Below, in pieces: positions 1 through 64,000 of a stretch of 64,000 nt of DNA. The position numbers and the translations under genes are program-made. The stretch is from Brachyspira suanatina (lineage in GTDB: Bacteria > Spirochaetota > Brachyspiria > Brachyspirales > Brachyspiraceae), in NCBI RefSeq assembly GCF_001049755.1, contig NZ_CVLB01000001.1, positions 682,001-746,000 of the forward strand. The letters run 5' to 3'. How positions within the stretch are numbered: the stretch's first letter is position 1; each line of letters starts with the position of its first letter. Under the pieces are notes generated by a model. That model had not been told where the DNA came from, ran no database searches, and was given only the letters and a program-made list of their open reading frames with translations.

Positions 1-2676
1 AAAACTATTGAAAAAATTGAAATACCTATTTCTATTACTAAAAATATAAAAAATACTTTAAGACCATATCAGCTAAATAGTTTACAATATTTTATAGCAT
101 ATTTAAATGAATATGATAATAATAAAAATAAGCATTTAATGTTTAATATGGCTACTGGAAGCGGTAAAACATTAATAATGGCTTCTTTGATACTTTATTT
201 ATATGAAAAAGGATATAGAAATTTTTTATTTTTTGTAAATTCTGTAAATATCATAGATAAAACGAGAGAAAATTTTTTTAATATATCAAGTAATAAATAT
301 CTTTTTAATAATGAAATTATAATTGATAATAAAAATGTTGAAATAAAAGAAGTTAATAATTTTGATTATTCAGATGAATATAATATAAATATATTTGTAA
401 CTTCTATACAATATTTACATAATTTATTAAGAGAAAATAAAGAAAATGCTTTTGATATAACAAATTTACAGGATAAAAAAATTGTTATATTAGCAGATGA
501 AGCACATCATTTTAATGCAGAAACTTCTAAAAATAAAATTCTTCAGAAAGGACTTTTTGAAGAAGAAAAATCAAATGAAAAAGAAATAATAAAAAATGAT
601 AGTTGGGAAAGTACTGTACAAACTATATTTCAATCTAACAAAGAAAATTTTTTATTTGAATTTACGGCTACTATAGATTATGAAAACAAATCTATAGTTG
701 ATAAATATTTGGATAAAACAATATTTAAATATGATTTATTAAAATTTAGACAAGATTTATATTCTAAAGAAATTGATATAATACAAAATGATGTTGATAA
801 AAAATATTTAATGCTTGGTGCTGTTATACTTAGCGAATACAGAAGAGAAATTGCTTCAAATAATGGTGTAGATTTAAAACCAATAATTTTATTTAAAGCA
901 CATAAACTTATAAAAGAATCTCAAGCAAATCAGGAAATATTTAATGATTTAATTGATAATTTAAAAGAAAAAGATATTAATAAATTATACAAATCTAATA
1001 TTAAAGAAAATGATAAAAAAAATATTATATATAAAGCTATAGAGTATTTTAAAAATAAATATGAAGATTTTGATATTTTTATAAGCAGAATAAAAGAGGC
1101 TTTTAAAATAGAATATCAATTGATAACTAATGAAAAAACTAAATCATCAGAAGAAAAGAATGATAAAGACAGTAAGGAAATGTCAAAACAAAATAAATTA
1201 TTAAATACACTTGAGAATAAAGACAATCCCATAAGAGTTATTTTTAGTGTTAATAAATTAAATGAAGGCTGGGACGTTTTAAATTTATTTGATATAGTGA
1301 GATTATATGAAACAAGAGATGCTGATACAAAAAATAAAAAAGCAGGAAAAACTACAATAAGCGAGGCTCAATTAATAGGAAGAGGAGCAAGATATTATCC
1401 TTTAAAAATAGATTATTATAATGATGATGAAATATATAAAAGAAAATATGATAAAGATTTGGATAATGATAAAAGAATATTAGAAACCTTATATTATCAT
1501 AGTATAAAAGACAGCAGATACATATCAGAATTAAGAACTGTATTAAGAGAGCATGGGCTTTTAGATGATGTATATTGCAGAGAAGAAGATTTTAAACTAA
1601 AAGAAAATGTAAAAAAATACGCTGATACAAATTTTATATTTTCTAATAGAAAAGAAGAAAAAGCTAGATTTTATAAAGAAGATAAAACGTTGGTAGGAAA
1701 TAAAAAATCTTTTGCAGATATTAGAGCTGATCTTAATAAGTTTGAATTTCAATATTTTTGTAAAACTGGTTCAATAAAAATAGAGCATGCTATTAATGAA
1801 GAAAATAAAAATTTAACAGAAAGTGAAAAATTAAAAAACAGGGTAATAGAATCTTTGGGATGTCCTGAAGATATTGAATTTTATAAAATAAACAAATATA
1901 TTAGGCTTTATGCTTGGTATAAAATGAATTACGGATTTGACAAACTTAAACAAAAATTCCCAGATTTAAAAAATATAGATGAATTATTTGATCATTTTAG
2001 TGATATAAAATTTAAATTTTTTAATTTGAATGATAAATATATAAATACAAATGATGAATATATTAACTTTCTTACAACAGACTTTTATCCGAAATTAATT
2101 AAAATAATAGATGAAAATTATAGTGAATATATAGGAACAAAAGAGTTTTACCCACAATTAATAAAAGATGTGTTCAGAGAAAAAAAGAAAAAAATATACG
2201 ATGAGAAATTATGTGCTGATATGGAAAAGATAGAATATTATGCACAAAATATTTTATATGCTGACAGTAATTTAGAAATAGATTTTTCTACAAAACATAT
2301 TAATGATGTTATAGAATATTTAAAAGAAAAAGGCTATAACAATATATATTTATTTAGAAATGACCAAGATTTGGCTATATATAATTTTGATAATGGAACA
2401 GCTTTTTATCCAGATTTTATTTTAATATGCGAATATAAAAAAGAACAAATTCATTATCAAGTATTTTTGGAACCAAAAGGAAATCATTTAGAATCTTCAC
2501 CAGAAGAAAAAGCAAAACAAGATTTTTTGCTATCTATAAAAAATGATAGTACTTTAAATAAAGATATTTTTGAGCTTGATACAGATAAATATATTTTATT
2601 CGGTATGAGATTTTTTACTGATCAAATGGATATTCAAAAATGGAATGATGAATTGAAAAATGAGTTTAAAGGATAA
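1..2676 (+). CDS. res: Type III restriction enzyme Res subunit (5' end outside window)
   Basis: ATP-dependent DNA translocase/endonuclease subunit of a type III restriction-modification system. The reading frame is open from base 1; the first in-window ATG (139) lies only nine bases before the Walker A codons, so it is not the true start. Numbering codons from base 1: LRPYQ (20-24) as the Q-like motif, MATGSGKT (50-57) Walker A, ADEAHHF (165-171) Walker B, TATIDY as motif III, NEGWDV and QLIGRGARYYP as motifs V and VI. Near the C-terminus FYPDFIL followed by LEPKG fits a PD-(D/E)xK nuclease core. The 891 visible residues approach the usual family length of about 950. The stop is 4 bases before mod, so the two are co-transcribed; res upstream of mod reverses the common type III order. 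Confidence 0.93.
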   Translation, partial: KTIEKIEIPISITKNIKNTLRPYQLNSLQYFIAYLNEYDNNKNKHLMFNMATGSGKTLIMASLILYLYEKGYRNFLFFVNSVNIIDKTRENFFNISSNKYLFNNEIIIDNKNVEIKEVNNFDYSDEYNINIFVTSIQYLHNLLRENKENAFDITNLQDKKIVILADEAHHFNAETSKNKILQKGLFEEEKSNEKEIIKNDSWESTVQTIFQSNKENFLFEFTATIDYENKSIVDKYLDKTIFKYDLLKFRQDLYSKEIDIIQNDVDKKYLMLGAVILSEYRREIASNNGVDLKPIILFKAHKLIKESQANQEIFNDLIDNLKEKDINKLYKSNIKENDKKNIIYKAIEYFKNKYEDFDIFISRIKEAFKIEYQLITNEKTKSSEEKNDKDSKEMSKQNKLLNTLENKDNPIRVIFSVNKLNEGWDVLNLFDIVRLYETRDADTKNKKAGKTTISEAQLIGRGARYYPLKIDYYNDDEIYKRKYDKDLDNDKRILETLYYHSIKDSRYISELRTVLREHGLLDDVYCREEDFKLKENVKKYADTNFIFSNRKEEKARFYKEDKTLVGNKKSFADIRADLNKFEFQYFCKTGSIKIEHAINEENKNLTESEKLKNRVIESLGCPEDIEFYKINKYIRLYAWYKMNYGFDKLKQKFPDLKNIDELFDHFSDIKFKFFNLNDKYINTNDEYINFLTTDFYPKLIKIIDENYSEYIGTKEFYPQLIKDVFREKKKKIYDEKLCADMEKIEYYAQNILYADSNLEIDFSTKHINDVIEYLKEKGYNNIYLFRNDQDLAIYNFDNGTAFYPDFILICEYKKEQIHYQVFLEPKGNHLESSPEEKAKQDFLLSIKNDSTLNKDIFELDTDKYILFGMRFFTDQMDIQKWNDELKNEFKG

Positions 2677-2680
2677 TTAA

Positions 2681-4678
2681 ATGGAATATATACATAATTA
2701 TTTAAAAAAGTTATTTAAGAAAAATAATAACTATATAGGAAAAGATGGGGATTTGTTAATATCAAAAATAGCTGAAGATGCAAGACTTTATAATTCAGAA
2801 TTAATAAAATTTCTGCTTAATGATAAAAGATGCCAAGATTATTTTTTTGAAAAAATAGATGATGTAACTATTTTCAAATCAGAAGATTTCAGAATGTGTA
2901 TAAATGATGCAAGATTTTTAGGAAATAGTTTTACAAAATACGGAAATAAAATAGGTTTGATAACTGATAAAAGTATTGTCAAAATAATGAATGAAGATTA
3001 TGTGGTATTAAGTTATCCTTATAAAGACTGCACTCTTGACGGAGGAATGACAAAAACAGAGGCAAAAAGAACAAACAGAAAAGAAACGATGATAAATAAT
3101 ATTCTTTTCAAAGATGATATACATAAATTAAAAAGCCATAAAGCATTTAAAAATTTTAAAAAATATAGTTTTGAAAATGAAAAATTAAAAGAGCAAACAC
3201 CTGAAGCTATAAAAGGCAATGAAAATATAATTATTAATGGTAATAACTTTGCAGCTTTATGCAGTTTGAAAGAAAAATTTGCTAGTAAAATAAAATTAAT
3301 ATATATAGACCCTCCATACAATACAGGAAGTGATACATTTTCTTATAATGATAATTTTAATCATAGTAGTTGGCTTGTATTTATGAAAGACAGACTGCAA
3401 TTAGCTAGGGAATTATTAAGAGATGATGGGGCGATCTTTGTACAATGCGATGATAATGAGCAGGCCTATTTAAAAGTGTTAATGGACGAAATTTTTGGAA
3501 GAGATAATTATCTTAGAACTGTAAGTGTCAAAAAAAAACAATCTGCTGGTGTTGGTCAAGATGCTTTTATTTTAGATGTTGTTGAATTTATTTTAATATA
3601 TTCAAAAAATAAAATAGACTTTCAATATTCAAAATATTATATAGATACAGAATTTGATGAAAAACAGATGGATAACTATAAAAATTATGTTGTTATAAAA
3701 TCTAAAACTTTTTTAAAATCTTTTCTTGATAAAAATGATGATGAAATAGAATTATATAAACTTAATTATGAAATTAATACAGTTAAAAATAAAACTCATT
3801 CTGACTTTATAAAAAATTTTGAATTGCATTTTACTACTTATAATCCTCAAAGTACATTTGCTAAACGTATAATAAATTCAATTGATAACAATTTTTATAT
3901 GGTGAAATATAAGCCATTAAGAGGTAAAAATAAAGGTAAACCAGTAGAAGTTTATTTTTATAAAAATAGAATAGTACAATTTTTGCATTCTATGGCTTAT
4001 ATAGAAAAAAATAATAAAATTATAAAAAAGCAAATTATAGATAATTTTTGGTCTGATATGTCATGGGATACAATAGGAAAGCAAGGAGGAATATTTTTTA
4101 ACAATGGTAAAAAACCAGAAGCTTTAGTTAAGCGTATAATAGAAATGTCTACTAATGAAAATGATATTGTTCTTGATTTTTTTGCGGGTTCTGGCACTAC
4201 TTTGGCTGTTGCTCATAAAATGAATAGGCGATATATAGGAGTTGAGCAGATACAAGAGCATTTTGATATTTGTGTTGAAAGGCTTAAAAAAGTTATTGAA
4301 GGTGAGAATTCTGGAATTTCTAAAAATGTTAATTGGCATGGCGGTGGAGAGTTTATTACTTTTGATATTGCTTCATATAATGCTGATTGGGATAAAAAAA
4401 TTGAACAAATAAAAGATGATAAAGAGTTAAAAGAAATATTTGAAGATATGAAAAATAAATCTTTAATTAATCATAGGCTTCAAATAGATTATTTTGAGAA
4501 TAAAAGTTTTGAAGATGATGAAGAATTTTTATCTTTAAAATTGGAAAGAAAAAAAGAAATTTTATTAGAACTGCTTGATAAAAATATGTTTTATGTACCT
4601 TTTTCTGAAATGAAAGATAAAACTTTTAAATTATCTGATGATGATATAAAATTATCTAAACAGTTTTATAAAAATTGA
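2681..4678 (+). CDS. mod: Type III modification methyltransferase Mod (adenine-N6, beta class)
   Basis: DNA methyltransferase and specificity subunit, 665 aa, partner of the preceding Res. The catalytic motif IV DPPY is at residues 210-213 (context IYIDPPYNTGSDTF), and the AdoMet-binding motif DFFAGSGTT lies near residue 500. This is the beta-class order with the target-recognition region between them (about 290-480). A lysine-rich N-terminal region of about 150 residues precedes the catalytic fold, and a charged tail of about 110 residues follows it. Start at the ATG four bases after the res stop. No homopolymer or short tandem repeat that would suggest phase variation is obvious in the reading frame. 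The recognition sequence cannot be predicted from sequence alone. Confidence 0.93.
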   Translation: MEYIHNYLKKLFKKNNNYIGKDGDLLISKIAEDARLYNSELIKFLLNDKRCQDYFFEKIDDVTIFKSEDFRMCINDARFLGNSFTKYGNKIGLITDKSIVKIMNEDYVVLSYPYKDCTLDGGMTKTEAKRTNRKETMINNILFKDDIHKLKSHKAFKNFKKYSFENEKLKEQTPEAIKGNENIIINGNNFAALCSLKEKFASKIKLIYIDPPYNTGSDTFSYNDNFNHSSWLVFMKDRLQLARELLRDDGAIFVQCDDNEQAYLKVLMDEIFGRDNYLRTVSVKKKQSAGVGQDAFILDVVEFILIYSKNKIDFQYSKYYIDTEFDEKQMDNYKNYVVIKSKTFLKSFLDKNDDEIELYKLNYEINTVKNKTHSDFIKNFELHFTTYNPQSTFAKRIINSIDNNFYMVKYKPLRGKNKGKPVEVYFYKNRIVQFLHSMAYIEKNNKIIKKQIIDNFWSDMSWDTIGKQGGIFFNNGKKPEALVKRIIEMSTNENDIVLDFFAGSGTTLAVAHKMNRRYIGVEQIQEHFDICVERLKKVIEGENSGISKNVNWHGGGEFITFDIASYNADWDKKIEQIKDDKELKEIFEDMKNKSLINHRLQIDYFENKSFEDDEEFLSLKLERKKEILLELLDKNMFYVPFSEMKDKTFKLSDDDIKLSKQFYKN

Positions 4679-4713
4679 TTGTAAAAATTACTCAAAAAAA
4701 GATAATTTTCTAT

Positions 4714-4741
4714 TTGTGAATTTTTTATTATATAGTATAAT
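4714..4741 (+). promoter_or_regulatory. Sigma-70 promoter of the 51-aa gene
   Basis: TTGTGA (4714-4719), 16-base spacer, TATAAT (4736-4741), 42 bases before the start of the small gene and just after mod. Confidence 0.55.
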
Positions 4742-4782
4742 ATCTAAAGGACAAAGCTATATTTTAAAAGGAGTTTACAAAT

Positions 4783-4938
4783 ATGGTTACAGCTATTACG
4801 ACGACTGATACAACTAATACGTATACTACGTCAATAGGCGGGGTAAATGTTACTGTCAGAAGCAATTTCTCTGACAAAACAGCTACTGTTGAAGTAGAGC
4901 CGAAAATCACGGGGGGTGCTTTAAATGTGCAAGGGTGA
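4783..4938 (+). CDS. Small orphan protein, 51 aa, unknown function
   Basis: A short gene with its own full set of signals: a promoter at 4714-4741, a strong ribosome binding site AAAAGGAG (4766-4773) nine bases before the ATG, and an intrinsic terminator at 5024-5057. The product is rich in Thr and Val and begins MVTAITTTDTTNT. It has no membrane segment, no cysteine and no domain I recognise. G+C is higher than in the flanking genes, and its codons (acg, gtc, ccg, ggg) are unusual here, which hints at acquired DNA. The 3' end contains a G6 run and is followed by a C5 run that could pair. A flagellar-type promoter on the other strand (4961-4987) would transcribe antisense to it. Function unknown. 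Confidence 0.6.
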   Translation: MVTAITTTDTTNTYTTSIGGVNVTVRSNFSDKTATVEVEPKITGGALNVQG

Positions 4939-4960
4939 TTTCCCCCTTATCGCATTTATA

Positions 4961-4987
4961 TTATCGGTTCTTTAATTTAATAGTTTA
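4961..4987 (-). promoter_or_regulatory. Sigma-28-like promoter reading antisense across the 51-aa gene
   Basis: On the minus strand TAAA (4987-4984), 15-base spacer, ACCGATAA (4968-4961) matches the flagellar sigma consensus TAAA-N15-GCCGATAA in all but one position. No minus-strand gene follows, so any transcript would be antisense RNA or the match is fortuitous. Confidence 0.3.
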
Positions 4988-5023
4988 ATAAAAAAGTAGT
5001 TTTTTGTTCACTTATTAAAAGTA

Positions 5024-5057
5024 ATGGAGTTGTTCGTGGGTGGCAGCTCCATTTTTT
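5024..5057 (+). terminator. Intrinsic terminator after the 51-aa gene
   Basis: Nine-base stem (5024-5032 with 5044-5052, one G-U pair), 11-base loop, T run 5052-5057. Confidence 0.75.
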
Positions 5058-5082
5058 ATGTGTTAAGAATAATTAATAATAG

Positions 5083-6057
5083 TTATTGATTGACGTTTTT
5101 TATTTTTTTCTGCATTGATATAGTGTTGCGCTCCCAAAATACACTATCTGTATAGCCCTGTATTTCTTTATTTTTTTCTGCATTTTCAATTCTTTTTTCA
5201 GCCCAAGCACAATATGTTTTATGCTGTTCTATCCCTGAATAATTTCTCCCTAATTTCTTAGCTACCACCGAAGTAGTACCGCTTCCCAAAAAAGGATCAA
5301 ATATAAAATCATTGGCATTAGAGCTTGCTAATATCAATTTCGCTATTAACTTTTCAGGCTTCTGAGTAGGGTGAGCAGTGTTTTCTGACATAGACCAATA
5401 AGGAACGGATATATCGTCCCAAAAATTAGACGGACAGGTATCTCTAAAATTTCCGTCTTCTGTTTCTGTCCAATCTTTAGGCTTTCCCTCTATTCTGTAT
5501 GGAGCTATTACCTTTCTCCTTATTTTTACATCATCTACATTAAAAGTGTATTTATTAGATAGGGTAGCAAACCATATATCTTCCATTCCATTCTTCCAAT
5601 TATTTTTAGCCCCCCTGCCTTTCTCTCTCTGCCAAGTAATTCTGTTTTGTATGTTAAAATATTTTTCTAAAACATTGCCTATTACAAGACTAGACTTCCA
5701 ATCACAGCATACATATATTGTGGCATCTTTTTTTAATATTGGAATAATGTCTTCCACCCATAGATGAGTATATTTTTCATAACTTAAATTATCTATGTCT
5801 TTGAATTTATATCCATGATAATTTTTGGATATATTATAAGGCGGATCAACTATCATTAAATCAGCTATATTTTTTTCTATTTTTTTTAATACATCAAAAG
5901 TATTGCCGTTTATAGTTTTATTTATAATATTTTCTTTTTTGTATTCTGTTATATTTTCATTGTCTATAATACATTTGTTTAGATATGATTTACCTTCTTC
6001 TGTATTTATATCAAAATCAATAGTTTTATTTTTGACTGATTTAACTTTAGTATTCAT
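5083..6057 (-). CDS. Orphan site-specific DNA methyltransferase (N6-A or N4-C)
   Basis: AdoMet-dependent DNA methyltransferase, 324 aa. Catalytic DPPYNI is at residues 71-76, HPTQKPE at 229-235 and the AdoMet-binding motif FDPFLGSGTT at 253-262. The beta-class order, with little room for a long target domain, resembles small DpnA/CcrM-like enzymes. DPPY fits adenine-N6 or cytosine-N4 methylation and cannot tell them apart. No restriction endonuclease gene is adjacent. The gene starts 22 bases after guaA ends on the same strand and probably shares its transcript, so it looks like a resident solitary methyltransferase rather than half of a restriction pair. The convergent small gene and its terminator lie downstream. 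Confidence 0.88.
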   Translation of the reverse strand: MNTKVKSVKNKTIDFDINTEEGKSYLNKCIIDNENITEYKKENIINKTINGNTFDVLKKIEKNIADLMIVDPPYNISKNYHGYKFKDIDNLSYEKYTHLWVEDIIPILKKDATIYVCCDWKSSLVIGNVLEKYFNIQNRITWQREKGRGAKNNWKNGMEDIWFATLSNKYTFNVDDVKIRRKVIAPYRIEGKPKDWTETEDGNFRDTCPSNFWDDISVPYWSMSENTAHPTQKPEKLIAKLILASSNANDFIFDPFLGSGTTSVVAKKLGRNYSGIEQHKTYCAWAEKRIENAEKNKEIQGYTDSVFWERNTISMQKKIKNVNQ

Positions 6058-6079
6058 GTATTTCCCGCTATTATAAAAA

Positions 6080-7624
6080 TTATTCCCATTCTATAGTAGC
6101 AGGCGGTTTTGAAGATATATCATAAACAACACGGTTAATACCTTTTACTTCATTTATTATTCTGTTTGATATTATACCTAAAACATTATAATCAATTTTA
6201 GCCCAGTCAGCAGTCATAGCATCAACACTTTCAACAGCCCTTACAGCACAAACTTGTTCATAAGTTCTTCCATCACCCATAACTCCGACACTTTTTACAG
6301 GAAGAAGTATAGCAAAAGACTGCCATAATTTTCTATAAAGTCCTGCTTTTTTTATCTCGCTTACAACTATATCATCAGCTTCCTGAAGTATTTTTACTCT
6401 TTCTTCTGTGATATCGCCTAATATTCTTACTGCCAAACCAGGACCAGGGAAAGGCTGTCTATATACTATATCTTCAGGTAATTTTAATTCTAAACCTATT
6501 TCTCTAACTTCATCTTTGAATAATTCTCTGAAAGGCTCTAAAAGTTCAAATTTCATGTCCTTTGGAAGTCCGCCAACATTATGATGGCTTTTTATAACCG
6601 CAGAACTTCCTCTTAAAGATACACTTTCTATAACATCAGGATAAAGCGTACCTTGTGCTAAAAATCCAACATTTTCTATCTTTTTAGCTTCATCATTAAA
6701 TACGCTTACAAATTCATGTCCTATTATTTTTCTCTTTTGTTCAGGATCAGTAACACCTGCTAATTTATCTAAAAATCTCTTTGAAGCATCAACATAAATC
6801 AAATCAATATTGAAATTATCTCTGAATACTTCAACAACCTTTTTATCTTCATCTTTTCTTAATAGTCCATTATTAACAAATATACATTTTAATTGCTTTC
6901 CTATAGCTTTTTCTATTAATACTGCAGCTACAGAAGAATCAACTCCTCCGGAAAGCCCTAATATTACATTTTTATCGCCTACAGTTTCTCTTATTCTTTT
7001 TATTTCATATTCTATAAAAGAGCCCATATTCCAATTTCTTTCGCATTTACAAATATTAAATAAGAAATTTTCTATTATTTTTATACCATTTTCAGTATGA
7101 ACTACTTCAGGGTGAAATTGTATAGCATAAATATTTTTTTGTTTATTTTCTATAGCAGCGAGTTCAGTATTTGGAGTTTTTGCTATAAGTTCAAAACCTT
7201 CAGGTATAGATTTAATACTGTCTCCATGACTCATCCATACTATATTATTTTTACCGAATGATTTAAATATGCTTTCATGATTAGTAATTTCAATTTCAGC
7301 TTTTCCGTATTCTCTTTTGTCAGCACTTTCAACTTTTCCGCCCATAGAATAAACTATTATCTGCATACCATAGCATATTCCAAGTATAGGCACTCCTAAA
7401 TTAAATAACTCTTTATCTACTTTTGGTGCATCTTCTTCATATACGCTTGAAGGACCTCCTGAAAGTATTATAGCTTTAGGCTTAAATTCCTTTATAAAAT
7501 CTATTGAAACATGAAATGGATGTATCTCTGAATACACATTCAATTCTCTTATTCTTCTTGTGATAAGCTGTGTAAATTGTGAGCCGAAATCTAGTATTAA
7601 AACCTTATCAATATTATTTTGCAT
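6080..7624 (-). CDS. guaA: GMP synthase (glutamine-hydrolysing)
   Basis: Converts XMP to GMP using glutamine and ATP, the last step of de novo GMP synthesis; cytosolic. Full length at 514 aa. N-terminal class I glutamine amidotransferase with catalytic Cys84 (GICYGMQ) and His171/Glu173 (FHPEVVH). The ATP pyrophosphatase domain carries the PP-loop SGGVDS (225-230), and the C-terminal dimerisation domain ends in the characteristic KPPATIEWE. The ribosome binding site AGAGG sits just upstream of the ATG. A TTGAAA-N16-TAATAT promoter is at 7664-7691. I looked for a purine riboswitch in this leader and did not find one; the one in this window precedes a deaminase gene at 59.5 kb. Confidence 0.98.
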
Positions 7625-7663
7625 ATATTCCTCTTTTATAAAAAATAAACTATGAATTTTTTA

Positions 7664-7691
7664 ATATTACATCAAAATAATAAAATTTCAA
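7664..7691 (-). promoter_or_regulatory. Promoter of guaA
   Basis: Minus strand TTGAAA (7691-7686), 16-base spacer, TAATAT (7669-7664), about 40 bases before guaA. Confidence 0.5.
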
Positions 7692-8152
7692 TTAATAGTT
7701 ATCATAATATTTTGATAATTACGCATGGTAAGTTGATTTTTATATAATGAAAATTGCTTTACTCATAACAATTATTATGTATAAAATATCAATCGTGCGT
7801 TAATTAGCATATTAAATTTAAAAAAACTCTAGGGTGGGTGTTATCATTCATATTAAAGCAATAAATATAAAGAAAATTACAAATTCAAAATTAGTCATAA
7901 AATATAAAGGGCGGGGAGTGAGAATAAAATTTAAAATCTAATTACATAATAGTTTGTAATATTATGTTAAGTAAAATATATTGATTGTTTTTTATTACTT
8001 TTTGATTTGGTTTTAGTTTTTTATTCTGTATGTTTGGTATGGGAAAGCTATATTATAAAAATATTGTAAATATTTATTATAAATCTAAAAAAATAATTTA
8101 ATAAAATAAATTTTGATATATAATTATTATAGATTTAATATATAATGATTTA
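7692..8152. other. Intergenic region between guaA and the toxin-antitoxin pair
   Basis: No gene recognised. It holds two short G-rich islands in otherwise AT-rich DNA (near 7831-7840 and 7909-7920), which may be remnants of dispersed repeats. An imperfect long-range inverted repeat (ACGCA...TTGAT at 7721-7737 against ATCAA...TGCGT near 7788-7800) could form a bulged hairpin. Confidence 0.4.
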
Positions 8153-8165
8153 AAAGGATATTTAG

Positions 8166-8387
8166 GTGACAGAGTTAAGAGAAAAAACATTAAATTTAAT
8201 TAAAGAATTACCAGAAGATAAACTTTTATCAGTAATAGATTTTATAAATAATGATTCAAATGAAAAAATAATAAATGATAAAAAACAGGCTTTAGAAAAT
8301 TTAAAGAAATATCAATGCAGATTACCTGAAAATTTTGATTATAAAAAAGAACTAGAAGAATATAGAGATGAAAAGAATTTTAATTGA
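8166..8387 (+). CDS. Probable antitoxin of a PIN-toxin module
   Basis: 73 aa, GTG start with ribosome binding site AAAAGGAT (8153-8160). The N-terminal segment ELREKTLNLIKELPEDKLL and the following VIDFINN resemble the short helical leaders of DUF2281/VapB-like antitoxins. The lysine- and glutamate-rich C-terminal half would be the toxin-wrapping part. It overlaps the next gene by 20 bases, the translational coupling typical of toxin-antitoxin operons. No clear DNA-binding fold can be assigned by eye, so the identification rests on size, composition and partner. Confidence 0.65.
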   Translation: MTELREKTLNLIKELPEDKLLSVIDFINNDSNEKIINDKKQALENLKKYQCRLPENFDYKKELEEYRDEKNFN

Positions 8388-8784
8388 TACTAATATAATT
8401 TTAGACTATTTAATGAACAGAGAGCCATTTTTTGAAAATTCTAAAAAAATAATAGACTTATGTGTTAATAATATTATAGAGTGTTATATAGCAGCACATA
8501 CAATAACTAATTTATTTTATATACTTAGAAAATATTATTCATATAGTGAAAGAAAAGAAATTATTTTAGAATTATCTAAAATATTTACTATTATACCTAT
8601 AGACAATAAAAAAATTAATTTAGTTCTGATAGATAAAGATTGTAAAGATATAGAAGATGGATTACAAATAGAATGTGCTAAAGAATATGGTTTAGATTAT
8701 ATAGTAACTAGGAACACACCAGATTTTTTTAATTCTAAAATAAAAGCAATAGAACCTAACATATTTATAACTATAATAGAATAA
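8368..8784 (+). CDS. PIN-domain toxin (VapC-like RNase)
   Basis: 138 aa, close to the usual VapC length. PIN ribonucleases cut RNA with a cluster of acidic residues holding Mg2+. The first catalytic aspartate is Asp7 in LIDTNI; DIEDGLQIECAKEYGLDYIVTRN (residues 94-116, quoted in part: DIEDGLQIECA and DYIVTRN) supplies the later acidic residues at Glu96/Asp97 and Asp110. The central glutamate usually found near residue 40 is less clear. Located behind the short antitoxin with a 20-base overlap. The target RNA cannot be predicted. G+C and codon use match the neighbours. Confidence 0.8.
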   Translation: MKRILIDTNIILDYLMNREPFFENSKKIIDLCVNNIIECYIAAHTITNLFYILRKYYSYSERKEIILELSKIFTIIPIDNKKINLVLIDKDCKDIEDGLQIECAKEYGLDYIVTRNTPDFFNSKIKAIEPNIFITIIE

Positions 8785-8884
8785 AATATTACAATATGGC
8801 TTTTATAATATGGTTTATATACTGTTATAATTAATTATATTTTAAAATAAAAACTATTAGCAGTTTATTTATAATAGAGGCAAT

Positions 8885-10498
8885 ATGTCAGAGAATAAAA
8901 CAGTAAGTAAAGAAAAGATAGCTAAATCATCATTAAAAATGTCATTGGTAACTACAGTAAGCAGAGTATTCGGACTTGTAAGGGATCAAATACAGGCGGC
9001 TTTGCTTGGTACTACATTTATAGCAGATGCTTTTGCAATAGGATTCATACTTCCAAATTTATTGAGGAGATTGTTTGCTGAAGGTAATATGGTTGCAAGT
9101 TTTATACCTGTATTTACAGAGCTTGAAAAAGAAAAAGGCATTGAAGAATCAAAGAAATTTTTTAGGGCAGTTTTTACATTATTAGGATTAATACTTATAG
9201 TAGTTGTAGGTATTGGAATAATAATATCTCCTTTGCTTGTAAAAATACTTTATAAATCTGCACATAATAATATAGAAGCACTTAATTTGGCATCGGATCT
9301 ATCAAGGATAATGTTTCCTTATCTTTTGTTTATATCTTTGGCTGCTTTGATGCAGGGCGTACTTAACATAAGAGGTTATTATTCTATATCTGCGGCAAGC
9401 CCTATACTTTTAAATACTGTAATTATATCTATGGCTTTGTTTTTTAAATTCTTTTTGCCTAATTTCTTTAATAATATGGCTTATGTATTTGCTTTTGCTG
9501 TACTGCTTGGAGGATTTGTACAATTTGCTTATCAAATGCCTTTTGTACATAAACAGGGTTTTAGTTTCAAGCCTTATTTTCATTTTAAAGAACCTTATGT
9601 TATAAAGATGATAAAATTATTTGCTCCCGGTATTTTTGGTGCAAGTATATATCAGATAAATTTACTTGTTTCTACTGCATTTGCCGGTGCTATTGGAGAG
9701 GGTAGGGTTTCGGCTGTAACATTTGCTACTAGAATACATGAATTTGTATTGGGGGTTTTTGCTGTAAGCGTTGCAACTGTTATGCTTCCTACTTTAAGTA
9801 AATTAATAGCTGACAATAAAAAAGATGAAGCTGTTGAAAATTTAGGATATTCTTTAAGGCTTGTTGCTTTAGTTACTATTCCTGCCACTTTCGGATTTGT
9901 GGTACTTGGCAGAGAAATTGTAAGAATGATATTTGAGTATGGAGCTTTCTCTTCAAAATCTACATATTTAGTATCAAGTGCTTTAAGATATTTATCTATA
10001 TCATTATTTTTTGTGGCAAGCTATAGAATACTTGTACAGTCATTTTATGCTATGAAAGATATGAAAACTCCTGTATATGTAGCATTTTTTACCTTTATTA
10101 TCAATGCTGTTAGTAATTATTTATGTGTTTACGTATTTAAATTCGATATTATAGGAATATCTATATCAAGTGTTGTTGCAAATATTGTATCTTTTTGTAT
10201 ACTATATACATTGCTTATAAAGAGAATGGCAGTGAAATCGATAATAAATAGAAAAATTGAGGTTGTAAAGACATTGGCTGCTAGTTTATTTATGGCGGCT
10301 TCTGTTTATGGAATGAAATATTATTTATTATCCAGCAATGCTGATTCTAGGATATTTTTTATATTAAAAGTATTTATAGTAATATTATTAGGAGTTGTTT
10401 TTTATTCTGTAATCAATATTATATTAAGGAATGATGATTTTGTTTCCTTTATTAGCATGTTTAAAGGAAGATTATCAAGAAAGTTTCTAAAAAAATAA
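8885..10498 (+). CDS. murJ: Lipid II flippase MurJ
   Basis: Flips lipid II across the inner membrane during peptidoglycan synthesis. 537 aa, polytopic (about 14 hydrophobic segments), with the family signature near the N-terminus: SRVFGLVRDQ, then ADAFAIGFILPNLLRRLFAEG. The charged and polar positions in this loop (Arg and Asp of the VRD motif, the Asn/Arg pair of PNLLRR) are those needed by MurJ proteins. Ribosome binding site AGAGG shortly before the ATG. It stands alone between the toxin-antitoxin pair and the chemoreceptor gene. Confidence 0.95.
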   Translation: MSENKTVSKEKIAKSSLKMSLVTTVSRVFGLVRDQIQAALLGTTFIADAFAIGFILPNLLRRLFAEGNMVASFIPVFTELEKEKGIEESKKFFRAVFTLLGLILIVVVGIGIIISPLLVKILYKSAHNNIEALNLASDLSRIMFPYLLFISLAALMQGVLNIRGYYSISAASPILLNTVIISMALFFKFFLPNFFNNMAYVFAFAVLLGGFVQFAYQMPFVHKQGFSFKPYFHFKEPYVIKMIKLFAPGIFGASIYQINLLVSTAFAGAIGEGRVSAVTFATRIHEFVLGVFAVSVATVMLPTLSKLIADNKKDEAVENLGYSLRLVALVTIPATFGFVVLGREIVRMIFEYGAFSSKSTYLVSSALRYLSISLFFVASYRILVQSFYAMKDMKTPVYVAFFTFIINAVSNYLCVYVFKFDIIGISISSVVANIVSFCILYTLLIKRMAVKSIINRKIEVVKTLAASLFMAASVYGMKYYLLSSNADSRIFFILKVFIVILLGVVFYSVINIILRNDDFVSFISMFKGRLSRKFLKK

Positions 10499-10511
10499 TA
10501 TATATCATTCT

Positions 10512-10538
10512 TAATAATAAGAAAAAAGTATCCGATAA
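10512..10538 (+). promoter_or_regulatory. Sigma-28 (FliA) type promoter of the chemoreceptor gene
   Basis: TAAT (10512-10515), 15-base spacer, TCCGATAA (10531-10538): the flagellar sigma pattern with one mismatch in each box, 40 bases before the start codon. Confidence 0.65.
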
Positions 10539-10578
10539 TTTAAGCAGTAATTTTTTTATTTAATATAAGGTTTTTTCT

Positions 10579-13473
10579 ATGAGTCTAAAAAATAAGGTAC
10601 TTTTATTAGTTATTATAGTTGTAATTTTAGCATTATCACCAACAATTTTTATAAATACTAGAACAAATAGAGAAGCGTTATATAATTCTGCTATGAATAT
10701 TTCGCAGAATTATTTCTATGATGTATCTTCTACTTTTGATAATATATTCACTTCAACGACTGTAGGTACTGTTTCCTTATCAGATATAGCTACAGTATCT
10801 TATGATTTATACTCTACAGGAAGTGTTACAGATGTTGCTACTAATTTAAGAAAAATAATATATAGATTCCATAAATCTCAATTAGGTTTGCATCATGTTA
10901 TAGCAAATGGTATTTATTTTGAACCAGATATCATAAATAATAATCCTTATATGAGAGGACTTTACTCTTTATATTTGTATGATGTAGGCAACACAGGTAA
11001 TATGCAGCCTAAAATAGAAACAGCTAATGATAATTATAATCAAGAGGAATTTTATTCTTTGGCTCTTCCTGAGAATTGGAATAGAGAGGCTAAAAGACCT
11101 AGAACTATTTATTATTCTTCTCCATATTTAAAGAATATTGATAAGCCTCAAAAAGTTATTTCTTTCTCATCTCCTATATATTCAAGTATTAATGATAATC
11201 TTATAGGAGTTTCTCTATCAGATGTTTCTTTAGAAATAGTTCATGAAATGTTTACAAATATAGTAAAAACAGGACCATTTAATACAGTTATATTTGATTC
11301 TAGAAATAGAAAGATAGTCTATCATGATAATCCTAACTATATATTAAGCGATTTGAAAGATATAGAATGGATAAATAATGCAATAGAAAATACAACATTC
11401 TATACTAATACTAGAATAAGAGAGAATTACAAAGTAGGAGATAATACATATACTTTATTTTTCAAACAGTTTGATAATGGTTTTTATAATATATTTATGT
11501 ATGTGCCTACAAGCTTTTTCTATAATGTATTAGTTACAACAAATAATACAATATTCTTTATATTAATAGTTGCAATTATAGTTATAATAGTAGTTTTGAA
11601 TATTACTATACCTATATCATTAAAACCTTTGGATAAAATATCTCAAGAATTAGAATCAGGAGTATTTGATAATAATATATTTGTTAATGTCAGTAAGATT
11701 AATTCCAGAGACTCCCTCGGAGACTTAAGTACTTGGATAAGAATATTCTTTGATATGGTTCAGCATGTATTTTCAAGCGTATCAAAAACTCTTAAAATAT
11801 CAAAAGAGCAAAGTAATGCTTTAAAAGTTAAGATGGTGGATATATCTGAGGCCGCAGGTTCTATGACTGAATCTGTAGGTATGATAATAGATAATATATC
11901 ATCTCAGCAAACAGAATTCAAACATGTAGAAACAAGTAATTTGGAAATATATAAAATTATAGCTTCCAGCTTGGCTGAATTAATTTCCATTGATGATATG
12001 ACTAATAATCTTCAAAGTAAGATTGATGATCAGTCTGTAAGTATCAATCAAATTAATTCATTAACTATGACTATGCAAAAAGATATGCAGGAAGTATCTC
12101 TTTCTGTTGGTAAGGCTAAAGAAGAATCTGAACATGTTGTATCTTTAGCAGAGGACAGTAAAGAAAAAATAGTAAAAACTGAAAATATCACAAAATCATT
12201 AATAACTTCTATAAGAGGTATTACTGACTTCGTAAATTCTACTATAGATATATCTCAGCAGACAAACATGTTAGCGATGAATGCTGCTATTGAGGCGGCA
12301 CATGCCGGTGAACAAGGTAAAGGATTTGCAGTTGTTGCTGAAGAGATCAGAAAATTAGCTACTACAACAAATTTGCAGTCTGAAAAAGCTTGGAAAATAT
12401 TAAGAGATATAGAAAAAGAAATGAATCAGATTATGTCAAGTATGACTGAAAGAATAATAACTACAGAAGATATGCTAGTTAAACTTCAGAATTTTGTTAA
12501 TACTATGACTAAAGTTAAAAAAGTTGCAGATGAAAAATATGATTCTACAAAAGAAATAAGTGTATCAATAGAGAGTTTATACAATGCGGTTAAAGAGATT
12601 AAAGAGCAATACACTAATTTACATGGCCGAATATCTGTAGCTAAAGATGATTTAGTTAATCTTTCTGATTTCTCTAAGAAAAATGATGAGGCTATGAAAC
12701 TTGTATCTGAAAATAGTGATGACATAGTTTCTAAAACACAGGATATGGGAAATCAAATAGGAAATGTATTTGGTCTTATAAAAGAAATAGAACAGCTTTC
12801 TAATGTTGCTAGTGATTCAGTTGATATGTTAGAAAAAGAAATGTCTAACTATGTTATAAAAGATTTCGAAGATGTTATTAAAGAAAAAATAAAAATTATT
12901 AATGAGGGTGACAGAGCATACAGTAGACATGCATTTGTTCAGAGTATTTATAAATTTGTTATCGCTACTTTTGGAAAAGAGAAATTCCAAACACTTTTAG
13001 AGCAAATGCCTGATGAATGTAAAAACATATTTAGAGATGTGAAAAAGACTAAATTTAGAAAGAAATATCCTTTATCTACATCTTGTTTCATACCTATGAC
13101 TTCAATAATGGATGAGTTTTATGATGGAGCAAGAGAAGGTATTAGACAAAAAGCTAGATATGATTTTAAGAAATTCAGTTTTATTAAAAAGATATTTATA
13201 AAACTTGCTAAAAAGAATGCTTTGGCTGATGTATTTGTTAATTTCACTAAGAAGATGTTCAAAAATATTCATGTAGAAGTAGTTAAAGCAGAAAAGAAAC
13301 GCATTATTTATCATCTTCATTATTTCCCTAATTATGATTCTATGATAGAAACTTATTATGATGAGATGATCAAAAATATATTTAGATTCAAATATCCTAA
13401 TGGTTCTAAAGTGAAAATGACTAAGTCTATAAGTAAAGGTTATATTTATACTGAATATATAGTAACTTGGTAA
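10579..13473 (+). CDS. Methyl-accepting chemotaxis protein with extra C-terminal domain
   Basis: Inner-membrane chemoreceptor, 964 aa. A membrane segment at about 6-26 is followed by a large periplasmic region of about 300 residues (dCache-like), a second membrane segment at about 316-345 ([16 protein letters not shown]) and a degenerate HAMP region. The cytoplasmic signalling coiled coil has its conserved hairpin tip [20 protein letters not shown] near residues 567-586, where CheA and CheW bind. From about residue 772 to the end lies about 190 aa of additional sequence after the coiled coil, ending [11 protein letters not shown]. It is not part of a normal receptor; its length and pattern recall DUF2378 or heme-NO-binding-related folds, but this is not certain. 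A flagellar-type promoter precedes the gene and an intrinsic terminator follows it. Confidence 0.92.
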
Positions 13474-13495
13474 TTTAAATAATATGTAAAATAAA

Positions 13496-13527
13496 AGTCT
13501 GAATCTTTAATGGTTCAGACTTTTTTA
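13496..13527 (+). terminator. Intrinsic terminator of the chemoreceptor gene
   Basis: Perfect 8-base stem AGTCTGAA/TTCAGACT (13496-13503, 13514-13521), 10-base loop, T6. Confidence 0.85.
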
Positions 13528-13531
13528 TTGC

Positions 13532-13558
13532 TAATATAATTTTTATCATTTCCGATAT
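13532..13558 (+). promoter_or_regulatory. Sigma-28 type promoter of the flgJ-like gene
   Basis: TAAT (13532-13535), 15-base spacer, TCCGATAT (13551-13558), the same layout as the chemoreceptor promoter. Confidence 0.6.
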
Positions 13559-13579
13559 AAATAATGATATAATTTTATT

Positions 13580-13975
13580 ATGGGAAATATTATGAATATA
13601 ACTGATAAATATAATTTAAGTATGGGCAGTGCTAATTTAACTAAATTAGATAATGCTAAAAAACAATATGGAAATGCTAAATTTTCTATAGATGAAACTC
13701 CAACTGAAAATCTAAATAATGCAATATCTAAATATGATAAAGATTTTGAGAAAAAACGTTTAAGACAAGTATCTGAAGATTTTGAAGCTTTGATGATTAA
13801 CCAAATGCTTAAAGAAATGAGAAAAACTGTTAATAAAACTGGTTTAATAGACGGAGGTATGGCTGAGCAGATATTTGAAGATATGCTCTATGATGAATAT
13901 GCAAAAGAATTCTCAAAAACAAAAACTTTTGGTCTTGCTGATATCATATATAATCAAATGGAAAAATATGTATAA
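13580..13975 (+). CDS. flgJ: Flagellar rod-binding protein (FlgJ N-terminal domain only)
   Basis: Rod-cap/rod-assembly protein, 131 aa, matching the FlgJ N-terminal family: VSEDFEALMINQMLKEMRKT (residues 57-76), then GGMAEQIFEDMLYDEYAKE. Enterobacterial FlgJ carries a C-terminal muramidase; it is absent here, as is common outside gammaproteobacteria. Two starts are possible. The upstream ATG (13580) has no visible ribosome binding site, while the second ATG (13592) has GGGA about 6 bases before it, so translation may begin at MNITDKYNL. The flagellar-type promoter 20 bases upstream supports a motility role. Confidence 0.87.
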   Translation: MGNIMNITDKYNLSMGSANLTKLDNAKKQYGNAKFSIDETPTENLNNAISKYDKDFEKKRLRQVSEDFEALMINQMLKEMRKTVNKTGLIDGGMAEQIFEDMLYDEYAKEFSKTKTFGLADIIYNQMEKYV

Positions 13976-14013
13976 TATAGTTTTTAATTTATAAGCATAA
14001 TAATTTTAATATT

Positions 14014-14463
14014 ATGATAAAAATTTTAAAACTTGTATTAATATCTTTTCTAGCATTTTTTATAAATTATGACGGCAATAAACATTCTGATAAATATTCT
14101 ATACCAATAGATGAATTGTGTATGATTAGAAAAGTTACAGGATATCCATGTCCTGGATGTGGAATGACAAGAGCACATATAGAGATTTTAAAATTAAATT
14201 TTAAAAAAGCATTTTATTATCATCCATTATTCATATTTCCAAGTATTATTTTCTTCATAATCATATTTAAAAAAAAGTTAAAAATAGCAAATTATATTTA
14301 TCATAATAATTATATTATAATGTCTATATTATTAATTTTTATAATAGTATATATTGTCAGATTTGTATTATTATTTCCAAATGAAGAGCCTTTCACATAT
14401 AATTATGATAGCGAATTTTACAAAATATTTAAAATTATAAAATATATACTTAAATATCGATAA
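14014..14463 (+). CDS. DUF2752 membrane protein
   Basis: 149 aa with three or four membrane segments (about 1-19, 69-87, 108-129). The family signature GYPCPGCGMTRA is at residues 44-55, with two closely spaced cysteines. The function of DUF2752 is not established. It lies 38 bases after the flgJ-like stop, with no clear promoter or good ribosome binding site in between, so it may be translated at a low level from the same transcript. Confidence 0.8.
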   Translation: MIKILKLVLISFLAFFINYDGNKHSDKYSIPIDELCMIRKVTGYPCPGCGMTRAHIEILKLNFKKAFYYHPLFIFPSIIFFIIIFKKKLKIANYIYHNNYIIMSILLIFIIVYIVRFVLLFPNEEPFTYNYDSEFYKIFKIIKYILKYR

Positions 14464-14564
14464 TATGTAAATTTGTTTTACAATATTGATTTTTCAAATT
14501 CTTATTTTATTGGTTTAATTTTATGCATCGTTTAACGATATAAATGAGATAGGAATTTAAAAAT

Positions 14565-15905
14565 ATGACAGCTTTATTAATGATATTGTTATATTTCTTT
14601 TTGTCTTTTCCTATTTATGCTGAAGATGAAATTCCGTTTGACTATGAAGCTATACAAGAAGAAACAAATGAAATTCAAGCATCTCATAAAGAAAAACAAT
14701 TTCTTTTAGACAGATCAATATATATAAGAAAAAGTCAAATAAAATCATCTAAGTCAAGAAATATGGCAGAGCTTATAAAAGAATATTGTAATATAGATAT
14801 AAAAAATAAAACAGTATATTCACAGTCTACATTTATATTAAATGGTAAAGTACTTAATAATGATGAAAAAAAAATATATTTATTTTTATATAATAAAGAT
14901 GATATAGATTCAATAAATATTAATTATTATGCATCAAGAGGGAGAATAGTATATGATATTTTAAGTAAGAAGTATTCTAAATCTGAAGAGCTTTTATATA
15001 CAAAATTATCAAGAGATGTTAAGATTGAGTCGGATAAAACTATTAAATATGTGAAAACTCAAACCAATGAAAGTAAATCTTCTGGTAAAATGAATTTGCT
15101 TGAATATAATATAAAAAATCAGAATAATAGTTCATTAAATTTTAATTTGGATACTTCAGGTGAGGAAAGAGGATTCAGCGGTAAAAAAAGTAAAACAGCA
15201 GATTTCAGATCTTATGTAAATGGGAATGTTAATTTTAAAGTAAATCCAGTGAAACAAATAAGTTTGACTGGTAAATATTTTGTTAATATGCAGACAGATA
15301 TTGCTATGCTCAACAAAGGTTATACAAATAATATAAAAAATCAAAATCTTTATCAAGGAGGAAATATAGGACTTTCTATAAAGCCTCATGATATAGTTAC
15401 ATTAGAGGCTTTGTATTTCATAAGTTCAAAAAAAGATTTACTTACAAATAATAATCAATATCTTACAACTCAAGGAAGTAAAACTAGTATAATATTTAAT
15501 ATACCAATAAAAGATATTAGTTCAACTATAAGAATAAAAGGTAATTATTCATATTTAGTTGGTAAGAATTTATATAATGTAAGTGTAAATAATAATGATT
15601 TGCCGGGACTTCCAAGGCATCAGTTTAATACATCTTTGGAATATATATATAGCCGAAATAAGGATTTTGAATCAAGCATACTTTTTAATGTACAATATAT
15701 AGGAGATCAATATAATAATACAACAAAATCTGAAGTTGATAAGGCTTATACTACATTTGATATTATAAGTTCATTTGTATTTAACAAAGATATATCATTA
15801 AAATTTGGTGTAAAGAATGTATTAGATGTTAAGTATGAAACTATTAAAGGTTATCCTATATCAAGCAGAGAATATTTTGTAAATGTTTCTGCAAAATTAC
15901 GATAA
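14565..15905 (+). CDS. Miniature TonB-dependent-receptor-like outer membrane protein
   Basis: 446 aa, far shorter than the usual 600-900 of TonB-dependent receptors. A signal peptide (ALLMILLYFFLSFPIYA) is followed by a short region at about 60-120 that resembles a reduced plug (MAELIKEYCNI, then STFILNGKVLN). A serine/asparagine-rich linker and a barrel of alternating strands come next, and the end has typical receptor features: LPGLPRHQFN, YTTFDIISSFVF and FGVKNVLDVKYE running to a terminal beta strand. Outer-membrane uptake of some ligand is inferred from this fold. The ligand and the dependence on TonB are unknown; no TonB box is evident and no partner gene is adjacent. Confidence 0.65.
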   Translation: MTALLMILLYFFLSFPIYAEDEIPFDYEAIQEETNEIQASHKEKQFLLDRSIYIRKSQIKSSKSRNMAELIKEYCNIDIKNKTVYSQSTFILNGKVLNNDEKKIYLFLYNKDDIDSININYYASRGRIVYDILSKKYSKSEELLYTKLSRDVKIESDKTIKYVKTQTNESKSSGKMNLLEYNIKNQNNSSLNFNLDTSGEERGFSGKKSKTADFRSYVNGNVNFKVNPVKQISLTGKYFVNMQTDIAMLNKGYTNNIKNQNLYQGGNIGLSIKPHDIVTLEALYFISSKKDLLTNNNQYLTTQGSKTSIIFNIPIKDISSTIRIKGNYSYLVGKNLYNVSVNNNDLPGLPRHQFNTSLEYIYSRNKDFESSILFNVQYIGDQYNNTTKSEVDKAYTTFDIISSFVFNKDISLKFGVKNVLDVKYETIKGYPISSREYFVNVSAKLR

Positions 15906-15949
15906 TAATTAAGTTATGTAATCTATTAAAAAACAATTATGGAAATATT

Positions 15950-18709
15950 ATGAAAAAAACATTTCTTATTATCGATGCATTCGGTATACTTTACAGATAC
16001 CATTTTATTTTTTTGAAAAGACCTCTTTTAAACTCTAAGGGGCAGAATGTTTCATCTATTAATGGTTTTATGAGAACTTATTTCTCACTTATAAATACAT
16101 ATCCTGCTGAATATGTTGCTATAGCTTTGGACAGCTCAAGAAAAACTTTTAGAAATGAAATATATAAAGAGTATAAAGAGAATAGAGAGAGCATGCCTGA
16201 TGATTTAAGAAGTCAGATACCTATACTTTATAATCTTATAGATGCTTTAGGTATATCTAGAATAGTACTTGAGAATTATGAGGCTGATGATATAGTTGGT
16301 ACTATTGCAGAGAAAAATAAAAAAGAGAATATAAAGACTATAATTTATTCTCCTGATAAAGATATACTTCAGCTTGTTTGCGATGATGTAAGAGTGGTTG
16401 CTAGCAATAAAGATAATGAGCTTATGGAGTATGATGCCGAGGCCGTTAAAGAAAAGAGGGGAGTTTATCCTAATCAAATAATAGATTTACTTGCCCTTAT
16501 GGGCGATGCTTCAGATAATATACCAGGAGTTAAAGGAGTAGGTGAGAAGACTGCTTTAAAACTTCTTGAAGAATATAAAAGTTTAGACGGTATATATGAG
16601 AATATTGATTCTATTAAGGGTAAGATACAGGAAAAACTGTTAGAATCAAAAGATATGGCATATATGAGCTATAAGCTTGCTACCATTGAAAGAGATATTA
16701 AAGATTTTAATTTAGATTATAATGAGATAGCAAGCAGTAAAATAAATATTGATGAAGTCAATAAAATATTAGATGAATTAGAATTAAAACAGATAAGAGA
16801 TAAAATCAATTCATATATATATGGTTCTTCCAAAAAAGAAGATAAAGTAAAAATATCTGATGAAAAAACAAATAATAATGAAACTGTAAAAGAAGAAAGT
16901 CCTATACTTAGTGCTAAAGATAATAAGGCTAGCTATTATTTAATAGAGAATGAAACAGAATTAGAAAATCTTTTAAAAGATATTAAAAGTAAAAAACTTG
17001 TATGTGTTGATTTTGAAACTACAGGACTTGATACTTTTAAAGATACTATTATAGGAATTTCATTTGCTATAAGATCTAATGAAGCATTTTATTTAGATTT
17101 AAGCGGAAGAACAAATATTGATAAAGATAAATGTATGAATCTTGTATTTGATACTTTAGCTAAAGAAGATATAAAGGTTATAGGTCATAATCTTAAATAT
17201 GAATACAAGATGATGAGAGCTATAGGCAAAAGTTTAGGCAATATGTACTTTGATACTATGGTTGCTGCATATTTGATTAATCCTACAAGAGGAAGATATA
17301 ATATGGATGATTTGGCTATGGCCTATCTTTCATACAATACAATCAAATACGGCGATTTAACTGATAATGCTAAAAAGACATTATTAGATGCACCTTTAAA
17401 AGATGTTGTTGAGTATGCTTGTGAAGATGCTGATGTAACATTTAGATTCTATGAATGTTTTGCTCCGCTTTTGAAAACTCATAATCTTGAAGAATTATTT
17501 TTCAATATAGAAATGCCTTTAGTTAGCGTACTTGCTGATATGGAATTTGACGGTGTTTATATAAGCAGTGAAAAAATGAAATCATTATCTGATGAGTATA
17601 CTTCACTATTAGAAAAGACAAAAGAAAAAATATATAAAGAAGCAGGAGAAGAATTTAATTTACAATCTCCTAAACAGCTTGAATACATACTATTCGATAA
17701 AATGGGAATACCTCCTACTAAAAAAACTAAAACAGGTTTCTCAACTGATGAAGAAGTATTAACAGAGCTTTCTCAAAAATACAAAATAGCAGAATACATG
17801 CTTACATATAGAAAATATGCAAAATTAAAAAATACTTATCTTGATGTATTTCCTACTTTGATAAATGAAAAGACAGGAAGAATACATGCTTCATTCAATC
17901 AAACTGTAACAGCTACAGGACGTTTATCGTCATCAGAACCTAACTTGCAGAATATTCCTGTGAGAGGTGAAGAGGGCAGAGAGATAAGAAATACATTTAT
18001 ACCTGAAAAAGGCAATTTACTTATAGCAGCAGACTATTCACAAATAGAATTAAGATTATTGGCACATTTTAGTAATGATCCTGTATTAGTAGAAGCATTC
18101 AAAAATAATGATGATATTCACAGAAAAACAGCAATGAAAATATATTCTGTAAGCAAAGAGCATGTAACTGCCTCAATGAGAAATATTGCTAAGATAATAA
18201 ACTTCTCTATCATTTACGGTAAAACAGCATTCGGACTTTCAAAAGAGCTTGGAATAAAAAGAAAAGAGGCAGAAGATTTTATAAAAGGATATTTTTCAAC
18301 ATATTCAAGAGTAAAACCTTTCTGTGAGAAAGTAGTTGAGGAAGTAAAAAATAAAGGCTTTGTAAGAACTATGTGCGGAAGGATTAGGGATTTATCAAAG
18401 ACTATAAATTCTTCAAATGCTATGGCTAGAAATGAGGCCGAAAGAATGGCTTTGAATACTCTTATTCAAGGAAGTGCAGCTGACATGATAAAGGTTGCCA
18501 TGGTTGCTATACATAAAGAGTTTAAAAATCATTTAAAGACTGCAAAAATAGTTATGCAAGTTCATGACGAATTAGTAGTTGAAGTTTCTGAAAAAGAGGC
18601 TGATAAAGCTATGACTATAATGAAAGAGATAATGGAGCATTCGGTAAAAACTAATGTTCCTATAACAGTTGATATACATAAAGGAAACAGCTGGGGAGAG
18701 GTTCATTAA
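15950..18709 (+). CDS. polA: DNA polymerase I
   Basis: Repair and Okazaki-fragment-processing polymerase, 919 aa, three domains. 5' nuclease (about 1-290), with YSPDKDILQLV and the helix-hairpin-helix GVKGVGEKTALKLL. Proofreading-type 3'-5' exonuclease (about 325-510), with DFETTGLD as Exo I, NLKYEY as Exo II and YACEDADVTF as Exo III. Polymerase A domain, with ATGRLSSSEPNLQNIPVR, AADYSQIELRLLAHFS and the palm motif VHDELVVEV. The Exo II aspartate (NLKYD in E. coli) is replaced by glutamate here, so proofreading may be altered. Its spacing from the previous gene and a strong hairpin downstream suggest an independent unit. Confidence 0.97.
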   Translation: MKKTFLIIDAFGILYRYHFIFLKRPLLNSKGQNVSSINGFMRTYFSLINTYPAEYVAIALDSSRKTFRNEIYKEYKENRESMPDDLRSQIPILYNLIDALGISRIVLENYEADDIVGTIAEKNKKENIKTIIYSPDKDILQLVCDDVRVVASNKDNELMEYDAEAVKEKRGVYPNQIIDLLALMGDASDNIPGVKGVGEKTALKLLEEYKSLDGIYENIDSIKGKIQEKLLESKDMAYMSYKLATIERDIKDFNLDYNEIASSKINIDEVNKILDELELKQIRDKINSYIYGSSKKEDKVKISDEKTNNNETVKEESPILSAKDNKASYYLIENETELENLLKDIKSKKLVCVDFETTGLDTFKDTIIGISFAIRSNEAFYLDLSGRTNIDKDKCMNLVFDTLAKEDIKVIGHNLKYEYKMMRAIGKSLGNMYFDTMVAAYLINPTRGRYNMDDLAMAYLSYNTIKYGDLTDNAKKTLLDAPLKDVVEYACEDADVTFRFYECFAPLLKTHNLEELFFNIEMPLVSVLADMEFDGVYISSEKMKSLSDEYTSLLEKTKEKIYKEAGEEFNLQSPKQLEYILFDKMGIPPTKKTKTGFSTDEEVLTELSQKYKIAEYMLTYRKYAKLKNTYLDVFPTLINEKTGRIHASFNQTVTATGRLSSSEPNLQNIPVRGEEGREIRNTFIPEKGNLLIAADYSQIELRLLAHFSNDPVLVEAFKNNDDIHRKTAMKIYSVSKEHVTASMRNIAKIINFSIIYGKTAFGLSKELGIKRKEAEDFIKGYFSTYSRVKPFCEKVVEEVKNKGFVRTMCGRIRDLSKTINSSNAMARNEAERMALNTLIQGSAADMIKVAMVAIHKEFKNHLKTAKIVMQVHDELVVEVSEKEADKAMTIMKEIMEHSVKTNVPITVDIHKGNSWGEVH

Positions 18710-18721
18710 TATGTTAATTTT

Positions 18722-18771
18722 TTTAAGAAAAAGGGTATTTTATTTTTTATATAAAAACTCTTTTTCTTAAA
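18722..18771 (+). terminator. Intrinsic terminator of polA
   Basis: Perfect 12-base stem (18722-18733 with 18760-18771) around a T-rich loop, immediately after the polA stop. Confidence 0.7.
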
Positions 18772-18862
18772 TAAAAATTAATAAATTATTGTTATAATTT
18801 TTTATATGTTATTAATATGAGTTTGAATTAATTATCAGTTTTGTAAAGCGTGTTCAAGTTTA

Positions 18863-19235
18863 TATATATCTAAATAACTATATTTTGTCAAAAATAATTT
18901 TTTTAATTTAAAATATTTCCAGGCTTTGCTCTACGAAGTACACAGCGTGCAGCACCCTAGTTCTTTTACCGATGCTTTGCGTGCCGGCAAGGTACCTTTC
19001 GGTATTGGTATAAGGCGAAGCCCGCCTTCGGCGAGAACCTATATCCTCGACAGGCTCGGATACGCTTTGCGAAGAACTGCATTTTTATAGGTTATACCTT
19101 ATATTTAATAGGCATGTTTGTAATATAAAGTTCTAGCAATTGCACTTTTTGCAACTTTGGCGAAGCCCACCTGCGGTGTGCGGCGGGAAAAAGTTGCAAT
19201 AAAAAAATTACAAAGTTAAAAATTTTTAGTATATA
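18863..19235 (+). repeat. GC-rich dispersed repeat with outward-facing promoter ends (copy A)
   Basis: The left end reads outward on the minus strand: TTGACA (18891-18886), 17 bases, TATATA (18868-18863). The right end reads outward on the plus strand (19207-19235). Between them lies about 300 bases of sequence much richer in G+C than the genome, including GGCGAAGCCCGCC-type blocks shared with the copies at 43.8 and 50.7 kb, and an inverted repeat TTGCAACTTT...AAAGTTGCAA near 19148-19199. No protein-coding gene is apparent in the core. The stretch from polA to the GrpB-family gene holds nothing else. Confidence 0.7.
19207..19235 (+). promoter_or_regulatory. Repeat-borne promoter of the GrpB-family gene
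   Basis: ATTACA (19207-19212), 17-base spacer, TATATA (19230-19235) followed by ATAAT. It is the right end of repeat copy A and lies 26 bases before the start codon. Confidence 0.6.
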
Positions 19236-19261
19236 ATAATTTTATTATTTGGAGTTTGTTA

Positions 19262-19777
19262 ATGAGAATAATTGAAATTGTTGATTATGATCCTAATTGG
19301 AAGAATTTATATAGAGAGGAAGAATCAAAAATAAAAAATATTATCAATGATATACTCATAATCATTCATCATATAGGAAGCACATCAATAGAAAATTTAA
19401 AAGCAAAACCTATTATAGATATATTAGCTGTAGTTGATGATATAAATAAAGTTGATAGTTATAATGATGATTTTGCTAATATTGGTTATAAAGCTATGGG
19501 AGAAAATGGAATAGAGAATAGAAGATTTTTTATGAAAGATTATATTGATGATAACAGTACACAAAAAAGATTTTCCCATATACATATATTTGATATTAAT
19601 AATAAATTCGATATTGAAAGGCATTTAGCTTTCAGAGATTTTTTAAGAGCTAATAAAAATATTGCTGAAGAATATGTTAAAATAAAATTAGAAGCTTTGA
19701 AAAATTGTAATAATGATATTGAATTATATTGTAATTATAAAGATAAATTTATAAAAGACATAGAAAAAAGGCGTTAG
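19262..19777 (+). CDS. GrpB/UPF0157 family protein (nucleotidyltransferase-like)
   Basis: 171 aa. The GrpB family has a nucleotidyltransferase-like fold; the signature [19 protein letters not shown] (residues 37-55, after the ATG start) contains the conserved GS(T)S(I) segment and the Asp of the fold, and SHIHIFD is the later histidine motif. Substrate unknown; in other bacteria the domain is fused to dephospho-CoA kinase. The start is ATG 19262, with GGAG at 19251-19254 seven bases before it; the in-frame TTG at 19256 is too close to that site. Transcription probably starts in the repeat end just upstream. It is convergent with the ATPase-nuclease pair. Confidence 0.8.
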
Positions 19778-19924
19778 AATTTTATAGAAAGAATTTATAA
19801 ATACTATGAGATATTGTTTTATTAAATAGCTTTTAGAAAGATAACTTATTAATATACCTATATAATTTTTATATTGATTTATATAAATTGAAAAAATTTT
19901 AAATACTGATTATAAAATATCAAA

Positions 19925-20524
19925 TCAATTTATATGCACATTAATATAATTATTTTCAAATGAACTTGCATTATATGCTGTTACATTATAAAAGAATTTA
20001 TGTGAGTATTCAGTTTCTAATCTTGAAAATAAACATAGTTTTTCTAATCTATTTCTATTTTGTTCATTATATGAATAATTATTTGCACCTAATTTATCAG
20101 GTACTATTATGTAATAATTGATTTTAATAAAATTAAAATCAAATAACTGATTAAATGTATTTATCAATTGTTCTTTTTTTAATAAATTAAATAATACTAT
20201 TAAACTTTCTATTCCTTGAACTTTTAATTTATTATAATAATTATCTTTTTTACTTGTAATATTTTTGAATTCTATTAAATCTATAGTATCATTTTTTATA
20301 TGTATCATATCCACTGCTTTAAATTCTGTATTTCCATGAGTTTCTTCAGTGGATTTAAATTTTTTTGATAATTTTGCATCAAAGTTAATAGCTCTTTTAT
20401 TATTAATTAAAAATAATATTGTTTTATTTTTATCTCTATTATCTGATGAAATTTCAGTTATAGTACTGTAGCAATCTATATAATTATTTTCTAGTATGGT
20501 TTTTATTTCATTATAATCAATCAT
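19925..20524 (-). CDS. Putative PD-(D/E)xK-type nuclease partnered with an AAA ATPase
   Basis: 199 aa, not assigned to a named family. The pattern FKAVDMIHI (Asp72), IDLIEFKN (Glu85-x-Lys87) and a following helix with VQGIES (Gln103) matches the layout of PD-(D/E)xK nucleases: Asp, then ExK about 13 residues later after a beta turn, then Gln/Lys in the next helix. It starts three bases after the ATPase stop on the same strand, so the two are co-translated. A nuclease role in a defence or repair module is inferred from this motif and the partner. Without structure prediction the motif could be a coincidence. Confidence 0.5.
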   Translation of the reverse strand: MIDYNEIKTILENNYIDCYSTITEISSDNRDKNKTILFLINNKRAINFDAKLSKKFKSTEETHGNTEFKAVDMIHIKNDTIDLIEFKNITSKKDNYYNKLKVQGIESLIVLFNLLKKEQLINTFNQLFDFNFIKINYYIIVPDKLGANNYSYNEQNRNRLEKLCLFSRLETEYSHKFFYNVTAYNASSFENNYINVHIN

Positions 20525-20527
20525 ATT

Positions 20528-21850
20528 TTAACTAAGCGTATCCTTATCTAAAATATTATATGCATCGTATAATGTATCATATATTGATTTTAAATTATTA
20601 TTAACATTTTTTATTACAGCATAACCGTCATCTTGTTTTTCACTTAAATAAAAATTAGTTTTATCAGCAATTTTTTCTGACTTTTCAGAATATTTTTGTA
20701 TAGCTTCTATAAAGTACGGGCTATGAGAATTAATTAAAATTTGTATATCCAATTCTTCAGCCATTTTAACCATAAGTTTAGCATATTCAATTTGCCATTT
20801 AGGGTGTAAATGTACTTCAGGCTCATCAAGTATTAAAATATGTTTATCATTAAAAATACCAGCTTTTAAAAGTAAATCTATTATAGCAAAAGATTTTATT
20901 CCTACAGCAGTATTTGAAAGTTCTATATAGTTATTATTTTTTTTGAAAAATATTAAATCTTTGCTACTGTCGTATTCTATACTACCATTTATATTTTTTT
21001 GTATTTCATCTGATAATTTTTTTGTTTTATTTAGTTCTTCAAAAAGAAAATAATTATTGTCTGTTATATATTTTCTTCTATTCTCAATTATTTTTTTTCC
21101 TAAATCCACTAAATGATTATCTATATTATAGTTTTTTAATTTATAACGTATAATATTATTTTCTATCATATTAAATATAAACGGTGTTTCTATATATGTT
21201 ATATCAGAGGCATACACATTTCCTATTAATTCATCACCATTAAATTGATCATAGATGATATATATATTTATAATTTTATTATTATCTTCTAATATAGATA
21301 TATTTGATTTTTCACAATTAAAAGATTGCACATTATTTTTTAATTCATTTGATATATGCTGTTTTATACTATAATACTTTATTTCATTAATATTTGGTTT
21401 ATTACTTAATATATTAAAATATTCTTTTATATCATTTTCTATACAGTTATATAAATCATATTCCTGAAGATTTTTTTTATATTCTTTAAAAAAATTATTA
21501 TTTAAATTATTTGTATCAAAAATAAAATGTTCTAATATTTCACTTATATATTGCTGAAATCCTACAAAATCTAAGTCTCTTATTCTAATTAAAGAATGTT
21601 CATCTTTGCATTTTTTTAAAAATTCGTTTTCTAATTTTCTTACTATATTTCTTAATATTGGATATATTTTTATTTCTTCAACATATTCTTTATAGTTTTT
21701 TTCAGCATTGTTTAAACCAGCAACAACAGAATACAAAGCCTTTCCTACTGTACTTTTACCTGTATCATTTTCGCCTGCTATTAAAGTAAGTCCGTCTAAT
21801 ATGATATCAGCCTCTTTTATCATTCCTATATTTCTTAATTGAAGTTCCAT
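20528..21850 (-). CDS. AAA_15/OLD-like ATPase, probable defence or repair protein
   Basis: 440 aa, an SMC/ABC-like ATPase related to the OLD and RecF families. Walker A GENDTGKST at residues 26-34, a central coiled, asparagine-rich insert (about 70-300), a signature-like LSNTAVGIKSF near 313, Walker B ILILDEPEVHLHP at 338-350 and the switch region SHSPYFIEAI at 375-384. Unlike GajA of Gabija or classical OLD proteins, no TOPRIM domain follows; the protein ends about 55 residues after the switch. The next gene, three bases downstream, could supply the nuclease. Ribosome binding site GGA seven bases before the ATG. Confidence 0.82.
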   Translation of the reverse strand: MELQLRNIGMIKEADIILDGLTLIAGENDTGKSTVGKALYSVVAGLNNAEKNYKEYVEEIKIYPILRNIVRKLENEFLKKCKDEHSLIRIRDLDFVGFQQYISEILEHFIFDTNNLNNNFFKEYKKNLQEYDLYNCIENDIKEYFNILSNKPNINEIKYYSIKQHISNELKNNVQSFNCEKSNISILEDNNKIINIYIIYDQFNGDELIGNVYASDITYIETPFIFNMIENNIIRYKLKNYNIDNHLVDLGKKIIENRRKYITDNNYFLFEELNKTKKLSDEIQKNINGSIEYDSSKDLIFFKKNNNYIELSNTAVGIKSFAIIDLLLKAGIFNDKHILILDEPEVHLHPKWQIEYAKLMVKMAEELDIQILINSHSPYFIEAIQKYSEKSEKIADKTNFYLSEKQDDGYAVIKNVNNNLKSIYDTLYDAYNILDKDTLS

Positions 21851-22020
21851 ATTGATTCCAAATATATATTAAATAATTTTGAAAATTATATTCGTTTCAA
21901 TTTTGTATTTTATATAAAGTTAAGATTATTTAATATGTTAATGCACAAAAATTTATGTCTGTAAAATTAATTATTTATAATTATTTTGGTATTAATAAAT
22001 ACACTACAAATTAATATTGA

Positions 22021-22101
22021 GAGTGTAAATATGCAGCCTTTTTGCTTCTTTGTGGCAACAAAATAAGTGGGGGTGTGGGGGCTAGTCCCCACAAATACAT
22101 A
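22021..22101 (-). repeat. Partial GC-rich dispersed repeat core
   Basis: Inverted relative to the copies at 43.8 and 61.8 kb. It shares the block containing GGGGGTGTGGGGGCTAG and the segment AAAAGGCTGCAT (read on the minus strand). No promoter-like end is present. The remaining 260 bases between the ATPase and amidase genes hold nothing recognisable. Confidence 0.55.
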
Positions 22102-22195
22102 AAAATTATAAATAAAAAATAAACTTATTAATAAAATTTAATTCTATACTTTAACTATATACAAAATTGTAACGATTATATTATATATTAAAAAA

Positions 22196-23143
22196 TTATT
22201 TTGTAAAACCTTTAGTCTTTTCAAAAAGTTCTATGTATTGTTTTATACCTTCAGCTGTAGCTTTTACCATTTTGAGTCTTGTCTCTTTGGTATTCATAAA
22301 CTTGGCATCTTCTGGGTTTGTTATGAATCCTAATTCTATTAATGTTGAAGGCATAACGGCACCTTTAAGAACATAAAATAAAGCATTCTGTACAGGTTTA
22401 GTTCTTCTTGCCACTCCTGAAACTTTAAGAACTTGTTCTGTTATTGATTCAGCTAATAATTTGCTTTCTTTCTGATACTGTTCTATAAGCATAGAGTTAT
22501 GAGTTATCTGTGATGAATCTTTTTCATATTTTGAAGTGTCTATATTATCAAATTTTACCAAAGCCTCATTTTCAAACATTGATACTGCTCTTGCATATTC
22601 GCTTGACTCCTGAGCACTAACAAAATAAGCCTCAAAACCTCTAGCACTTGGACTGAATGAAGCATTGGCATGAACACTAACAAATAAGGCATTTTTTGCT
22701 TTATCAGTATTTATTTTTGCAGCATCATTAGCTATTTCAAAACGCTTTTCAAGAGTAGGGTAGGTGTCTCCTGTTCTTGTAAGTACAATTTTGACATTAG
22801 GAAGCAAATCCTCTAATTCTTCTTTTAACTCTAATGAAAAGGCTAAAACTATATCTTTTTCAAATAATTTATTTACTCCAACAGCTCCTGGGTCTTTTCC
22901 TCCATGGCCTGGATCTATAATTATTGTAGATATAGTTTTCTCGCTGAATTTACTTACAGCAGGATTAAAAGCCTCTTTCAAATCTTCTACTTTTATATTT
23001 AAATTATTTAGTTTTATCTTATCATTATTTTGCGGATAAAGTAAATAACACGTATTAAACAGAGCTAATACAGTAATTAATAGTAATGTTATTCTTCGTC
23101 CTCTTTGATTTCCTCCGAATAACCACAATCTTCCTTGATACAA
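22196..23143 (-). CDS. N-acetylmuramoyl-L-alanine amidase (Amidase_3)
   Basis: Zinc-dependent peptidoglycan amidase of the AmiA/AmiC/CwlM type, 315 aa. Catalytic and zinc motifs: IDPGHGGKDPGA (His near 79), then FEKDIVL with the zinc glutamate, SVHANA with the second His, and STLIELGFITNPED with the catalytic Glu. An N-terminal hydrophobic stretch (about 19-37) is a signal anchor, so it acts in the periplasm. The frame as drawn overlaps topA by 55 bases, and the first 17 residues are charged and unlike a signal peptide. The real start may be a non-ATG codon just after the topA stop; an AGAGG site lies at the overlap. Confidence 0.88.
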   Translation of the reverse strand: MYQGRLWLFGGNQRGRRITLLLITVLALFNTCYLLYPQNNDKIKLNNLNIKVEDLKEAFNPAVSKFSEKTISTIIIDPGHGGKDPGAVGVNKLFEKDIVLAFSLELKEELEDLLPNVKIVLTRTGDTYPTLEKRFEIANDAAKINTDKAKNALFVSVHANASFSPSARGFEAYFVSAQESSEYARAVSMFENEALVKFDNIDTSKYEKDSSQITHNSMLIEQYQKESKLLAESITEQVLKVSGVARRTKPVQNALFYVLKGAVMPSTLIELGFITNPEDAKFMNTKETRLKMVKATAEGIKQYIELFEKTKGFTK

Positions 23144-25239
23144 ACTTTAAACAATCCTTTGTTTTTAATATTCTTCTCAACCATAAGTCCTCCGCATTTA
23201 GGACAAGGTTCTTGAAGAGGTTTATCCCAACTTACAAAATCGCATTTAGGATAATTAGAACAACCATAGAATTCTCTTCCTCTTTTTGAACGTTTTAATG
23301 TTATATCGCCTCCGCATTTAGGACAAACGCCAAAAGATATTCCTTTAGTGTTTTTACATTCAGGGAATCCGGAACAAGCTATGAAATATCCATATCTTCC
23401 CAAACGCTTAATCATCTTCTTACCGCATTTTTCACATACAAAATCAGTTTCTTCATTGAAAAAATCTTTCATATTATTGATATTTTCAGTAGCTGTTTTC
23501 AATGTATCCAAAAAATGAGGATAGAATTCTTTTAATATATTATTCCATTCTATATTATCGTCTTCTATTTTATCAAGTTTACTTTCCATGTCAGCAGTAA
23601 AGTTAATATTTACAAGTTCAGGGAAATTTTCGCTTATAAGCTCATTAACAAGTTTTCCTAATTCTGTAGGTACTAATTGTTTTCCTTTTCTCTGTACATA
23701 ATGCCTTGATATAATTGTTTTAATAGTTGGAGCATAAGTAGAAGGTCTTCCTATTCCTGATTCTTCTAATATTTTTACTAATGAAGCATCTGTATATCTT
23801 GGAGGAGGTGTTGTGAAATGCTGCTGAGGATTATTTTCAACAAATTCACATACATCGTCTTTTGATAAATTAGGCATTTTTGAAGCTTTTTCTTTGTCTT
23901 CTTTATCTATTGTAAGAACTTTCATAAATCCGTCAAATTCTATTTTTGAAGAAGAAAGAGAAAACTCACAATCGCCTGCAACTATTATAGCTCTTGTATT
24001 TTTCATTTTTGCAGGAAGCATTTGAGATGATACAAATCTCTCCCATATAAGTTTATACAGTTTATATTGATCTGTTTTCAAATATTCTTTTATGCTATCA
24101 GGAGTTAAAAATACATTAGTAGGTCTTATAGCTTCGTGAGCATCCTGAGCATTCTTTTTTACTGAATATGTAGGAGGTTCAGGAGGTAAATAATTACTTC
24201 CGTATTCTTTTTCTATAAACTCTTTAGCCTGTTCTTGAGCAACAGGGGATATCCTTACACTATCCGTACGCATATAAGTTATTAAACCAGTTGCCTCTCC
24301 TGCAATGTCAACACCTTCATAAAGTGATTGTGCTACCTGCATAGTTTTTGAAGCACTGTATCCTAATGCACTGCTTGCCGCCTGTTGAAGTTTACTTGTA
24401 GTATATGGAGCTGTAGGGTTTCTTAATCTGTCTTTTACCTCTATGCTTGCAACAGTATAAGTTTTGTCTTTAAGATGTTCCATTATATCTTCAACATCTT
24501 GTTTAGTTTTTAAATCAGGCTTTTCACCTTTATATTTTTGAAGTTCTGCTAAAAACTCTTTATTTTTATGCTTTAAAAATACTCCGAAAGTCCAGTATTC
24601 AACAGGTACAAAAGTTTCAATTTCATCTTCTCTATTACATATTATAAGTAAAGCTACATTCTGTACTCTTCCTGCAGAAAGCCCTCTTTTAATCTTATCC
24701 CAAAGCAAAGGGCTTAAATTATAACCTATAAGTCTGTCTAATACTCTCCTTGCTTTTTGAGCATTAACTTTTGCAATATCTATATCTCTAGGCTGATCGA
24801 TAGCCTCTTTTAAAGCATCTTTTGTTATCTCATGAAATACTATTCTTTTTATAGGTACAGCAGAGTTTACGCCTCTGATTTTATTTCCTATATGCCAAGC
24901 TATACTTTCTCCCTCTCTATCATCGTCGGCAGCTAACAATACTTCTTCCGCTTTTTTTGCCTCTTTTTTCAAATCATTTAATATTTTGGCTCTTCCTCTT
25001 ATAGTAATGTATTCAGGTTCAAATCCATGATCTACATCTATAGCCAGTCTACTTCTAGGCAAATCTATTAAATGCCCCATTGATGACATTACAAGATAAT
25101 CAGAGCCTAAATATCTATTAATTGTTTTAGCTTTCGCCGGAGACTCCACTATAACAAGTTTTTTCTTTTTAGACTCTTTTTTATCTTTTGTCTTTTTACT
25201 TGCTGTTTTTTTTACTTTTTCCTCTGTTGTTGTAGCCAT
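23089..25239 (-). CDS. topA: DNA topoisomerase I
   Basis: Type IA topoisomerase relaxing negative supercoils, 716 aa. A lysine-rich leader (1-28) precedes the TOPRIM domain (LVIVESPAKAKTI, then AADDDREGE). The active-site tyrosine is near residue 322 in GLITYMRTDS. Three C-terminal four-cysteine zinc ribbons follow: CEKCGKK...C, CPKCGGD...C and CPKCGGL...C, with FIACSGFPEC and FYGCSNYPKC visible. A ribosome binding site (AAGGAG) precedes the ATG. Downstream of dprA on the same strand, with 42 bases between; this dprA-topA order is common in bacteria. Confidence 0.97.
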   Translation of the reverse strand: MATTTEEKVKKTASKKTKDKKESKKKKLVIVESPAKAKTINRYLGSDYLVMSSMGHLIDLPRSRLAIDVDHGFEPEYITIRGRAKILNDLKKEAKKAEEVLLAADDDREGESIAWHIGNKIRGVNSAVPIKRIVFHEITKDALKEAIDQPRDIDIAKVNAQKARRVLDRLIGYNLSPLLWDKIKRGLSAGRVQNVALLIICNREDEIETFVPVEYWTFGVFLKHKNKEFLAELQKYKGEKPDLKTKQDVEDIMEHLKDKTYTVASIEVKDRLRNPTAPYTTSKLQQAASSALGYSASKTMQVAQSLYEGVDIAGEATGLITYMRTDSVRISPVAQEQAKEFIEKEYGSNYLPPEPPTYSVKKNAQDAHEAIRPTNVFLTPDSIKEYLKTDQYKLYKLIWERFVSSQMLPAKMKNTRAIIVAGDCEFSLSSSKIEFDGFMKVLTIDKEDKEKASKMPNLSKDDVCEFVENNPQQHFTTPPPRYTDASLVKILEESGIGRPSTYAPTIKTIISRHYVQRKGKQLVPTELGKLVNELISENFPELVNINFTADMESKLDKIEDDNIEWNNILKEFYPHFLDTLKTATENINNMKDFFNEETDFVCEKCGKKMIKRLGRYGYFIACSGFPECKNTKGISFGVCPKCGGDITLKRSKRGREFYGCSNYPKCDFVSWDKPLQEPCPKCGGLMVEKNIKNKGLFKVCIKEDCGYSEEIKEDEE

Positions 25240-25281
25240 AGTTAAATCTCCTTTTATAAATCCTAAAGTTATATATATTTT

Positions 25282-26556
25282 TTATTTTTCTATAGTATAA
25301 TATTTTCCTGAAAGCTGCTTTATAATTCCTTTTATCTCTAATTGCATCAGCATAGAAGTTACAGTCTGCACTTTCATTTTGCTTTCCTCTATAACTTCAT
25401 CAATATGTATTTTATCATTTTGTTTTATTATATTATAAAGCAATGCCTCATCTTCCTGTAAAGTACTTATAATAGATTCATCATTTTGTTTTGATATTTT
25501 ATTTTTTTTCTTTTCCTTTTTATCTTTTACTTCTTCTTTTTTTATTTCTTTCTTTTCTTTACTATTATTGCTTTCACTTTTTATAGAATCATTTTTTAAA
25601 GATTTAGATTTTATATCTCCGCCCTCAAAATATTTTAATTTCATCTTCACATAATCATCATCATTTGAGAATATTGAATCAAAATCTTCAAGTATATCCA
25701 TATAATTATATGCTATTTTAGCACCGTCTTTATATAGTTTATGATTTCCAAAATAACAGCTTTTCTTTTCATCATAAGGTGCAATATAAACATCTCTTCC
25801 TTGATTAAGAGCATAATCAACAGTAATTAAAGCACCGGATTTGCTTGCAGCTTCAACCATAACAACTGCATAAGAAAGTCCTGATATTATTCTGTTTCTT
25901 CTAGGGAAATTCATTCTGTCAGGTTTTCTTCCCACTTCAAATTCGCTTACTATCAATCCTTTTTCTGATAATTTGTTATATATCTGCAAATTTTCAGAAG
26001 GATAAACATTATCAATTCCATTTCCTAAAACAGCCACAGTATTAATATGAGATGATATTGCCCCAAGATGTGCTTCTCTATCAACTCCTTTAGCCATTCC
26101 TGATACAACAGATATATTCAAAGATGATAATTTACTAGCAAGCTCAAAAGAATATTTATGGCTTTCATTTGTAGGCTCTCTAGTACCTACTATTGCTATA
26201 GCATTTCTTCTTAGCTTTTTTAAATCTCCCTTATAATAAAGTATATAAGGCGGATTATCTATTTGTTTTAAATTAAATGGATAATCTTCATCAAATAAAC
26301 TTAATATTCCTATACCATAGTTATTTGATTTTTCTACTATTGTATTTGCTTTATCTAATATTTCATTTTTATCAAAATTACCTATTTGAGATTTAAATTT
26401 TTTTTCTAATAATTCTTTTATATTTTCTTCTTTATCATCAAAAATATTTTCTACAGATTCATAATGATTTATAAGTTCGGATATTCTTTTATCTCCTACT
26501 TTATCAATTTGATTCAAGGCAATCAAATAAGTTTTAACATCATTATTTTTATTCAA
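25282..26556 (-). CDS. dprA: DNA-processing protein DprA
   Basis: Loads RecA onto incoming single-stranded DNA during natural transformation and is widely kept even in non-competent bacteria. 424 aa. Rossmann-like core with AIVGTREPTNES, SGMAKGVDREAHLGAI, NGIDNVYP and FPRRNRIISGLS. A lysine/serine-rich linker (about 315-355) joins it to a C-terminal winged helix (DEALLYNIIKQ ... QLSGKYYTI). The frame begins with TTG, preceded by AGGA at about 8 bases and overlapping the stop of the upstream lipoprotein gene by four bases, so it is translationally coupled. Confidence 0.95.
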   Translation of the reverse strand: MNKNNDVKTYLIALNQIDKVGDKRISELINHYESVENIFDDKEENIKELLEKKFKSQIGNFDKNEILDKANTIVEKSNNYGIGILSLFDEDYPFNLKQIDNPPYILYYKGDLKKLRRNAIAIVGTREPTNESHKYSFELASKLSSLNISVVSGMAKGVDREAHLGAISSHINTVAVLGNGIDNVYPSENLQIYNKLSEKGLIVSEFEVGRKPDRMNFPRRNRIISGLSYAVVMVEAASKSGALITVDYALNQGRDVYIAPYDEKKSCYFGNHKLYKDGAKIAYNYMDILEDFDSIFSNDDDYVKMKLKYFEGGDIKSKSLKNDSIKSESNNSKEKKEIKKEEVKDKKEKKKNKISKQNDESIISTLQEDEALLYNIIKQNDKIHIDEVIEESKMKVQTVTSMLMQLEIKGIIKQLSGKYYTIEK

Positions 26557-27266
26557 TTTCTCTGTCCTATAATTTGCTCAATATTTTTTAACACTGTTTC
26601 TTTTACATTATTTTCAACAGGCAGATTGAGTATTTTTCTATAAGCTGTTACAGCTTCATTATAATTTCCCCTGCTATATTGTATTCTTGCTAATAACATT
26701 AAATAATCTGCATTATCAGGACTCATTTCAACAGCTTTTTTTATATTTTCAAATGCTTCTTCATAATTTTCTTTTTGTATTCCCTGTAATGAAGCTAAAG
26801 CAGCATAATAATTTGCATTATTAGGATCTTTACTTATAGCAAAAGTTATATTACTTTCAGCTCTTTGTATGAAATTGCTTTTTTTCTCCTGAGTATCAGC
26901 ACTTTCTGCTAAATTGGCATAAGATAAACCTAATCCATATCTTAAATATGGGCTATTAGGCAGTATTTTTAAAGCCTCATTAAAATATTTTGCTGAATAT
27001 CCATACTGCTGTTTTACCAAACTTCTTTCTCCCAATGTTCTATATACAGATGCTAGTCTATCCTGAGCATATATTTTCTGATTTATAATGTCATTGTAAG
27101 TGGAAGTTATTTCAAGCAGAGCTTTATCATCATCTGCATTTTTTCCTTTTTCATATAAATTATAGGCTCTATTTAAATTAAACCTATTAAAAATTACCTG
27201 TTTATCACATGATATGATAGATAAAAAACAAATTATTAATGTAAAATATTTAAAAATTACTTCCAT
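26553..27266 (-). CDS. TPR-repeat lipoprotein
   Basis: 237 aa with a lipoprotein signal (FTLIICFLSIISC, lipid-modified Cys) followed by tandem tetratricopeptide repeats, e.g. AKYFNEALKILPNSPYLRYG and AFENIKKAVEMSPDNADYLM. TPR lipoproteins are scaffolds for envelope complexes; no specific partner can be named. The start is ATG 27266, five bases after AGGA; the in-frame GTG at 27278 overlaps this ribosome binding site and is not preferred. First gene of a lipoprotein-dprA-topA-amidase run on the minus strand. Confidence 0.85.
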   Translation of the reverse strand: MEVIFKYFTLIICFLSIISCDKQVIFNRFNLNRAYNLYEKGKNADDDKALLEITSTYNDIINQKIYAQDRLASVYRTLGERSLVKQQYGYSAKYFNEALKILPNSPYLRYGLGLSYANLAESADTQEKKSNFIQRAESNITFAISKDPNNANYYAALASLQGIQKENYEEAFENIKKAVEMSPDNADYLMLLARIQYSRGNYNEAVTAYRKILNLPVENNVKETVLKNIEQIIGQRN

Positions 27267-27409
27267 TATTTTCCTCACAATTATAATATATACAATATAA
27301 TAGAAAAAAGTAAAGAAAATTATTAATATAATAGAAATAATTAATAAAAATATATCATTATAATATAAAAATATACTGTATTTTTTATGTAAAATTTGAT
27401 ATTCGTAAT

Positions 27410-30400
27410 TTATTTTAAGAATATAATATCTGTTTTTATTTTATTTTTATCTATATCAGCATTATTTGTTTTCGTAACTTCTTCAAACATAAACTTATAA
27501 ATATTTAATTGATCTTGATATTTATTTATATTATATTCGCTTTCTTCTGATACTTTATAGTCTAGTATATAATATTCATCATTTTTATTTTTAGTTATGA
27601 TATCAATTTTTCCAGTTATTAATTTTTTTCCGTTATCATGTTGATATGTATGCTCTCTTGATACTATTTCCTCATTTCCATTGAGTATATTTTGTATATG
27701 ATGATTTTCAAATAGCTTTTTGAATGCTGTGTTCAAACTTTCTGTTAATTGCTCTTTGCTATAATGATTATTGCTTTTTATTATATATGATTTTACTTTT
27801 TCAAGATATTCTTCTTTTTCTTTTTTATATTTATCAAAATTAAAATATTCAAGCATTTTGTGTATTATTATTCCTATATCTTTATATGATATAACCTCTA
27901 TATCTTCATTATATTCATTATCTGTGTTATTTATATCATTTTCTAGTTTTGATATTTTTCTATTTAGAAGATCAGATATGTTAACATAATTTTTATTAAG
28001 TTTATTATTTTTATTTAAGGACGGATTAATATTTTTTATATATTCATTATTATTTTCTTTTTTGTTTTCTTTTGAAAGGCTATTAATTTTTTGTTTTATT
28101 AATTCTGCATCTGTAATATTTGTTTCTTCTTTTGGTATTATAGAAAGACCATATAAATATGAATCAATAAACTTATTTTCTATATCATCAATTTTTATTA
28201 AGCCTTCAGTATCTTCACTTATTGCATCAGATTTATAATTTTTTATTGTATCATTGAGATATTTATTTAAATATGATCTGTAGGTCTCTCCTTTAGAATG
28301 TTCTCCTGATAGTGTTAGATTATTAGAAGCTCTAGTCAAAGCAACATATAGTAATCTTCTTTTTTCTGATATCTCACTGATTTTATTTTTTTCTGTATTT
28401 GATGCTGAGAAATCTATACTATAGTGTTTATTTTTTACAGGAAGTTTTATAAAAGATGAATCTTCTATAAAATCAAAATCTGATAAATTAGGTTTTATAT
28501 AACTTCCAATTCCAGCAACAAATACATTATTAAATTCAAGTCCTTTAGATTTATGTATAGTCATTATTTTTACAGATTCAACTGATAATTTTGGTATAGC
28601 AGAATAAGGTTCATTATCATTAGTATTTTTTAGATTGAGTACAAAATCATAAATATTATTTCCGGTTTGATTTTCAAAATCATTCGCTATAGTTTTTAAT
28701 TTTTCTATATTAGCATAAGAAATTTCAGCATCATTCATAGTCATTAAATAATTATAGAAATTAGTATCAATGCATATAGTTTCTATTATTTCAGCGGCAT
28801 TCATCATAGGTATTTGACTTTCTATATTGTTTAATAATTCTTTAGCTGTTTTTAATTGATTATAATAGCTTTTTGATTTGGCTATATTTTCTATTTCTTT
28901 ATATTTATTTTCATCATAAACCATTTTTGGGAAATAATCTTTTATATCCAAATTTTTAACATACAAGCTGAATAAAAAATCTGATAGATTGCCTATATCA
29001 ATATCAAATAATTCGCTTCTAAGTATCTCAGGAAGTTTGGCATGGTCTCTTAATATTAAGTATTCTAAGAATGTTTTTATTAATACTATTTCTTCTCTTG
29101 AATAGAATTTATTTCCGCCGTCTATATAGTATGGTATTTTATAATCTGATAATGCTTTTAAATATTTATCTAATCTTTTAAATGTTTGAAGAAGTATAAC
29201 AGTGTTTTTATAATCATTGCTGTAATTATTTTTTATATATTCAGCTATAGCATAGGCCTCTAATTCTGTTTTATCATCTGCATATAAATGAATATTCTCA
29301 TCTTCTATATTATTATTGAATATTAGTAAAGATACAGCTTTATTCTCAGTTTTTTTATTATAATCCAAATCATCTTCATCTTTATAATTAATGTCATCAT
29401 TTATAAATACTGTGCTTTTGAATAAATCATTAAAGAAATCTATAAGCATAGAATTGCTTCTGTAATTATCTTTTAAATATCTTACATAATTACTGAAATT
29501 TTCTTGTACATTAGTGAATGCATTTACATCAGCATTTCTGAATCTATATATTGATTGCTTTCTGTCTCCTACTATCATCAATTTTTTATCTGTTTTTGAT
29601 TTGCTTGTTATTTCTCTTTGTCCGAATACTATTAAATTTATGAAATCAAATTGTAAAATGCTTGTGTCCTGTGCCTCATCTAGTATTAATGATGATATAT
29701 TATCTCTTATTTCTTTTGATATGGCATCGTTTTCTAATGCTTCTATAGCTTTGTACATCATATCTTCATGAGAGTATATGCCTATATTAGATTTTACTTT
29801 TTCTATATGATTGTATGTTTCTTTTATAAAATCTATTACTGCTTTATAATTTTCTTCGTTATATAATATATCTATATAATTAAGCATAGAGTTAGTGCAT
29901 TGTTTTAAATCTTCTAATACAGCTCTGAATTCATCATGTTTTGTATTTCCTAATTTGGCATCTGATACATTGCTTAATGCAATTCTAATATATTCATAAT
30001 CTTCTGATTTTAATTCCTTTGATTTTTCTTTATTTTTTATCAAATCAATTTTTTGAAGAAGAAGAGATATTCTATTTTTACATTCTGTTATAAATTTTCC
30101 GCTTTTTAAATTATCATTTATAAGTTCTATACTATAATTATATATATTATTATATAGCTTATCATATTCTTTATCATCTATTTTTATTATTTCTAATGCT
30201 CTTTCTTCAAATCTATTTATATTTTCAAGTCTTGGCTTTATTTTTAGTAAGAAATGAAGTATTCTTTGTGCAAATTTATTTTTACTGTCTTCTGTGGATA
30301 TTCTATATAGAGAGCGTATGGTTTCAGCATGTTTTGACTGTCTTAAAATATTTAAAATCTCGCTTTTTAATGTTTCCTGAATATCAATGCTATCTTCCAA

Positions 30401-30805
30401 TATTGCCATATTAGGAGGTATGGAAAGATACATTGCATTTTCCATAGCTATAGAATTGGCAAATGCATTTATTGTTGAAATTTTAGCACTTGTTAATATA
30501 TCTTTATAAATATTCTGCCAGTATTTTTTTTCTTTTAAAGATTTTTCATCATTTGCGTTTTTTATAGAATCTATTTTATTTCTTACTTTCGATCTTATTC
30601 TGAAAAGCATTTCATTAGCTGCTGCTTTTGTGAAAGTGATAACTACTATATTTGAAACTTTTTCCTTATTTTCTAATAATTTTATATATATCTCTGTTAT
30701 TGTGCTTGTTTTTCCTGTTCCTGCCGATGCATTAACAAAGCATAAGCCATTATCTTCAAAACATTTTATTATATCTTTTTGCTTATCATTTAAATTGAAT
30801 ACCAT
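27410..30805 (-). CDS. addA: AddA-type UvrD/PcrA helicase-nuclease
   Basis: ATP-dependent helicase-nuclease for double-strand-break end processing, 1131 aa. Superfamily 1 motifs in order: Walker A NASAGTGKTSTI (26-37), VITFTKAAANEM (motif Ia), LILDEAQDTS (motif II), VGDRKQSIYRFRNAD (motif III), MTIHKSKGLEF (motif V) and RRLLYVALTRA (motif VI). The C-terminal RecB-family nuclease shows GKIDII, ILDYK and DQLNIY. The AddB partner is not in this window; upstream (30928 on) is an unrelated divergent gene. RexA-like proteins have the same layout. An essential ATPase plus nuclease is clear; AddA rather than a solitary homologue is inferred. Confidence 0.87.
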   Translation of the reverse strand: MVFNLNDKQKDIIKCFEDNGLCFVNASAGTGKTSTITEIYIKLLENKEKVSNIVVITFTKAAANEMLFRIRSKVRNKIDSIKNANDEKSLKEKKYWQNIYKDILTSAKISTINAFANSIAMENAMYLSIPPNMAILEDSIDIQETLKSEILNILRQSKHAETIRSLYRISTEDSKNKFAQRILHFLLKIKPRLENINRFEERALEIIKIDDKEYDKLYNNIYNYSIELINDNLKSGKFITECKNRISLLLQKIDLIKNKEKSKELKSEDYEYIRIALSNVSDAKLGNTKHDEFRAVLEDLKQCTNSMLNYIDILYNEENYKAVIDFIKETYNHIEKVKSNIGIYSHEDMMYKAIEALENDAISKEIRDNISSLILDEAQDTSILQFDFINLIVFGQREITSKSKTDKKLMIVGDRKQSIYRFRNADVNAFTNVQENFSNYVRYLKDNYRSNSMLIDFFNDLFKSTVFINDDINYKDEDDLDYNKKTENKAVSLLIFNNNIEDENIHLYADDKTELEAYAIAEYIKNNYSNDYKNTVILLQTFKRLDKYLKALSDYKIPYYIDGGNKFYSREEIVLIKTFLEYLILRDHAKLPEILRSELFDIDIGNLSDFLFSLYVKNLDIKDYFPKMVYDENKYKEIENIAKSKSYYNQLKTAKELLNNIESQIPMMNAAEIIETICIDTNFYNYLMTMNDAEISYANIEKLKTIANDFENQTGNNIYDFVLNLKNTNDNEPYSAIPKLSVESVKIMTIHKSKGLEFNNVFVAGIGSYIKPNLSDFDFIEDSSFIKLPVKNKHYSIDFSASNTEKNKISEISEKRRLLYVALTRASNNLTLSGEHSKGETYRSYLNKYLNDTIKNYKSDAISEDTEGLIKIDDIENKFIDSYLYGLSIIPKEETNITDAELIKQKINSLSKENKKENNNEYIKNINPSLNKNNKLNKNYVNISDLLNRKISKLENDINNTDNEYNEDIEVISYKDIGIIIHKMLEYFNFDKYKKEKEEYLEKVKSYIIKSNNHYSKEQLTESLNTAFKKLFENHHIQNILNGNEEIVSREHTYQHDNGKKLITGKIDIITKNKNDEYYILDYKVSEESEYNINKYQDQLNIYKFMFEEVTKTNNADIDKNKIKTDIIFLK

Positions 30806-30927
30806 TTTTATATGATAACATAAATATTTAATAATTCAAATTAAAATGCTTGAAAAATATATTATATATATTATTATAAAAACCTAATTAATTTTATTAA
30901 TTTGGACTATTTTATTTTGGAGATTTT

Positions 30928-32046
30928 ATGAATAAAAACAATATAGGCTATATTTTCTTTATAGCCTTTATATTCCTGTCTATATTTATAATGTATAAAT
31001 TATTGAGGCCTTTCGGCATGATAATATTTTTTGCCGTTGTTTTTTATGTCATATTAAATCCACTTTTTATAAAGGCTATGGGTAATAGCTATAAAAAAAC
31101 AGATAAACTTTCTATAATCAAAAAAAATACTTTAGCATTGCTTTTTTCTCTTATATCTTTAATTATATTTTTGGTTCCTACAAGTATATTAGCCTATACT
31201 ATAATAGTTCAGCTTATAGATATTTCTAATATTGGTATTAAATATTTTATGAATTTAGATGTTAATGAAGTTATGAATAATTCTAACATAAATAATTTTC
31301 TTAAATCATTGCCTATAGATGTTTCTATGGAAAGTATATTAAAAAGGATACAAGATTCTTCTCTTTCAAATTTAACATTTATAAGTTCGTATCTTACTCA
31401 AAATGTAGCTAGTTTATTAAAAAGTACAGGCGGATTTGTAAGTTCATTTATATTTATGATGTTCTCATTATTTTTCTTTTTTGTAGACGGAGAATATTTA
31501 ATAGGTCAGGTAAGAACATTAGTTCCTATAGATGCAAAATATCTTGACAGACTTATAAAACAGGTTTCTGAAGGTATAAAAGGAATAGTATTTGGAAATT
31601 TGTTTACAGGAATGTTTCAGGGTTTTTGTGCTTTTATAGTATATACTATATTTGGAGTTTCCAATTCATTTACATTTGCATTTCTTACTATAATAGCGTC
31701 TTTTATGCCTATAATAGGAACTACTATAATATGGATACCTTTAGGAATATTGTTTCTAATAAATGGTGAAATTATTAAAGCCATTATATTTATAGTATGT
31801 TCATGGTTCTTTATTACAATACCTGATAATTTTGTACGTCCTTTGCTTCTTGGAAACAGAATAGAGCTTCACCCATTATTTATTTTCTTTGCTATACTTG
31901 GAGGTGTATTATTCTTTGGACTTTCAGGAATCATATTGGGACCTTTGAGTTTTATACTATTCTTTGAGATTATGAAAATATACAATGAAGAAAGATTATT
32001 AGAGGCAAAAAAGGAAAGAATGTTAAAAAAACGAAGATTATCATAA
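30928..32046 (+). CDS. AI-2E family (PerM-like) membrane transporter
   Basis: 372 aa, seven or eight membrane segments, including paired N-terminal helices and a long C-terminal hydrophobic block. The hallmark segments are the loop LRTLVPIDAK-type region (VRTLVPIDAKYLDRL) and the C-terminal PDNFVRPLLLGNR and HPLFIFFAILGG. Family members have been linked to autoinducer export, sodium/proton antiport or fatty-acid traffic; the substrate here is unknown. Ribosome binding site GGAG nine bases before ATG. It probably leads a short operon with the next two genes (28- and 67-base gaps). Confidence 0.88.
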   Translation: MNKNNIGYIFFIAFIFLSIFIMYKLLRPFGMIIFFAVVFYVILNPLFIKAMGNSYKKTDKLSIIKKNTLALLFSLISLIIFLVPTSILAYTIIVQLIDISNIGIKYFMNLDVNEVMNNSNINNFLKSLPIDVSMESILKRIQDSSLSNLTFISSYLTQNVASLLKSTGGFVSSFIFMMFSLFFFFVDGEYLIGQVRTLVPIDAKYLDRLIKQVSEGIKGIVFGNLFTGMFQGFCAFIVYTIFGVSNSFTFAFLTIIASFMPIIGTTIIWIPLGILFLINGEIIKAIIFIVCSWFFITIPDNFVRPLLLGNRIELHPLFIFFAILGGVLFFGLSGIILGPLSFILFFEIMKIYNEERLLEAKKERMLKKRRLS

Positions 32047-32074
32047 TGTAAGTAAAATTATTAAGAGTTTATCT

Positions 32075-33064
32075 ATGACAAAAATATTGATTATAGGAAT
32101 GAATTATATAGGGGATACTATATTTATAACTCCTCTAATAAGAGCTGTAAAAAAACATTATAATGACTGTACTATTGATGTTGTAAATGGTGCTAGAGGA
32201 ATAGATATTTTAAAAGAGAATCCATATATAAATAATATTATAGTTAGAGATGATAAAGTATCAGAATATATAAAAAATCAGAATTATGATGTAGGTATTA
32301 CAGCTACAACAGCATTTTACGGTGCTTCACTTTTATATAAAGCAAAAATACCAATAAGAGCAGGAGTAAACAGTGAATGCCGAGGATTCCTTCTTAATAA
32401 AAAAACTTCTTGGAAAAAGCATAAAAGACATATAGTAGATACTATACTTTCTATATTGAAGCCTATGAATATAAAAGAAGACGGTATAAATACAGAAATA
32501 TTTTTATCTGAAGAAGAAAATGAATTTGGTATTGATAAAATGAAAAATTATAAAAATGCTTTGCTTGTTCATGGCGGTGCTACTAGAATAAGTAAAAGGT
32601 ATGGCATAGACAATTTTTCAAAACTTATAGATATGTTTTATAAAGAAAAACAAGTACCTATAATAGTTATAGGATCTAAAGATGATTTAGATTTTTCTGA
32701 TGAAATGAAAAAAAGATTAGGAAATATAATAGCTGATGATTTTACTAATAAATTAAGTATCAGAGAACTTATATCTGTAATTAAACATTCTTATGCATTG
32801 ATTGGAGGCGATAGTGCCCCTCTTCATATAGCTAATGCCAGCAATATATATTCTATAGGCATATTCGGAGATACTTTGCCTTTGATTTACGGAGCCAGAG
32901 GAGATAAAGCTATAAATATAGAGGCTAGAAAAAAATATTGCACAGTATTAAAAAGTTTTCATTGTGAGTATATGAAAAGAGGATGCAAAACTATTGACTG
33001 CTTAAAAAAACTTGAGCCCGAAGAAATTCTTCCATCGCTTTTGTCTGTTTATAAAGGTATTTAA
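32075..33064 (+). CDS. Glycosyltransferase family 9 (heptosyltransferase-like)
   Basis: 329 aa, two Rossmann-like halves. N-terminal NYIGDTIFITPLIRAVKKHY and the C-terminal donor site GGDSAPLHIANA are the signature segments of ADP-heptose:LPS heptosyltransferases (WaaF/RfaF). A role in envelope lipo-oligosaccharide synthesis is likely. Brachyspira-type spirochaetes make lipo-oligosaccharide, but the sugar transferred here cannot be read from sequence. Four cysteines cluster in the C-terminal tail (CTVLKSFHCEYMKRGCKTIDC), an uncommon extension that might bind metal. Confidence 0.87.
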   Translation: MTKILIIGMNYIGDTIFITPLIRAVKKHYNDCTIDVVNGARGIDILKENPYINNIIVRDDKVSEYIKNQNYDVGITATTAFYGASLLYKAKIPIRAGVNSECRGFLLNKKTSWKKHKRHIVDTILSILKPMNIKEDGINTEIFLSEEENEFGIDKMKNYKNALLVHGGATRISKRYGIDNFSKLIDMFYKEKQVPIIVIGSKDDLDFSDEMKKRLGNIIADDFTNKLSIRELISVIKHSYALIGGDSAPLHIANASNIYSIGIFGDTLPLIYGARGDKAINIEARKKYCTVLKSFHCEYMKRGCKTIDCLKKLEPEEILPSLLSVYKGI

Positions 33065-33131
33065 GATACATTTTATATAAAATTTATTTATTAATTATAT
33101 AAATAAGAAATCTGTAATTGTAAGGATATAC

Positions 33132-33782
33132 ATGTTTAATAAAATAGATTTAAATAATTATAATAGAAAAGAGCATTATGAAATGTATATGAATAATATT
33201 CCATGTACATATAGCATAACAGTGCCTTTAAATATTACAAAATTTAAAAAAACTGTTAAAGATAAAAATATTAAATTTTATGCATCTGTTATTTACTTAA
33301 TATCAAAAGTTGTAAATAAATACAAAGAATTTAAAATGGCATTGAATGATAATAAAGAACTTGGTTATTATGATATTATAAGTCCAAGTTATACTATATT
33401 TCATAATGATACAAAAACTTTTTCATCCATTCATACTGAATATAATGAAAAATTTGATTTGTTTTATAAAAATTATATTTCAGATATGGAAACTTATGGA
33501 GAAAATAAAACTTTTTTAGCTAAGCCATGCAATATAAAAAATATATTTAATATTTCATCTCTTCCATTATCAACTTTTACTAGTTTTAATCTTAATTTAC
33601 CCAATAGTTTTGAATATTTAGCTCCGATATTTACTATAGGAAAATATTATACAGATGATAAAAACAATATAATGATGCCTTTATGTTTACAAATACATCA
33701 TAGTGTATGTGATGGATATCATGTGGGTATTTTCTTTGAAGATTTACAGCATGAATTTGATGAATTCTATTTATTATATTGA
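33132..33782 (+). CDS. cat: Chloramphenicol acetyltransferase (CAT, type A fold)
   Basis: 216 aa, the normal length for trimeric CAT enzymes, which acetylate the 3-hydroxyl of chloramphenicol from acetyl-CoA. The catalytic histidine motif HHSVCDGYHVG lies near residue 190, and upstream elements YNRKEHYEMY and SSLPLSTFTSFNLN match the substrate-binding segments. The usual SxIPW is SSLPL here, so the tryptophan is replaced by leucine, and the natural substrate may differ. Nothing mobile (insertion sequence, integron, plasmid gene) lies next to it, and its base composition fits the chromosome, so it looks resident rather than newly acquired. Activity on chloramphenicol is inferred only from homology. 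Confidence 0.85.
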   Translation: MFNKIDLNNYNRKEHYEMYMNNIPCTYSITVPLNITKFKKTVKDKNIKFYASVIYLISKVVNKYKEFKMALNDNKELGYYDIISPSYTIFHNDTKTFSSIHTEYNEKFDLFYKNYISDMETYGENKTFLAKPCNIKNIFNISSLPLSTFTSFNLNLPNSFEYLAPIFTIGKYYTDDKNNIMMPLCLQIHHSVCDGYHVGIFFEDLQHEFDEFYLLY

Positions 33783-33906
33783 ATTCTTCCTTGAAAAAAT
33801 ATAACTTTATTATAAAATATATGTTAATAACATTATATTTAATTAAAAATTTGTTTTTTATTTATAATAAGAGTTTTATATAATATTAATTGAGGTTTAT
33901 GATAGT

Positions 33907-35154
33907 ATGAAATTTACATTGAATAAGTTATATTTATATTTATTTATATTTTTATCTTTATTTTTTATATCCTGTGCTACAACTTCTAAAAACACATCAA
34001 GCGGCGGCGTATATGTAGGAGAGGAAACTGGAGAGATTGGAATAGTTAATAATTGGAAGAATCCTGATTTCAAGGGTGGAAAAACCACAAAAATAGTTGC
34101 CGAAGGTTATGCATCTGCTGACGGAAGAGGAGAAGCTGATGCTATAGAAAGATCCATTGAAAGTGCTAAAAGAAATGCAGTAGAGCAGGCAGTTGGTTCT
34201 ATAGTTAATGGAAGTACTTTGGTAGAAAATAACAGACTTATAAGCTCTAAAATATATGATAATACAACAGGATATATATCTGCATATAAAGTTATAAATA
34301 TATCTAAATCCGGTTCTGTTTGGTATTCTAAAATAGAGGCTACAGTTGGTGTGGACATGCTTCAAGATAATCTTCAGGCTATGGGCATACTTATGGACAG
34401 AAAAAATCTTCCTCTTATAGTTGTGCTTGTTACAGATGAAACAGGAAATTTAAGCGAATCTTTTAATGTAGAATTAGAAAAAAATATGAGTGAGAAAGGA
34501 TTTAAATTTGTTAGTCCTTCATCATTAGAAAATGTAATGAGAAAAGAAAATATAACTTACGAAGATACAAGAGGTTCACGTTCATCTTCTTCGATAAAAA
34601 AGATAGCCGATGCTACAGGAGCACAAATAGCTATAATAGGTAAAGCAGATGCAGCTTTCTTTACAACTATACAAGGTACTGCTATGAAAAGTTATAGAAG
34701 CGATGTTGCAATAACAGCTATTAATATATCAGATTATTCTACTATAGCCCGTGCTACACATCAGGCAGGCGGTGTTGGAGGAAGTGATAAGGATGCACAT
34801 TCCATAGCTTTGGTTAAATCAGCAGATTATGTATCAGATGATTTTGTTAATCAGATAGTTAATAAATGGCAAAGCGAAGTTCAAAACGGTACAGAGTATA
34901 CTATATATGTAAGCGGGCTTGATTTTAATGAATCTATAGGTTTTGAAGAAGCTATGAAAAAGAATATAGGCGGATTAAAAAATATTTATAATAGAGGAGT
35001 ATCTGGAGAGTCTTCAAGATATGTAGTTACTTATGTAGGAAGCAGCAGAGATTTGGCTGTTGATATTAATTCTAAAGCTAAAAATATGGGCTATCAAATA
35101 ATAATAAATAGCTTTGATGATAAAACTATCACTTTGAAGGCAAGTAAGAGGTAA
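33907..35154 (+). CDS. FlgT/LPP20-like lipoprotein
   Basis: 415 aa lipoprotein: hydrophobic signal ending FFISCATTSKN (Cys of the lipobox). The segment IVAEGYASADGRGEADAIERS and the following RNAVEQAVGSIVNGSTLVEN match the N-terminal domain of FlgT and LPP20-type envelope proteins, and the downstream region (MSEKGFKFVSPSSLENVM ... GAQIAIIGKADA) fits the middle and C-terminal FlgT-like domains. In Vibrio, FlgT builds the H-ring of the flagellar motor. A motor or outer-membrane scaffold role is a reasonable inference. The start is uncertain because of an overlapping out-of-frame ATG at 33899; GAGG lies 11 bases upstream of the chosen ATG. Confidence 0.75.
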   Translation: MKFTLNKLYLYLFIFLSLFFISCATTSKNTSSGGVYVGEETGEIGIVNNWKNPDFKGGKTTKIVAEGYASADGRGEADAIERSIESAKRNAVEQAVGSIVNGSTLVENNRLISSKIYDNTTGYISAYKVINISKSGSVWYSKIEATVGVDMLQDNLQAMGILMDRKNLPLIVVLVTDETGNLSESFNVELEKNMSEKGFKFVSPSSLENVMRKENITYEDTRGSRSSSSIKKIADATGAQIAIIGKADAAFFTTIQGTAMKSYRSDVAITAINISDYSTIARATHQAGGVGGSDKDAHSIALVKSADYVSDDFVNQIVNKWQSEVQNGTEYTIYVSGLDFNESIGFEEAMKKNIGGLKNIYNRGVSGESSRYVVTYVGSSRDLAVDINSKAKNMGYQIIINSFDDKTITLKASKR

Positions 35155-35164
35155 TTTTTCTGCT

Positions 35165-35710
35165 ATGGATATTAAAGAAAGATTAGTTGTTCATACTTGC
35201 TGTGCTGTTTGTATGTCTTATCCTCGTACTATTTTAGAGGATTATGATACTGTGTTTTATTTTTATAATCCTAATATATATCCTATCGAAGAATATAAAA
35301 GAAGAAGGGATGAGTTTATAAATTATACAAATACTTTGGGTATAAAAACTTATATATCTGAAGAAGATGATGATGTTGCAAAATGGTACAATGATATAAA
35401 AGGTTTTGAAAATGAACCTGAAAAAGGGGCAAGATGCAGCATTTGTTTTAAGCATAGAATGAAAAAGGCTTTTGAATATGCTAAAAGTATAAATGCTAAA
35501 TATGTTGCTACTGTAATGACTGTAAGCCCGCATAAAAACAGTAAAGTTATTGAGATGATAGGTAAAAGTTTAGCAGAGAATTATGAAGGAATAGAGTATT
35601 TGCATTTTGACTTTAAGAAAAAAGACGGATTTAAAAAGACTAATATAATAGCTAATGAAGCTGGACTTTATAGACAAAATTATTGCGGATGTGAATTTAG
35701 TATAAGATAA
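35165..35710 (+). CDS. queH: Epoxyqueuosine reductase QueH
   Basis: Catalyses the last step of queuosine synthesis on tRNA, reducing epoxyqueuosine with an iron-sulfur cluster. 181 aa, typical of QueH (DUF208). Conserved cysteine sets are Cys12-Cys13 with Cys16 (HTCCAVC), Cys91 and Cys94 (CSIC) and Cys174/Cys176 in LYRQNYCGC. It follows the FlgT-like gene by 10 bases and ends 11 bases from the convergent XRE regulator. It is the non-homologous replacement of cobalamin-dependent QueG. No other queuosine gene is in this window. Confidence 0.94.
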   Translation: MDIKERLVVHTCCAVCMSYPRTILEDYDTVFYFYNPNIYPIEEYKRRRDEFINYTNTLGIKTYISEEDDDVAKWYNDIKGFENEPEKGARCSICFKHRMKKAFEYAKSINAKYVATVMTVSPHKNSKVIEMIGKSLAENYEGIEYLHFDFKKKDGFKKTNIIANEAGLYRQNYCGCEFSIR

Positions 35711-35721
35711 TTTAATATATA

Positions 35722-36084
35722 TTATTCGTTTTTTTCTTCGTTTTTTATTATATTGTTTAAATGATCTATCATATTTCCTATAAAATCCAATTTATTTTCT
35801 TCAAATTTTTTAAGTTTTTCTGATATTGCAAATATTTTTTCTTCTGAAGATTTTAAATTGTATGGTTTCATGTTTAATAATATATCCGGAGATGTTTCTA
35901 ATGCTTTACAGATTTTATTTAGATTTTTTATTGATATATTTCTATTTCCAACTTCTACACCCTGAAGATATTTTCCGGAAAGAGAAGATTTTTCAGCTAA
36001 TTCATCTATAGTCATTTTTTTGTTTTTTCTTAATTCTCTTATATTTTGACCTAAATTTTTTAATACTACTTCTGTATCCATCAT
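35722..36084 (-). CDS. XRE-family transcriptional regulator
   Basis: 120 aa with an N-terminal helix-turn-helix of the Cro/C1 type (about 11-66): LGQNIRELRKNKKMTIDELA, then SSLSGKYLQGVEVGNRNISI and LNKICKALE. A lysine-rich C-terminal helical tail probably mediates dimerisation. The start is taken at ATG 36084, which has GGAG six bases upstream; an in-frame ATG at 36096 would cover that site. The target genes are unknown; nothing in the neighbourhood is an obvious partner. Confidence 0.83.
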   Translation of the reverse strand: MMDTEVVLKNLGQNIRELRKNKKMTIDELAEKSSLSGKYLQGVEVGNRNISIKNLNKICKALETSPDILLNMKPYNLKSSEEKIFAISEKLKKFEENKLDFIGNMIDHLNNIIKNEEKNE

Positions 36085-36223
36085 AAAAAACTCCATTCAT
36101 ACTTATGTCTATTTATTTATGATATACAAAAATTTTAATTAAAAAAACAATTTATAATTTGATTATTAGTGAAAAAAGTATATTTTTGGTGTTTTATAGT
36201 GGGTATGTTTTGTTTATTATAAA

Positions 36224-36257
36224 TAAAAAAGCTGCCAATAATAAATATCAGCAGCCT
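36224..36257 (-). terminator. Intrinsic terminator of the first YjfB-like gene
   Basis: Minus-strand stem GCTGC/GCAGC (36255-36251 with 36235-36231), extended by A-T pairs around a bulge, followed by T6 (A run 36225-36230 on the plus strand). Confidence 0.65.
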
Positions 36258-36279
36258 TATGAAAATTACTTTAATTTAA

Positions 36280-36468
36280 TTAAGCATAAGTGCTTAATCT
36301 TTCACCTACACCAGGTCTCATAGGTGCAGAAACAGCTTGAGGCTGCATGCTAGTCATGATTTTATCAACAGCCTGAGCTTGCATGTCTGAAGTTTTTCTT
36401 ATCATGCTTAAAGAAATATCTTGTTTAAGCATTCCAGTAGAATAAGAACTATAAGCTGAAAGATCCAT
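36280..36468 (-). CDS. YjfB-like putative motility protein 1
   Basis: 62 aa. Starts MDLSAYSSYS at ATG 36468, which has GGAGG seven bases upstream; an in-frame ATG at 36483 sits before this site and is rejected. The length, the helix-rich middle (ISLSMIRKTSDMQAQAVDKI) and the ending RLSTYA match the small YjfB/PF14070 family of putative motility proteins. A second member lies 251 bases upstream (36719-36922). Its function is not known beyond association with motility genes. Confidence 0.65.
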   Translation of the reverse strand: MDLSAYSSYSTGMLKQDISLSMIRKTSDMQAQAVDKIMTSMQPQAVSAPMRPGVGERLSTYA

Positions 36469-36638
36469 AGTATATACCTCCATTTAAAATTATAAATTTA
36501 AAACTAATTTACTATATAATTGTAAATCAATGCTATATTAAATCAAGAAAAATATTTAAAAATGTTTAAAAATAAACTTTATAGAATGTGTTATGATAAC
36601 AATATGGTTTACATAATGTATTTTTTTGTTAAAAAAGA

Positions 36639-36708
36639 TGACCAATTATGTTTTCATTATTTTTATTTTTTATCAACTTACAGAGCAGTACTTTCACATA
36701 ATTGGTCA
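36639..36708 (-). terminator. Long inverted repeat, probable terminator of the second YjfB-like gene
   Basis: Perfect 12-base arms TGACCAATTATG/CATAATTGGTCA (36639-36650, 36697-36708) with a 46-base loop. On the minus strand it is followed by a T6 run and starts 11 bases after the gene's stop. Confidence 0.55.
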
Positions 36709-36718
36709 AAACTAATAA

Positions 36719-36922
36719 TTAAGCATATACATCCAAAGTCTTTCCAATATTGTTGTTTATAGGAGCAGATGATCCCTGAGGAGTTACCATGCTTGCAACT
36801 TTATCAGCAGACTGAGCAGAGCCGTAAGCAGAAGAGTTGTAAACATTTAATCCTGCAGAAGTCATATGTCTAGTCAATGGAAACATATCGGATGAATAAA
36901 TAGAGTTAAGTGAAACACCCAT
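36719..36922 (-). CDS. YjfB-like putative motility protein 2
   Basis: 67 aa, MGVSLNSIYSS... ending TLDVYA, a paralogue of the previous gene by length, hydroxyl-rich start, central ADKVASMVTPQGSSAP and C-terminal signature. Ribosome binding site GGAGG seven bases before the ATG. The possible flagellar-type promoter at 36954-36980 supports a motility link. Each of the two paralogues has its own terminator. Confidence 0.65.
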   Translation of the reverse strand: MGVSLNSIYSSDMFPLTRHMTSAGLNVYNSSAYGSAQSADKVASMVTPQGSSAPINNNIGKTLDVYA

Positions 36923-36953
36923 TTAAAACCTCCAAAGACTTATTATACATATA

Positions 36954-36980
36954 ATATCGGAATATTTATTATTAAAATGA
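36954..36980 (-). promoter_or_regulatory. Weak sigma-28-like promoter of YjfB-like 2
   Basis: Minus strand TCCGATAT (36961-36954), preceded by a 15-base spacer and a poor -35 (TCAT at 36980-36977). Confidence 0.4.
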
Positions 36981-37128
36981 ACATAAATATAAAAAATGAA
37001 AGAAATGTATAAAATTTTGTATGTTTTCATAATTTAAAGTTTAAGTGAAAATACAAAGCATTATTATTACAGCAATATTATTTAATATAGTAAAATAATA
37101 TTTTTTGTTATATTTTTGTTTAAAAATA

Positions 37129-37165
37129 TTGACTTATTTTTTAATAATACATATACTAGGTATAT
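37129..37165 (+). promoter_or_regulatory. Promoter with palindromic operator, likely CstR site
   Basis: TTGACT (37129-37134), 17-base spacer, TATACT (37152-37157). A perfect palindrome ATATAC-TAG-GTATAT (37151-37165) covers the -10. CsoR-family operators commonly have ATAC...GTAT half-sites, which this has. It precedes the CoA-disulfide reductase gene, and a CstR-type regulator is encoded two kilobases downstream. Confidence 0.65.
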
Positions 37166-37200
37166 TATTAAAATAAAATATTATCTGGGAGTTTTGTACT

Positions 37201-38889
37201 ATGAAAAAAATATTAATAGTAGGCGGTGTTGCAGGCGGAGCTTCTGCAGCTGCAAGACTTAGAAGATTAAATGAAGAAGATAAAATAATAATGTTTGAAA
37301 AAGGTCCTCATGTATCTTTCTCTAATTGTTCTCTTCCTTATCATGTAGGAGGACTTATACCTAATGAAGAAACTTTACTTTTAATGAATCCTGAAAAGTT
37401 TTTAAAACAGTTTAATGTAGATGCAAGAGTTAATAGCGAAGTTGTTGCAATAGATAGAGAAAATAAAGAGGTTGTAGTTGTATCTGAAGGCAGAGAGTAT
37501 AGAGAAAGCTATGATAAACTTATACTTTCAATGGGTGCTAAACCTATAGTACCACCTATTAAAGGAATTGAAAAAGTTAATGTATTTACTGTAAGAAATG
37601 TTGTTGATATAAGCAAAATACATAATTTCCTTAATGGAAAACCAAATGCTAAAGTGTCTGTTATAGGCGGCGGATTTATAGGTATTGAGATGGCTGAGAA
37701 TTTGAAAAAAGTAGGATATGATGTAACTATAATAGAAGCATTGCCTCAAATAATGAAGCCTTTTGACTATGATATGGTTCAAATTCTTCATAGAGAAATT
37801 ATGGACAATGGAGTTAATTTAATAGTTAATGATAAAGTTGACAGCTTCGATACAAATACAGTTATTTTAGCTTCAGGTAAAAAAATAGAGGCTGATGCTG
37901 TTATTCTTGCTATAGGTGTAGCTCCTGAAACTGATATTGCTGTTAAAGCTGGTATAGAATTAGGAAAAACTAAAGCTATAAAAGTAGATTCTACTTACAG
38001 AACTAATGATAAAGATATTTATGCAGTGGGAGATGCTATAGAGGTATATAGTCCTTTATTCAATGATTATTACAGACTTCCTTTAGCTGGACCTGCTCAA
38101 AAACAGGCTAGGGCAGTTGCTGATCATATCAATGGAAGAACAGTTGATAATAGAGGATTTATAAGTTCATCAGTTATTAAAGTATTCGGATATAATGGAG
38201 CTTCTACAGGACTTTCTGAAGGATTCATTAAAGCTATGAATTTGAATATAGATTATGATACTGTAGAGATTATTCCTTTTGACGGCGTATCAATTATGCC
38301 TAATGCTAGATTAATGCATTTCAAACTTATATATGAAGTACCTACAGGTAAAATATTAGGGGCTCAGGCTATAGGTAAAGGAAATGTTGATAAGAGAATA
38401 GATGTTATAGCTACTATCATAAAATTCGGCGGCACTATAGATGATCTTAAAGATTTAGAATTATGCTATGCTCCTTCATTCGGTACTGCTAAAGATGTAG
38501 TTAATTTTGCGGGTTATGTTGCTTCCAATTTAAGAAATGGAGATTATAAGCAAGTTCATTATAGTCAAGTCAGAGAATTGGTAGAAAAAGATGCTTATTT
38601 CCTAGATGTAAGAATGCCTGAAGATTTTGCAGTAGGACATTTAGAAAAAGCTGTTAATATACCTCTTGGAGCTTTAAGAAGCAGATATAATGAAATACCT
38701 AAAGACAGAACAGTATATATAACTTGTAAAACAGGCTTAACAAGCTATACAGCATGCAAAATACTTCAAAATATCGGATTCAATAATGTTGTTAATGTTT
38801 CAGGCGGATTTATCGGATTATCACAATATGAATATTTTAATGATAAAAGCACTGGAAGAAAACCTATATTAACAGGATATTTCGGATAA
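37201..38889 (+). CDS. CoA-disulfide reductase-rhodanese fusion (persulfide reductase)
   Basis: FAD- and pyridine-nucleotide-dependent reductase that reduces CoA disulfide or CoA/protein persulfides, fused to a sulfurtransferase. 562 aa. FAD-binding GGVAGGASAAARLRRL (8-23), active cysteine Cys43 in SNCSLPYHVGG, NAD-binding VIGGGFIGIEMAENL, and a second FAD site IYAVGDAIEV. The C-terminal rhodanese domain (about 450-562) has catalytic Cys509 in CKTGLTS. This is the layout of bacterial CoADR-Rhd enzymes. Ribosome binding site GGGAG. It has its own promoter with an operator-like palindrome and its own terminator at 38915, so it forms a single unit next to its presumed regulator gene. Confidence 0.93.
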   Translation: MKKILIVGGVAGGASAAARLRRLNEEDKIIMFEKGPHVSFSNCSLPYHVGGLIPNEETLLLMNPEKFLKQFNVDARVNSEVVAIDRENKEVVVVSEGREYRESYDKLILSMGAKPIVPPIKGIEKVNVFTVRNVVDISKIHNFLNGKPNAKVSVIGGGFIGIEMAENLKKVGYDVTIIEALPQIMKPFDYDMVQILHREIMDNGVNLIVNDKVDSFDTNTVILASGKKIEADAVILAIGVAPETDIAVKAGIELGKTKAIKVDSTYRTNDKDIYAVGDAIEVYSPLFNDYYRLPLAGPAQKQARAVADHINGRTVDNRGFISSSVIKVFGYNGASTGLSEGFIKAMNLNIDYDTVEIIPFDGVSIMPNARLMHFKLIYEVPTGKILGAQAIGKGNVDKRIDVIATIIKFGGTIDDLKDLELCYAPSFGTAKDVVNFAGYVASNLRNGDYKQVHYSQVRELVEKDAYFLDVRMPEDFAVGHLEKAVNIPLGALRSRYNEIPKDRTVYITCKTGLTSYTACKILQNIGFNNVVNVSGGFIGLSQYEYFNDKSTGRKPILTGYFG

Positions 38890-38914
38890 TTTTATATTTG
38901 TATACCTTTATAAT

Positions 38915-38947
38915 AAAAGAGCCGTTTTTTATGAAATGGCTCTTTTT
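38915..38947 (+). terminator. Intrinsic terminator
   Basis: Nine-base stem AAAAGAGCC/GGCTCTTTT (38915-38923, 38938-38946), 14-base loop, T-rich tail. Confidence 0.8.
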
Positions 38948-39064
38948 ATTGTTAATAATATATATAATTCAAATTTTTTCTTAAAAAAAGATTTTATAAT
39001 TTTATTTTTTTTATATTTATTATATAATATAAGAAAAGATATATACTTTTAACAAGGATGAAAT

Positions 39065-39670
39065 ATGTTAATAGAAAATGATTTAAAAATATTATCTCCT
39101 TCAGAGGCTGATGAAATTATCAATAATACAGATAATATAGTAATATTGGATGTCAGAACGGAGATGGAACATAATTATGAGGGTATGATTGAAGATTCTA
39201 TTTCTATGGATTTCCTTAAGCCAAGAGTGTTTAAAAGAGAAATATCTAAATTAGACAAAGAAGCTCCATATTTACTATATTGTTCCATTGGTAAGTTAAG
39301 TATAAAAGCAGCGGAATATATGAAAGAAGAGGGATTTAAGAATCTCTATATATTAGAAGGCGGATTGAAGGCTTGGAATAAACATTTTGGAGATAATAAC
39401 AAAGTTTCTAAATTTGACAGAGAAGAGGCTGTTGAGAGAAGAAAAAGACTTATTATAAGATTAAACAGAATCGAAGGTCAGATTAAAGGAATGAAAAAAA
39501 TGCTTGCCAAAGGAGAATATTGCGGTGATATACTTAATCAGTCTTTAGCTGTTAAAGCTGCTATGGGAAGTGTTAATCAGGAAATTATGGAAGTATTTTT
39601 GAATACATGTATGATTTCACCTAAAGAAAAAGAAGATTTCTTCAGATATATGAGAAAACTTATCAAGTAA
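39065..39670 (+). CDS. Rhodanese-CstR fusion: probable persulfide-sensing repressor
   Basis: 201 aa, two domains. Residues 1-110 are a rhodanese sulfurtransferase with DVRTEMEH and catalytic Cys73 in LLYCSIGKLS. Residues 121-201 are a CsoR/CstR (DUF156) DNA-binding domain: RRKRLIIRLNRIEGQIKGM, then Cys153 in GEYCGDIL and Cys182 in FLNTCM. The copper ligand histidine of CsoR, expected four residues before the second Cys, is absent, and the Cys-Cys spacing of 29 equals that of the persulfide sensor CstR (31 and 60). This makes a sulfur sensor likely, with sulfur possibly passed from the rhodanese Cys73. It follows the CoA-disulfide reductase gene, separated by a terminator. No palindrome like the one at 37151 is seen in its own leader. 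Confidence 0.85.
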   Translation: MLIENDLKILSPSEADEIINNTDNIVILDVRTEMEHNYEGMIEDSISMDFLKPRVFKREISKLDKEAPYLLYCSIGKLSIKAAEYMKEEGFKNLYILEGGLKAWNKHFGDNNKVSKFDREEAVERRKRLIIRLNRIEGQIKGMKKMLAKGEYCGDILNQSLAVKAAMGSVNQEIMEVFLNTCMISPKEKEDFFRYMRKLIK

Positions 39671-39679
39671 TTATTTTTT

Positions 39680-39706
39680 AAGCAAGGGATAATCCCTTGC
39701 TTTTAT
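39680..39706. terminator. Bidirectional intrinsic terminator
   Basis: Perfect 10-base stem AAGCAAGGGA/TCCCTTGCTT (39680-39689, 39693-39702), 3-base loop, T-rich tail on one side and A-rich on the other. Serves the convergent regulator and pyrFE genes. Confidence 0.85.
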
Positions 39707-39722
39707 TTTCTTTAAATTTTAT

Positions 39723-41078
39723 TTATTTACCCCAAGCATCTGGATTTTTATTCCATTCCAAAGCCTTAGATAATTCTTCTTCTGTTATGTATTTTTCATC
39801 TTTAGCTATTTCCATAAGAGATGAGAAATTAGAAAGAGATGAGAATTTAATTCCTGCTTCTTCAAAGTTTTTATATGCTTTTTCAAATTCATAAGTAAAT
39901 ATTGATATAATTTCAAGTCCTATAGCCCCTTCAGCTTTAGCTGCTTCAAATGCCTTTATAGAACTTCCGCCTGTAGAAATTAAATCTTCTATTAATATTA
40001 ATTTTTTACCGTTACATTCAGCACCTTCAATTTGTTTTCCGCGTCCATGTTCTTTTTTCTCTGCTCTTATATAGCATAAAGGTTTATTAAGTTCATAAGC
40101 TATGAAAGAAGCCCAAGGTATTCCAGCTGTGGCAGTACCAGCTATAACATCAAAGTCTTTATCTCTCAAAATGCTCACAAAGGCATCAACTATAACCTTT
40201 CTAGCCTCAGGGAATCCTATTACATATCTATTATCGCAGTATATAGGGCTTTTTATTCCTGATACAAATGTGAAAGGCTCTTTAACATTAAGTTTAACTG
40301 CTTTAGTTTCTAATAAAGCACCTGCTATTAATTTTGATTTTGCTTTTTTATTGTTCTCCATACCTTCAGCAATTTCTTCAACAATCATTTTGCAGGCTTT
40401 TACTCTGTCTTCATTTCTTGTAATAGGTCTTCCAACAACAAGATAATCACATCCATTTTCAATAGCTTCTTTAGGAGTCATAACTCTTTCCTGATCATCA
40501 GTGCTTGCCCATTTAGGTCTTACACCCGGACAAATTGTTCTGAAATTCTCTCCGCATTCTCTTTTTATTACTGCTGCTTCTTTAGGAGAGCATACAACAC
40601 CGTCAAGTCCGGATTCTTTTCCTAATTTAGCCCAATTAACTGCCAAATCTGTAAGAGGTAAATTAGAGCTGAACATATTTTTTACATCATTTTCTGAGAG
40701 GCTTGTTAATATTGTTACGCCTATTATTAAATTATCTTTATTGAGTTTTTTTATCTCTTGTACAGTTTTTTCCATCATCTTTTTACCGCCGCTTGTATGT
40801 ACATTGAACATAAATACATTCTGTTTAGCAGCGAATAATGAAGCCATAGCTGTAGTATTAGGTATATCATGGAATTTTAAGTCTAAAAATACTTTTTTAT
40901 TTTTACTAGCCAAATATTCTATTATTTCGCCTTTAGTGTATAAAAAGAGCTCTAGTCCTACTTTATAAAATACAGCCTCATCTCCAAGCTCATCTATAAG
41001 TTTGGTAGCCTCTCCCATAGAATTAAAATCTAATGCTATAATTAATCTTTCTTTTGGGTTTTCAGTTAATTTTGTCAT
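39723..41078 (-). CDS. pyrFE: Bifunctional UMP synthase (OMP decarboxylase-orotate phosphoribosyltransferase fusion)
   Basis: Joins the last two steps of UMP synthesis in one 451-aa chain. N-terminal half (about 1-235): OMP decarboxylase with the catalytic Asp-x-Lys-x-x-Asp in DLKFHDIPNT (Asp66, Lys68, Asp71) and IGVTIL. C-terminal half (about 245-451): orotate phosphoribosyltransferase with FTFVSGIKSPIYCDNR, GTATAGIP and the PRPP-binding LILIEDLISTGGSS (360-373). The decarboxylase comes first, the reverse of the animal enzyme and the same as the kinetoplastid fusion. It is the last gene of the pyrK-pyrD-pyrFE run, 70 bases after pyrD. Confidence 0.94.
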   Translation of the reverse strand: MTKLTENPKERLIIALDFNSMGEATKLIDELGDEAVFYKVGLELFLYTKGEIIEYLASKNKKVFLDLKFHDIPNTTAMASLFAAKQNVFMFNVHTSGGKKMMEKTVQEIKKLNKDNLIIGVTILTSLSENDVKNMFSSNLPLTDLAVNWAKLGKESGLDGVVCSPKEAAVIKRECGENFRTICPGVRPKWASTDDQERVMTPKEAIENGCDYLVVGRPITRNEDRVKACKMIVEEIAEGMENNKKAKSKLIAGALLETKAVKLNVKEPFTFVSGIKSPIYCDNRYVIGFPEARKVIVDAFVSILRDKDFDVIAGTATAGIPWASFIAYELNKPLCYIRAEKKEHGRGKQIEGAECNGKKLILIEDLISTGGSSIKAFEAAKAEGAIGLEIISIFTYEFEKAYKNFEEAGIKFSSLSNFSSLMEIAKDEKYITEEELSKALEWNKNPDAWGK

Positions 41079-41148
41079 AATTTATCCTTTTATATTTTTT
41101 ATAATCAAATTATTTATTATATTTTAAAACTTAAATATTTTGATAAAG

Positions 41149-42072
41149 TTATAAATGTGCTGCACCTATTATATCTTTTATATTGCTTATTTTATTTTCT
41201 TTAAGATAATTATCTATTCCATTGATAACTTCTATAGGAAGTACAGGATTAGAGAATATTCCCGCTCCTATAGAAACCAAAGAAGCTCCTGCAAGTATAA
41301 ACTCTAAAGCATCATTATAATTAGTGATACCGCCCATACCAACAATAGGCACTTTTACAGCTTTATATACTTGATAAACCATTCTTACAGCTATAGGACG
41401 TATACATGCACCGGATAATCCTCCGAATATATTTCCAAGTAATGGTTTTCTAGTTTTAGTATCTATTTTCATAGATAAGAATGTATTTACAAGTGATACA
41501 CTGTCGGCACCTGCATCTTCAACTGCTTTTGCTATGCTTGCTATATCAGTAACATTCGGAGATAATTTCACTATTAAAGGCTTTTTGCTAAGAACTTTTT
41601 TTACAGCCTTTGTAGTAGACTCGGCACTTTCACAGCTTGCACCAAATGCCATTCCTCCATTTTTCACATTAGGACATGATATATTAAGCTCTATAAAATC
41701 AACTCTTTCTATTTCATTTGCTATTTCAGCTACTTTTACATATTCATCTATAGTGGCACCATTTATATTTAATATTATAGGCGTAGAATATTTTATATTT
41801 TTTATTATATTATCTTTAAAATATTCTATTCCTGGATTTTCAAGTCCTATGCAGTTTATCATACCTGAAGGAGTTTCTGCTATACGAGTACCTTTATTGC
41901 CGTCTTTTTTATTTAATGTTATGCCTTTTAAGTTCACTGCTCCAAGTTCATTAACATCAAAATAATTGCTGTATTCTTCACCGAATCCGAAACAGCCTGA
42001 AGATGTTATAACATTATTTTTTAATTCTTTTCCTAAAAAATTTATATTTAATCTGCTCATAAATTTATCCAT
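41149..42072 (-). CDS. pyrD: Dihydroorotate dehydrogenase B, catalytic subunit
   Basis: FMN enzyme oxidising dihydroorotate to orotate, 307 aa as drawn. Class 1B features: active-site Cys in NISCPNVKNGGMAF, phosphate-binding GGISNYN-like segment (GMGGITNYNDAL) and NLKGITLNKK near the N-terminus. It is 12 bases from pyrK, whose product is its electron-transfer partner. Two starts are possible: ATG 42072, without a clear ribosome binding site, and ATG 42060 (MSRLNINFLG), which has GGA about 8 bases upstream and matches the usual N-terminus. Confidence 0.95.
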   Translation of the reverse strand: MDKFMSRLNINFLGKELKNNVITSSGCFGFGEEYSNYFDVNELGAVNLKGITLNKKDGNKGTRIAETPSGMINCIGLENPGIEYFKDNIIKNIKYSTPIILNINGATIDEYVKVAEIANEIERVDFIELNISCPNVKNGGMAFGASCESAESTTKAVKKVLSKKPLIVKLSPNVTDIASIAKAVEDAGADSVSLVNTFLSMKIDTKTRKPLLGNIFGGLSGACIRPIAVRMVYQVYKAVKVPIVGMGGITNYNDALEFILAGASLVSIGAGIFSNPVLPIEVINGIDNYLKENKISNIKDIIGAAHL

Positions 42073-42084
42073 ATATTTTATAAT

Positions 42085-42852
42085 TTAAAAGTTTAATAAT
42101 TCGCCGTTGAATACAGGGCCGTCATGACAGACTTTTTTAAGTGTATATCCAGACTTTTCATCTTTTATTTCTATATTGCATCCTAAACATGCATTAACTC
42201 CGCAAGCCATTCTCTCTTCAAGTGAAGCATAGCAAAGTATATTATTTTCTTTAGCAACTTTTATTAAAGCTTTCATCATAACTGTAGGGCCGCAAGTGTA
42301 TATAATATCAAAAGTTTTTTCTTTTAATAATTCTTTAGTTTTATCAACTGTATTGCATTTATCACCAACAGAACCGTCATCAGTTGTAATATGTAAATCA
42401 ATATTATTGGTATTGAATCTGTCCATTATTTTTATGGCACTTGAATCAGCACCGCCCATTATTAATGTTATAGAGTTGTTGGAATTGTTTAATTTTTCTA
42501 TTAAAAGTTTAATAGGAGCTATTCCCATTCCGCCTGCTACTATTAATATTTTTTTATTATTAATATTTGTATCAAATCCATTGCCTAATGGTCCTTGAAT
42601 ACTAATAGTATTATTTTCTTTTAATTTTGATAAATACTCTGTGCCTTCGCCTTTTACCTGATAATAAAATTCAAGTATATCATTATCAATATAATGCAGA
42701 CTTATAGGGCGTCTTAAAAAAGTATTGCTTTTAAGCATGAAAAATTGTCCTGCTTTTGAATGTTTATAGCTTTCTTTTGATTGTATTCTAAGCAGATACT
42801 TATCATTTGATATTTGTATATTATTTATTATAATACCGTCTTCTAAAAACAT
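42085..42852 (-). CDS. pyrK: Dihydroorotate dehydrogenase electron-transfer subunit
   Basis: 255 aa flavoprotein passing electrons from PyrD's FMN to NAD+. FAD-binding FLRRPISLHYID, NAD-binding IVAGGMGIAPIKLLIEKL, and a C-terminal [2Fe-2S] site with four cysteines in ACGVNACLGCNIEI and KKVCHDGP. First gene of the operon. Its leader carries an apparent transcription attenuator (42893-42931) between the promoter at 42994-43021 and the start codon. Confidence 0.95.
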   Translation of the reverse strand: MFLEDGIIINNIQISNDKYLLRIQSKESYKHSKAGQFFMLKSNTFLRRPISLHYIDNDILEFYYQVKGEGTEYLSKLKENNTISIQGPLGNGFDTNINNKKILIVAGGMGIAPIKLLIEKLNNSNNSITLIMGGADSSAIKIMDRFNTNNIDLHITTDDGSVGDKCNTVDKTKELLKEKTFDIIYTCGPTVMMKALIKVAKENNILCYASLEERMACGVNACLGCNIEIKDEKSGYTLKKVCHDGPVFNGELLNF

Positions 42853-42892
42853 TTTATGAACCTTTATTTTTATAAATATTTTTTATATAAAA

Positions 42893-42931
42893 AAAGAATA
42901 CCTCTTCTTTTTATAGAAGATTGTATTCTTT
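42893..42931 (-). terminator. Terminator hairpin in the pyr operon leader (candidate attenuator)
   Basis: Minus strand: nine-base stem AAAGAATAC/GTATTCTTT (42931-42923 with 42901-42893), an inner CTTCT/AGAAG stem, then a run of seven T in total. It lies between the pyr promoter and pyrK, with no gene ending here, so it would act on the operon's own transcript. Confidence 0.7.
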
Positions 42932-42943
42932 GAAAATTTCTTT

Positions 42944-42985
42944 TTAAATATTATTATGATGTAAAAAATAAATAATATGTTTCAT
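42944..42985 (-). other. Possible 13-codon leader peptide of the pyr operon
   Basis: A 13-codon frame (MKHIIYFLHHNNI) in the pyr leader ends 12 bases before the attenuator hairpin, downstream of the promoter. It has no ribosome binding site and the likely transcript start is only a few bases before its ATG, so translation is doubtful. Confidence 0.25.
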
Positions 42986-42993
42986 GAAAACTG

Positions 42994-43021
42994 AATATAT
43001 CATATATCTATAAAAATTCAA
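42994..43021 (-). promoter_or_regulatory. Promoter of the pyr operon
   Basis: Minus strand TTGAAT (43021-43016), 16-base spacer, TATATT (42999-42994). Leader of about 135 bases to pyrK. Confidence 0.55.
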
Positions 43022-43112
43022 GTATGGCATTTAAATAATTTTTGTTTTAATATTACACATTATTAATAAAATTGTTATTTTAAAAATTAAACGAATAAAA
43101 CAAAGGTGTAAA

Positions 43113-43625
43113 ATGAAAAACTATAGTTTAATTTTTTTATTGCTGATTCTAATGTCTTGTAATAACAATACTACTAATCCCGGCAATAATTCCAACAATA
43201 ACTCTAATAATAATTCCAATAATAACACATCAATAAGTGCAGATGCCAAGGAAGTATTTAATTTAGTTAATCAAGAAAGAGTAAAATCAGGGCTTAAGGA
43301 ATATAAATTAGATGACAAATTATGTGAAGCTGCAAACCAAAGAGCTAAAGAAATAGTAGAGAAATATGATCATGTAAGACCTGACGGAAGTGATTTTGAT
43401 ACTGTGCTTGATGAATACGGATTTAATTCAAAGGCTTATGTTAGAGGCGAGAATATAGTTGCTATGAGAGAAAGTGCTTCTTCAGCTATGAATGCTTGGA
43501 TGAACTCTCAAGGACATAAAGATAATATTTTAGCTGATTATTATACTACTATTGGTGTTGGAGTTTATGAATATAATGGAAGTAAATATTGGGTTCAGCT
43601 TTTTTTGAGTGATTCTTTTATTTAA
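43113..43625 (+). CDS. CAP/SCP-domain lipoprotein
   Basis: 170 aa. Lipoprotein signal LIFLLLILMSC, then an asparagine-rich spacer (about 17-40, units like NNNS), then a CAP domain: LVNQERVKSGL, EAANQRAKEI, HVRPDGS, GENIVAM and GHKDNILADYYTTIGVGV. The histidines in HVRPDG and GHKDN fall at the conserved CAP cavity positions. Bacterial CAP proteins of this YkwD type are secreted proteins of mostly unknown activity. The Asn-rich linker would hold the domain away from the membrane. AAAGGTG precedes the ATG. Confidence 0.85.
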   Translation: MKNYSLIFLLLILMSCNNNTTNPGNNSNNNSNNNSNNNTSISADAKEVFNLVNQERVKSGLKEYKLDDKLCEAANQRAKEIVEKYDHVRPDGSDFDTVLDEYGFNSKAYVRGENIVAMRESASSAMNAWMNSQGHKDNILADYYTTIGVGVYEYNGSKYWVQLFLSDSFI

Positions 43626-43727
43626 GTAAAAGAAAAAATAATTTGATATTAAAACTATAACAATTTGTTAGTTTAAATTTACTGTAATACAATTTTAGTA
43701 TGATTGAATACTAATGCTTATTTAAAA

Positions 43728-43779
43728 TTGACAAACTTAAAAATTTTCAGTATATAACTAAACAACTATATTTTGTCAG
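43728..43779. promoter_or_regulatory. Symmetrical bidirectional promoter element B1 (repeat boundary)
   Basis: Plus strand: TTGACA (43728-43733), 17 bases, TATATA (43751-43756). Minus strand: CTGACA (43779-43774), 17 bases, the same TATATA. Both strands share one palindromic -10. Confidence 0.7.
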
Positions 43780-43899
43780 AAATTATTTTATTATTTGTTG
43801 GGACTAGCCCCCACACCCCCAGTTCTTTTGTTGGTATAAGGCGAAGCCCGCAGAGCGTGTGCGGCAAAAAAGTTGATAATTCTACATAAAGTGTATTGA

Positions 43900-43951
43900 T
43901 TGACAAACTTAAAAATTTTTAGTATATACTTAAACAATTATATTTTGTCAA
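43900..43951. promoter_or_regulatory. Perfectly symmetrical bidirectional promoter element B2
   Basis: TTGACA (43900-43905), 17 bases, TATATA (43923-43928), 17 bases, TGTCAA (43946-43951). Each strand reads consensus -35, optimal spacing and the shared -10. The plus-strand transcript would run through the hairpin at 44070 to the terminator at 44168. Confidence 0.75.
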
Positions 43952-44069
43952 TTTTTGCTTTTTTATGAATATAAATAATATTTTTATAATATAAAATATT
44001 ATTTTGTATTGCTTAAATGTTTTACCTGTTAAAATAAATTATTAATTTTGTACAATAATAGGTAATCAA

Positions 44070-44115
44070 CCGCACGTATAGTTAGCATTTGATAAGATGA
44101 AACTGTACCGTGCGG
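44070..44115 (+). other. Strong RNA hairpin in repeat core 2
   Basis: Arms 44070-44083 (CCGCACG then TATAGTT) and 44101-44115 (AACTGTA, one bulged C, CGTGCGG) pair over 14 positions with one G-U. An alternative outer stem CAACCGC/GCGGTTG (44067-44073 with 44132-44138) competes for the same bases. There is no U run, so it is not a terminator. Confidence 0.6.
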
Positions 44116-44135
44116 GAAGGTGCCGCAGCTCGCGG

Positions 44136-44164
44136 TTGACAAAGTATATTTGTCTCAGTATATA
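44136..44164 (+). promoter_or_regulatory. Repeat-end promoter B3
   Basis: TTGACA (44136-44141), 17-base spacer ending CAG, TATATA (44159-44164). It points straight into the terminator hairpin that begins four bases further on. Confidence 0.6.
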
Positions 44165-44167
44165 CAA

Positions 44168-44210
44168 AAAAAATACTATTTTCTAGTAAAGTTAGAAAAT
44201 AGTATTTTTT
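44168..44210. terminator. Bidirectional intrinsic terminator
   Basis: Perfect 18-base stem (44168-44185 with 44193-44210), 7-base loop, with T and A runs built into its ends. Ends the 4Fe-4S gene on the minus strand and any RNA leaving the repeat array on the plus strand. Confidence 0.85.
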
Positions 44211-44234
44211 AATTATTTAATTAAAAATATATTA

Positions 44235-45050
44235 TTAAATTATATTGCCGTCTATTGAAATTACATACTCTTTAATTATTATATTTTTCTTAGCAATCTC
44301 AAGAGCCTTCTGCACTATCATCTCAACTCCTCCGCAGCAAGGAACTTCCATTCTTACTATAGATATTGACTTAATATTTTTGTTTGTAAATATGTTAACT
44401 AGTTTTTCTATATAACTGTCTATATCGGTATCTAATTTTGGGCAGAACATCAAAAGAGTTTTATTTTTCAAAAATCTTGAATGAAAATTCGGATAAGAAA
44501 AAGGCACACAGTCAGCAGCTATAAGTAAATCTGCATTATCTAAATAATTAGCATTAGGATTCATTAATTTTAATTGTATAGGCCAATTTCTTAATTCTGA
44601 AGTCATTTGTACATTGTTATTATTATTTTCACCTCTGAATTGATTTCTCATATCTTTCTGCATGCTTCCCGGACAGCCGCAATGTTTATTGTCTTCCATA
44701 TTAGGAACCTCCATATTATGATCTTTTAAATATTTTACAGCTTCATTAAAGAGCTTATCTTCTCCATGATCTCTTAAATGTTCAAGATGAGCCTTTATAA
44801 CATTAACTCCGCCTTTTACAATGTTTTCCATTACTTTGCTTTCATTATATTCTTCAGCTTCTCTTTCTTCTATCTTCATGGCGTTTTCAGGACAAGCCTT
44901 TATACAAGCACCGAGTCCATCACAAAATAAATCGCTTATAAGTCTTGCCTTTCCGTCTATTATCTGTAAAGCTCCTTCCGGACAATCAGGTATGCATATT
45001 CCGCAGCCTGTGCATTTATCTTCATCAATTTTTATTATTCTTCTTTTCAT
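44235..45050 (-). CDS. 4Fe-4S ferredoxin-type protein
   Basis: 271 aa. Two N-terminal [4Fe-4S] motifs: CTGCGICIPDCP (13-24) and the atypically spaced CDGLGACIKACP (about 43-54). A central region with CGCPGS (about 123-128), then a Rossmann-like C-terminal half with VPCCGGVEMIVQKALE. Proteins of this type are anaerobic oxidoreductase subunits with unknown partners. AAGGAT nine bases before the ATG. It is alone on the minus strand with a strong terminator behind it and is divergent from the Bat operon. Confidence 0.83.
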   Translation of the reverse strand: MKRRIIKIDEDKCTGCGICIPDCPEGALQIIDGKARLISDLFCDGLGACIKACPENAMKIEEREAEEYNESKVMENIVKGGVNVIKAHLEHLRDHGEDKLFNEAVKYLKDHNMEVPNMEDNKHCGCPGSMQKDMRNQFRGENNNNNVQMTSELRNWPIQLKLMNPNANYLDNADLLIAADCVPFSYPNFHSRFLKNKTLLMFCPKLDTDIDSYIEKLVNIFTNKNIKSISIVRMEVPCCGGVEMIVQKALEIAKKNIIIKEYVISIDGNII

Positions 45051-45227
45051 TTATAATATCCTTTATTATATTTTATTATTTTTTGTTATCTTCTAATATC
45101 TTATGAAAATAATAATAGAATATTTATATATAAAATTCTATTGCTAAAGCAACATGTTAATTAAAATGATAATATACTTTTTAATATATTCTAAATTTAA
45201 TGGTTATTATTATGAAAGATTAGCATA

Positions 45228-45257
45228 TTGATATTATACCAAATATAGGTATAATAT
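45228..45257 (+). promoter_or_regulatory. Promoter of the Bat operon with overlapping inverted repeat
   Basis: TTGATA (45228-45233), 16-base spacer, TATAAT (45250-45255). A perfect 10-base inverted repeat with arms ATATTATACC and GGTATAATAT and a 7-base spacer (45231-45257) covers it, so a dimeric repressor could block it. Confidence 0.55.
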
Positions 45258-45287
45258 TAATAATATTTTATTTTTAATGGAAATGAT

Positions 45288-46331
45288 ATGTTTTTTGGAG
45301 ATTTTAAATTTATAGTTTTGTATATATTTATTCCTGTACTTATAATTTTATTTATTATGTCAAGGAGAAAAGTACATAAAGTTTTATCAATATTTACTAA
45401 AAACTTGAATTTTCAAAATGATAAAAATTATAAAAGAATATCAAATTTAAGAATATTCTCTATTATATTTATGATACTTGCAGCTGCATGCTTGATATTT
45501 GCTTTGATGCAGCCTAAATGGGGAATAATAGAGCAGAAAATAAAAACAGATAATTATATGGTAACTATAGCATTAGATTTATCAAGATCAATGGATGCTG
45601 ATGATGTATGGCCTTCAAGACTCGAAAGAGCTAAATTGGAAATAGAAAAATTTGTAAAAAAAACCGATAATTTATCTGTAGCATTAGTAGGTTTTGCAGG
45701 AACTAGTTTTATAGCTTCTCCTTTTACTCAGGATATGGAAACATTTACTTATATACTTGATAATTTAACAACTAAATCTGTTACGTTACAAGGTACTAGA
45801 ATAGCTGATGCTTTAGTTACAGCTAAGAATACTTTTAACGTTGATGCTGTTAGTAAAAAATCTATTATATTAATAACTGACGGTGAAGATCATGGCGGTT
45901 ATTTTGATGATATATTAAAGCAATTAAATGAAATGAATGTCAGTGTATATACTGTAGGTGTTGGAACTGAAGTTGGGGCTAGCATAAGCACTGATTTAGG
46001 AGTGAGAGAAAAATCTGTTATTTCAAAAAGAGATGATAATACATTGAAGTTAATAGCAGATTCTACTCATGGAAAAAGTTATATTGCAGAAAATGTTTCT
46101 CTTGAAAGCATATTTGATGATATGAAGCAGAGTATGGATAGTGTTTCAGCTGTGAGAAATAATAGAAGCTATAAAGAAAGATTTCAAATATTTTTGGCTA
46201 TTTCTGCAGGTTTGATATTTTTAGCAAGCATATTTAATATATTAACTCAAATAAGGGTGAGAGAAACTATTAAAGAGAAGATAATAAAAGAAAAAATAAT
46301 GAATAGAAAATCCGAAGTGAGGAATTATTAA
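45288..46331 (+). CDS. batA: BatA/BatB-type von Willebrand factor A membrane protein
   Basis: 347 aa. Membrane segments at about 9-24 and 56-75, a VWA domain with MIDAS motif DLSRSMDADD (about 96-105), TSFIASPFTQD and ITDGEDHGG, and a C-terminal membrane helix (FLAISAGLIFLASIFNIL). Bat proteins are envelope-associated and were linked to aerotolerance in Bacteroides. Only one VWA gene is present here, and no MoxR ATPase or DUF58 gene precedes it, so the operon is shorter than in Bacteroides or Leptospira. BatA and BatB cannot be told apart by eye. Confidence 0.87.
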   Translation: MFFGDFKFIVLYIFIPVLIILFIMSRRKVHKVLSIFTKNLNFQNDKNYKRISNLRIFSIIFMILAAACLIFALMQPKWGIIEQKIKTDNYMVTIALDLSRSMDADDVWPSRLERAKLEIEKFVKKTDNLSVALVGFAGTSFIASPFTQDMETFTYILDNLTTKSVTLQGTRIADALVTAKNTFNVDAVSKKSIILITDGEDHGGYFDDILKQLNEMNVSVYTVGVGTEVGASISTDLGVREKSVISKRDDNTLKLIADSTHGKSYIAENVSLESIFDDMKQSMDSVSAVRNNRSYKERFQIFLAISAGLIFLASIFNILTQIRVRETIKEKIIKEKIMNRKSEVRNY

Positions 46332-46339
46332 GAGGTATT

Positions 46340-47245
46340 ATGAAAATGAAAAAAATCAGTTTATTGATTATAATATTTTTATTCAGTTTTATTACAAATA
46401 TATATGCTTTTTCATTCAATGAGTTCACAGCAAAACTTGATGTTGACAGAGCAAACAGACTTATGAAGAAAGGCGATTATGATGGAGCTGTAACTTTATA
46501 TGAAAAGGCTTTAAGTAAAGTACCTAATTCACCTGAAATATTTTATAATATGGGTACTACTATGTCGTCTATAGGCGATATGAACAGTGCTCTTCAATTA
46601 TTTGATATGGCTAAAAAAAGCTTTACAGATAATACAAGTAAAGAAATGAAAAGCTCAGTACATTATAATGCAGGACTCACTAGAATTGAGATGGAAGATT
46701 ATCAAGGTGCTATAGATGAATTGGTTGAATCTCTTGTTAATACTCCAGATGACAGCAATTCAAAAATGGCATTAGAATATGCACAGAAAAAATTAGAAGA
46801 ACAAAAACAGAATAATAATGCAGGTCCTAGTATGCAGCAGAATCAAGATCAAAATCAGCAAGGACAAAGCGATAATAATAACAGCGGTTCTGGAAATAAT
46901 GATCAAAATAATCAAGATAATCAGAATAATGATAATCAGGATAATCAAAATAATCAGAACGATCAAAATCAAGATAATCAAAATAATCAGAACAATCAAA
47001 ACGATCAGAATAATAATAATCAAGATAATCAAAATAATGATGGAAATAATGATAATCAGAATAACAATGGCGGAGATAATAATCAGGATGATCAAAATAA
47101 TAATGGCGGAAATAATAATCAAAATGACAATCAGGACAGTAAATCAGATATAGACAGATTATTAGAGTCTTTAAGACAGTATAGAAAAGATAAAGATAAT
47201 GGAGATCAATATTACGGCGGAGGCAGAATTGATAAGGATTGGTAA
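46340..47245 (+). CDS. batC: BatC-like TPR protein with long Asn/Gln/Asp-rich tail
   Basis: 301 aa. Signal peptide (ISLLIIIFLFSFITNIYA), tetratricopeptide repeats (about 37-150, e.g. GDYDGAVTLYEKALSKVPNS), then over 100 residues made almost wholly of Asn, Gln and Asp, ending in a short charged segment. The TPR part should bind other Bat proteins. The tail's repetitive DNA could expand or contract. AGAGG is four bases before the ATG. Nine bases after batA; its 3' end overlaps the batD start. Confidence 0.85.
   Translation: MKMKKISLLIIIFLFSFITNIYAFSFNEFTAKLDVDRANRLMKKGDYDGAVTLYEKALSKVPNSPEIFYNMGTTMSSIGDMNSALQLFDMAKKSFTDNTSKEMKSSVHYNAGLTRIEMEDYQGAIDELVESLVNTPDDSNSKMALEYAQKKLEEQKQNNNAGPSMQQNQDQNQQGQSDNNNSGSGNNDQNNQDNQNNDNQDNQNNQNDQNQDNQNNQNNQNDQNNNNQDNQNNDGNNDNQNNNGGDNNQDDQNNNGGNNNQNDNQDSKSDIDRLLESLRQYRKDKDNGDQYYGGGRIDKDW
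46890..47130 (+). repeat. Low-complexity AATAATCAA-type coding repeat
   Basis: Imperfect tandem triplets (aat, cag/caa, gat) encoding the Asn/Gln/Asp tail of BatC. It forces a long isoleucine-only open frame on the other strand, which is not a gene. Confidence 0.7.
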
Positions 47246-48932
47246 TACAGCTTTAAAATATATATTGGCAGTATTTTTTATTGCTTGTTCATCTTTATTT
47301 TCTCAAACCAGCATCAATACAAAAATATCAGATACTAAAGTTGGTGTAGGCGAGGTGTTCACTGTTTCTGTAACTATAGATAATAGTTCAGGAAGAGTTT
47401 TAATAGATGATATTCCGGGTCTTACATTAAGAGGCACATCTCAGTCTATTAATATGATGTATTCTTCAGGAACTTTCAAATCTATAAAAACATATAATTT
47501 TACTTATGTAGCAAATAGTGAAGGTAAATATAAATTTGATCATATAACTGTTAAAATTAATAATAGAACATATATATCCAATCCTGTAGAGATAGAAGTT
47601 GTAAGTGCTCCTACTAGAAATGATGATTCTTATACACCAAGCGGAAACAGATTCAATGATTTTATGAATTATGCTGATGATATATATGTGGACAATAGCA
47701 TTAATAAAAAAGAAGTATATATGTATGAGCCTATATATATAACACAAAAGGCTTATACTCATATTCCTGTTACAGTTCTTGGATTTTCTAAAATACCAGA
47801 CAGAACGGATTTTATTTCATATTCTGATTCTTCAAAGTATAATACTTTTACTGAAATAATAGACGGAAAAAGAGTAAGCAGCATACCATTAAAAAGAGAA
47901 GTTCTTTATCCTGTGAAAACAGGTACTAAGGATATATTAACTACTCCTTTTGTATTTGAAAAAGACGGTATGTTTTATGATAGGGTACAATATGGAGAGG
48001 AAACTTTTTCTATAAAAGTGCTTCCGCTTCCTGATAGAAAAGGTTTTGAAAATTTTTCAGGTGCAGTTGGTAATTTTATTTTTACTACAAAAGTAAATAA
48101 AACTAATGTTGCTGTTGGAGAGGAGCTTTTAATTACAATGGAAGTTGCAGGCGAGGGTAATACTTCTATAATAACAATGCCTAATATTAATGATAATATT
48201 ACAAACTATTTCTCGGTTTATCAGCCTAAAATATATGAAACTAATTGGTTTGATGATAATAAAATGCTTGGAAGAAAAGTTAAAGAATATATTTTAGTAG
48301 CTAAAAATGAGGGAGCTTCTTCTATTGATAGTATTAATTTCTGTTATTTCTCTCCTAATGATAAGGCTTATACTAATATACATTCTAATCCTATAAGCTT
48401 AACAATATCAGGAAATAAAATTAATAATAATTCATTTGTTAATAATGATGGTGAAGAAATAAATACTATATCTATAAGAAATACTAATCTTAGAGAAGAT
48501 AAGAATTTCAAAGTGTTAAGCATTAATATAATTTATATTTATATATTAATATTGATAATTGCTTCTTTGTTTATTTATAATGCTAAAAGATTTAGTAATA
48601 TAAAATTTTCATTTGCTAAAAAAGATAATAAAGATAATAGTATAGATGATATTTTAAATTATTATAATTCTAATAATAGAAAAGAGTATTGTAAATCTGT
48701 AGAAAATCTTTTACTTACTGCTATAAAAAATAAATTTAATATACAAGATGATAATGTTTTGTATGATAAATTAAAAGATTATATTGATTATGAAAAATCT
48801 AATGAAATAAAAAATATAATTGATAAATGTAATTTTGAATTGTATTCAGGGAAATCATCAGGAAATGAAGATTATCATACAAAATCTATGGAATTAGTAA
48901 AATATATAAAAGAATTAAAAATTAAAAAGTAA
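47229..48932 (+). CDS. batD: BatD-like protein
   Basis: 567 aa from the start chosen here. The in-frame ATG at 47199 has no ribosome binding site, whereas TTG 47229 has GGAGG (47219-47223) five bases upstream and yields a normal signal peptide (TALKYILAVFFIACSSLFS). The start thus overlaps batC by 17 bases. BatD features: several Ig-like beta domains (VGVGEVFTVSVTIDN, VGEELLITMEVAGEG), then a membrane helix (IYIYILILIIASLFIYNA) and a cytoplasmic tail. Probably works with BatA and BatC in the cell envelope; its activity is unknown. Confidence 0.85.
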   Translation: MIRIGNTALKYILAVFFIACSSLFSQTSINTKISDTKVGVGEVFTVSVTIDNSSGRVLIDDIPGLTLRGTSQSINMMYSSGTFKSIKTYNFTYVANSEGKYKFDHITVKINNRTYISNPVEIEVVSAPTRNDDSYTPSGNRFNDFMNYADDIYVDNSINKKEVYMYEPIYITQKAYTHIPVTVLGFSKIPDRTDFISYSDSSKYNTFTEIIDGKRVSSIPLKREVLYPVKTGTKDILTTPFVFEKDGMFYDRVQYGEETFSIKVLPLPDRKGFENFSGAVGNFIFTTKVNKTNVAVGEELLITMEVAGEGNTSIITMPNINDNITNYFSVYQPKIYETNWFDDNKMLGRKVKEYILVAKNEGASSIDSINFCYFSPNDKAYTNIHSNPISLTISGNKINNNSFVNNDGEEINTISIRNTNLREDKNFKVLSINIIYIYILILIIASLFIYNAKRFSNIKFSFAKKDNKDNSIDDILNYYNSNNRKEYCKSVENLLLTAIKNKFNIQDDNVLYDKLKDYIDYEKSNEIKNIIDKCNFELYSGKSSGNEDYHTKSMELVKYIKELKIKK

Positions 48933-48958
48933 TTTTATATGATAGGTTATATATTGAT

Positions 48959-49630
48959 ATGAAAAAATTAATTATAGTATTACTTTTGTTTCAATCATAT
49001 TATTTATGCATTGCAGCTGATTTGGATAAATTAAATAATTTATTTGAATCTGCTAATAAACTTTATAATGACGGCAAATATTTAGAGGCTAATTATTTGT
49101 ATAAAGATATTGCGGCATCTAATTTTGTTTCAAAAGATTTGTATTATAATTTAGCTTCATCTTATGCGGCTATTGGAAGCAATGGATATGCAGTTCTTTA
49201 TTATGAAAAGGCTTTGAATATATCTCCTTTTGATAAGGAAACAAAAGTGATGATAAATTCATTAACAGGCAATAATGATTATGATTCTCAGCTTATAATT
49301 ATAATGTATGGATTTTTAATATTGTTTTTGATATTTTTTACTTTAATGATAATAATGTTTATAAAAAGAAAAAAAATAAATAAATTTTTATTAATGCTTT
49401 CAATAGTTCTTTTAATACCTACTGCAATATTAAATAATAATATAAATTCTGATTATGTAATAACAATAGATGATGCCAATCTATACAGCGGAAGCAGTAC
49501 AAAATCATCTATAGTTTCACAAATATCTGAAGGCGAGAAATTGAAAGTGCTTGAAGAATATACTAATTGGTATTATGTTAAAGGTAATTTCAAAGGCTGG
49601 ATAAGTAAAAGTTCTGCTGAAAAAATATAG
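48959..49630 (+). CDS. batE: BatE-like TPR/SH3 membrane protein
   Basis: 223 aa. Signal peptide (IIVLLLFQSYYLCIA), two TPR units (about 20-95), two membrane helices (LIIIMYGFLILFLIFF and FLLMLSIVLLIPTA), then a C-terminal SH3-like domain (DDANLYSGSSTKSS ... WYYVKGNFKGWI). The TPR-membrane-SH3 order is the BatE pattern. It follows batD by 26 bases and closes the operon. Confidence 0.8.
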   Translation: MKKLIIVLLLFQSYYLCIAADLDKLNNLFESANKLYNDGKYLEANYLYKDIAASNFVSKDLYYNLASSYAAIGSNGYAVLYYEKALNISPFDKETKVMINSLTGNNDYDSQLIIIMYGFLILFLIFFTLMIIMFIKRKKINKFLLMLSIVLLIPTAILNNNINSDYVITIDDANLYSGSSTKSSIVSQISEGEKLKVLEEYTNWYYVKGNFKGWISKSSAEKI

Positions 49631-49674
49631 TTATTTAGGTATATCCTAAAGTTATAGTATAAAAGTAAATTAAA

Positions 49675-50439
49675 ATGAAAAAAGTTTATTTTGATACCAA
49701 TATATTTATTTACTTCGAAAATAAATACAAACAATATTTAAGTATTATTGATAATTCAAAACTAAATGACTATAAATATTATTATTCTTATGCTCATATA
49801 ATAGATTTAGAAAATTCCACTAATAGAGAAGATGTTTTGAATATTATAGAAAATATAGCAGATAGTAATTATTTTAATGATGGATTACAAAAAGAGGAAG
49901 AAAGAAAACCAACATATTTTTTTAATCATAAAACTGATTTTAAAAAAAATTATATCAGTAATTTAAAATCAAAAGACTTTAAGGATAACTTTTTAAATAA
50001 ATATAATATTACGGCAAAAGAGTTTGATGAAAACATATATAAACGGGAAAAAATAGTAGAAGATCAAAATGAACATAAAAGCTATCGAGTAAAATTAAGA
50101 AATAGTAAAAATAAGATGGGTGATAAAGAATTAATAGGATTAGTAAAATGCCTATTAGATAATAACTATAAAGAAGATAAAATAATATTATTACTTTTTA
50201 AAGATATTTTGGATATAAATAAAAATAATCAATTACAAGATAAAAATTCTAAAGATTTTAAAAATATTTCTATGGATGCTTACCATTGTTCTTTTTCAAT
50301 TCAATTTGACTATTTTGTAACAGATGATGATAAAATTCATGATAAATTTAATTATATTTATAACATTATTAATAAAAGTGGAGGTTGTATAGAAACAAAA
50401 TTATTAAAATTTAATGATTTTATAAATGAAATAAAATAA
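49675..50439 (+). CDS. PIN-like domain protein
   Basis: 254 aa. Opens KKVYFDTNIFIYFE (Asp7 and Glu15 as candidate metal ligands) and has DAYHCSF and DYFVTDDDKIHD in the C-terminal half, the usual PIN order. The middle is lysine- and asparagine-rich and lacks clear homology. Larger than VapC toxins and without a small antitoxin gene beside it. An RNase activity is plausible but not shown by the sequence alone. ATG at 49675, 44 bases after batE, with no strong ribosome binding site. Confidence 0.6.
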   Translation: MKKVYFDTNIFIYFENKYKQYLSIIDNSKLNDYKYYYSYAHIIDLENSTNREDVLNIIENIADSNYFNDGLQKEEERKPTYFFNHKTDFKKNYISNLKSKDFKDNFLNKYNITAKEFDENIYKREKIVEDQNEHKSYRVKLRNSKNKMGDKELIGLVKCLLDNNYKEDKIILLLFKDILDINKNNQLQDKNSKDFKNISMDAYHCSFSIQFDYFVTDDDKIHDKFNYIYNIINKSGGCIETKLLKFNDFINEIK

Positions 50440-50572
50440 ATATATAATTAGATTATAAAATGTATAAAGATTAATTCATATACGATTACTAGTATAATTT
50501 TAAGAAAAATATTAATGAATGTGGTGGCTGAAAGAAAAAAGAATATGATACATTCAAAAATTATATAGATTG

Positions 50573-50856
50573 CTTATACTGAAAATTTTTAAGTTTGTCA
50601 AATGATACACTTTATATAAATGTTATCTACTTTTTTGTCGCACACATGCAGGTGGACTTCGTCGGCACGCACAGCTAGGCGGACTGTGCCTGCTTCTCGC
50701 CGTAGGCGGGCTTCGCCTGTGGCAATACCATAGCCACTTCCTTCGGTCGCAAAAGAAGTAGGGTATGGCACGACTGTGTGCTTCGCAGGAAAGCCCCAGA
50801 TATAAAAACAAAAATATAAATTTATTTTTGACAAAATATAGTTGTTTAAGTAATAT
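50573..50856 (-). repeat. GC-rich dispersed repeat, inverted copy
   Basis: The outward minus-strand promoter lies at the left end: TTGACA (50601-50596), 17 bases, TATAAG (50578-50573). The outward plus-strand promoter lies at the right end (50828-50856). The core (about 50640-50810) is rich in G+C and shares GGCGGGCTTCGCCT and AAAGAAGTAGGG-type blocks with the copies at 18.9 and 43.8 kb, in opposite orientation. The region from 50440 to 50572 holds nothing recognisable. Confidence 0.7.
50828..50856 (+). promoter_or_regulatory. Repeat-borne promoter of mnmA
   Basis: TTGACA (50828-50833), 17-base spacer, TAATAT (50851-50856), about 90 bases before mnmA. It is the terminal segment of the repeat. 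Confidence 0.7.
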
Positions 50857-50945
50857 AATAAAATTTAAAATGTTTTCTTATTTGTAATTTTTATTAAATT
50901 CAATATGATATAGTTATATTATATAAAGAATAAAAGGAGAGTAGT

Positions 50946-52004
50946 ATGCAAAAAATAGCAGTTGGAATGAGTGCAGGAGTTGATTCTACTACTACAGCAA
51001 AACTTTTAAAAGAGCAGGGTAATGATGTATTCGGCGTTACTATGCTTTTATGGAATGGAGATGAAAGAGCACCTTTAAGCGGTTCTTGTTATAGTCCTTA
51101 TCAGAAAAATATTGTAGAGGAATGCGAAAAATATGCAATGGCAATAGGTATAGATTATTATGCATTCGATGTAAGCGAGATGTTTCAGAAAAAAGTTATA
51201 GATTATGTTACTGAATCTTATAAAAAAGGATTCACTCCAAACCCTTGTATAATGTGTAATAGTCAGATTAAATTTATGGCTTTATTTGAGGCTATAGAAA
51301 AACAAGGTTTAGAATTTGATAAATTTGCTACAGGACATTATGCTGGTGTAAAATACGATGAAAAAACTAAAAGATATCTTCTTTTAAGAGGAAAAAATTT
51401 AATAAAAGATCAGTCATATTTTTTGTACAGACTTACTCAAGATCAATTATCTAAAATAATGTTTCCAATGCATGAAAATACAAAAGAAGATACAAGAAAC
51501 ATTGCAAGAGAATATAATTTAGATGTTGCAGAAAAGAGTGAGAGTCAGGATTTTTTTGCTGGCGAGTATCATAGATTATTTGACGAAGATAAAGAAGGTA
51601 ACATAATAAATATAGATACTAATGAAATATTAGGACATCATAAAGGAATATGGCATTATACAGTAGGGCAGAGAAAAGGTTTGGGTATAGCCTATAAAGA
51701 ACCTCTATTTATAGTAGCATTAGACAGTAAAACGAATACTGTTTATGTTGGAAATAAAAATCATACATTTGTTAATGAAGTAAAAATATATGATGTTAAT
51801 TGGATAGCAGAACCTAAGCAAAAAGAATTTGAAGCATTAGTAAAAACAAGAAGTGCACATAAAGGTACTATGGCTACTGTCATTCCAATAGATGAAAATA
51901 CTATTAATGTAAAATTTTATGAACCTACAGGTATTATAGCTAAAGGACAATCATGTGTATGTTATGATAATGATGTAACTTTATGCGGAGGCATTGTTTA
52001 TTGA
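50946..52004 (+). CDS. mnmA: tRNA 2-thiouridylase MnmA, variant cysteines
   Basis: Thiolates U34 of Lys, Glu and Gln tRNAs using ATP and persulfide sulfur. 352 aa. PP-loop SAGVDS (9-14), where most members have SGGVDS. The nucleophilic cysteine region reads NPCIMCN, giving Cys101 and Cys104, so the usual aspartate is a cysteine. The second catalytic cysteine region reads SQDFFAGEY (canonical SQDICF), so it is missing. HYTVGQRKGLGIA is the conserved downstream motif. It may belong to the group that uses an iron-sulfur cluster. Ribosome binding site AAGGAGA (50934-50940). No IscS-type gene is adjacent. Confidence 0.88.
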   Translation: MQKIAVGMSAGVDSTTTAKLLKEQGNDVFGVTMLLWNGDERAPLSGSCYSPYQKNIVEECEKYAMAIGIDYYAFDVSEMFQKKVIDYVTESYKKGFTPNPCIMCNSQIKFMALFEAIEKQGLEFDKFATGHYAGVKYDEKTKRYLLLRGKNLIKDQSYFLYRLTQDQLSKIMFPMHENTKEDTRNIAREYNLDVAEKSESQDFFAGEYHRLFDEDKEGNIINIDTNEILGHHKGIWHYTVGQRKGLGIAYKEPLFIVALDSKTNTVYVGNKNHTFVNEVKIYDVNWIAEPKQKEFEALVKTRSAHKGTMATVIPIDENTINVKFYEPTGIIAKGQSCVCYDNDVTLCGGIVY

Positions 52005-52089
52005 TTTACATTTATAGAATTTGATTGTTTTTTATATAGAAGATTTTTTATAATTTATAAATAGTAAAAATAATTAAGGAAAATATCAG

Positions 52090-52902
52090 ATGAATAAATT
52101 ATATATACTTATTTTTAGTTTTGTATTGCTAGTATCATGTTCTAATGCTGGTAAAATAAATTGGGAAAGTGATTTTGATGTATCAGTTGAAAAATCAAAA
52201 TCTGAAAATAAAATAATAATGATGGATATATATACTGATTGGTGCGGTGCATGCAAAGAAATGGATAAAACTACTTTTAAAAATAAAAGTGTAATTGATA
52301 GCAGCACAAATTTTATAGCATTAAAATTCAATCCTGAAAAAATGCCTAATGGTAAAGATATACTAAAAAAATATAATATATTAGGTTTTCCTACTATGCT
52401 TTTTATAAATAGCGACGGATTTATTTTAAAAAGAATAGTAGGCTATATTGAAAGCGATGAATTAATAAATGAAATGAATGGCATGAAGGAAAGAAATGAT
52501 AGAGTGAAGACTATATTCAAAGATGATAATATTTCATTGGATAAGTTAGATATATATCTTGAGTCAGGTTATGATAATGAGGCTTTAGATATGTATAATA
52601 AATTAACATCAGAAAATAAAATACCTGAAGATAAAATGGCTAAATATATGTCAAGTATTGCTCTTTTGCTTTTAGATAACAATAAACTTGAAGAAGGAAT
52701 GAAATATTTCAATGAGATAATAAGCAAATATAGTAATTATAATGAAGTTTATATAGCTCATTATTATAAAGCTTTGGATATGATAGTTAATAATGCTCAG
52801 ACAAATGAAGGTATAAAATATATAGAGAATCTTACAAATCAAGTACCAGATGGGGTAAAAAGTGAATATTTAGATTTTATAGATTATTTTAGTTCTAATT
52901 AA
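52090..52902 (+). CDS. Thioredoxin-fold lipoprotein 1
   Basis: 270 aa lipoprotein (signal LIFSFVLLVSC). Thioredoxin-like domain (about 35-135): DIYTDWCGACKEM supplies the redox pair, and the cis-proline segment reads NILGFPTMLFI. A helical C-terminal half (about 150-270) resembles TPR repeats (LDNNKLEEGMKYFNEIISKYSN). A periplasmic or outer-membrane disulfide role is inferred. Paralogous to the next gene, with the same domain order and similar length. Confidence 0.85.
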   Translation: MNKLYILIFSFVLLVSCSNAGKINWESDFDVSVEKSKSENKIIMMDIYTDWCGACKEMDKTTFKNKSVIDSSTNFIALKFNPEKMPNGKDILKKYNILGFPTMLFINSDGFILKRIVGYIESDELINEMNGMKERNDRVKTIFKDDNISLDKLDIYLESGYDNEALDMYNKLTSENKIPEDKMAKYMSSIALLLLDNNKLEEGMKYFNEIISKYSNYNEVYIAHYYKALDMIVNNAQTNEGIKYIENLTNQVPDGVKSEYLDFIDYFSSN

Positions 52903-52960
52903 ACATATTGTTTTATTATATAAATACTTTATAATAGTATAATTACAAAAGGAGAAAACT

Positions 52961-53788
52961 ATGAATAAAAATATATTAATGATACTTTTTATAATGTTTA
53001 CATCAATTATTTCATGCAATAAAGCAAGTGCCGAAATAAAATGGGAAAAAGATTTGGCTACAGCTATGAAGAAGGCTAAAGAAAAGAATTTGCCAATAAT
53101 GATAGATGTTTATACTGATTGGTGTACTTGGTGTAAAGAATTAGATAAAAATACTTATTCACATAAAGATGTTATAGATGTTGCTAAGAAGATGGTTTCT
53201 GTTAAATTAAATCCTGAGACTTCAGAAGAAGGTGCAGAAATAGCTCAAAGATATGGAGTAAACGGATTTCCTACAATACTTTTTATAAGTGCTGACGGTT
53301 TTATATTAGAAAATGTAGGAGGATATGTTGAGGGTGAAAAATTTGTACCTTATATGAAAAATGCTATAGATAAATTAGATAAAGTAAATTCAGTATTAGC
53401 AAATAAAGAACCTACTTTGGAAAAGTTAGATTTATATATGGAATCAGGTAATGAAGTAGAATCTCAAAAAATATATGATGCTTTAATTCAGAAAAAAGCT
53501 ATATCTAAAGAAAAAATGCCTAAATATTTACTTGGTTTTGGTTTGATAAAGGCGCAAAAAAAAGATTATGATAATGCTAATAAATATTTTGATGATATAA
53601 TAAAAAATTATCCTAATTCTGAAGAGCTTTATATAGCACATTATTACAAAGCTGTTATGATGGCTTTAGCAGGTGAAAAAGATGAGCCTAAAAAATATTT
53701 AGAAAAACTTATTAATGATCCTAAAGTTCCTGAAAACATGAAACTTCAATATGAAAATTTATTATCATATATAAATGAAACTAATTAA
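52961..53788 (+). CDS. Thioredoxin-fold lipoprotein 2
   Basis: 275 aa, tandem paralogue of the preceding gene. Lipoprotein-like signal (ILMILFIMFTSIISC), active site DVYTDWCTWCKELD, cis-proline GVNGFPTILFI and a TPR-like tail (KKDYDNANKYFDDIIKNYPN). The dipeptide between the active cysteines (Thr-Trp against Gly-Ala) suggests a different redox potential from the first copy. AAAGGAGA precedes the ATG. An intrinsic terminator follows. Confidence 0.85.
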   Translation: MNKNILMILFIMFTSIISCNKASAEIKWEKDLATAMKKAKEKNLPIMIDVYTDWCTWCKELDKNTYSHKDVIDVAKKMVSVKLNPETSEEGAEIAQRYGVNGFPTILFISADGFILENVGGYVEGEKFVPYMKNAIDKLDKVNSVLANKEPTLEKLDLYMESGNEVESQKIYDALIQKKAISKEKMPKYLLGFGLIKAQKKDYDNANKYFDDIIKNYPNSEELYIAHYYKAVMMALAGEKDEPKKYLEKLINDPKVPENMKLQYENLLSYINETN

Positions 53789-53816
53789 TATTTTTTATAA
53801 AATAAAAAAATATTTT

Positions 53817-53849
53817 CAAAAGAGATGCTTTAATTAGTATCTCTTTTTT
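53817..53849 (+). terminator. Intrinsic terminator of the thioredoxin lipoprotein pair
   Basis: Ten-base stem AAAAAGAGAT/ATCTCTTTTT (53817-53826, 53839-53848), 12-base loop, T run. Confidence 0.8.
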
Positions 53850-53931
53850 ATTTTTAATACTTTAAAAAATAAAGTATTATAATATAATAATTTTGTATTT
53901 AAATTATTTATGAATATGGATTTAAAAAATT

Positions 53932-54939
53932 ATGATTAGTATAATAATACCTGTTTATAATGTGTCAAAATATTTAAGAGCTTGTTTAGATAGTGTAATT
54001 AATCAGACATATAAAGATTTGGAAATAATATGTATTAATGACGGATCTACTGATGATTCTCTTGAGATATTAAAAGAATACGCTAATAAAGATAATAGAA
54101 TAATTATAATAGATAAAAAAAATGCAGGAGTATCCGCTGCAAGAAATGATGGAATAGATAAAGCTAAAGGTGAATATTTATTTTGTATGGATAGTGATGA
54201 TTATATAGATAATAATTTTATTGAAGTTTTTTATAATAATGCTAAAAACAATAATAGTGATTTAGTTGTATTAAGTACTTTCTGGAATTTAGATAAAAGG
54301 ATTAATAAAGATTATCATTCTGCACTTCCAACTTGTTCAATGTTTATCAAAAAGTCTATATTAGATAATTATAAATATTTGAGATATCCATTGAATGTTC
54401 AGCCTGGAGAAGATGGTATATTTTCACATGAACTCTTAATGTATACTAAGAATGTTAGTTTTGAATACACTGTAAATTATTATTATGTGAAAAGGGCTGG
54501 ACAGGATTCACAAAGAGCTGTTAAAGAACCTAAGATATTATTGGAAGCTATACCTAAATGGTTTGAGTTATTAGAGGATTTTTATACTAAATATAATTTT
54601 TGGGAGAGTAAGTCTTTATCATTCGCTAAATATATTGAAGGTGAGGCTTTTCTTGCATTTAGAACAAAAAATTTTACTCCTGATGATGAGAGAAAAATTT
54701 TTGATATTATAAAAAATACTTTGAATAAAGCTGTAAAAAATATTAATAAAGAAGATTACAATAAATATTTTTCTAAAGAGTTTATTATTTTCATAGAGTC
54801 TGATACAATAAAAGAGTATTATAGTAAAATAAAATACAAATATAATTATATAAGATTTAAATTATTCGGAAAAGATGTATCTATACGATACCGAGAAAAC
54901 AGATACAAATATTATAAGAATGATAAAGAAAATAATTAA
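53932..54939 (+). CDS. Glycosyltransferase family 2
   Basis: 335 aa, inverting GT-A fold. ISIIIPVYNVSKYLRACLDS (N-terminal strand and helix), CINDGSTDDS, KNAGVSAARNDGIDKAKGEY, and the metal-binding DxD as MDSDDYID. Acts in the cytoplasm or at the inner face of the membrane on envelope polysaccharide; the sugar donor and acceptor are unknown. The C-terminal tail is basic and tyrosine-rich. It stands alone, with no other polysaccharide gene adjacent. Confidence 0.92.
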   Translation: MISIIIPVYNVSKYLRACLDSVINQTYKDLEIICINDGSTDDSLEILKEYANKDNRIIIIDKKNAGVSAARNDGIDKAKGEYLFCMDSDDYIDNNFIEVFYNNAKNNNSDLVVLSTFWNLDKRINKDYHSALPTCSMFIKKSILDNYKYLRYPLNVQPGEDGIFSHELLMYTKNVSFEYTVNYYYVKRAGQDSQRAVKEPKILLEAIPKWFELLEDFYTKYNFWESKSLSFAKYIEGEAFLAFRTKNFTPDDERKIFDIIKNTLNKAVKNINKEDYNKYFSKEFIIFIESDTIKEYYSKIKYKYNYIRFKLFGKDVSIRYRENRYKYYKNDKENN

Positions 54940-55041
54940 ATAAAAAATTTAATAATATTAATAATTTTAGGTATTTACAATTACACTAATTTTTATATAA
55001 TGTATACAAATAGTATTTTTTATACGAAAAATTAAACTATA

Positions 55042-55205
55042 AAGATTGTGAGCTTTTGATAAGTTTATTTTTACCAACAATTTTTATTAGTAATAATAAA
55101 AGTAATAGTTTTAAAGTATTAAAAGCTAATTATAAAAATTGTGAGCGTCCGGTAAGTTTACTTGTCGGAGTATCTATGCGAACAATTTTTATTAGCAATA
55201 ATAGG
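55042..55205 (+). repeat. Tandem duplication of the DUF362 gene leader
   Basis: Unit 1 (about 55042-55107) and unit 2 (about 55135-55205) share ATTGTGAGC, TAAGTTTA, AACAATTTTTATTAG and AATAATA in order. Unit 2 carries an extra 14 bases and a good AGGAG; unit 1 has AAAGT at the same place and no start codon. Confidence 0.65.
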
Positions 55206-55211
55206 AGTTCT

Positions 55212-56342
55212 ATGAGTAAAGTTGCTGTAATAAAATGTGAAAATTATGATTTAGAAGAAGTTAAATCGTATATTAAAAAAGCTATAGATTTGATTGGCGG
55301 AATAGATTTATTTGTTAAAGAAAATGATAAGGTATTGCTTAAACCTAATTTTTTAGCTGCTGAAACTGCTGAAAGATCTGTAACAACTCATCCAGTAGTA
55401 TTTGAGGCTATTGTATCTATACTTCAGGAAAAAACTAAAAATATTTCTTATGGGGATTCTCCTGGAATAGGTAAGGGAAGCAGTGTGGCATTGAAATCTG
55501 GTATAGATGAAATAGCCAATAAATTGAATGTTAAATACGCTGATTTTGAAGAGCCTGTAGGTGTTACTTATGAGGACGGAGTGCAGGAGAAAAGTTTTAC
55601 TATAGCAAAGCCTATACAGGAAGCTGATGTAATAATAAGTTTACCGAAATTAAAATCGCATGCCCTTACAACTATGACAGGAGCAGTAAAAAATCAATTT
55701 GGATGCATACCAGGTTTTAGAAAGGCAGAATATCATTTGAAGCTTCCAGATTTTGAAGATTTTTCTACTATGCTTCTTGATTTGAATAAACTTGTTAATC
55801 CAAAACTTTATATAATGGACGGAATTCTAGCTATGGAAGGAAACGGACCTAGAAATGGAAACCCTAGAAAAGTTAATGCTTTAATAGTTTCTAATGATGC
55901 TGTAGCTTTGGATTATGTTGCTTCTCAAATAATATCATTTGATTATAATACTATACCGACTTTGAAAATGGGATTTAAACATGGATTTTCAAATAAAGAG
56001 GAAATAGAAGTTGTCGGCGATGGTATAGAAAGCGTAAAAGTAACAGATTTCAAAAAACCTCATAAAGGAATAGGTATAGGAAGAAGTTTAATGAAGTTAA
56101 GCAAATTCCCTATAATTAAAAGACTTTTTGCAACTATAATACCTAAACCTGTAATAGAAAAAAATAAATGTGTGAAATGCGGTGTTTGCGTAAAGGTTTG
56201 CCCAGTAACACCACTTGCTCTTAATTTTGATAAAAAAGGTAAAGATTATCCGCCTGAATATTATTATAAACATTGTATATCTTGCTATTGCTGTCAGGAA
56301 TTATGCCCTCATAAAGCTATAGTATTAAAAAGAAAATTTTAG
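55212..56342 (+). CDS. DUF362 protein with C-terminal 4Fe-4S domain
   Basis: 376 aa. Begins MSKVAVIKCENYD at ATG 55212 with AGGAG four bases upstream; a longer in-frame reading from 55056 runs through a duplicated leader and is not credible protein. DUF362 core: LLKPNFL, SYGDSPGIGKG, ISLPKLKSHALTTMTGA and MDGILAMEGNGPR. Two C-terminal cluster motifs: CVKCGVCVKVCP and CISCYCCQELCP. An electron-transfer protein of unknown partner. Convergent with the nucleotidase gene. Confidence 0.87.
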   Translation: MSKVAVIKCENYDLEEVKSYIKKAIDLIGGIDLFVKENDKVLLKPNFLAAETAERSVTTHPVVFEAIVSILQEKTKNISYGDSPGIGKGSSVALKSGIDEIANKLNVKYADFEEPVGVTYEDGVQEKSFTIAKPIQEADVIISLPKLKSHALTTMTGAVKNQFGCIPGFRKAEYHLKLPDFEDFSTMLLDLNKLVNPKLYIMDGILAMEGNGPRNGNPRKVNALIVSNDAVALDYVASQIISFDYNTIPTLKMGFKHGFSNKEEIEVVGDGIESVKVTDFKKPHKGIGIGRSLMKLSKFPIIKRLFATIIPKPVIEKNKCVKCGVCVKVCPVTPLALNFDKKGKDYPPEYYYKHCISCYCCQELCPHKAIVLKRKF

Positions 56343-56377
56343 TATAAAAAAATTAAAGTTAAAAATTTAAAATAAAA

Positions 56378-56416
56378 AAATATCATACTTAATTTAAATG
56401 ATCAAGTATGATATTT
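56378..56416. terminator. Terminator between convergent genes
   Basis: Thirteen-base stem (56378-56390 with 56404-56416), 13-base loop. The run of A at 56374-56380 gives a U run for the minus-strand gene. Confidence 0.75.
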
Positions 56417-56432
56417 ATATATTGTTTGTTAA

Positions 56433-57953
56433 TTATTGAACATTAATTCTAACTGTCTTATCTATATAACTAGAAGGTATATTGTTTAGAGATTTAATTT
56501 TTGATATCATATCATCTCTGCAGTCTTTTCCTGTCATATTAATATTTTTTCCTTTCTGAGTAATATTAACATAATCACTACTACTATATATGAAAGCAGA
56601 TAAAGCCACTCTGTATGATTGAGATTCATTTATATCTACATTATTTAATTTAGCTGATATTAAATCTCCATTACTGCTATATCTAACTTCCATTCCTTTT
56701 GACATCTGAAGGAAACTTCCGCCAGAATTTCCTTGAATTACTGTGCTTTTTTTACAGGCTATCTTTAGTAAATCAAGTATATCTTTTCCTGTTAATGTAA
56801 CTAATATTACTTCATTATCAAATGATGAAACTGTCATTATATTTGCTAATGTTATATCGCCTTTACTAAATCCAGCCCTTATTCCTCCACTATTGATAAA
56901 CACTATATCGGCCTTATCTCCTTCCTGATTAGAATCATATATCAAGTCGCATACGAAATTTCCTAAAGGTGTAGATTTAGATCTAATTTCTATAACATTA
57001 TAAGTTAAATCTTCTGATAAAGTACCTATTCTTACATTAGATTCCTGTTGAACCTGAGCTTTCATTTCATTAACCAAAGCAAGCATATCAGGATCTTGTT
57101 TTATACTGCTATCCATTGGAACTAGTTTATAATTAAATTTTAACATACTTCCATTATTAGCATATAAATTGATATTTCCTAAATACTGTCCATAAGATCC
57201 AGCCTGCACTATAGGAGTACCATTTACTATATCAGCATTATAAAGTACAGTATGTGTATGTCCGCCTATTATAATATCAAAAGTGTTTGGCATAGCATTA
57301 GCAATTTCCCTATCAACATTGTATCCGGCATGGCTCAAAAGTATTGTAACATCATTAGTAGTATTTAAAGGAATTTCTGACATAAATTTTTTTAATGATT
57401 GTATTTCATCTTCAAATATTAAATTTTGAGTGTATTGAGGATTGTATCCGGAATCTGTTACAGTTACACCTATTATAGCGACTTTTACTCTATTTATATT
57501 TGTAACCATATATGGTTTAGCATAATAGCTATTGTCTGATTTATTTTTTATATTTACTGAAAGAGTAGGAAATTTTCTATCTTTTATTATTTGATTAAAA
57601 TTATCAAGTCCATAATCTACAAAATGGTTTCCAACTGTTGTAGAACCTACTCCAAGCTCATTCATAATTTTAACTTCATCTTGTCCCTTGAAAACTGTGG
57701 AATAAATACTTCCTGTAATGGTATCACCTGCATGAAGAACTAAAACATTATCATTAGTTGCTTTTACTTGTTTAATATAAGCAGCTCTTCTTGCAGCTCC
57801 GTACATACCGTTTTCTTCTTCATCTTTTCCATGTGTATCATTCATATGAATTATGATAATATTTCCACTTTCTTTAGGACTTAAAATATTATTTCTTTGG
57901 CATGAGGATATTGTTATTAATATAAAAATTAAAATAAAATAAATTTTTTTCAT
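56433..57953 (-). CDS. 5'-nucleotidase/UshA-type lipoprotein
   Basis: 506 aa from ATG 57953. GGAGA nine bases upstream fits this start; the ATG at 57962 lies one base from that site. Lipoprotein signal IYFILIFILITISSC. Metallophosphoesterase domain with HMNDTHG, HAGDTITGS, VGNHFVDYG, LSHAGYN and GGHTHTVLYN, and the 5'-nucleotidase C-terminal domain (about 330-500) with NSGGIRAG. Hydrolyses nucleoside monophosphates or related esters outside the cytoplasm, probably for purine salvage. The specific substrate is not readable. The neighbouring minus-strand gene is a deaminase acting on purine bases. Confidence 0.9.
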   Translation of the reverse strand: MKKIYFILIFILITISSCQRNNILSPKESGNIIIIHMNDTHGKDEEENGMYGAARRAAYIKQVKATNDNVLVLHAGDTITGSIYSTVFKGQDEVKIMNELGVGSTTVGNHFVDYGLDNFNQIIKDRKFPTLSVNIKNKSDNSYYAKPYMVTNINRVKVAIIGVTVTDSGYNPQYTQNLIFEDEIQSLKKFMSEIPLNTTNDVTILLSHAGYNVDREIANAMPNTFDIIIGGHTHTVLYNADIVNGTPIVQAGSYGQYLGNINLYANNGSMLKFNYKLVPMDSSIKQDPDMLALVNEMKAQVQQESNVRIGTLSEDLTYNVIEIRSKSTPLGNFVCDLIYDSNQEGDKADIVFINSGGIRAGFSKGDITLANIMTVSSFDNEVILVTLTGKDILDLLKIACKKSTVIQGNSGGSFLQMSKGMEVRYSSNGDLISAKLNNVDINESQSYRVALSAFIYSSSDYVNITQKGKNINMTGKDCRDDMISKIKSLNNIPSSYIDKTVRINVQ

Positions 57954-58041
57954 ACTATTCATTCTCCATATTGTTCTAATACTATATTATATTGAGTAAT
58001 TGTCAATTATTTGAAAAGAGAAATTAATTATAAAAAAATAG

Positions 58042-58072
58042 AAAAACACGGCTCTATAAAATAAAACCGTGC
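58042..58072 (-). terminator. Intrinsic terminator of the deaminase gene
   Basis: Minus strand CACGG/CCGTG stem (58071-58067 with 58051-58047), then T5, 35 bases after the stop. Confidence 0.65.
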
Positions 58073-58105
58073 TTATATTTTGTATATTGAACAAGGAGTC
58101 AATTA

Positions 58106-59476
58106 TTATATTGATTTACTAAGATATTTATTTTCTGTATCATCTGCAAGTTTATATATTTTTTCTTCGTCTATAGTGATAATTTTTCCTTTTTCCACAA
58201 CAATTTTTCCATTAACAACAGTATAATCAACAGTATTCTTCCAGCCTATAGTACCAAATAAAGATTTAGGATCGAAATTAGCACCTACCATTTCTAATTT
58301 TCTCATATCTATCATGAATAAGTCGCCTGCTTTTCCAACTTCCAAACTTCCTATATCATCTCTGCCTAGAACTTTTGCACCTCCATTTGTTGCAATTTTT
58401 AATATATCATAGGCACTAGGAGCTTTATCACTAGAATTGAGTCTATGAAGCAAATAGCATACTCTCATTTCCTCAAGTAAACTAGAACCGTCATTGCTTG
58501 CACTTCCATCAACTGCCAAACCAACAGGCACTCCTAATTCAAGCATTTCAGGTATTCTGCAAACTCCGGAACTTAATTTCATGTTTGATATAGGACAATG
58601 AGCTACACCTGTTTTTGTATCAGCCAAATATTTTAATTCTTTTTCATTAAAATGTATTCCATGAGCATACCATACATCTTCACCAACCCAGCCAAGAGAT
58701 TCCATATATTCCAAAGGACGCATATTGAATTTTTCTCTTACAAAAACTTCTTCATCTTTAGTTTCGCATAAATGTGTATGAAGCCTTACTTTCAAATCTC
58801 TAGCCAAAACAGCAGACTGCTTTAATAATTCTCCTGTAACATTGAAAGGAGCACAAGGAGCTAATGCCACCATGTTCATAGAATATTTTGATGGGTCATG
58901 ATATTTTTCAACTACTCTCTGACAGTCTTTTAGAATATCATCTATTGACTGAACCACAGAATCAGGAGGAAGTCCTCCGTCTTTTTTACTCAAATCCATA
59001 CTTCCTCTTGAAGCATACATTCTTATTCCCAAATCTTTAGCAGCAGCAAATTGAGAATCCAATATTCCTTCTGCATTGTTATTAGGAAATAAATAATGAT
59101 GATCAAAACATGTAGTGCAGCCTGTTTTTAGTAATTCGCCCATTGCTGTCATAGAACTATAATACACAACATCATTATTAAGATTTTTCCATATTTCGTA
59201 TAGATTAGTAAGCCATTCAAATAATTCCATATTCTGAACCTGCGGAAGATTTCTAGTGAATATTTGAAATAAATGATGATGTGTATTTATAAGTCCCGGA
59301 TATACAAAACAGCCTTCAGCGTCAATTACTTTATCAGCGTTTTTTTCTTCTTTCGTTTCTTTACCGATATAAGTTATAACTCCGTTTTCTATAAATAAAT
59401 TACTAGAGCTATGAACCGTATCATTATTATCGCATGTAACTATAGAAGAAGCATTTTTGATAAATAGACTAGACAT
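58106..59476 (-). CDS. 8-oxoguanine/guanine deaminase-type amidohydrolase
   Basis: 456 aa amidohydrolase of the COG0402 group. Metal site NTHHHLF (His66, His68), HTHLCET, AHGIHF and VDGSASND (the metal-binding Asp). The INTHHHLFQIFTRNLP region and GVAHCPISNMKLSSGVCRI closely follow 8-oxoguanine deaminases, which convert 8-oxoguanine to uric acid; guanine and hydroxyatrazine-type deaminases are close relatives. The leader carries a guanine-type riboswitch, which strongly supports a purine-base substrate. GGAGG nine bases before the ATG. Confidence 0.87.
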   Translation of the reverse strand: MSSLFIKNASSIVTCDNNDTVHSSSNLFIENGVITYIGKETKEEKNADKVIDAEGCFVYPGLINTHHHLFQIFTRNLPQVQNMELFEWLTNLYEIWKNLNNDVVYYSSMTAMGELLKTGCTTCFDHHYLFPNNNAEGILDSQFAAAKDLGIRMYASRGSMDLSKKDGGLPPDSVVQSIDDILKDCQRVVEKYHDPSKYSMNMVALAPCAPFNVTGELLKQSAVLARDLKVRLHTHLCETKDEEVFVREKFNMRPLEYMESLGWVGEDVWYAHGIHFNEKELKYLADTKTGVAHCPISNMKLSSGVCRIPEMLELGVPVGLAVDGSASNDGSSLLEEMRVCYLLHRLNSSDKAPSAYDILKIATNGGAKVLGRDDIGSLEVGKAGDLFMIDMRKLEMVGANFDPKSLFGTIGWKNTVDYTVVNGKIVVEKGKIITIDEEKIYKLADDTENKYLSKSI

Positions 59477-59511
59477 ATATTGATACCTCCGTTAATTAAA
59501 ATAAGGCACAA

Positions 59512-59577
59512 AACTTATAGTCAATTATTGAGGTAATTGGTAGAAACGTTCAGCCATATTATGAACTTATATAAGCT
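59512..59577 (-). promoter_or_regulatory. Guanine-type purine riboswitch aptamer
   Basis: On the minus strand the leader shows P1 (CTTAT/ATAAG, 59575-59571 with 59518-59514), J1/2 ATAAG, P2 with loop AATATGG, J2/3 CGTTTCTACC, P3 (CAATT/AATTG) with loop ACCTCAAT, and J3/1 GACT. The specificity base in GACTAT is C, the guanine-type residue (U in adenine switches). J1/2 and J2/3 hold a G-C pair where the xpt switch has U-A, a compensating change. The L3 bases TACCTC can pair with GAGGTA of the deaminase ribosome binding site. Confidence 0.88.
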
Positions 59578-59598
59578 GTATAGTTATTGCCTAATTGC

Positions 59599-59626
59599 AT
59601 TATAAAATATTTTATTTTTATGTCAA
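59599..59626 (-). promoter_or_regulatory. Promoter of the riboswitch-deaminase transcript
   Basis: Minus strand TTGACA (59626-59621), 16 bases, TATAAT (59604-59599): full consensus in both boxes. Transcript start about 15 bases before the aptamer. Confidence 0.8.
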
Positions 59627-59640
59627 TTCATAATTCATTT

Positions 59641-60915
59641 TTATTGAAAAAATGAAAATAATACAGGTATTATAAAACATGCTATAAAAGCCCATATACC
59701 ATAAATATATATATAAAATACTGATTTAGTATCTCCAATGGTGATTTCTTTTATATTTGGAATATTATCAGATTTTTTGAATATTATTAGTATAGACTTT
59801 ATATTAAAAAATGTTATGAAAATCAAATTACCTAGCATAATTAAATTTGTACCTATTAATGTTATTTTATTTGGGCTTATACCGTATTCTATTAATCTGT
59901 ACAAAGAAGAAGTTAATACTAATATATCAAAAATAATAGCTATTATAGGAAGAACTAAATATACTGCTTTAGTGAATATACTTGATTTATAATCTATTCT
60001 TATAAAGAACATGTTTAATACAATTATAGCAAGCATAATATTATAAAGTATAAAACTTACTCTGTTATCATAAGGACTTATATCAGGCATTAATAGAAGA
60101 ATCAAAAGTATAAATATAAATAATAAACTAAAAGGCATTAATATTCTTGATAAATATATAGAAATATTAGTTTTCATCTTCCTATAAACTATATATACTA
60201 AAAAAGGAAATATTGAACTTAAGAATGATATTGATAATAATATTAATTTAAATATAATTTTTTCATCTAAGCTGCTGATAATATCTTTTATTAAAAATAT
60301 AACTATCGCTGCAAATATTCCAAATACTGTTGATACTATGCCTGCTATCAAGCCTGCAAATATTGATATATCTGCAGAGAATGTAAAGAACTCTGAAATA
60401 CTTTTGGAGTTTAATACTTGAAATCCATTATATGATAAAGCTATTATTATAAAAAATATGATAACAGAAAATATATATTTAATATAATAAAACTGTGAAT
60501 ATAGCTCAGTATTTTCAATAGAAGCAATTGCAGCAAAAAAACCAGTACTTAAATTAATAATCAACACAAATAAGAAAGATAAAAATATTATAACAATATT
60601 TCTTAAATTAAACTTTGAATTAATATTGAATATCAAACTAAAACAGAAAAAATAAAATATATAAAAATAAAATATGTCTATAAAAAAAATATTAGAATTA
60701 CTAGTTGAATAAGTACCATCAATTAATTTAGCAATATTTATAATCTTTAAATAAGAATATATAGTCATTGCTAATGATGCGATAAAACCTATAGCAATAA
60801 TAATTAAATTTGATATTAAATTATTTTCTAATATTTTGCCTATTTTATTGTTTATATCATTTATTACATTTGTTTTTTCAGTTATAATATTATTTTGAAT
60901 ATTGTTTTCTTCCAT
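59641..60915 (-). CDS. DUF4153-like polytopic membrane protein
   Basis: 424 aa, ten or more hydrophobic segments after a short charged N-terminus. The region PDISPYDNRVSFILYNIMLA and the C-terminal LYRLIEYGISPNKITLIGTN resemble the DUF4153 pattern (SPYD, then RIxEYGxTxNR). Transport or envelope function unknown. It ends just upstream of the promoter for the deaminase gene and appears to be a separate unit. Confidence 0.6.
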   Translation of the reverse strand: MEENNIQNNIITEKTNVINDINNKIGKILENNLISNLIIIAIGFIASLAMTIYSYLKIINIAKLIDGTYSTSNSNIFFIDIFYFYIFYFFCFSLIFNINSKFNLRNIVIIFLSFLFVLIINLSTGFFAAIASIENTELYSQFYYIKYIFSVIIFFIIIALSYNGFQVLNSKSISEFFTFSADISIFAGLIAGIVSTVFGIFAAIVIFLIKDIISSLDEKIIFKLILLSISFLSSIFPFLVYIVYRKMKTNISIYLSRILMPFSLLFIFILLILLLMPDISPYDNRVSFILYNIMLAIIVLNMFFIRIDYKSSIFTKAVYLVLPIIAIIFDILVLTSSLYRLIEYGISPNKITLIGTNLIMLGNLIFITFFNIKSILIIFKKSDNIPNIKEITIGDTKSVFYIYIYGIWAFIACFIIPVLFSFFQ

Positions 60916-61009
60916 AATTTAACCCCAAAAAATGCATACCCTATAGTAGTAAATAAAAATCAAGAAAGATTATATAATAATAAATATAAAAGTCAATGAG
61001 AAAAACGGA

Positions 61010-61775
61010 TTAATCCCACCAGAAATACCAAACATCAGACTTTAATAATGTACCAGCCAATTTACCATGATCATAATCTTCACCAGATTGATCAACTCTG
61101 TCAAAGCAGAAATAATAATGTTCTATAGCAAGTTCTCTGGCTTCTTCTTCTGTTTGAGGCTGTTTTTCTACCCAAAGCTCCCAAGTATCATAACCTACTA
61201 CAGCAGGATAGGCATTATATTTTTCATACCAATACTTGAAAATGGCAGCCTGTGTTTCAGGATTAGGACAATCATTGAAGCCGCCCATAGGAATATAACA
61301 TGCCAATTCATAAGGATTAACAGTAGGAATTTTTGCTAATATTAAATCAACTGTAACAGGATTATCTAAGGTATAATCATAATAAGAAGCAAAACTATCA
61401 ATTACTTCAAAACCTTCTACTATAGGGGCTGAATGATTTTTTTATTTCTTCGATATATTCTTTATCATCATAAATATCTTCAATATTCTGATGCAGATAA
61501 TCTTTATAGTCTACTTCTTTGGATTTTTCTATATATTCATTTATTAATTTTTTTGAATCTTCAATATCACAGTCATTGTCTTCCAAGAACATTTCAATCG
61601 CTTCAGTAAGTATATCTGTAGGTATTATTATTAAAGGGGTATATCCTTCTTTTTTTCCTTTTTCTAAATGTTCCTTGTAGCATTCCATTATTTTAGTATC
61701 ATCTTCAAGTCCGCCTTCAAGTATTTCATAATCGCATTTTAGAAAATCTGTTATAAATTTTATATTCTCATTCAT
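61010..61775 (-). pseudogene. DUF4253 gene broken by a one-base frameshift
   Basis: Two frames make one DUF4253 protein. The first (61775-61407) begins MNENIKFITDF and carries YTPLIIIPTDIL; the second continues as APIVEGFEVIDSF, then DYTLDNPVTVDLILAKIP, and ends KSDVWYFWWD. Removing one base from the T7 run at 61437-61443 (A7 on the coding strand) joins them into about 254 codons, a normal DUF4253 length. The break lies in a homopolymer, so it may be a recent mutation, a phase-variable tract or a sequencing error. A repeat end lies immediately upstream of the start. Confidence 0.75.
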
Positions 61776-61776
61776 A

Positions 61777-61895
61777 TATATACCTTAAACAATTATATTT
61801 TATCAAAAATTATTTTTTTAAATTTTAAATATTTGCAGGGCTTTGCCCCACACCCCACTTCTTTTGGTGCCCCAAAGAAGCAAAAAGGCTACATT
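61777..61895 (+). repeat. Partial dispersed repeat (left end and core)
   Basis: Left end with degenerate TATCAA in place of TGTCAA (61801-61806), then AAAAATTATTTTTTTAAATT and the GC-rich block GGGCTTTGCCCCACACCCCA and AAAAGGCTACA. No right end follows. Confidence 0.6.
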
Positions 61896-61962
61896 TGAAC
61901 TTAAATGTAATAAATCATCTTAACATGTAAAATGATTTTAGTATGATTTAGTAATAAATAAA

Positions 61963-63423
61963 TTAATCTACACTGTATTCCGCTTCACTGTCTCCGCTTA
62001 TAACAAATCTATAAGGATTAGTAGGAAGTATTTTAACTAAATAATTATACAATAAAGTAGAGCTTTGAAGTACATTATTATTTGTATTATAATAAAAATA
62101 TTTAGGATAGTCTAATACATATTTATAATAAGGATTATTTTTTGAACTTACCAATTCTCCTATTTTGTTATTAACTTTCCATAAGAAATATACTGATTTA
62201 TCTGTGAAATAGTTTGTCTGCGGATCATTAAGTATATAAGAGAAGAAGTCTGATGATTTTAAATAATCATAATTCTTATATGAATTCATAGCTGCTTTAT
62301 AATTTTCAAATACATCTTCCATGTTCTGAATATTATTAGTCATATATCTTAAATAACTCCATCCAACTATAGGTCCGTAATAAGTATCATATTTTACTAA
62401 TGCCCAATCTTCTCTTGCTCTCTCTTTAGGATTGTATACATTTGTTTTATTAAGTACTGTTACAAAATCATAATTATATAATGTATAAAGTTGTTTTTCA
62501 GCTCCAGGAGTAATTGCAGGTATTCTATCTCTTATTATTATTCCATTTCCTATAACATAATATTCTTCTTCAAATGCTGCACTTATAGCATCGATTCTTT
62601 TTTGTACAGTTTCCATAGTATCTTTATAATTTTTATTTTCAGCTGCAGTTAAAGTAAAAGGCAGTGTATTAGGGAAATATGATTGATTATGTAATATGCT
62701 GTCTTGTAATACGCTTGTTCTGTATCTGTCTGAGAATCTTCTTAAATAAGTAATATTTGTAATGAATTTTGCCTTGTCATTTTCATTTTGTATATTGCTG
62801 AATCTATGTCTTATGCTGAAATAGTATGCAAAATCTTTTAAAGGAAAAGCACTTTCTTCATCTTGAAGTATTCTGTCAAATACATATCCGTTAAAAGAGT
62901 ATTGTCCATCTTTTACTATGATGCCCATTTGACTGTATATATTTTTTAATGAAGACTGCAAATTTGTAACTGCATCATCATTATTTTCTTCACCTTCAAC
63001 TATACCTTCTGATAATAATTGAGTATAAAATTCTTCTATATATGCAGGATCATTTTCAACCATATATATTAATGCTTGTCCTAAAAGATATGATGCTTCG
63101 CTTTCATAATAACTTGAAGGGTAGGTGAATAAAAATCTTGCTAAAGTTTCAAAACCTTCTTTATAGCTTGATGATAATATTTGATTTCTTCCTGTAATAA
63201 ATGTTGTAAGTTCATTATATGGAGATTGTGCATTTTCTTCTTCTGTTTTAGGCAGTGTTTTTAAAAAGTCTCCTAAAGGTCCGTAATCTTCAGTACTTTC
63301 TATATCTTTTAATTTTCTATATTCATTTATTGAGTCTGCTGCTTTGCATGAACTAAGCAATACCGCAGATATTAACATAATTATACTTAATAATTTTTTA
63401 TTCATATTTAAATTTACCTTCAT
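61963..63423 (-). CDS. Large lipoprotein with SH3-like segment, unknown function
   Basis: 486 aa. Lipoprotein signal LLSIIMLISAVLLSSCKAAD. The middle is helical and TPR-like (ETLARFLFTYPSSYYESEAS); residues about 305-355 (LYNYDFVTVLNKTNVYNP, then WALVKYDTYYGPIVGWSYL) look like a bacterial SH3 domain that might bind peptidoglycan. No known family assigned. Two starts are possible: ATG 63423, directly after the ptsI stop, or ATG 63405 (MNKKLLSII) with AAGG about 11 bases upstream. It probably shares a transcript with ptsI. Confidence 0.75.
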   Translation of the reverse strand: MKVNLNMNKKLLSIIMLISAVLLSSCKAADSINEYRKLKDIESTEDYGPLGDFLKTLPKTEEENAQSPYNELTTFITGRNQILSSSYKEGFETLARFLFTYPSSYYESEASYLLGQALIYMVENDPAYIEEFYTQLLSEGIVEGEENNDDAVTNLQSSLKNIYSQMGIIVKDGQYSFNGYVFDRILQDEESAFPLKDFAYYFSIRHRFSNIQNENDKAKFITNITYLRRFSDRYRTSVLQDSILHNQSYFPNTLPFTLTAAENKNYKDTMETVQKRIDAISAAFEEEYYVIGNGIIIRDRIPAITPGAEKQLYTLYNYDFVTVLNKTNVYNPKERAREDWALVKYDTYYGPIVGWSYLRYMTNNIQNMEDVFENYKAAMNSYKNYDYLKSSDFFSYILNDPQTNYFTDKSVYFLWKVNNKIGELVSSKNNPYYKYVLDYPKYFYYNTNNNVLQSSTLLYNYLVKILPTNPYRFVISGDSEAEYSVD

Positions 63424-64000
63424 TCATTTATTTATTTTATATGTTTTTCTTAAAAAAGTTCTTAAAATTGATCTTGAAAAATTATTATCACATTTATCAA
63501 GCATATTATTTACTAACTCTTCGCATTCTTCTATGCTTATATTTCTTATGATATTTTTTACTTTAGCCACAGATGTTACGGACATAGAAAGATCTCTTAT
63601 TCCAAGTCCTAATAATACAGGAGTATATTCTGGAACCCCAGCCATTTCACCGCATAATGTTACAGGCTTATTATTTTCATTGGCTATTTTTATAACTCTT
63701 TTTAAAGTTCTCAATACTGATATATCTATTGGATTATATAAATACATCAGCTTTTCATTTGTTCTGTCGCATGCCATCATATACTGAACTAAATCATTAG
63801 AGCCTATAGATAAGAAATCAGCTTCTTTTACTATTAAATCTATAATTGCAGCAGCTGAAGGAGTTTCTATTAAAGCACCTATTTTTATTGAATCATTGAA
63901 ATCTTTATTTTCATGTCTTAATTCATCTTTAACATATTCTATGAAATTTTTAGTTTCAATAAATTCTTCTAAAGTGCTTATCATAGGAATCATTATTTCA
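63424..64000 (-). CDS. ptsI: PTS phosphoenolpyruvate-protein phosphotransferase (enzyme I), C-terminal part
   Basis: The frame is open to the window end, so the N-terminal half lies outside. The visible part is the PEP-binding TIM barrel: MIPMIS, IGALIETPSAA, FLSIGSNDLVQYMMACDR, then the active-site cysteine in VTLCGEMAG. Enzyme I passes phosphate from PEP to HPr at the head of the sugar phosphotransferase system. The lipoprotein gene starts directly after its stop. Confidence 0.9.
   Translation of the reverse strand, partial: EIMIPMISTLEEFIETKNFIEYVKDELRHENKDFNDSIKIGALIETPSAAAIIDLIVKEADFLSIGSNDLVQYMMACDRTNEKLMYLYNPIDISVLRTLKRVIKIANENNKPVTLCGEMAGVPEYTPVLLGLGIRDLSMSVTSVAKVKNIIRNISIEECEELVNNMLDKCDNNFSRSILRTFLRKTYKINK

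Follow-up and report, generated by a model that had tools for sequence, protein, structure and literature searches.

The 64,000-nucleotide stretch of the Brachyspira suanatina genome analyzed here (the window) encodes a rhodanese fused to a DUF156 domain, and this protein is probably a two-domain repressor of coaDR that senses reactive (sulfane) sulfur and has a built-in sulfurtransferase. Rhodaneses move sulfane sulfur, and Brachyspira are gut spirochetes. Support at the level of sequence consists of the fusion itself, the invariant Cys73, Cys153, and Cys182, the lost copper-binding His, and a conserved predicted operator over the coaDR -10 box (Table 1). The presence of the fusion in Brachyspira and some Fusobacteria, beside a conserved predicted control site for a gene of persulfide detoxification, points to a sensor that may take up its signal by itself.

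Domain architecture of the fusion protein

The first-pass annotation had placed a rhodanese and a DUF156 regulator on one 201-residue chain, and this arrangement held: the open reading frame is intact and matches two Pfam families above cutoff. Residues 11 to 106 match Rhodanese (PF00581; E value 1.8e-15, 57.7 bits), and residues 126 to 190 match Trns_repr_metal/DUF156 (PF02583; E value 5.4e-20, 72 bits against a cutoff of 22.8). The C-terminal domain belongs to the DUF156/CsoR-RcnR superfamily, and the N-terminal domain is a predicted single-domain rhodanese with a Cys in its active-site loop. That residue, Cys73, is the rhodanese cysteine named earlier; it lies in the predicted loop and is invariant in the 16 fusions that we aligned. 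The only other cysteines in the protein are Cys153 and Cys182.

An AlphaFold model (16 sequences; mean pLDDT 82, pTM 0.54), in which the relative orientation of the domains is uncertain, comprises a rhodanese fold, a flexible linker at about residues 111 to 115, and three CsoR helices predicted at residues 119 to 149, 153 to 181, and 186 to 200. Cys153 and Cys182 cap opposite ends of the second DUF156 helix in this model. In a fold search, numerous rhodaneses matched the model, among them GlpE and the corresponding domains of CoADR-RHD and CoAPR.

Table 1. Features of the fusion gene, the coaDR gene, and the coaDR promoter, in window coordinates
Feature	Position	Strand	Basis or remark
-35 box TTGACT of the coaDR promoter	37129..37134	+	17 bp to -10 box TATACT; sigma-70-like
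13-bp palindrome TATACTAGGTATA (TATAC-TAG-GTATA), predicted operator	37152..37164	+	first six bases are the -10 box TATACT
CoADR-RHD (CoA-disulfide/persulfide reductase with C-terminal rhodanese), probable target gene	37201..38889	+	best match TIGR03385, below its equivalog cutoff
Intrinsic-terminator-like hairpin between coaDR and fusion gene	38915..38946	+	sequence
Rhodanese-DUF156 fusion protein, 201 aa (Cys73; Cys153, Phe178, Cys182)	39065..39670	+	uninterrupted ORF
Rhodanese domain, aa 11-106, active-site loop C73-SIGKLS	39095..39382	+	Pfam, fold match, alignment
Flexible interdomain linker, about aa 109-118	39389..39418	+	pLDDT <50 at aa 111-115
DUF156/CsoR-family domain, aa 126-190	39440..39634	+	Pfam, alignment, predicted helices
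Intrinsic-terminator-like hairpin 3' of fusion gene	39680..39702	+	sequence

Distribution and conservation of the fusion

The same two-domain architecture, which the first-pass annotation had proposed to look for in other genomes, was found in two phyla. Of 26 Brachyspira genomes, 22 carry the uninterrupted frame (74 to 100% identity), and among 98 Fusobacteriota genomes, 12 encode a two-domain fusion (52 to 80% identity to the Fusobacterium member). An assembly artefact, raised earlier as a possible origin of the fusion, is therefore ruled out. Cys73, Cys153, Cys182, and Phe178 are invariant in the aligned fusions from both phyla. Three Brachyspira genomes lack the fusion. A 23rd genome with the gene, that of Brachyspira pilosicoli T010 (G001; L031/L048), is missing one A from an A run at the rhodanese-DUF156 junction, which splits the frame. 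This change is confined to the one strain and may reflect either an error in sequencing or genuine slippage at the homopolymer.

No fusion was found in 396 sampled Bacteroidota, where the best matches cover the rhodanese only, or on the plasmids and viral contigs searched. We also scanned 84,980 species genomes with patterns close to the Brachyspira sequence, a search that would miss distant fusions. A literature search of partial coverage returned no description of a rhodanese-DUF156 fusion.

Two Ilyobacter genomes (G104 and G105; L080, L081, and L083) encode a stand-alone rhodanese, not followed by a DUF156 domain, that shares 46 to 48% identity with the fused one. Its neighborhood resembles that of the fusion in genome G116, and this lone rhodanese may represent either a pre-fusion state or loss of the repressor domain. 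The persistence of a DUF156-less rhodanese, up to 48% identical, fits a reading in which the fusion is bifunctional: the rhodanese would have an independent housekeeping or detoxifying role, fusion would only couple expression or dock the protein to CoADR-RHD for specificity, and the sensor would react directly with small persulfides, as would a stand-alone CstR. CstR indeed functions without a fused rhodanese (PMC9405070, PMC9918477). However, both the fusion and Cys73 have been retained between two phyla, down to about 47% identity, and we consider a merely bifunctional protein unlikely.

An unusual CsoR-family architecture was also seen in about ten Fusobacteriota genomes (G082 to G093, e.g., G090:C1:2624324-2624824). 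Here two tandem DUF156 domains, one a strong and one a weak match, lie in a single frame of about 180 to 200 residues.

The sensor site and its kinship to CsoR and CstR

Copper-sensing CsoR proteins have a Cys-His-Cys fingerprint. We compared 76 distinct DUF156 domains from Spirochaetota and Fusobacteriota with PDB references at these positions. Phe178 of the fusion aligns with the metal-ligand His of CsoR, and C-F-C was found in 20 of 20 fused domains (the frameshifted T010 copy included). Of the 56 unfused domains in these phyla, 55 have C-H-C and one has C-E-C. Among the unfused fusobacterial repressors nearest to the fusions, several adjoin CPx-type P-ATPase genes, the context expected for copper CsoRs. 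The fused domain has therefore lost the copper ligand. Both CstR references (Sp and Sa) have C-N-C; the Sa sequence agrees with the published C31/C60 numbering.

The regulator had been called CstR-type on the basis of paired sensor cysteines 29 residues apart and the absence of the CsoR His. Both features are present (Cys153 and Cys182, with Phe178 at the His position), and in this sense the label stands. The spacing itself, which had been described as that of CstR, is not a mark of CstR, since copper CsoRs share it: Gt CsoR (PDB 4m1p) aligns without gaps over both cysteines with an identical 29-residue spacing. We thus discarded spacing as a criterion that could separate CstR from CsoR. As a statement of kinship, the label is not supported. 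The Asn of CstR is Phe in every fusion, giving C-F-C rather than C-N-C, and both similarity and the tree point to the fusobacterial CsoR type.

The fused DUF156 domain scores 42.9 bits against Gt CsoR and 30.4 bits against Sp CstR, with identities of 35 to 45% to Gt CsoR, 40 to 44% to Ilyobacter L128, and 21 to 34% to CstR. The fusions form one clade in the tree (100/99), inside a group otherwise made up of fusobacterial CsoRs (93/99). A clade uniting the fusions with CstR was not rejected by an AU test (p = 0.30) on about 87 columns with long branches.

The greater similarity to Gt CsoR, together with the fact that the fusion is the only DUF156 protein of the B. suanatina genome, is consistent with an ordinary CsoR-kind sensor of copper or another metal to which a rhodanese is joined by accident. 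The fused domains, however, have Phe in place of the metal-ligand His without exception, and the neighbors of the fusion are sulfur genes, not copper ATPases. We rejected identity as a copper CsoR on the fingerprint, and we regard a metal sensor with an incidental rhodanese as highly improbable.

Gene context

The neighboring genes support a sulfur-stress context. CoADR-RHD adjoins the fusion in most Brachyspira and in 10 of the 12 fusion-bearing Fusobacteriota. In these Fusobacteriota the fusion is the last gene of a coaDR-yeeE(-permease)-fusion cluster in some cases, and in others it lies divergently beside coaDR-yeeE. The YeeE/YedE sulfur transporters near the Fusobacteriota fusions match PF04143. 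CoADR is missing too in the three Brachyspira that lack the fusion. B. pilosicoli-type genomes carry coaDR away from the fusion gene; one genome of this type (G025) has the fusion and no CoADR match, and in G116 no CoADR lies next to the fusion.

A terminator-like hairpin lies between coaDR and the fusion gene in Brachyspira, and another follows the fusion gene, so the two genes probably form separate transcripts. On the minus strand of the window (39723-41078), OMP decarboxylase and phosphoribosyltransferase domains share one chain, a pyrF-pyrE type fusion, and dihydroorotate dehydrogenase genes come after it.

A conserved predicted operator at the coaDR promoter

A palindrome noted earlier near position 37151 was located precisely as the 13-mer TATACTAGGTATA over the coaDR -10 box (Table 1). 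The exact 13-mer occupies the coaDR -10 box in Brachyspira with an adjacent coaDR and, in the other phylum, in Fusobacterium L044. The remaining Fusobacteriota have TATACTnGnnnnnGGTA or a close variant at the equivalent position, and a related predicted operator is found upstream of coaDR in 10 of 10 fusion-bearing Fusobacteriota with adjacent CoADR. B. pilosicoli-type genomes have a diverged site, TATACTATGTACA, at the equivalent coaDR position.

The pattern TTGAC-N15-19-TATACTnGnnnnnGGTA occurs in 8 of the 98 Fusobacteriota genomes searched, always at coaDR and in fusion carriers only; no fusion-less genome among the 98 has it. Random placement would put all eight in fusion carriers with a chance of about 3e-9, but because the pattern was derived from those same promoters, what carries information is that the 86 other Fusobacteriota genomes lack it. 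The Ilyobacter-group genomes G104 and G105, which have a 65%-identical CoADR and no fusion, have no such operator site at coaDR.

Because the first six bases of TATACTAGGTATA are the -10 box, part of its conservation is expected from promoter function, and the block could be a strong promoter element only, with the fusion regulating something else. Conservation nevertheless spans the entire 13-mer and more: ATACATATACTAGGTATAT is invariant in 15 distinct Brachyspira coaDR upstreams, while the flanks vary. The Fusobacteriota pattern likewise follows the fusion carriers alone (8 of 8 among 98 genomes), which argues against a promoter element by itself, and we judge that reading very unlikely. 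coaDR is the likely target gene of the predicted repressor.

In Brachyspira, the sequence that precedes the fusion gene shows no evident operator. Two further exact copies of TATACTAGGTATA in the B. suanatina genome appear, judged from their flanks, to lie inside coding sequence and were set aside as targets. A second TTGAC-N18-TATACTAGGTATA in genome G002 lies about 35 bp before a methyl-accepting chemotaxis (MCP) gene (L192 1093-1128; G002:C180:3592-3627), and genome G018 has a site before a 2-oxoacid oxidoreductase gene. Both sites, which have a promoter-like context, are absent from relatives and were taken as chance occurrences.

Proposed mechanism

The fusion and its predicted regulatory setting are well supported by the comparative evidence. 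In the mechanism that we propose, the reduced CsoR-fold domain, as a tetramer, would occupy the operator and block RNA polymerase. When persulfides such as CoA persulfide, or thiosulfate-derived sulfane sulfur, build up, Cys73 of the rhodanese would take the sulfur and hand it to one of the sensor cysteines (Cys153 or Cys182). As in CstR, the protomers would then become linked by a di- to polysulfide bridge, and the DNA would be released. CoADR-RHD would be made, along with YeeE/YedE transporters in Fusobacteriota, and CoA persulfide would be reduced to CoA and H2S. Loading of Cys73 and transfer to Cys153/Cys182 would give the sensor donor selectivity and speed.

The steps of this scheme differ in strength. 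CoAPR, an enzyme that reduces CoA persulfide, is under CstR repression in Enterococcus faecalis, and intracellular persulfidation of this CstR affects both of its cysteines (PMC9405070). A CstR-like response is the most economical reading of the fusion because its likely target encodes the same enzyme class as CoAPR, and we hold a response of the putative repressor to persulfide to be quite likely. For in-cis delivery of sulfur from the rhodanese to the sensor dithiol, we put the chances at about even.

The rhodanese might instead act as an off-switch in a persulfide-responsive coaDR repressor, stripping sulfur from the sensor cysteines or clearing local sulfane sulfur and so resetting repression. 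A separate, free rhodanese modulates SqrR sensing in Rhodobacter, and its deletion shifts SqrR-dependent transcription in the direction opposite to deletion of SQR (PMC9995734); feeding a sensor is thus not the only effect that a rhodanese can have, and damping is another. The sequence is compatible with either direction of transfer. Resetting, however, would need a donor or reductant, and none is evident in cis, so we view an off-switch as rather unlikely. Returning to a rhodanese that feeds the sensor, we advance more tentatively, at somewhat less than even confidence, a fuller account in which a self-loading persulfide sensor probably derived from CsoR, independently of CstR, lost its metal site when His was replaced by Phe, and gained a rhodanese. 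The rhodanese would choose the sulfur donor, which may be CoA persulfide, and pass sulfur in cis to the sensor dithiol.

These proposals touch on two questions about persulfide sensors: how they discriminate between sulfane sulfur and other oxidants, and whether they are fed by enzymes. A natural fusion of sulfur carrier and sensor, with a short conserved predicted operator and one clear candidate target, makes the question directly testable. If true, the proposals would mean that a persulfide-type sensor arose from a copper-sensor scaffold, and that Brachyspira and Fusobacteria have a sulfur-stress regulon, for which we found no describing paper.

Comparison with known systems

CstR proteins, among them those of Staphylococcus aureus, Streptococcus pneumoniae (7mq1-7mq3), and Enterococcus faecalis and YrkD of Bacillus licheniformis, resemble the fusion as CsoR-fold repressors with two cysteines 29 residues apart and no metal-binding His. 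CstR controls sulfane-sulfur detoxification, and the same is predicted for the fusion from its gene context and the conserved candidate operator at coaDR. The two differ in that CstR consists of one domain, about 86 residues long, whereas the fusion has an added N-terminal rhodanese. They also differ in fingerprint (C-N-C versus C-F-C) and are only 21 to 34% identical, and a clade common to both is neither favored nor rejected.

CsoR (Geobacillus 4m1p and the unfused fusobacterial CsoRs beside CPx-ATPases) is closest in sequence and has the same fold and Cys spacing. It has a Cu(I)-ligand His, in contrast to the Phe178, sulfur-gene context, and fused rhodanese of the fusion. CoADR-RHD/CoA persulfide reductase (Bacillus anthracis 3icr and E. 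faecalis CoAPR 8a56), the kind of enzyme encoded by the likely target, also pairs a rhodanese with a partner domain but is an enzyme rather than a regulator.

The ArsR-family persulfide sensors SqrR/BigR, whose rhodaneses are separate or PDO-fused, follow the same logic in that one regulon contains both a dithiol repressor and a rhodanese (PMC9995734). Their DNA-binding fold is unrelated to that of the fusion, and their rhodanese is off the sensor chain. The new element relative to CstR-like sensing, as predicted from the domain assignments, is a rhodanese on the sensor chain itself.
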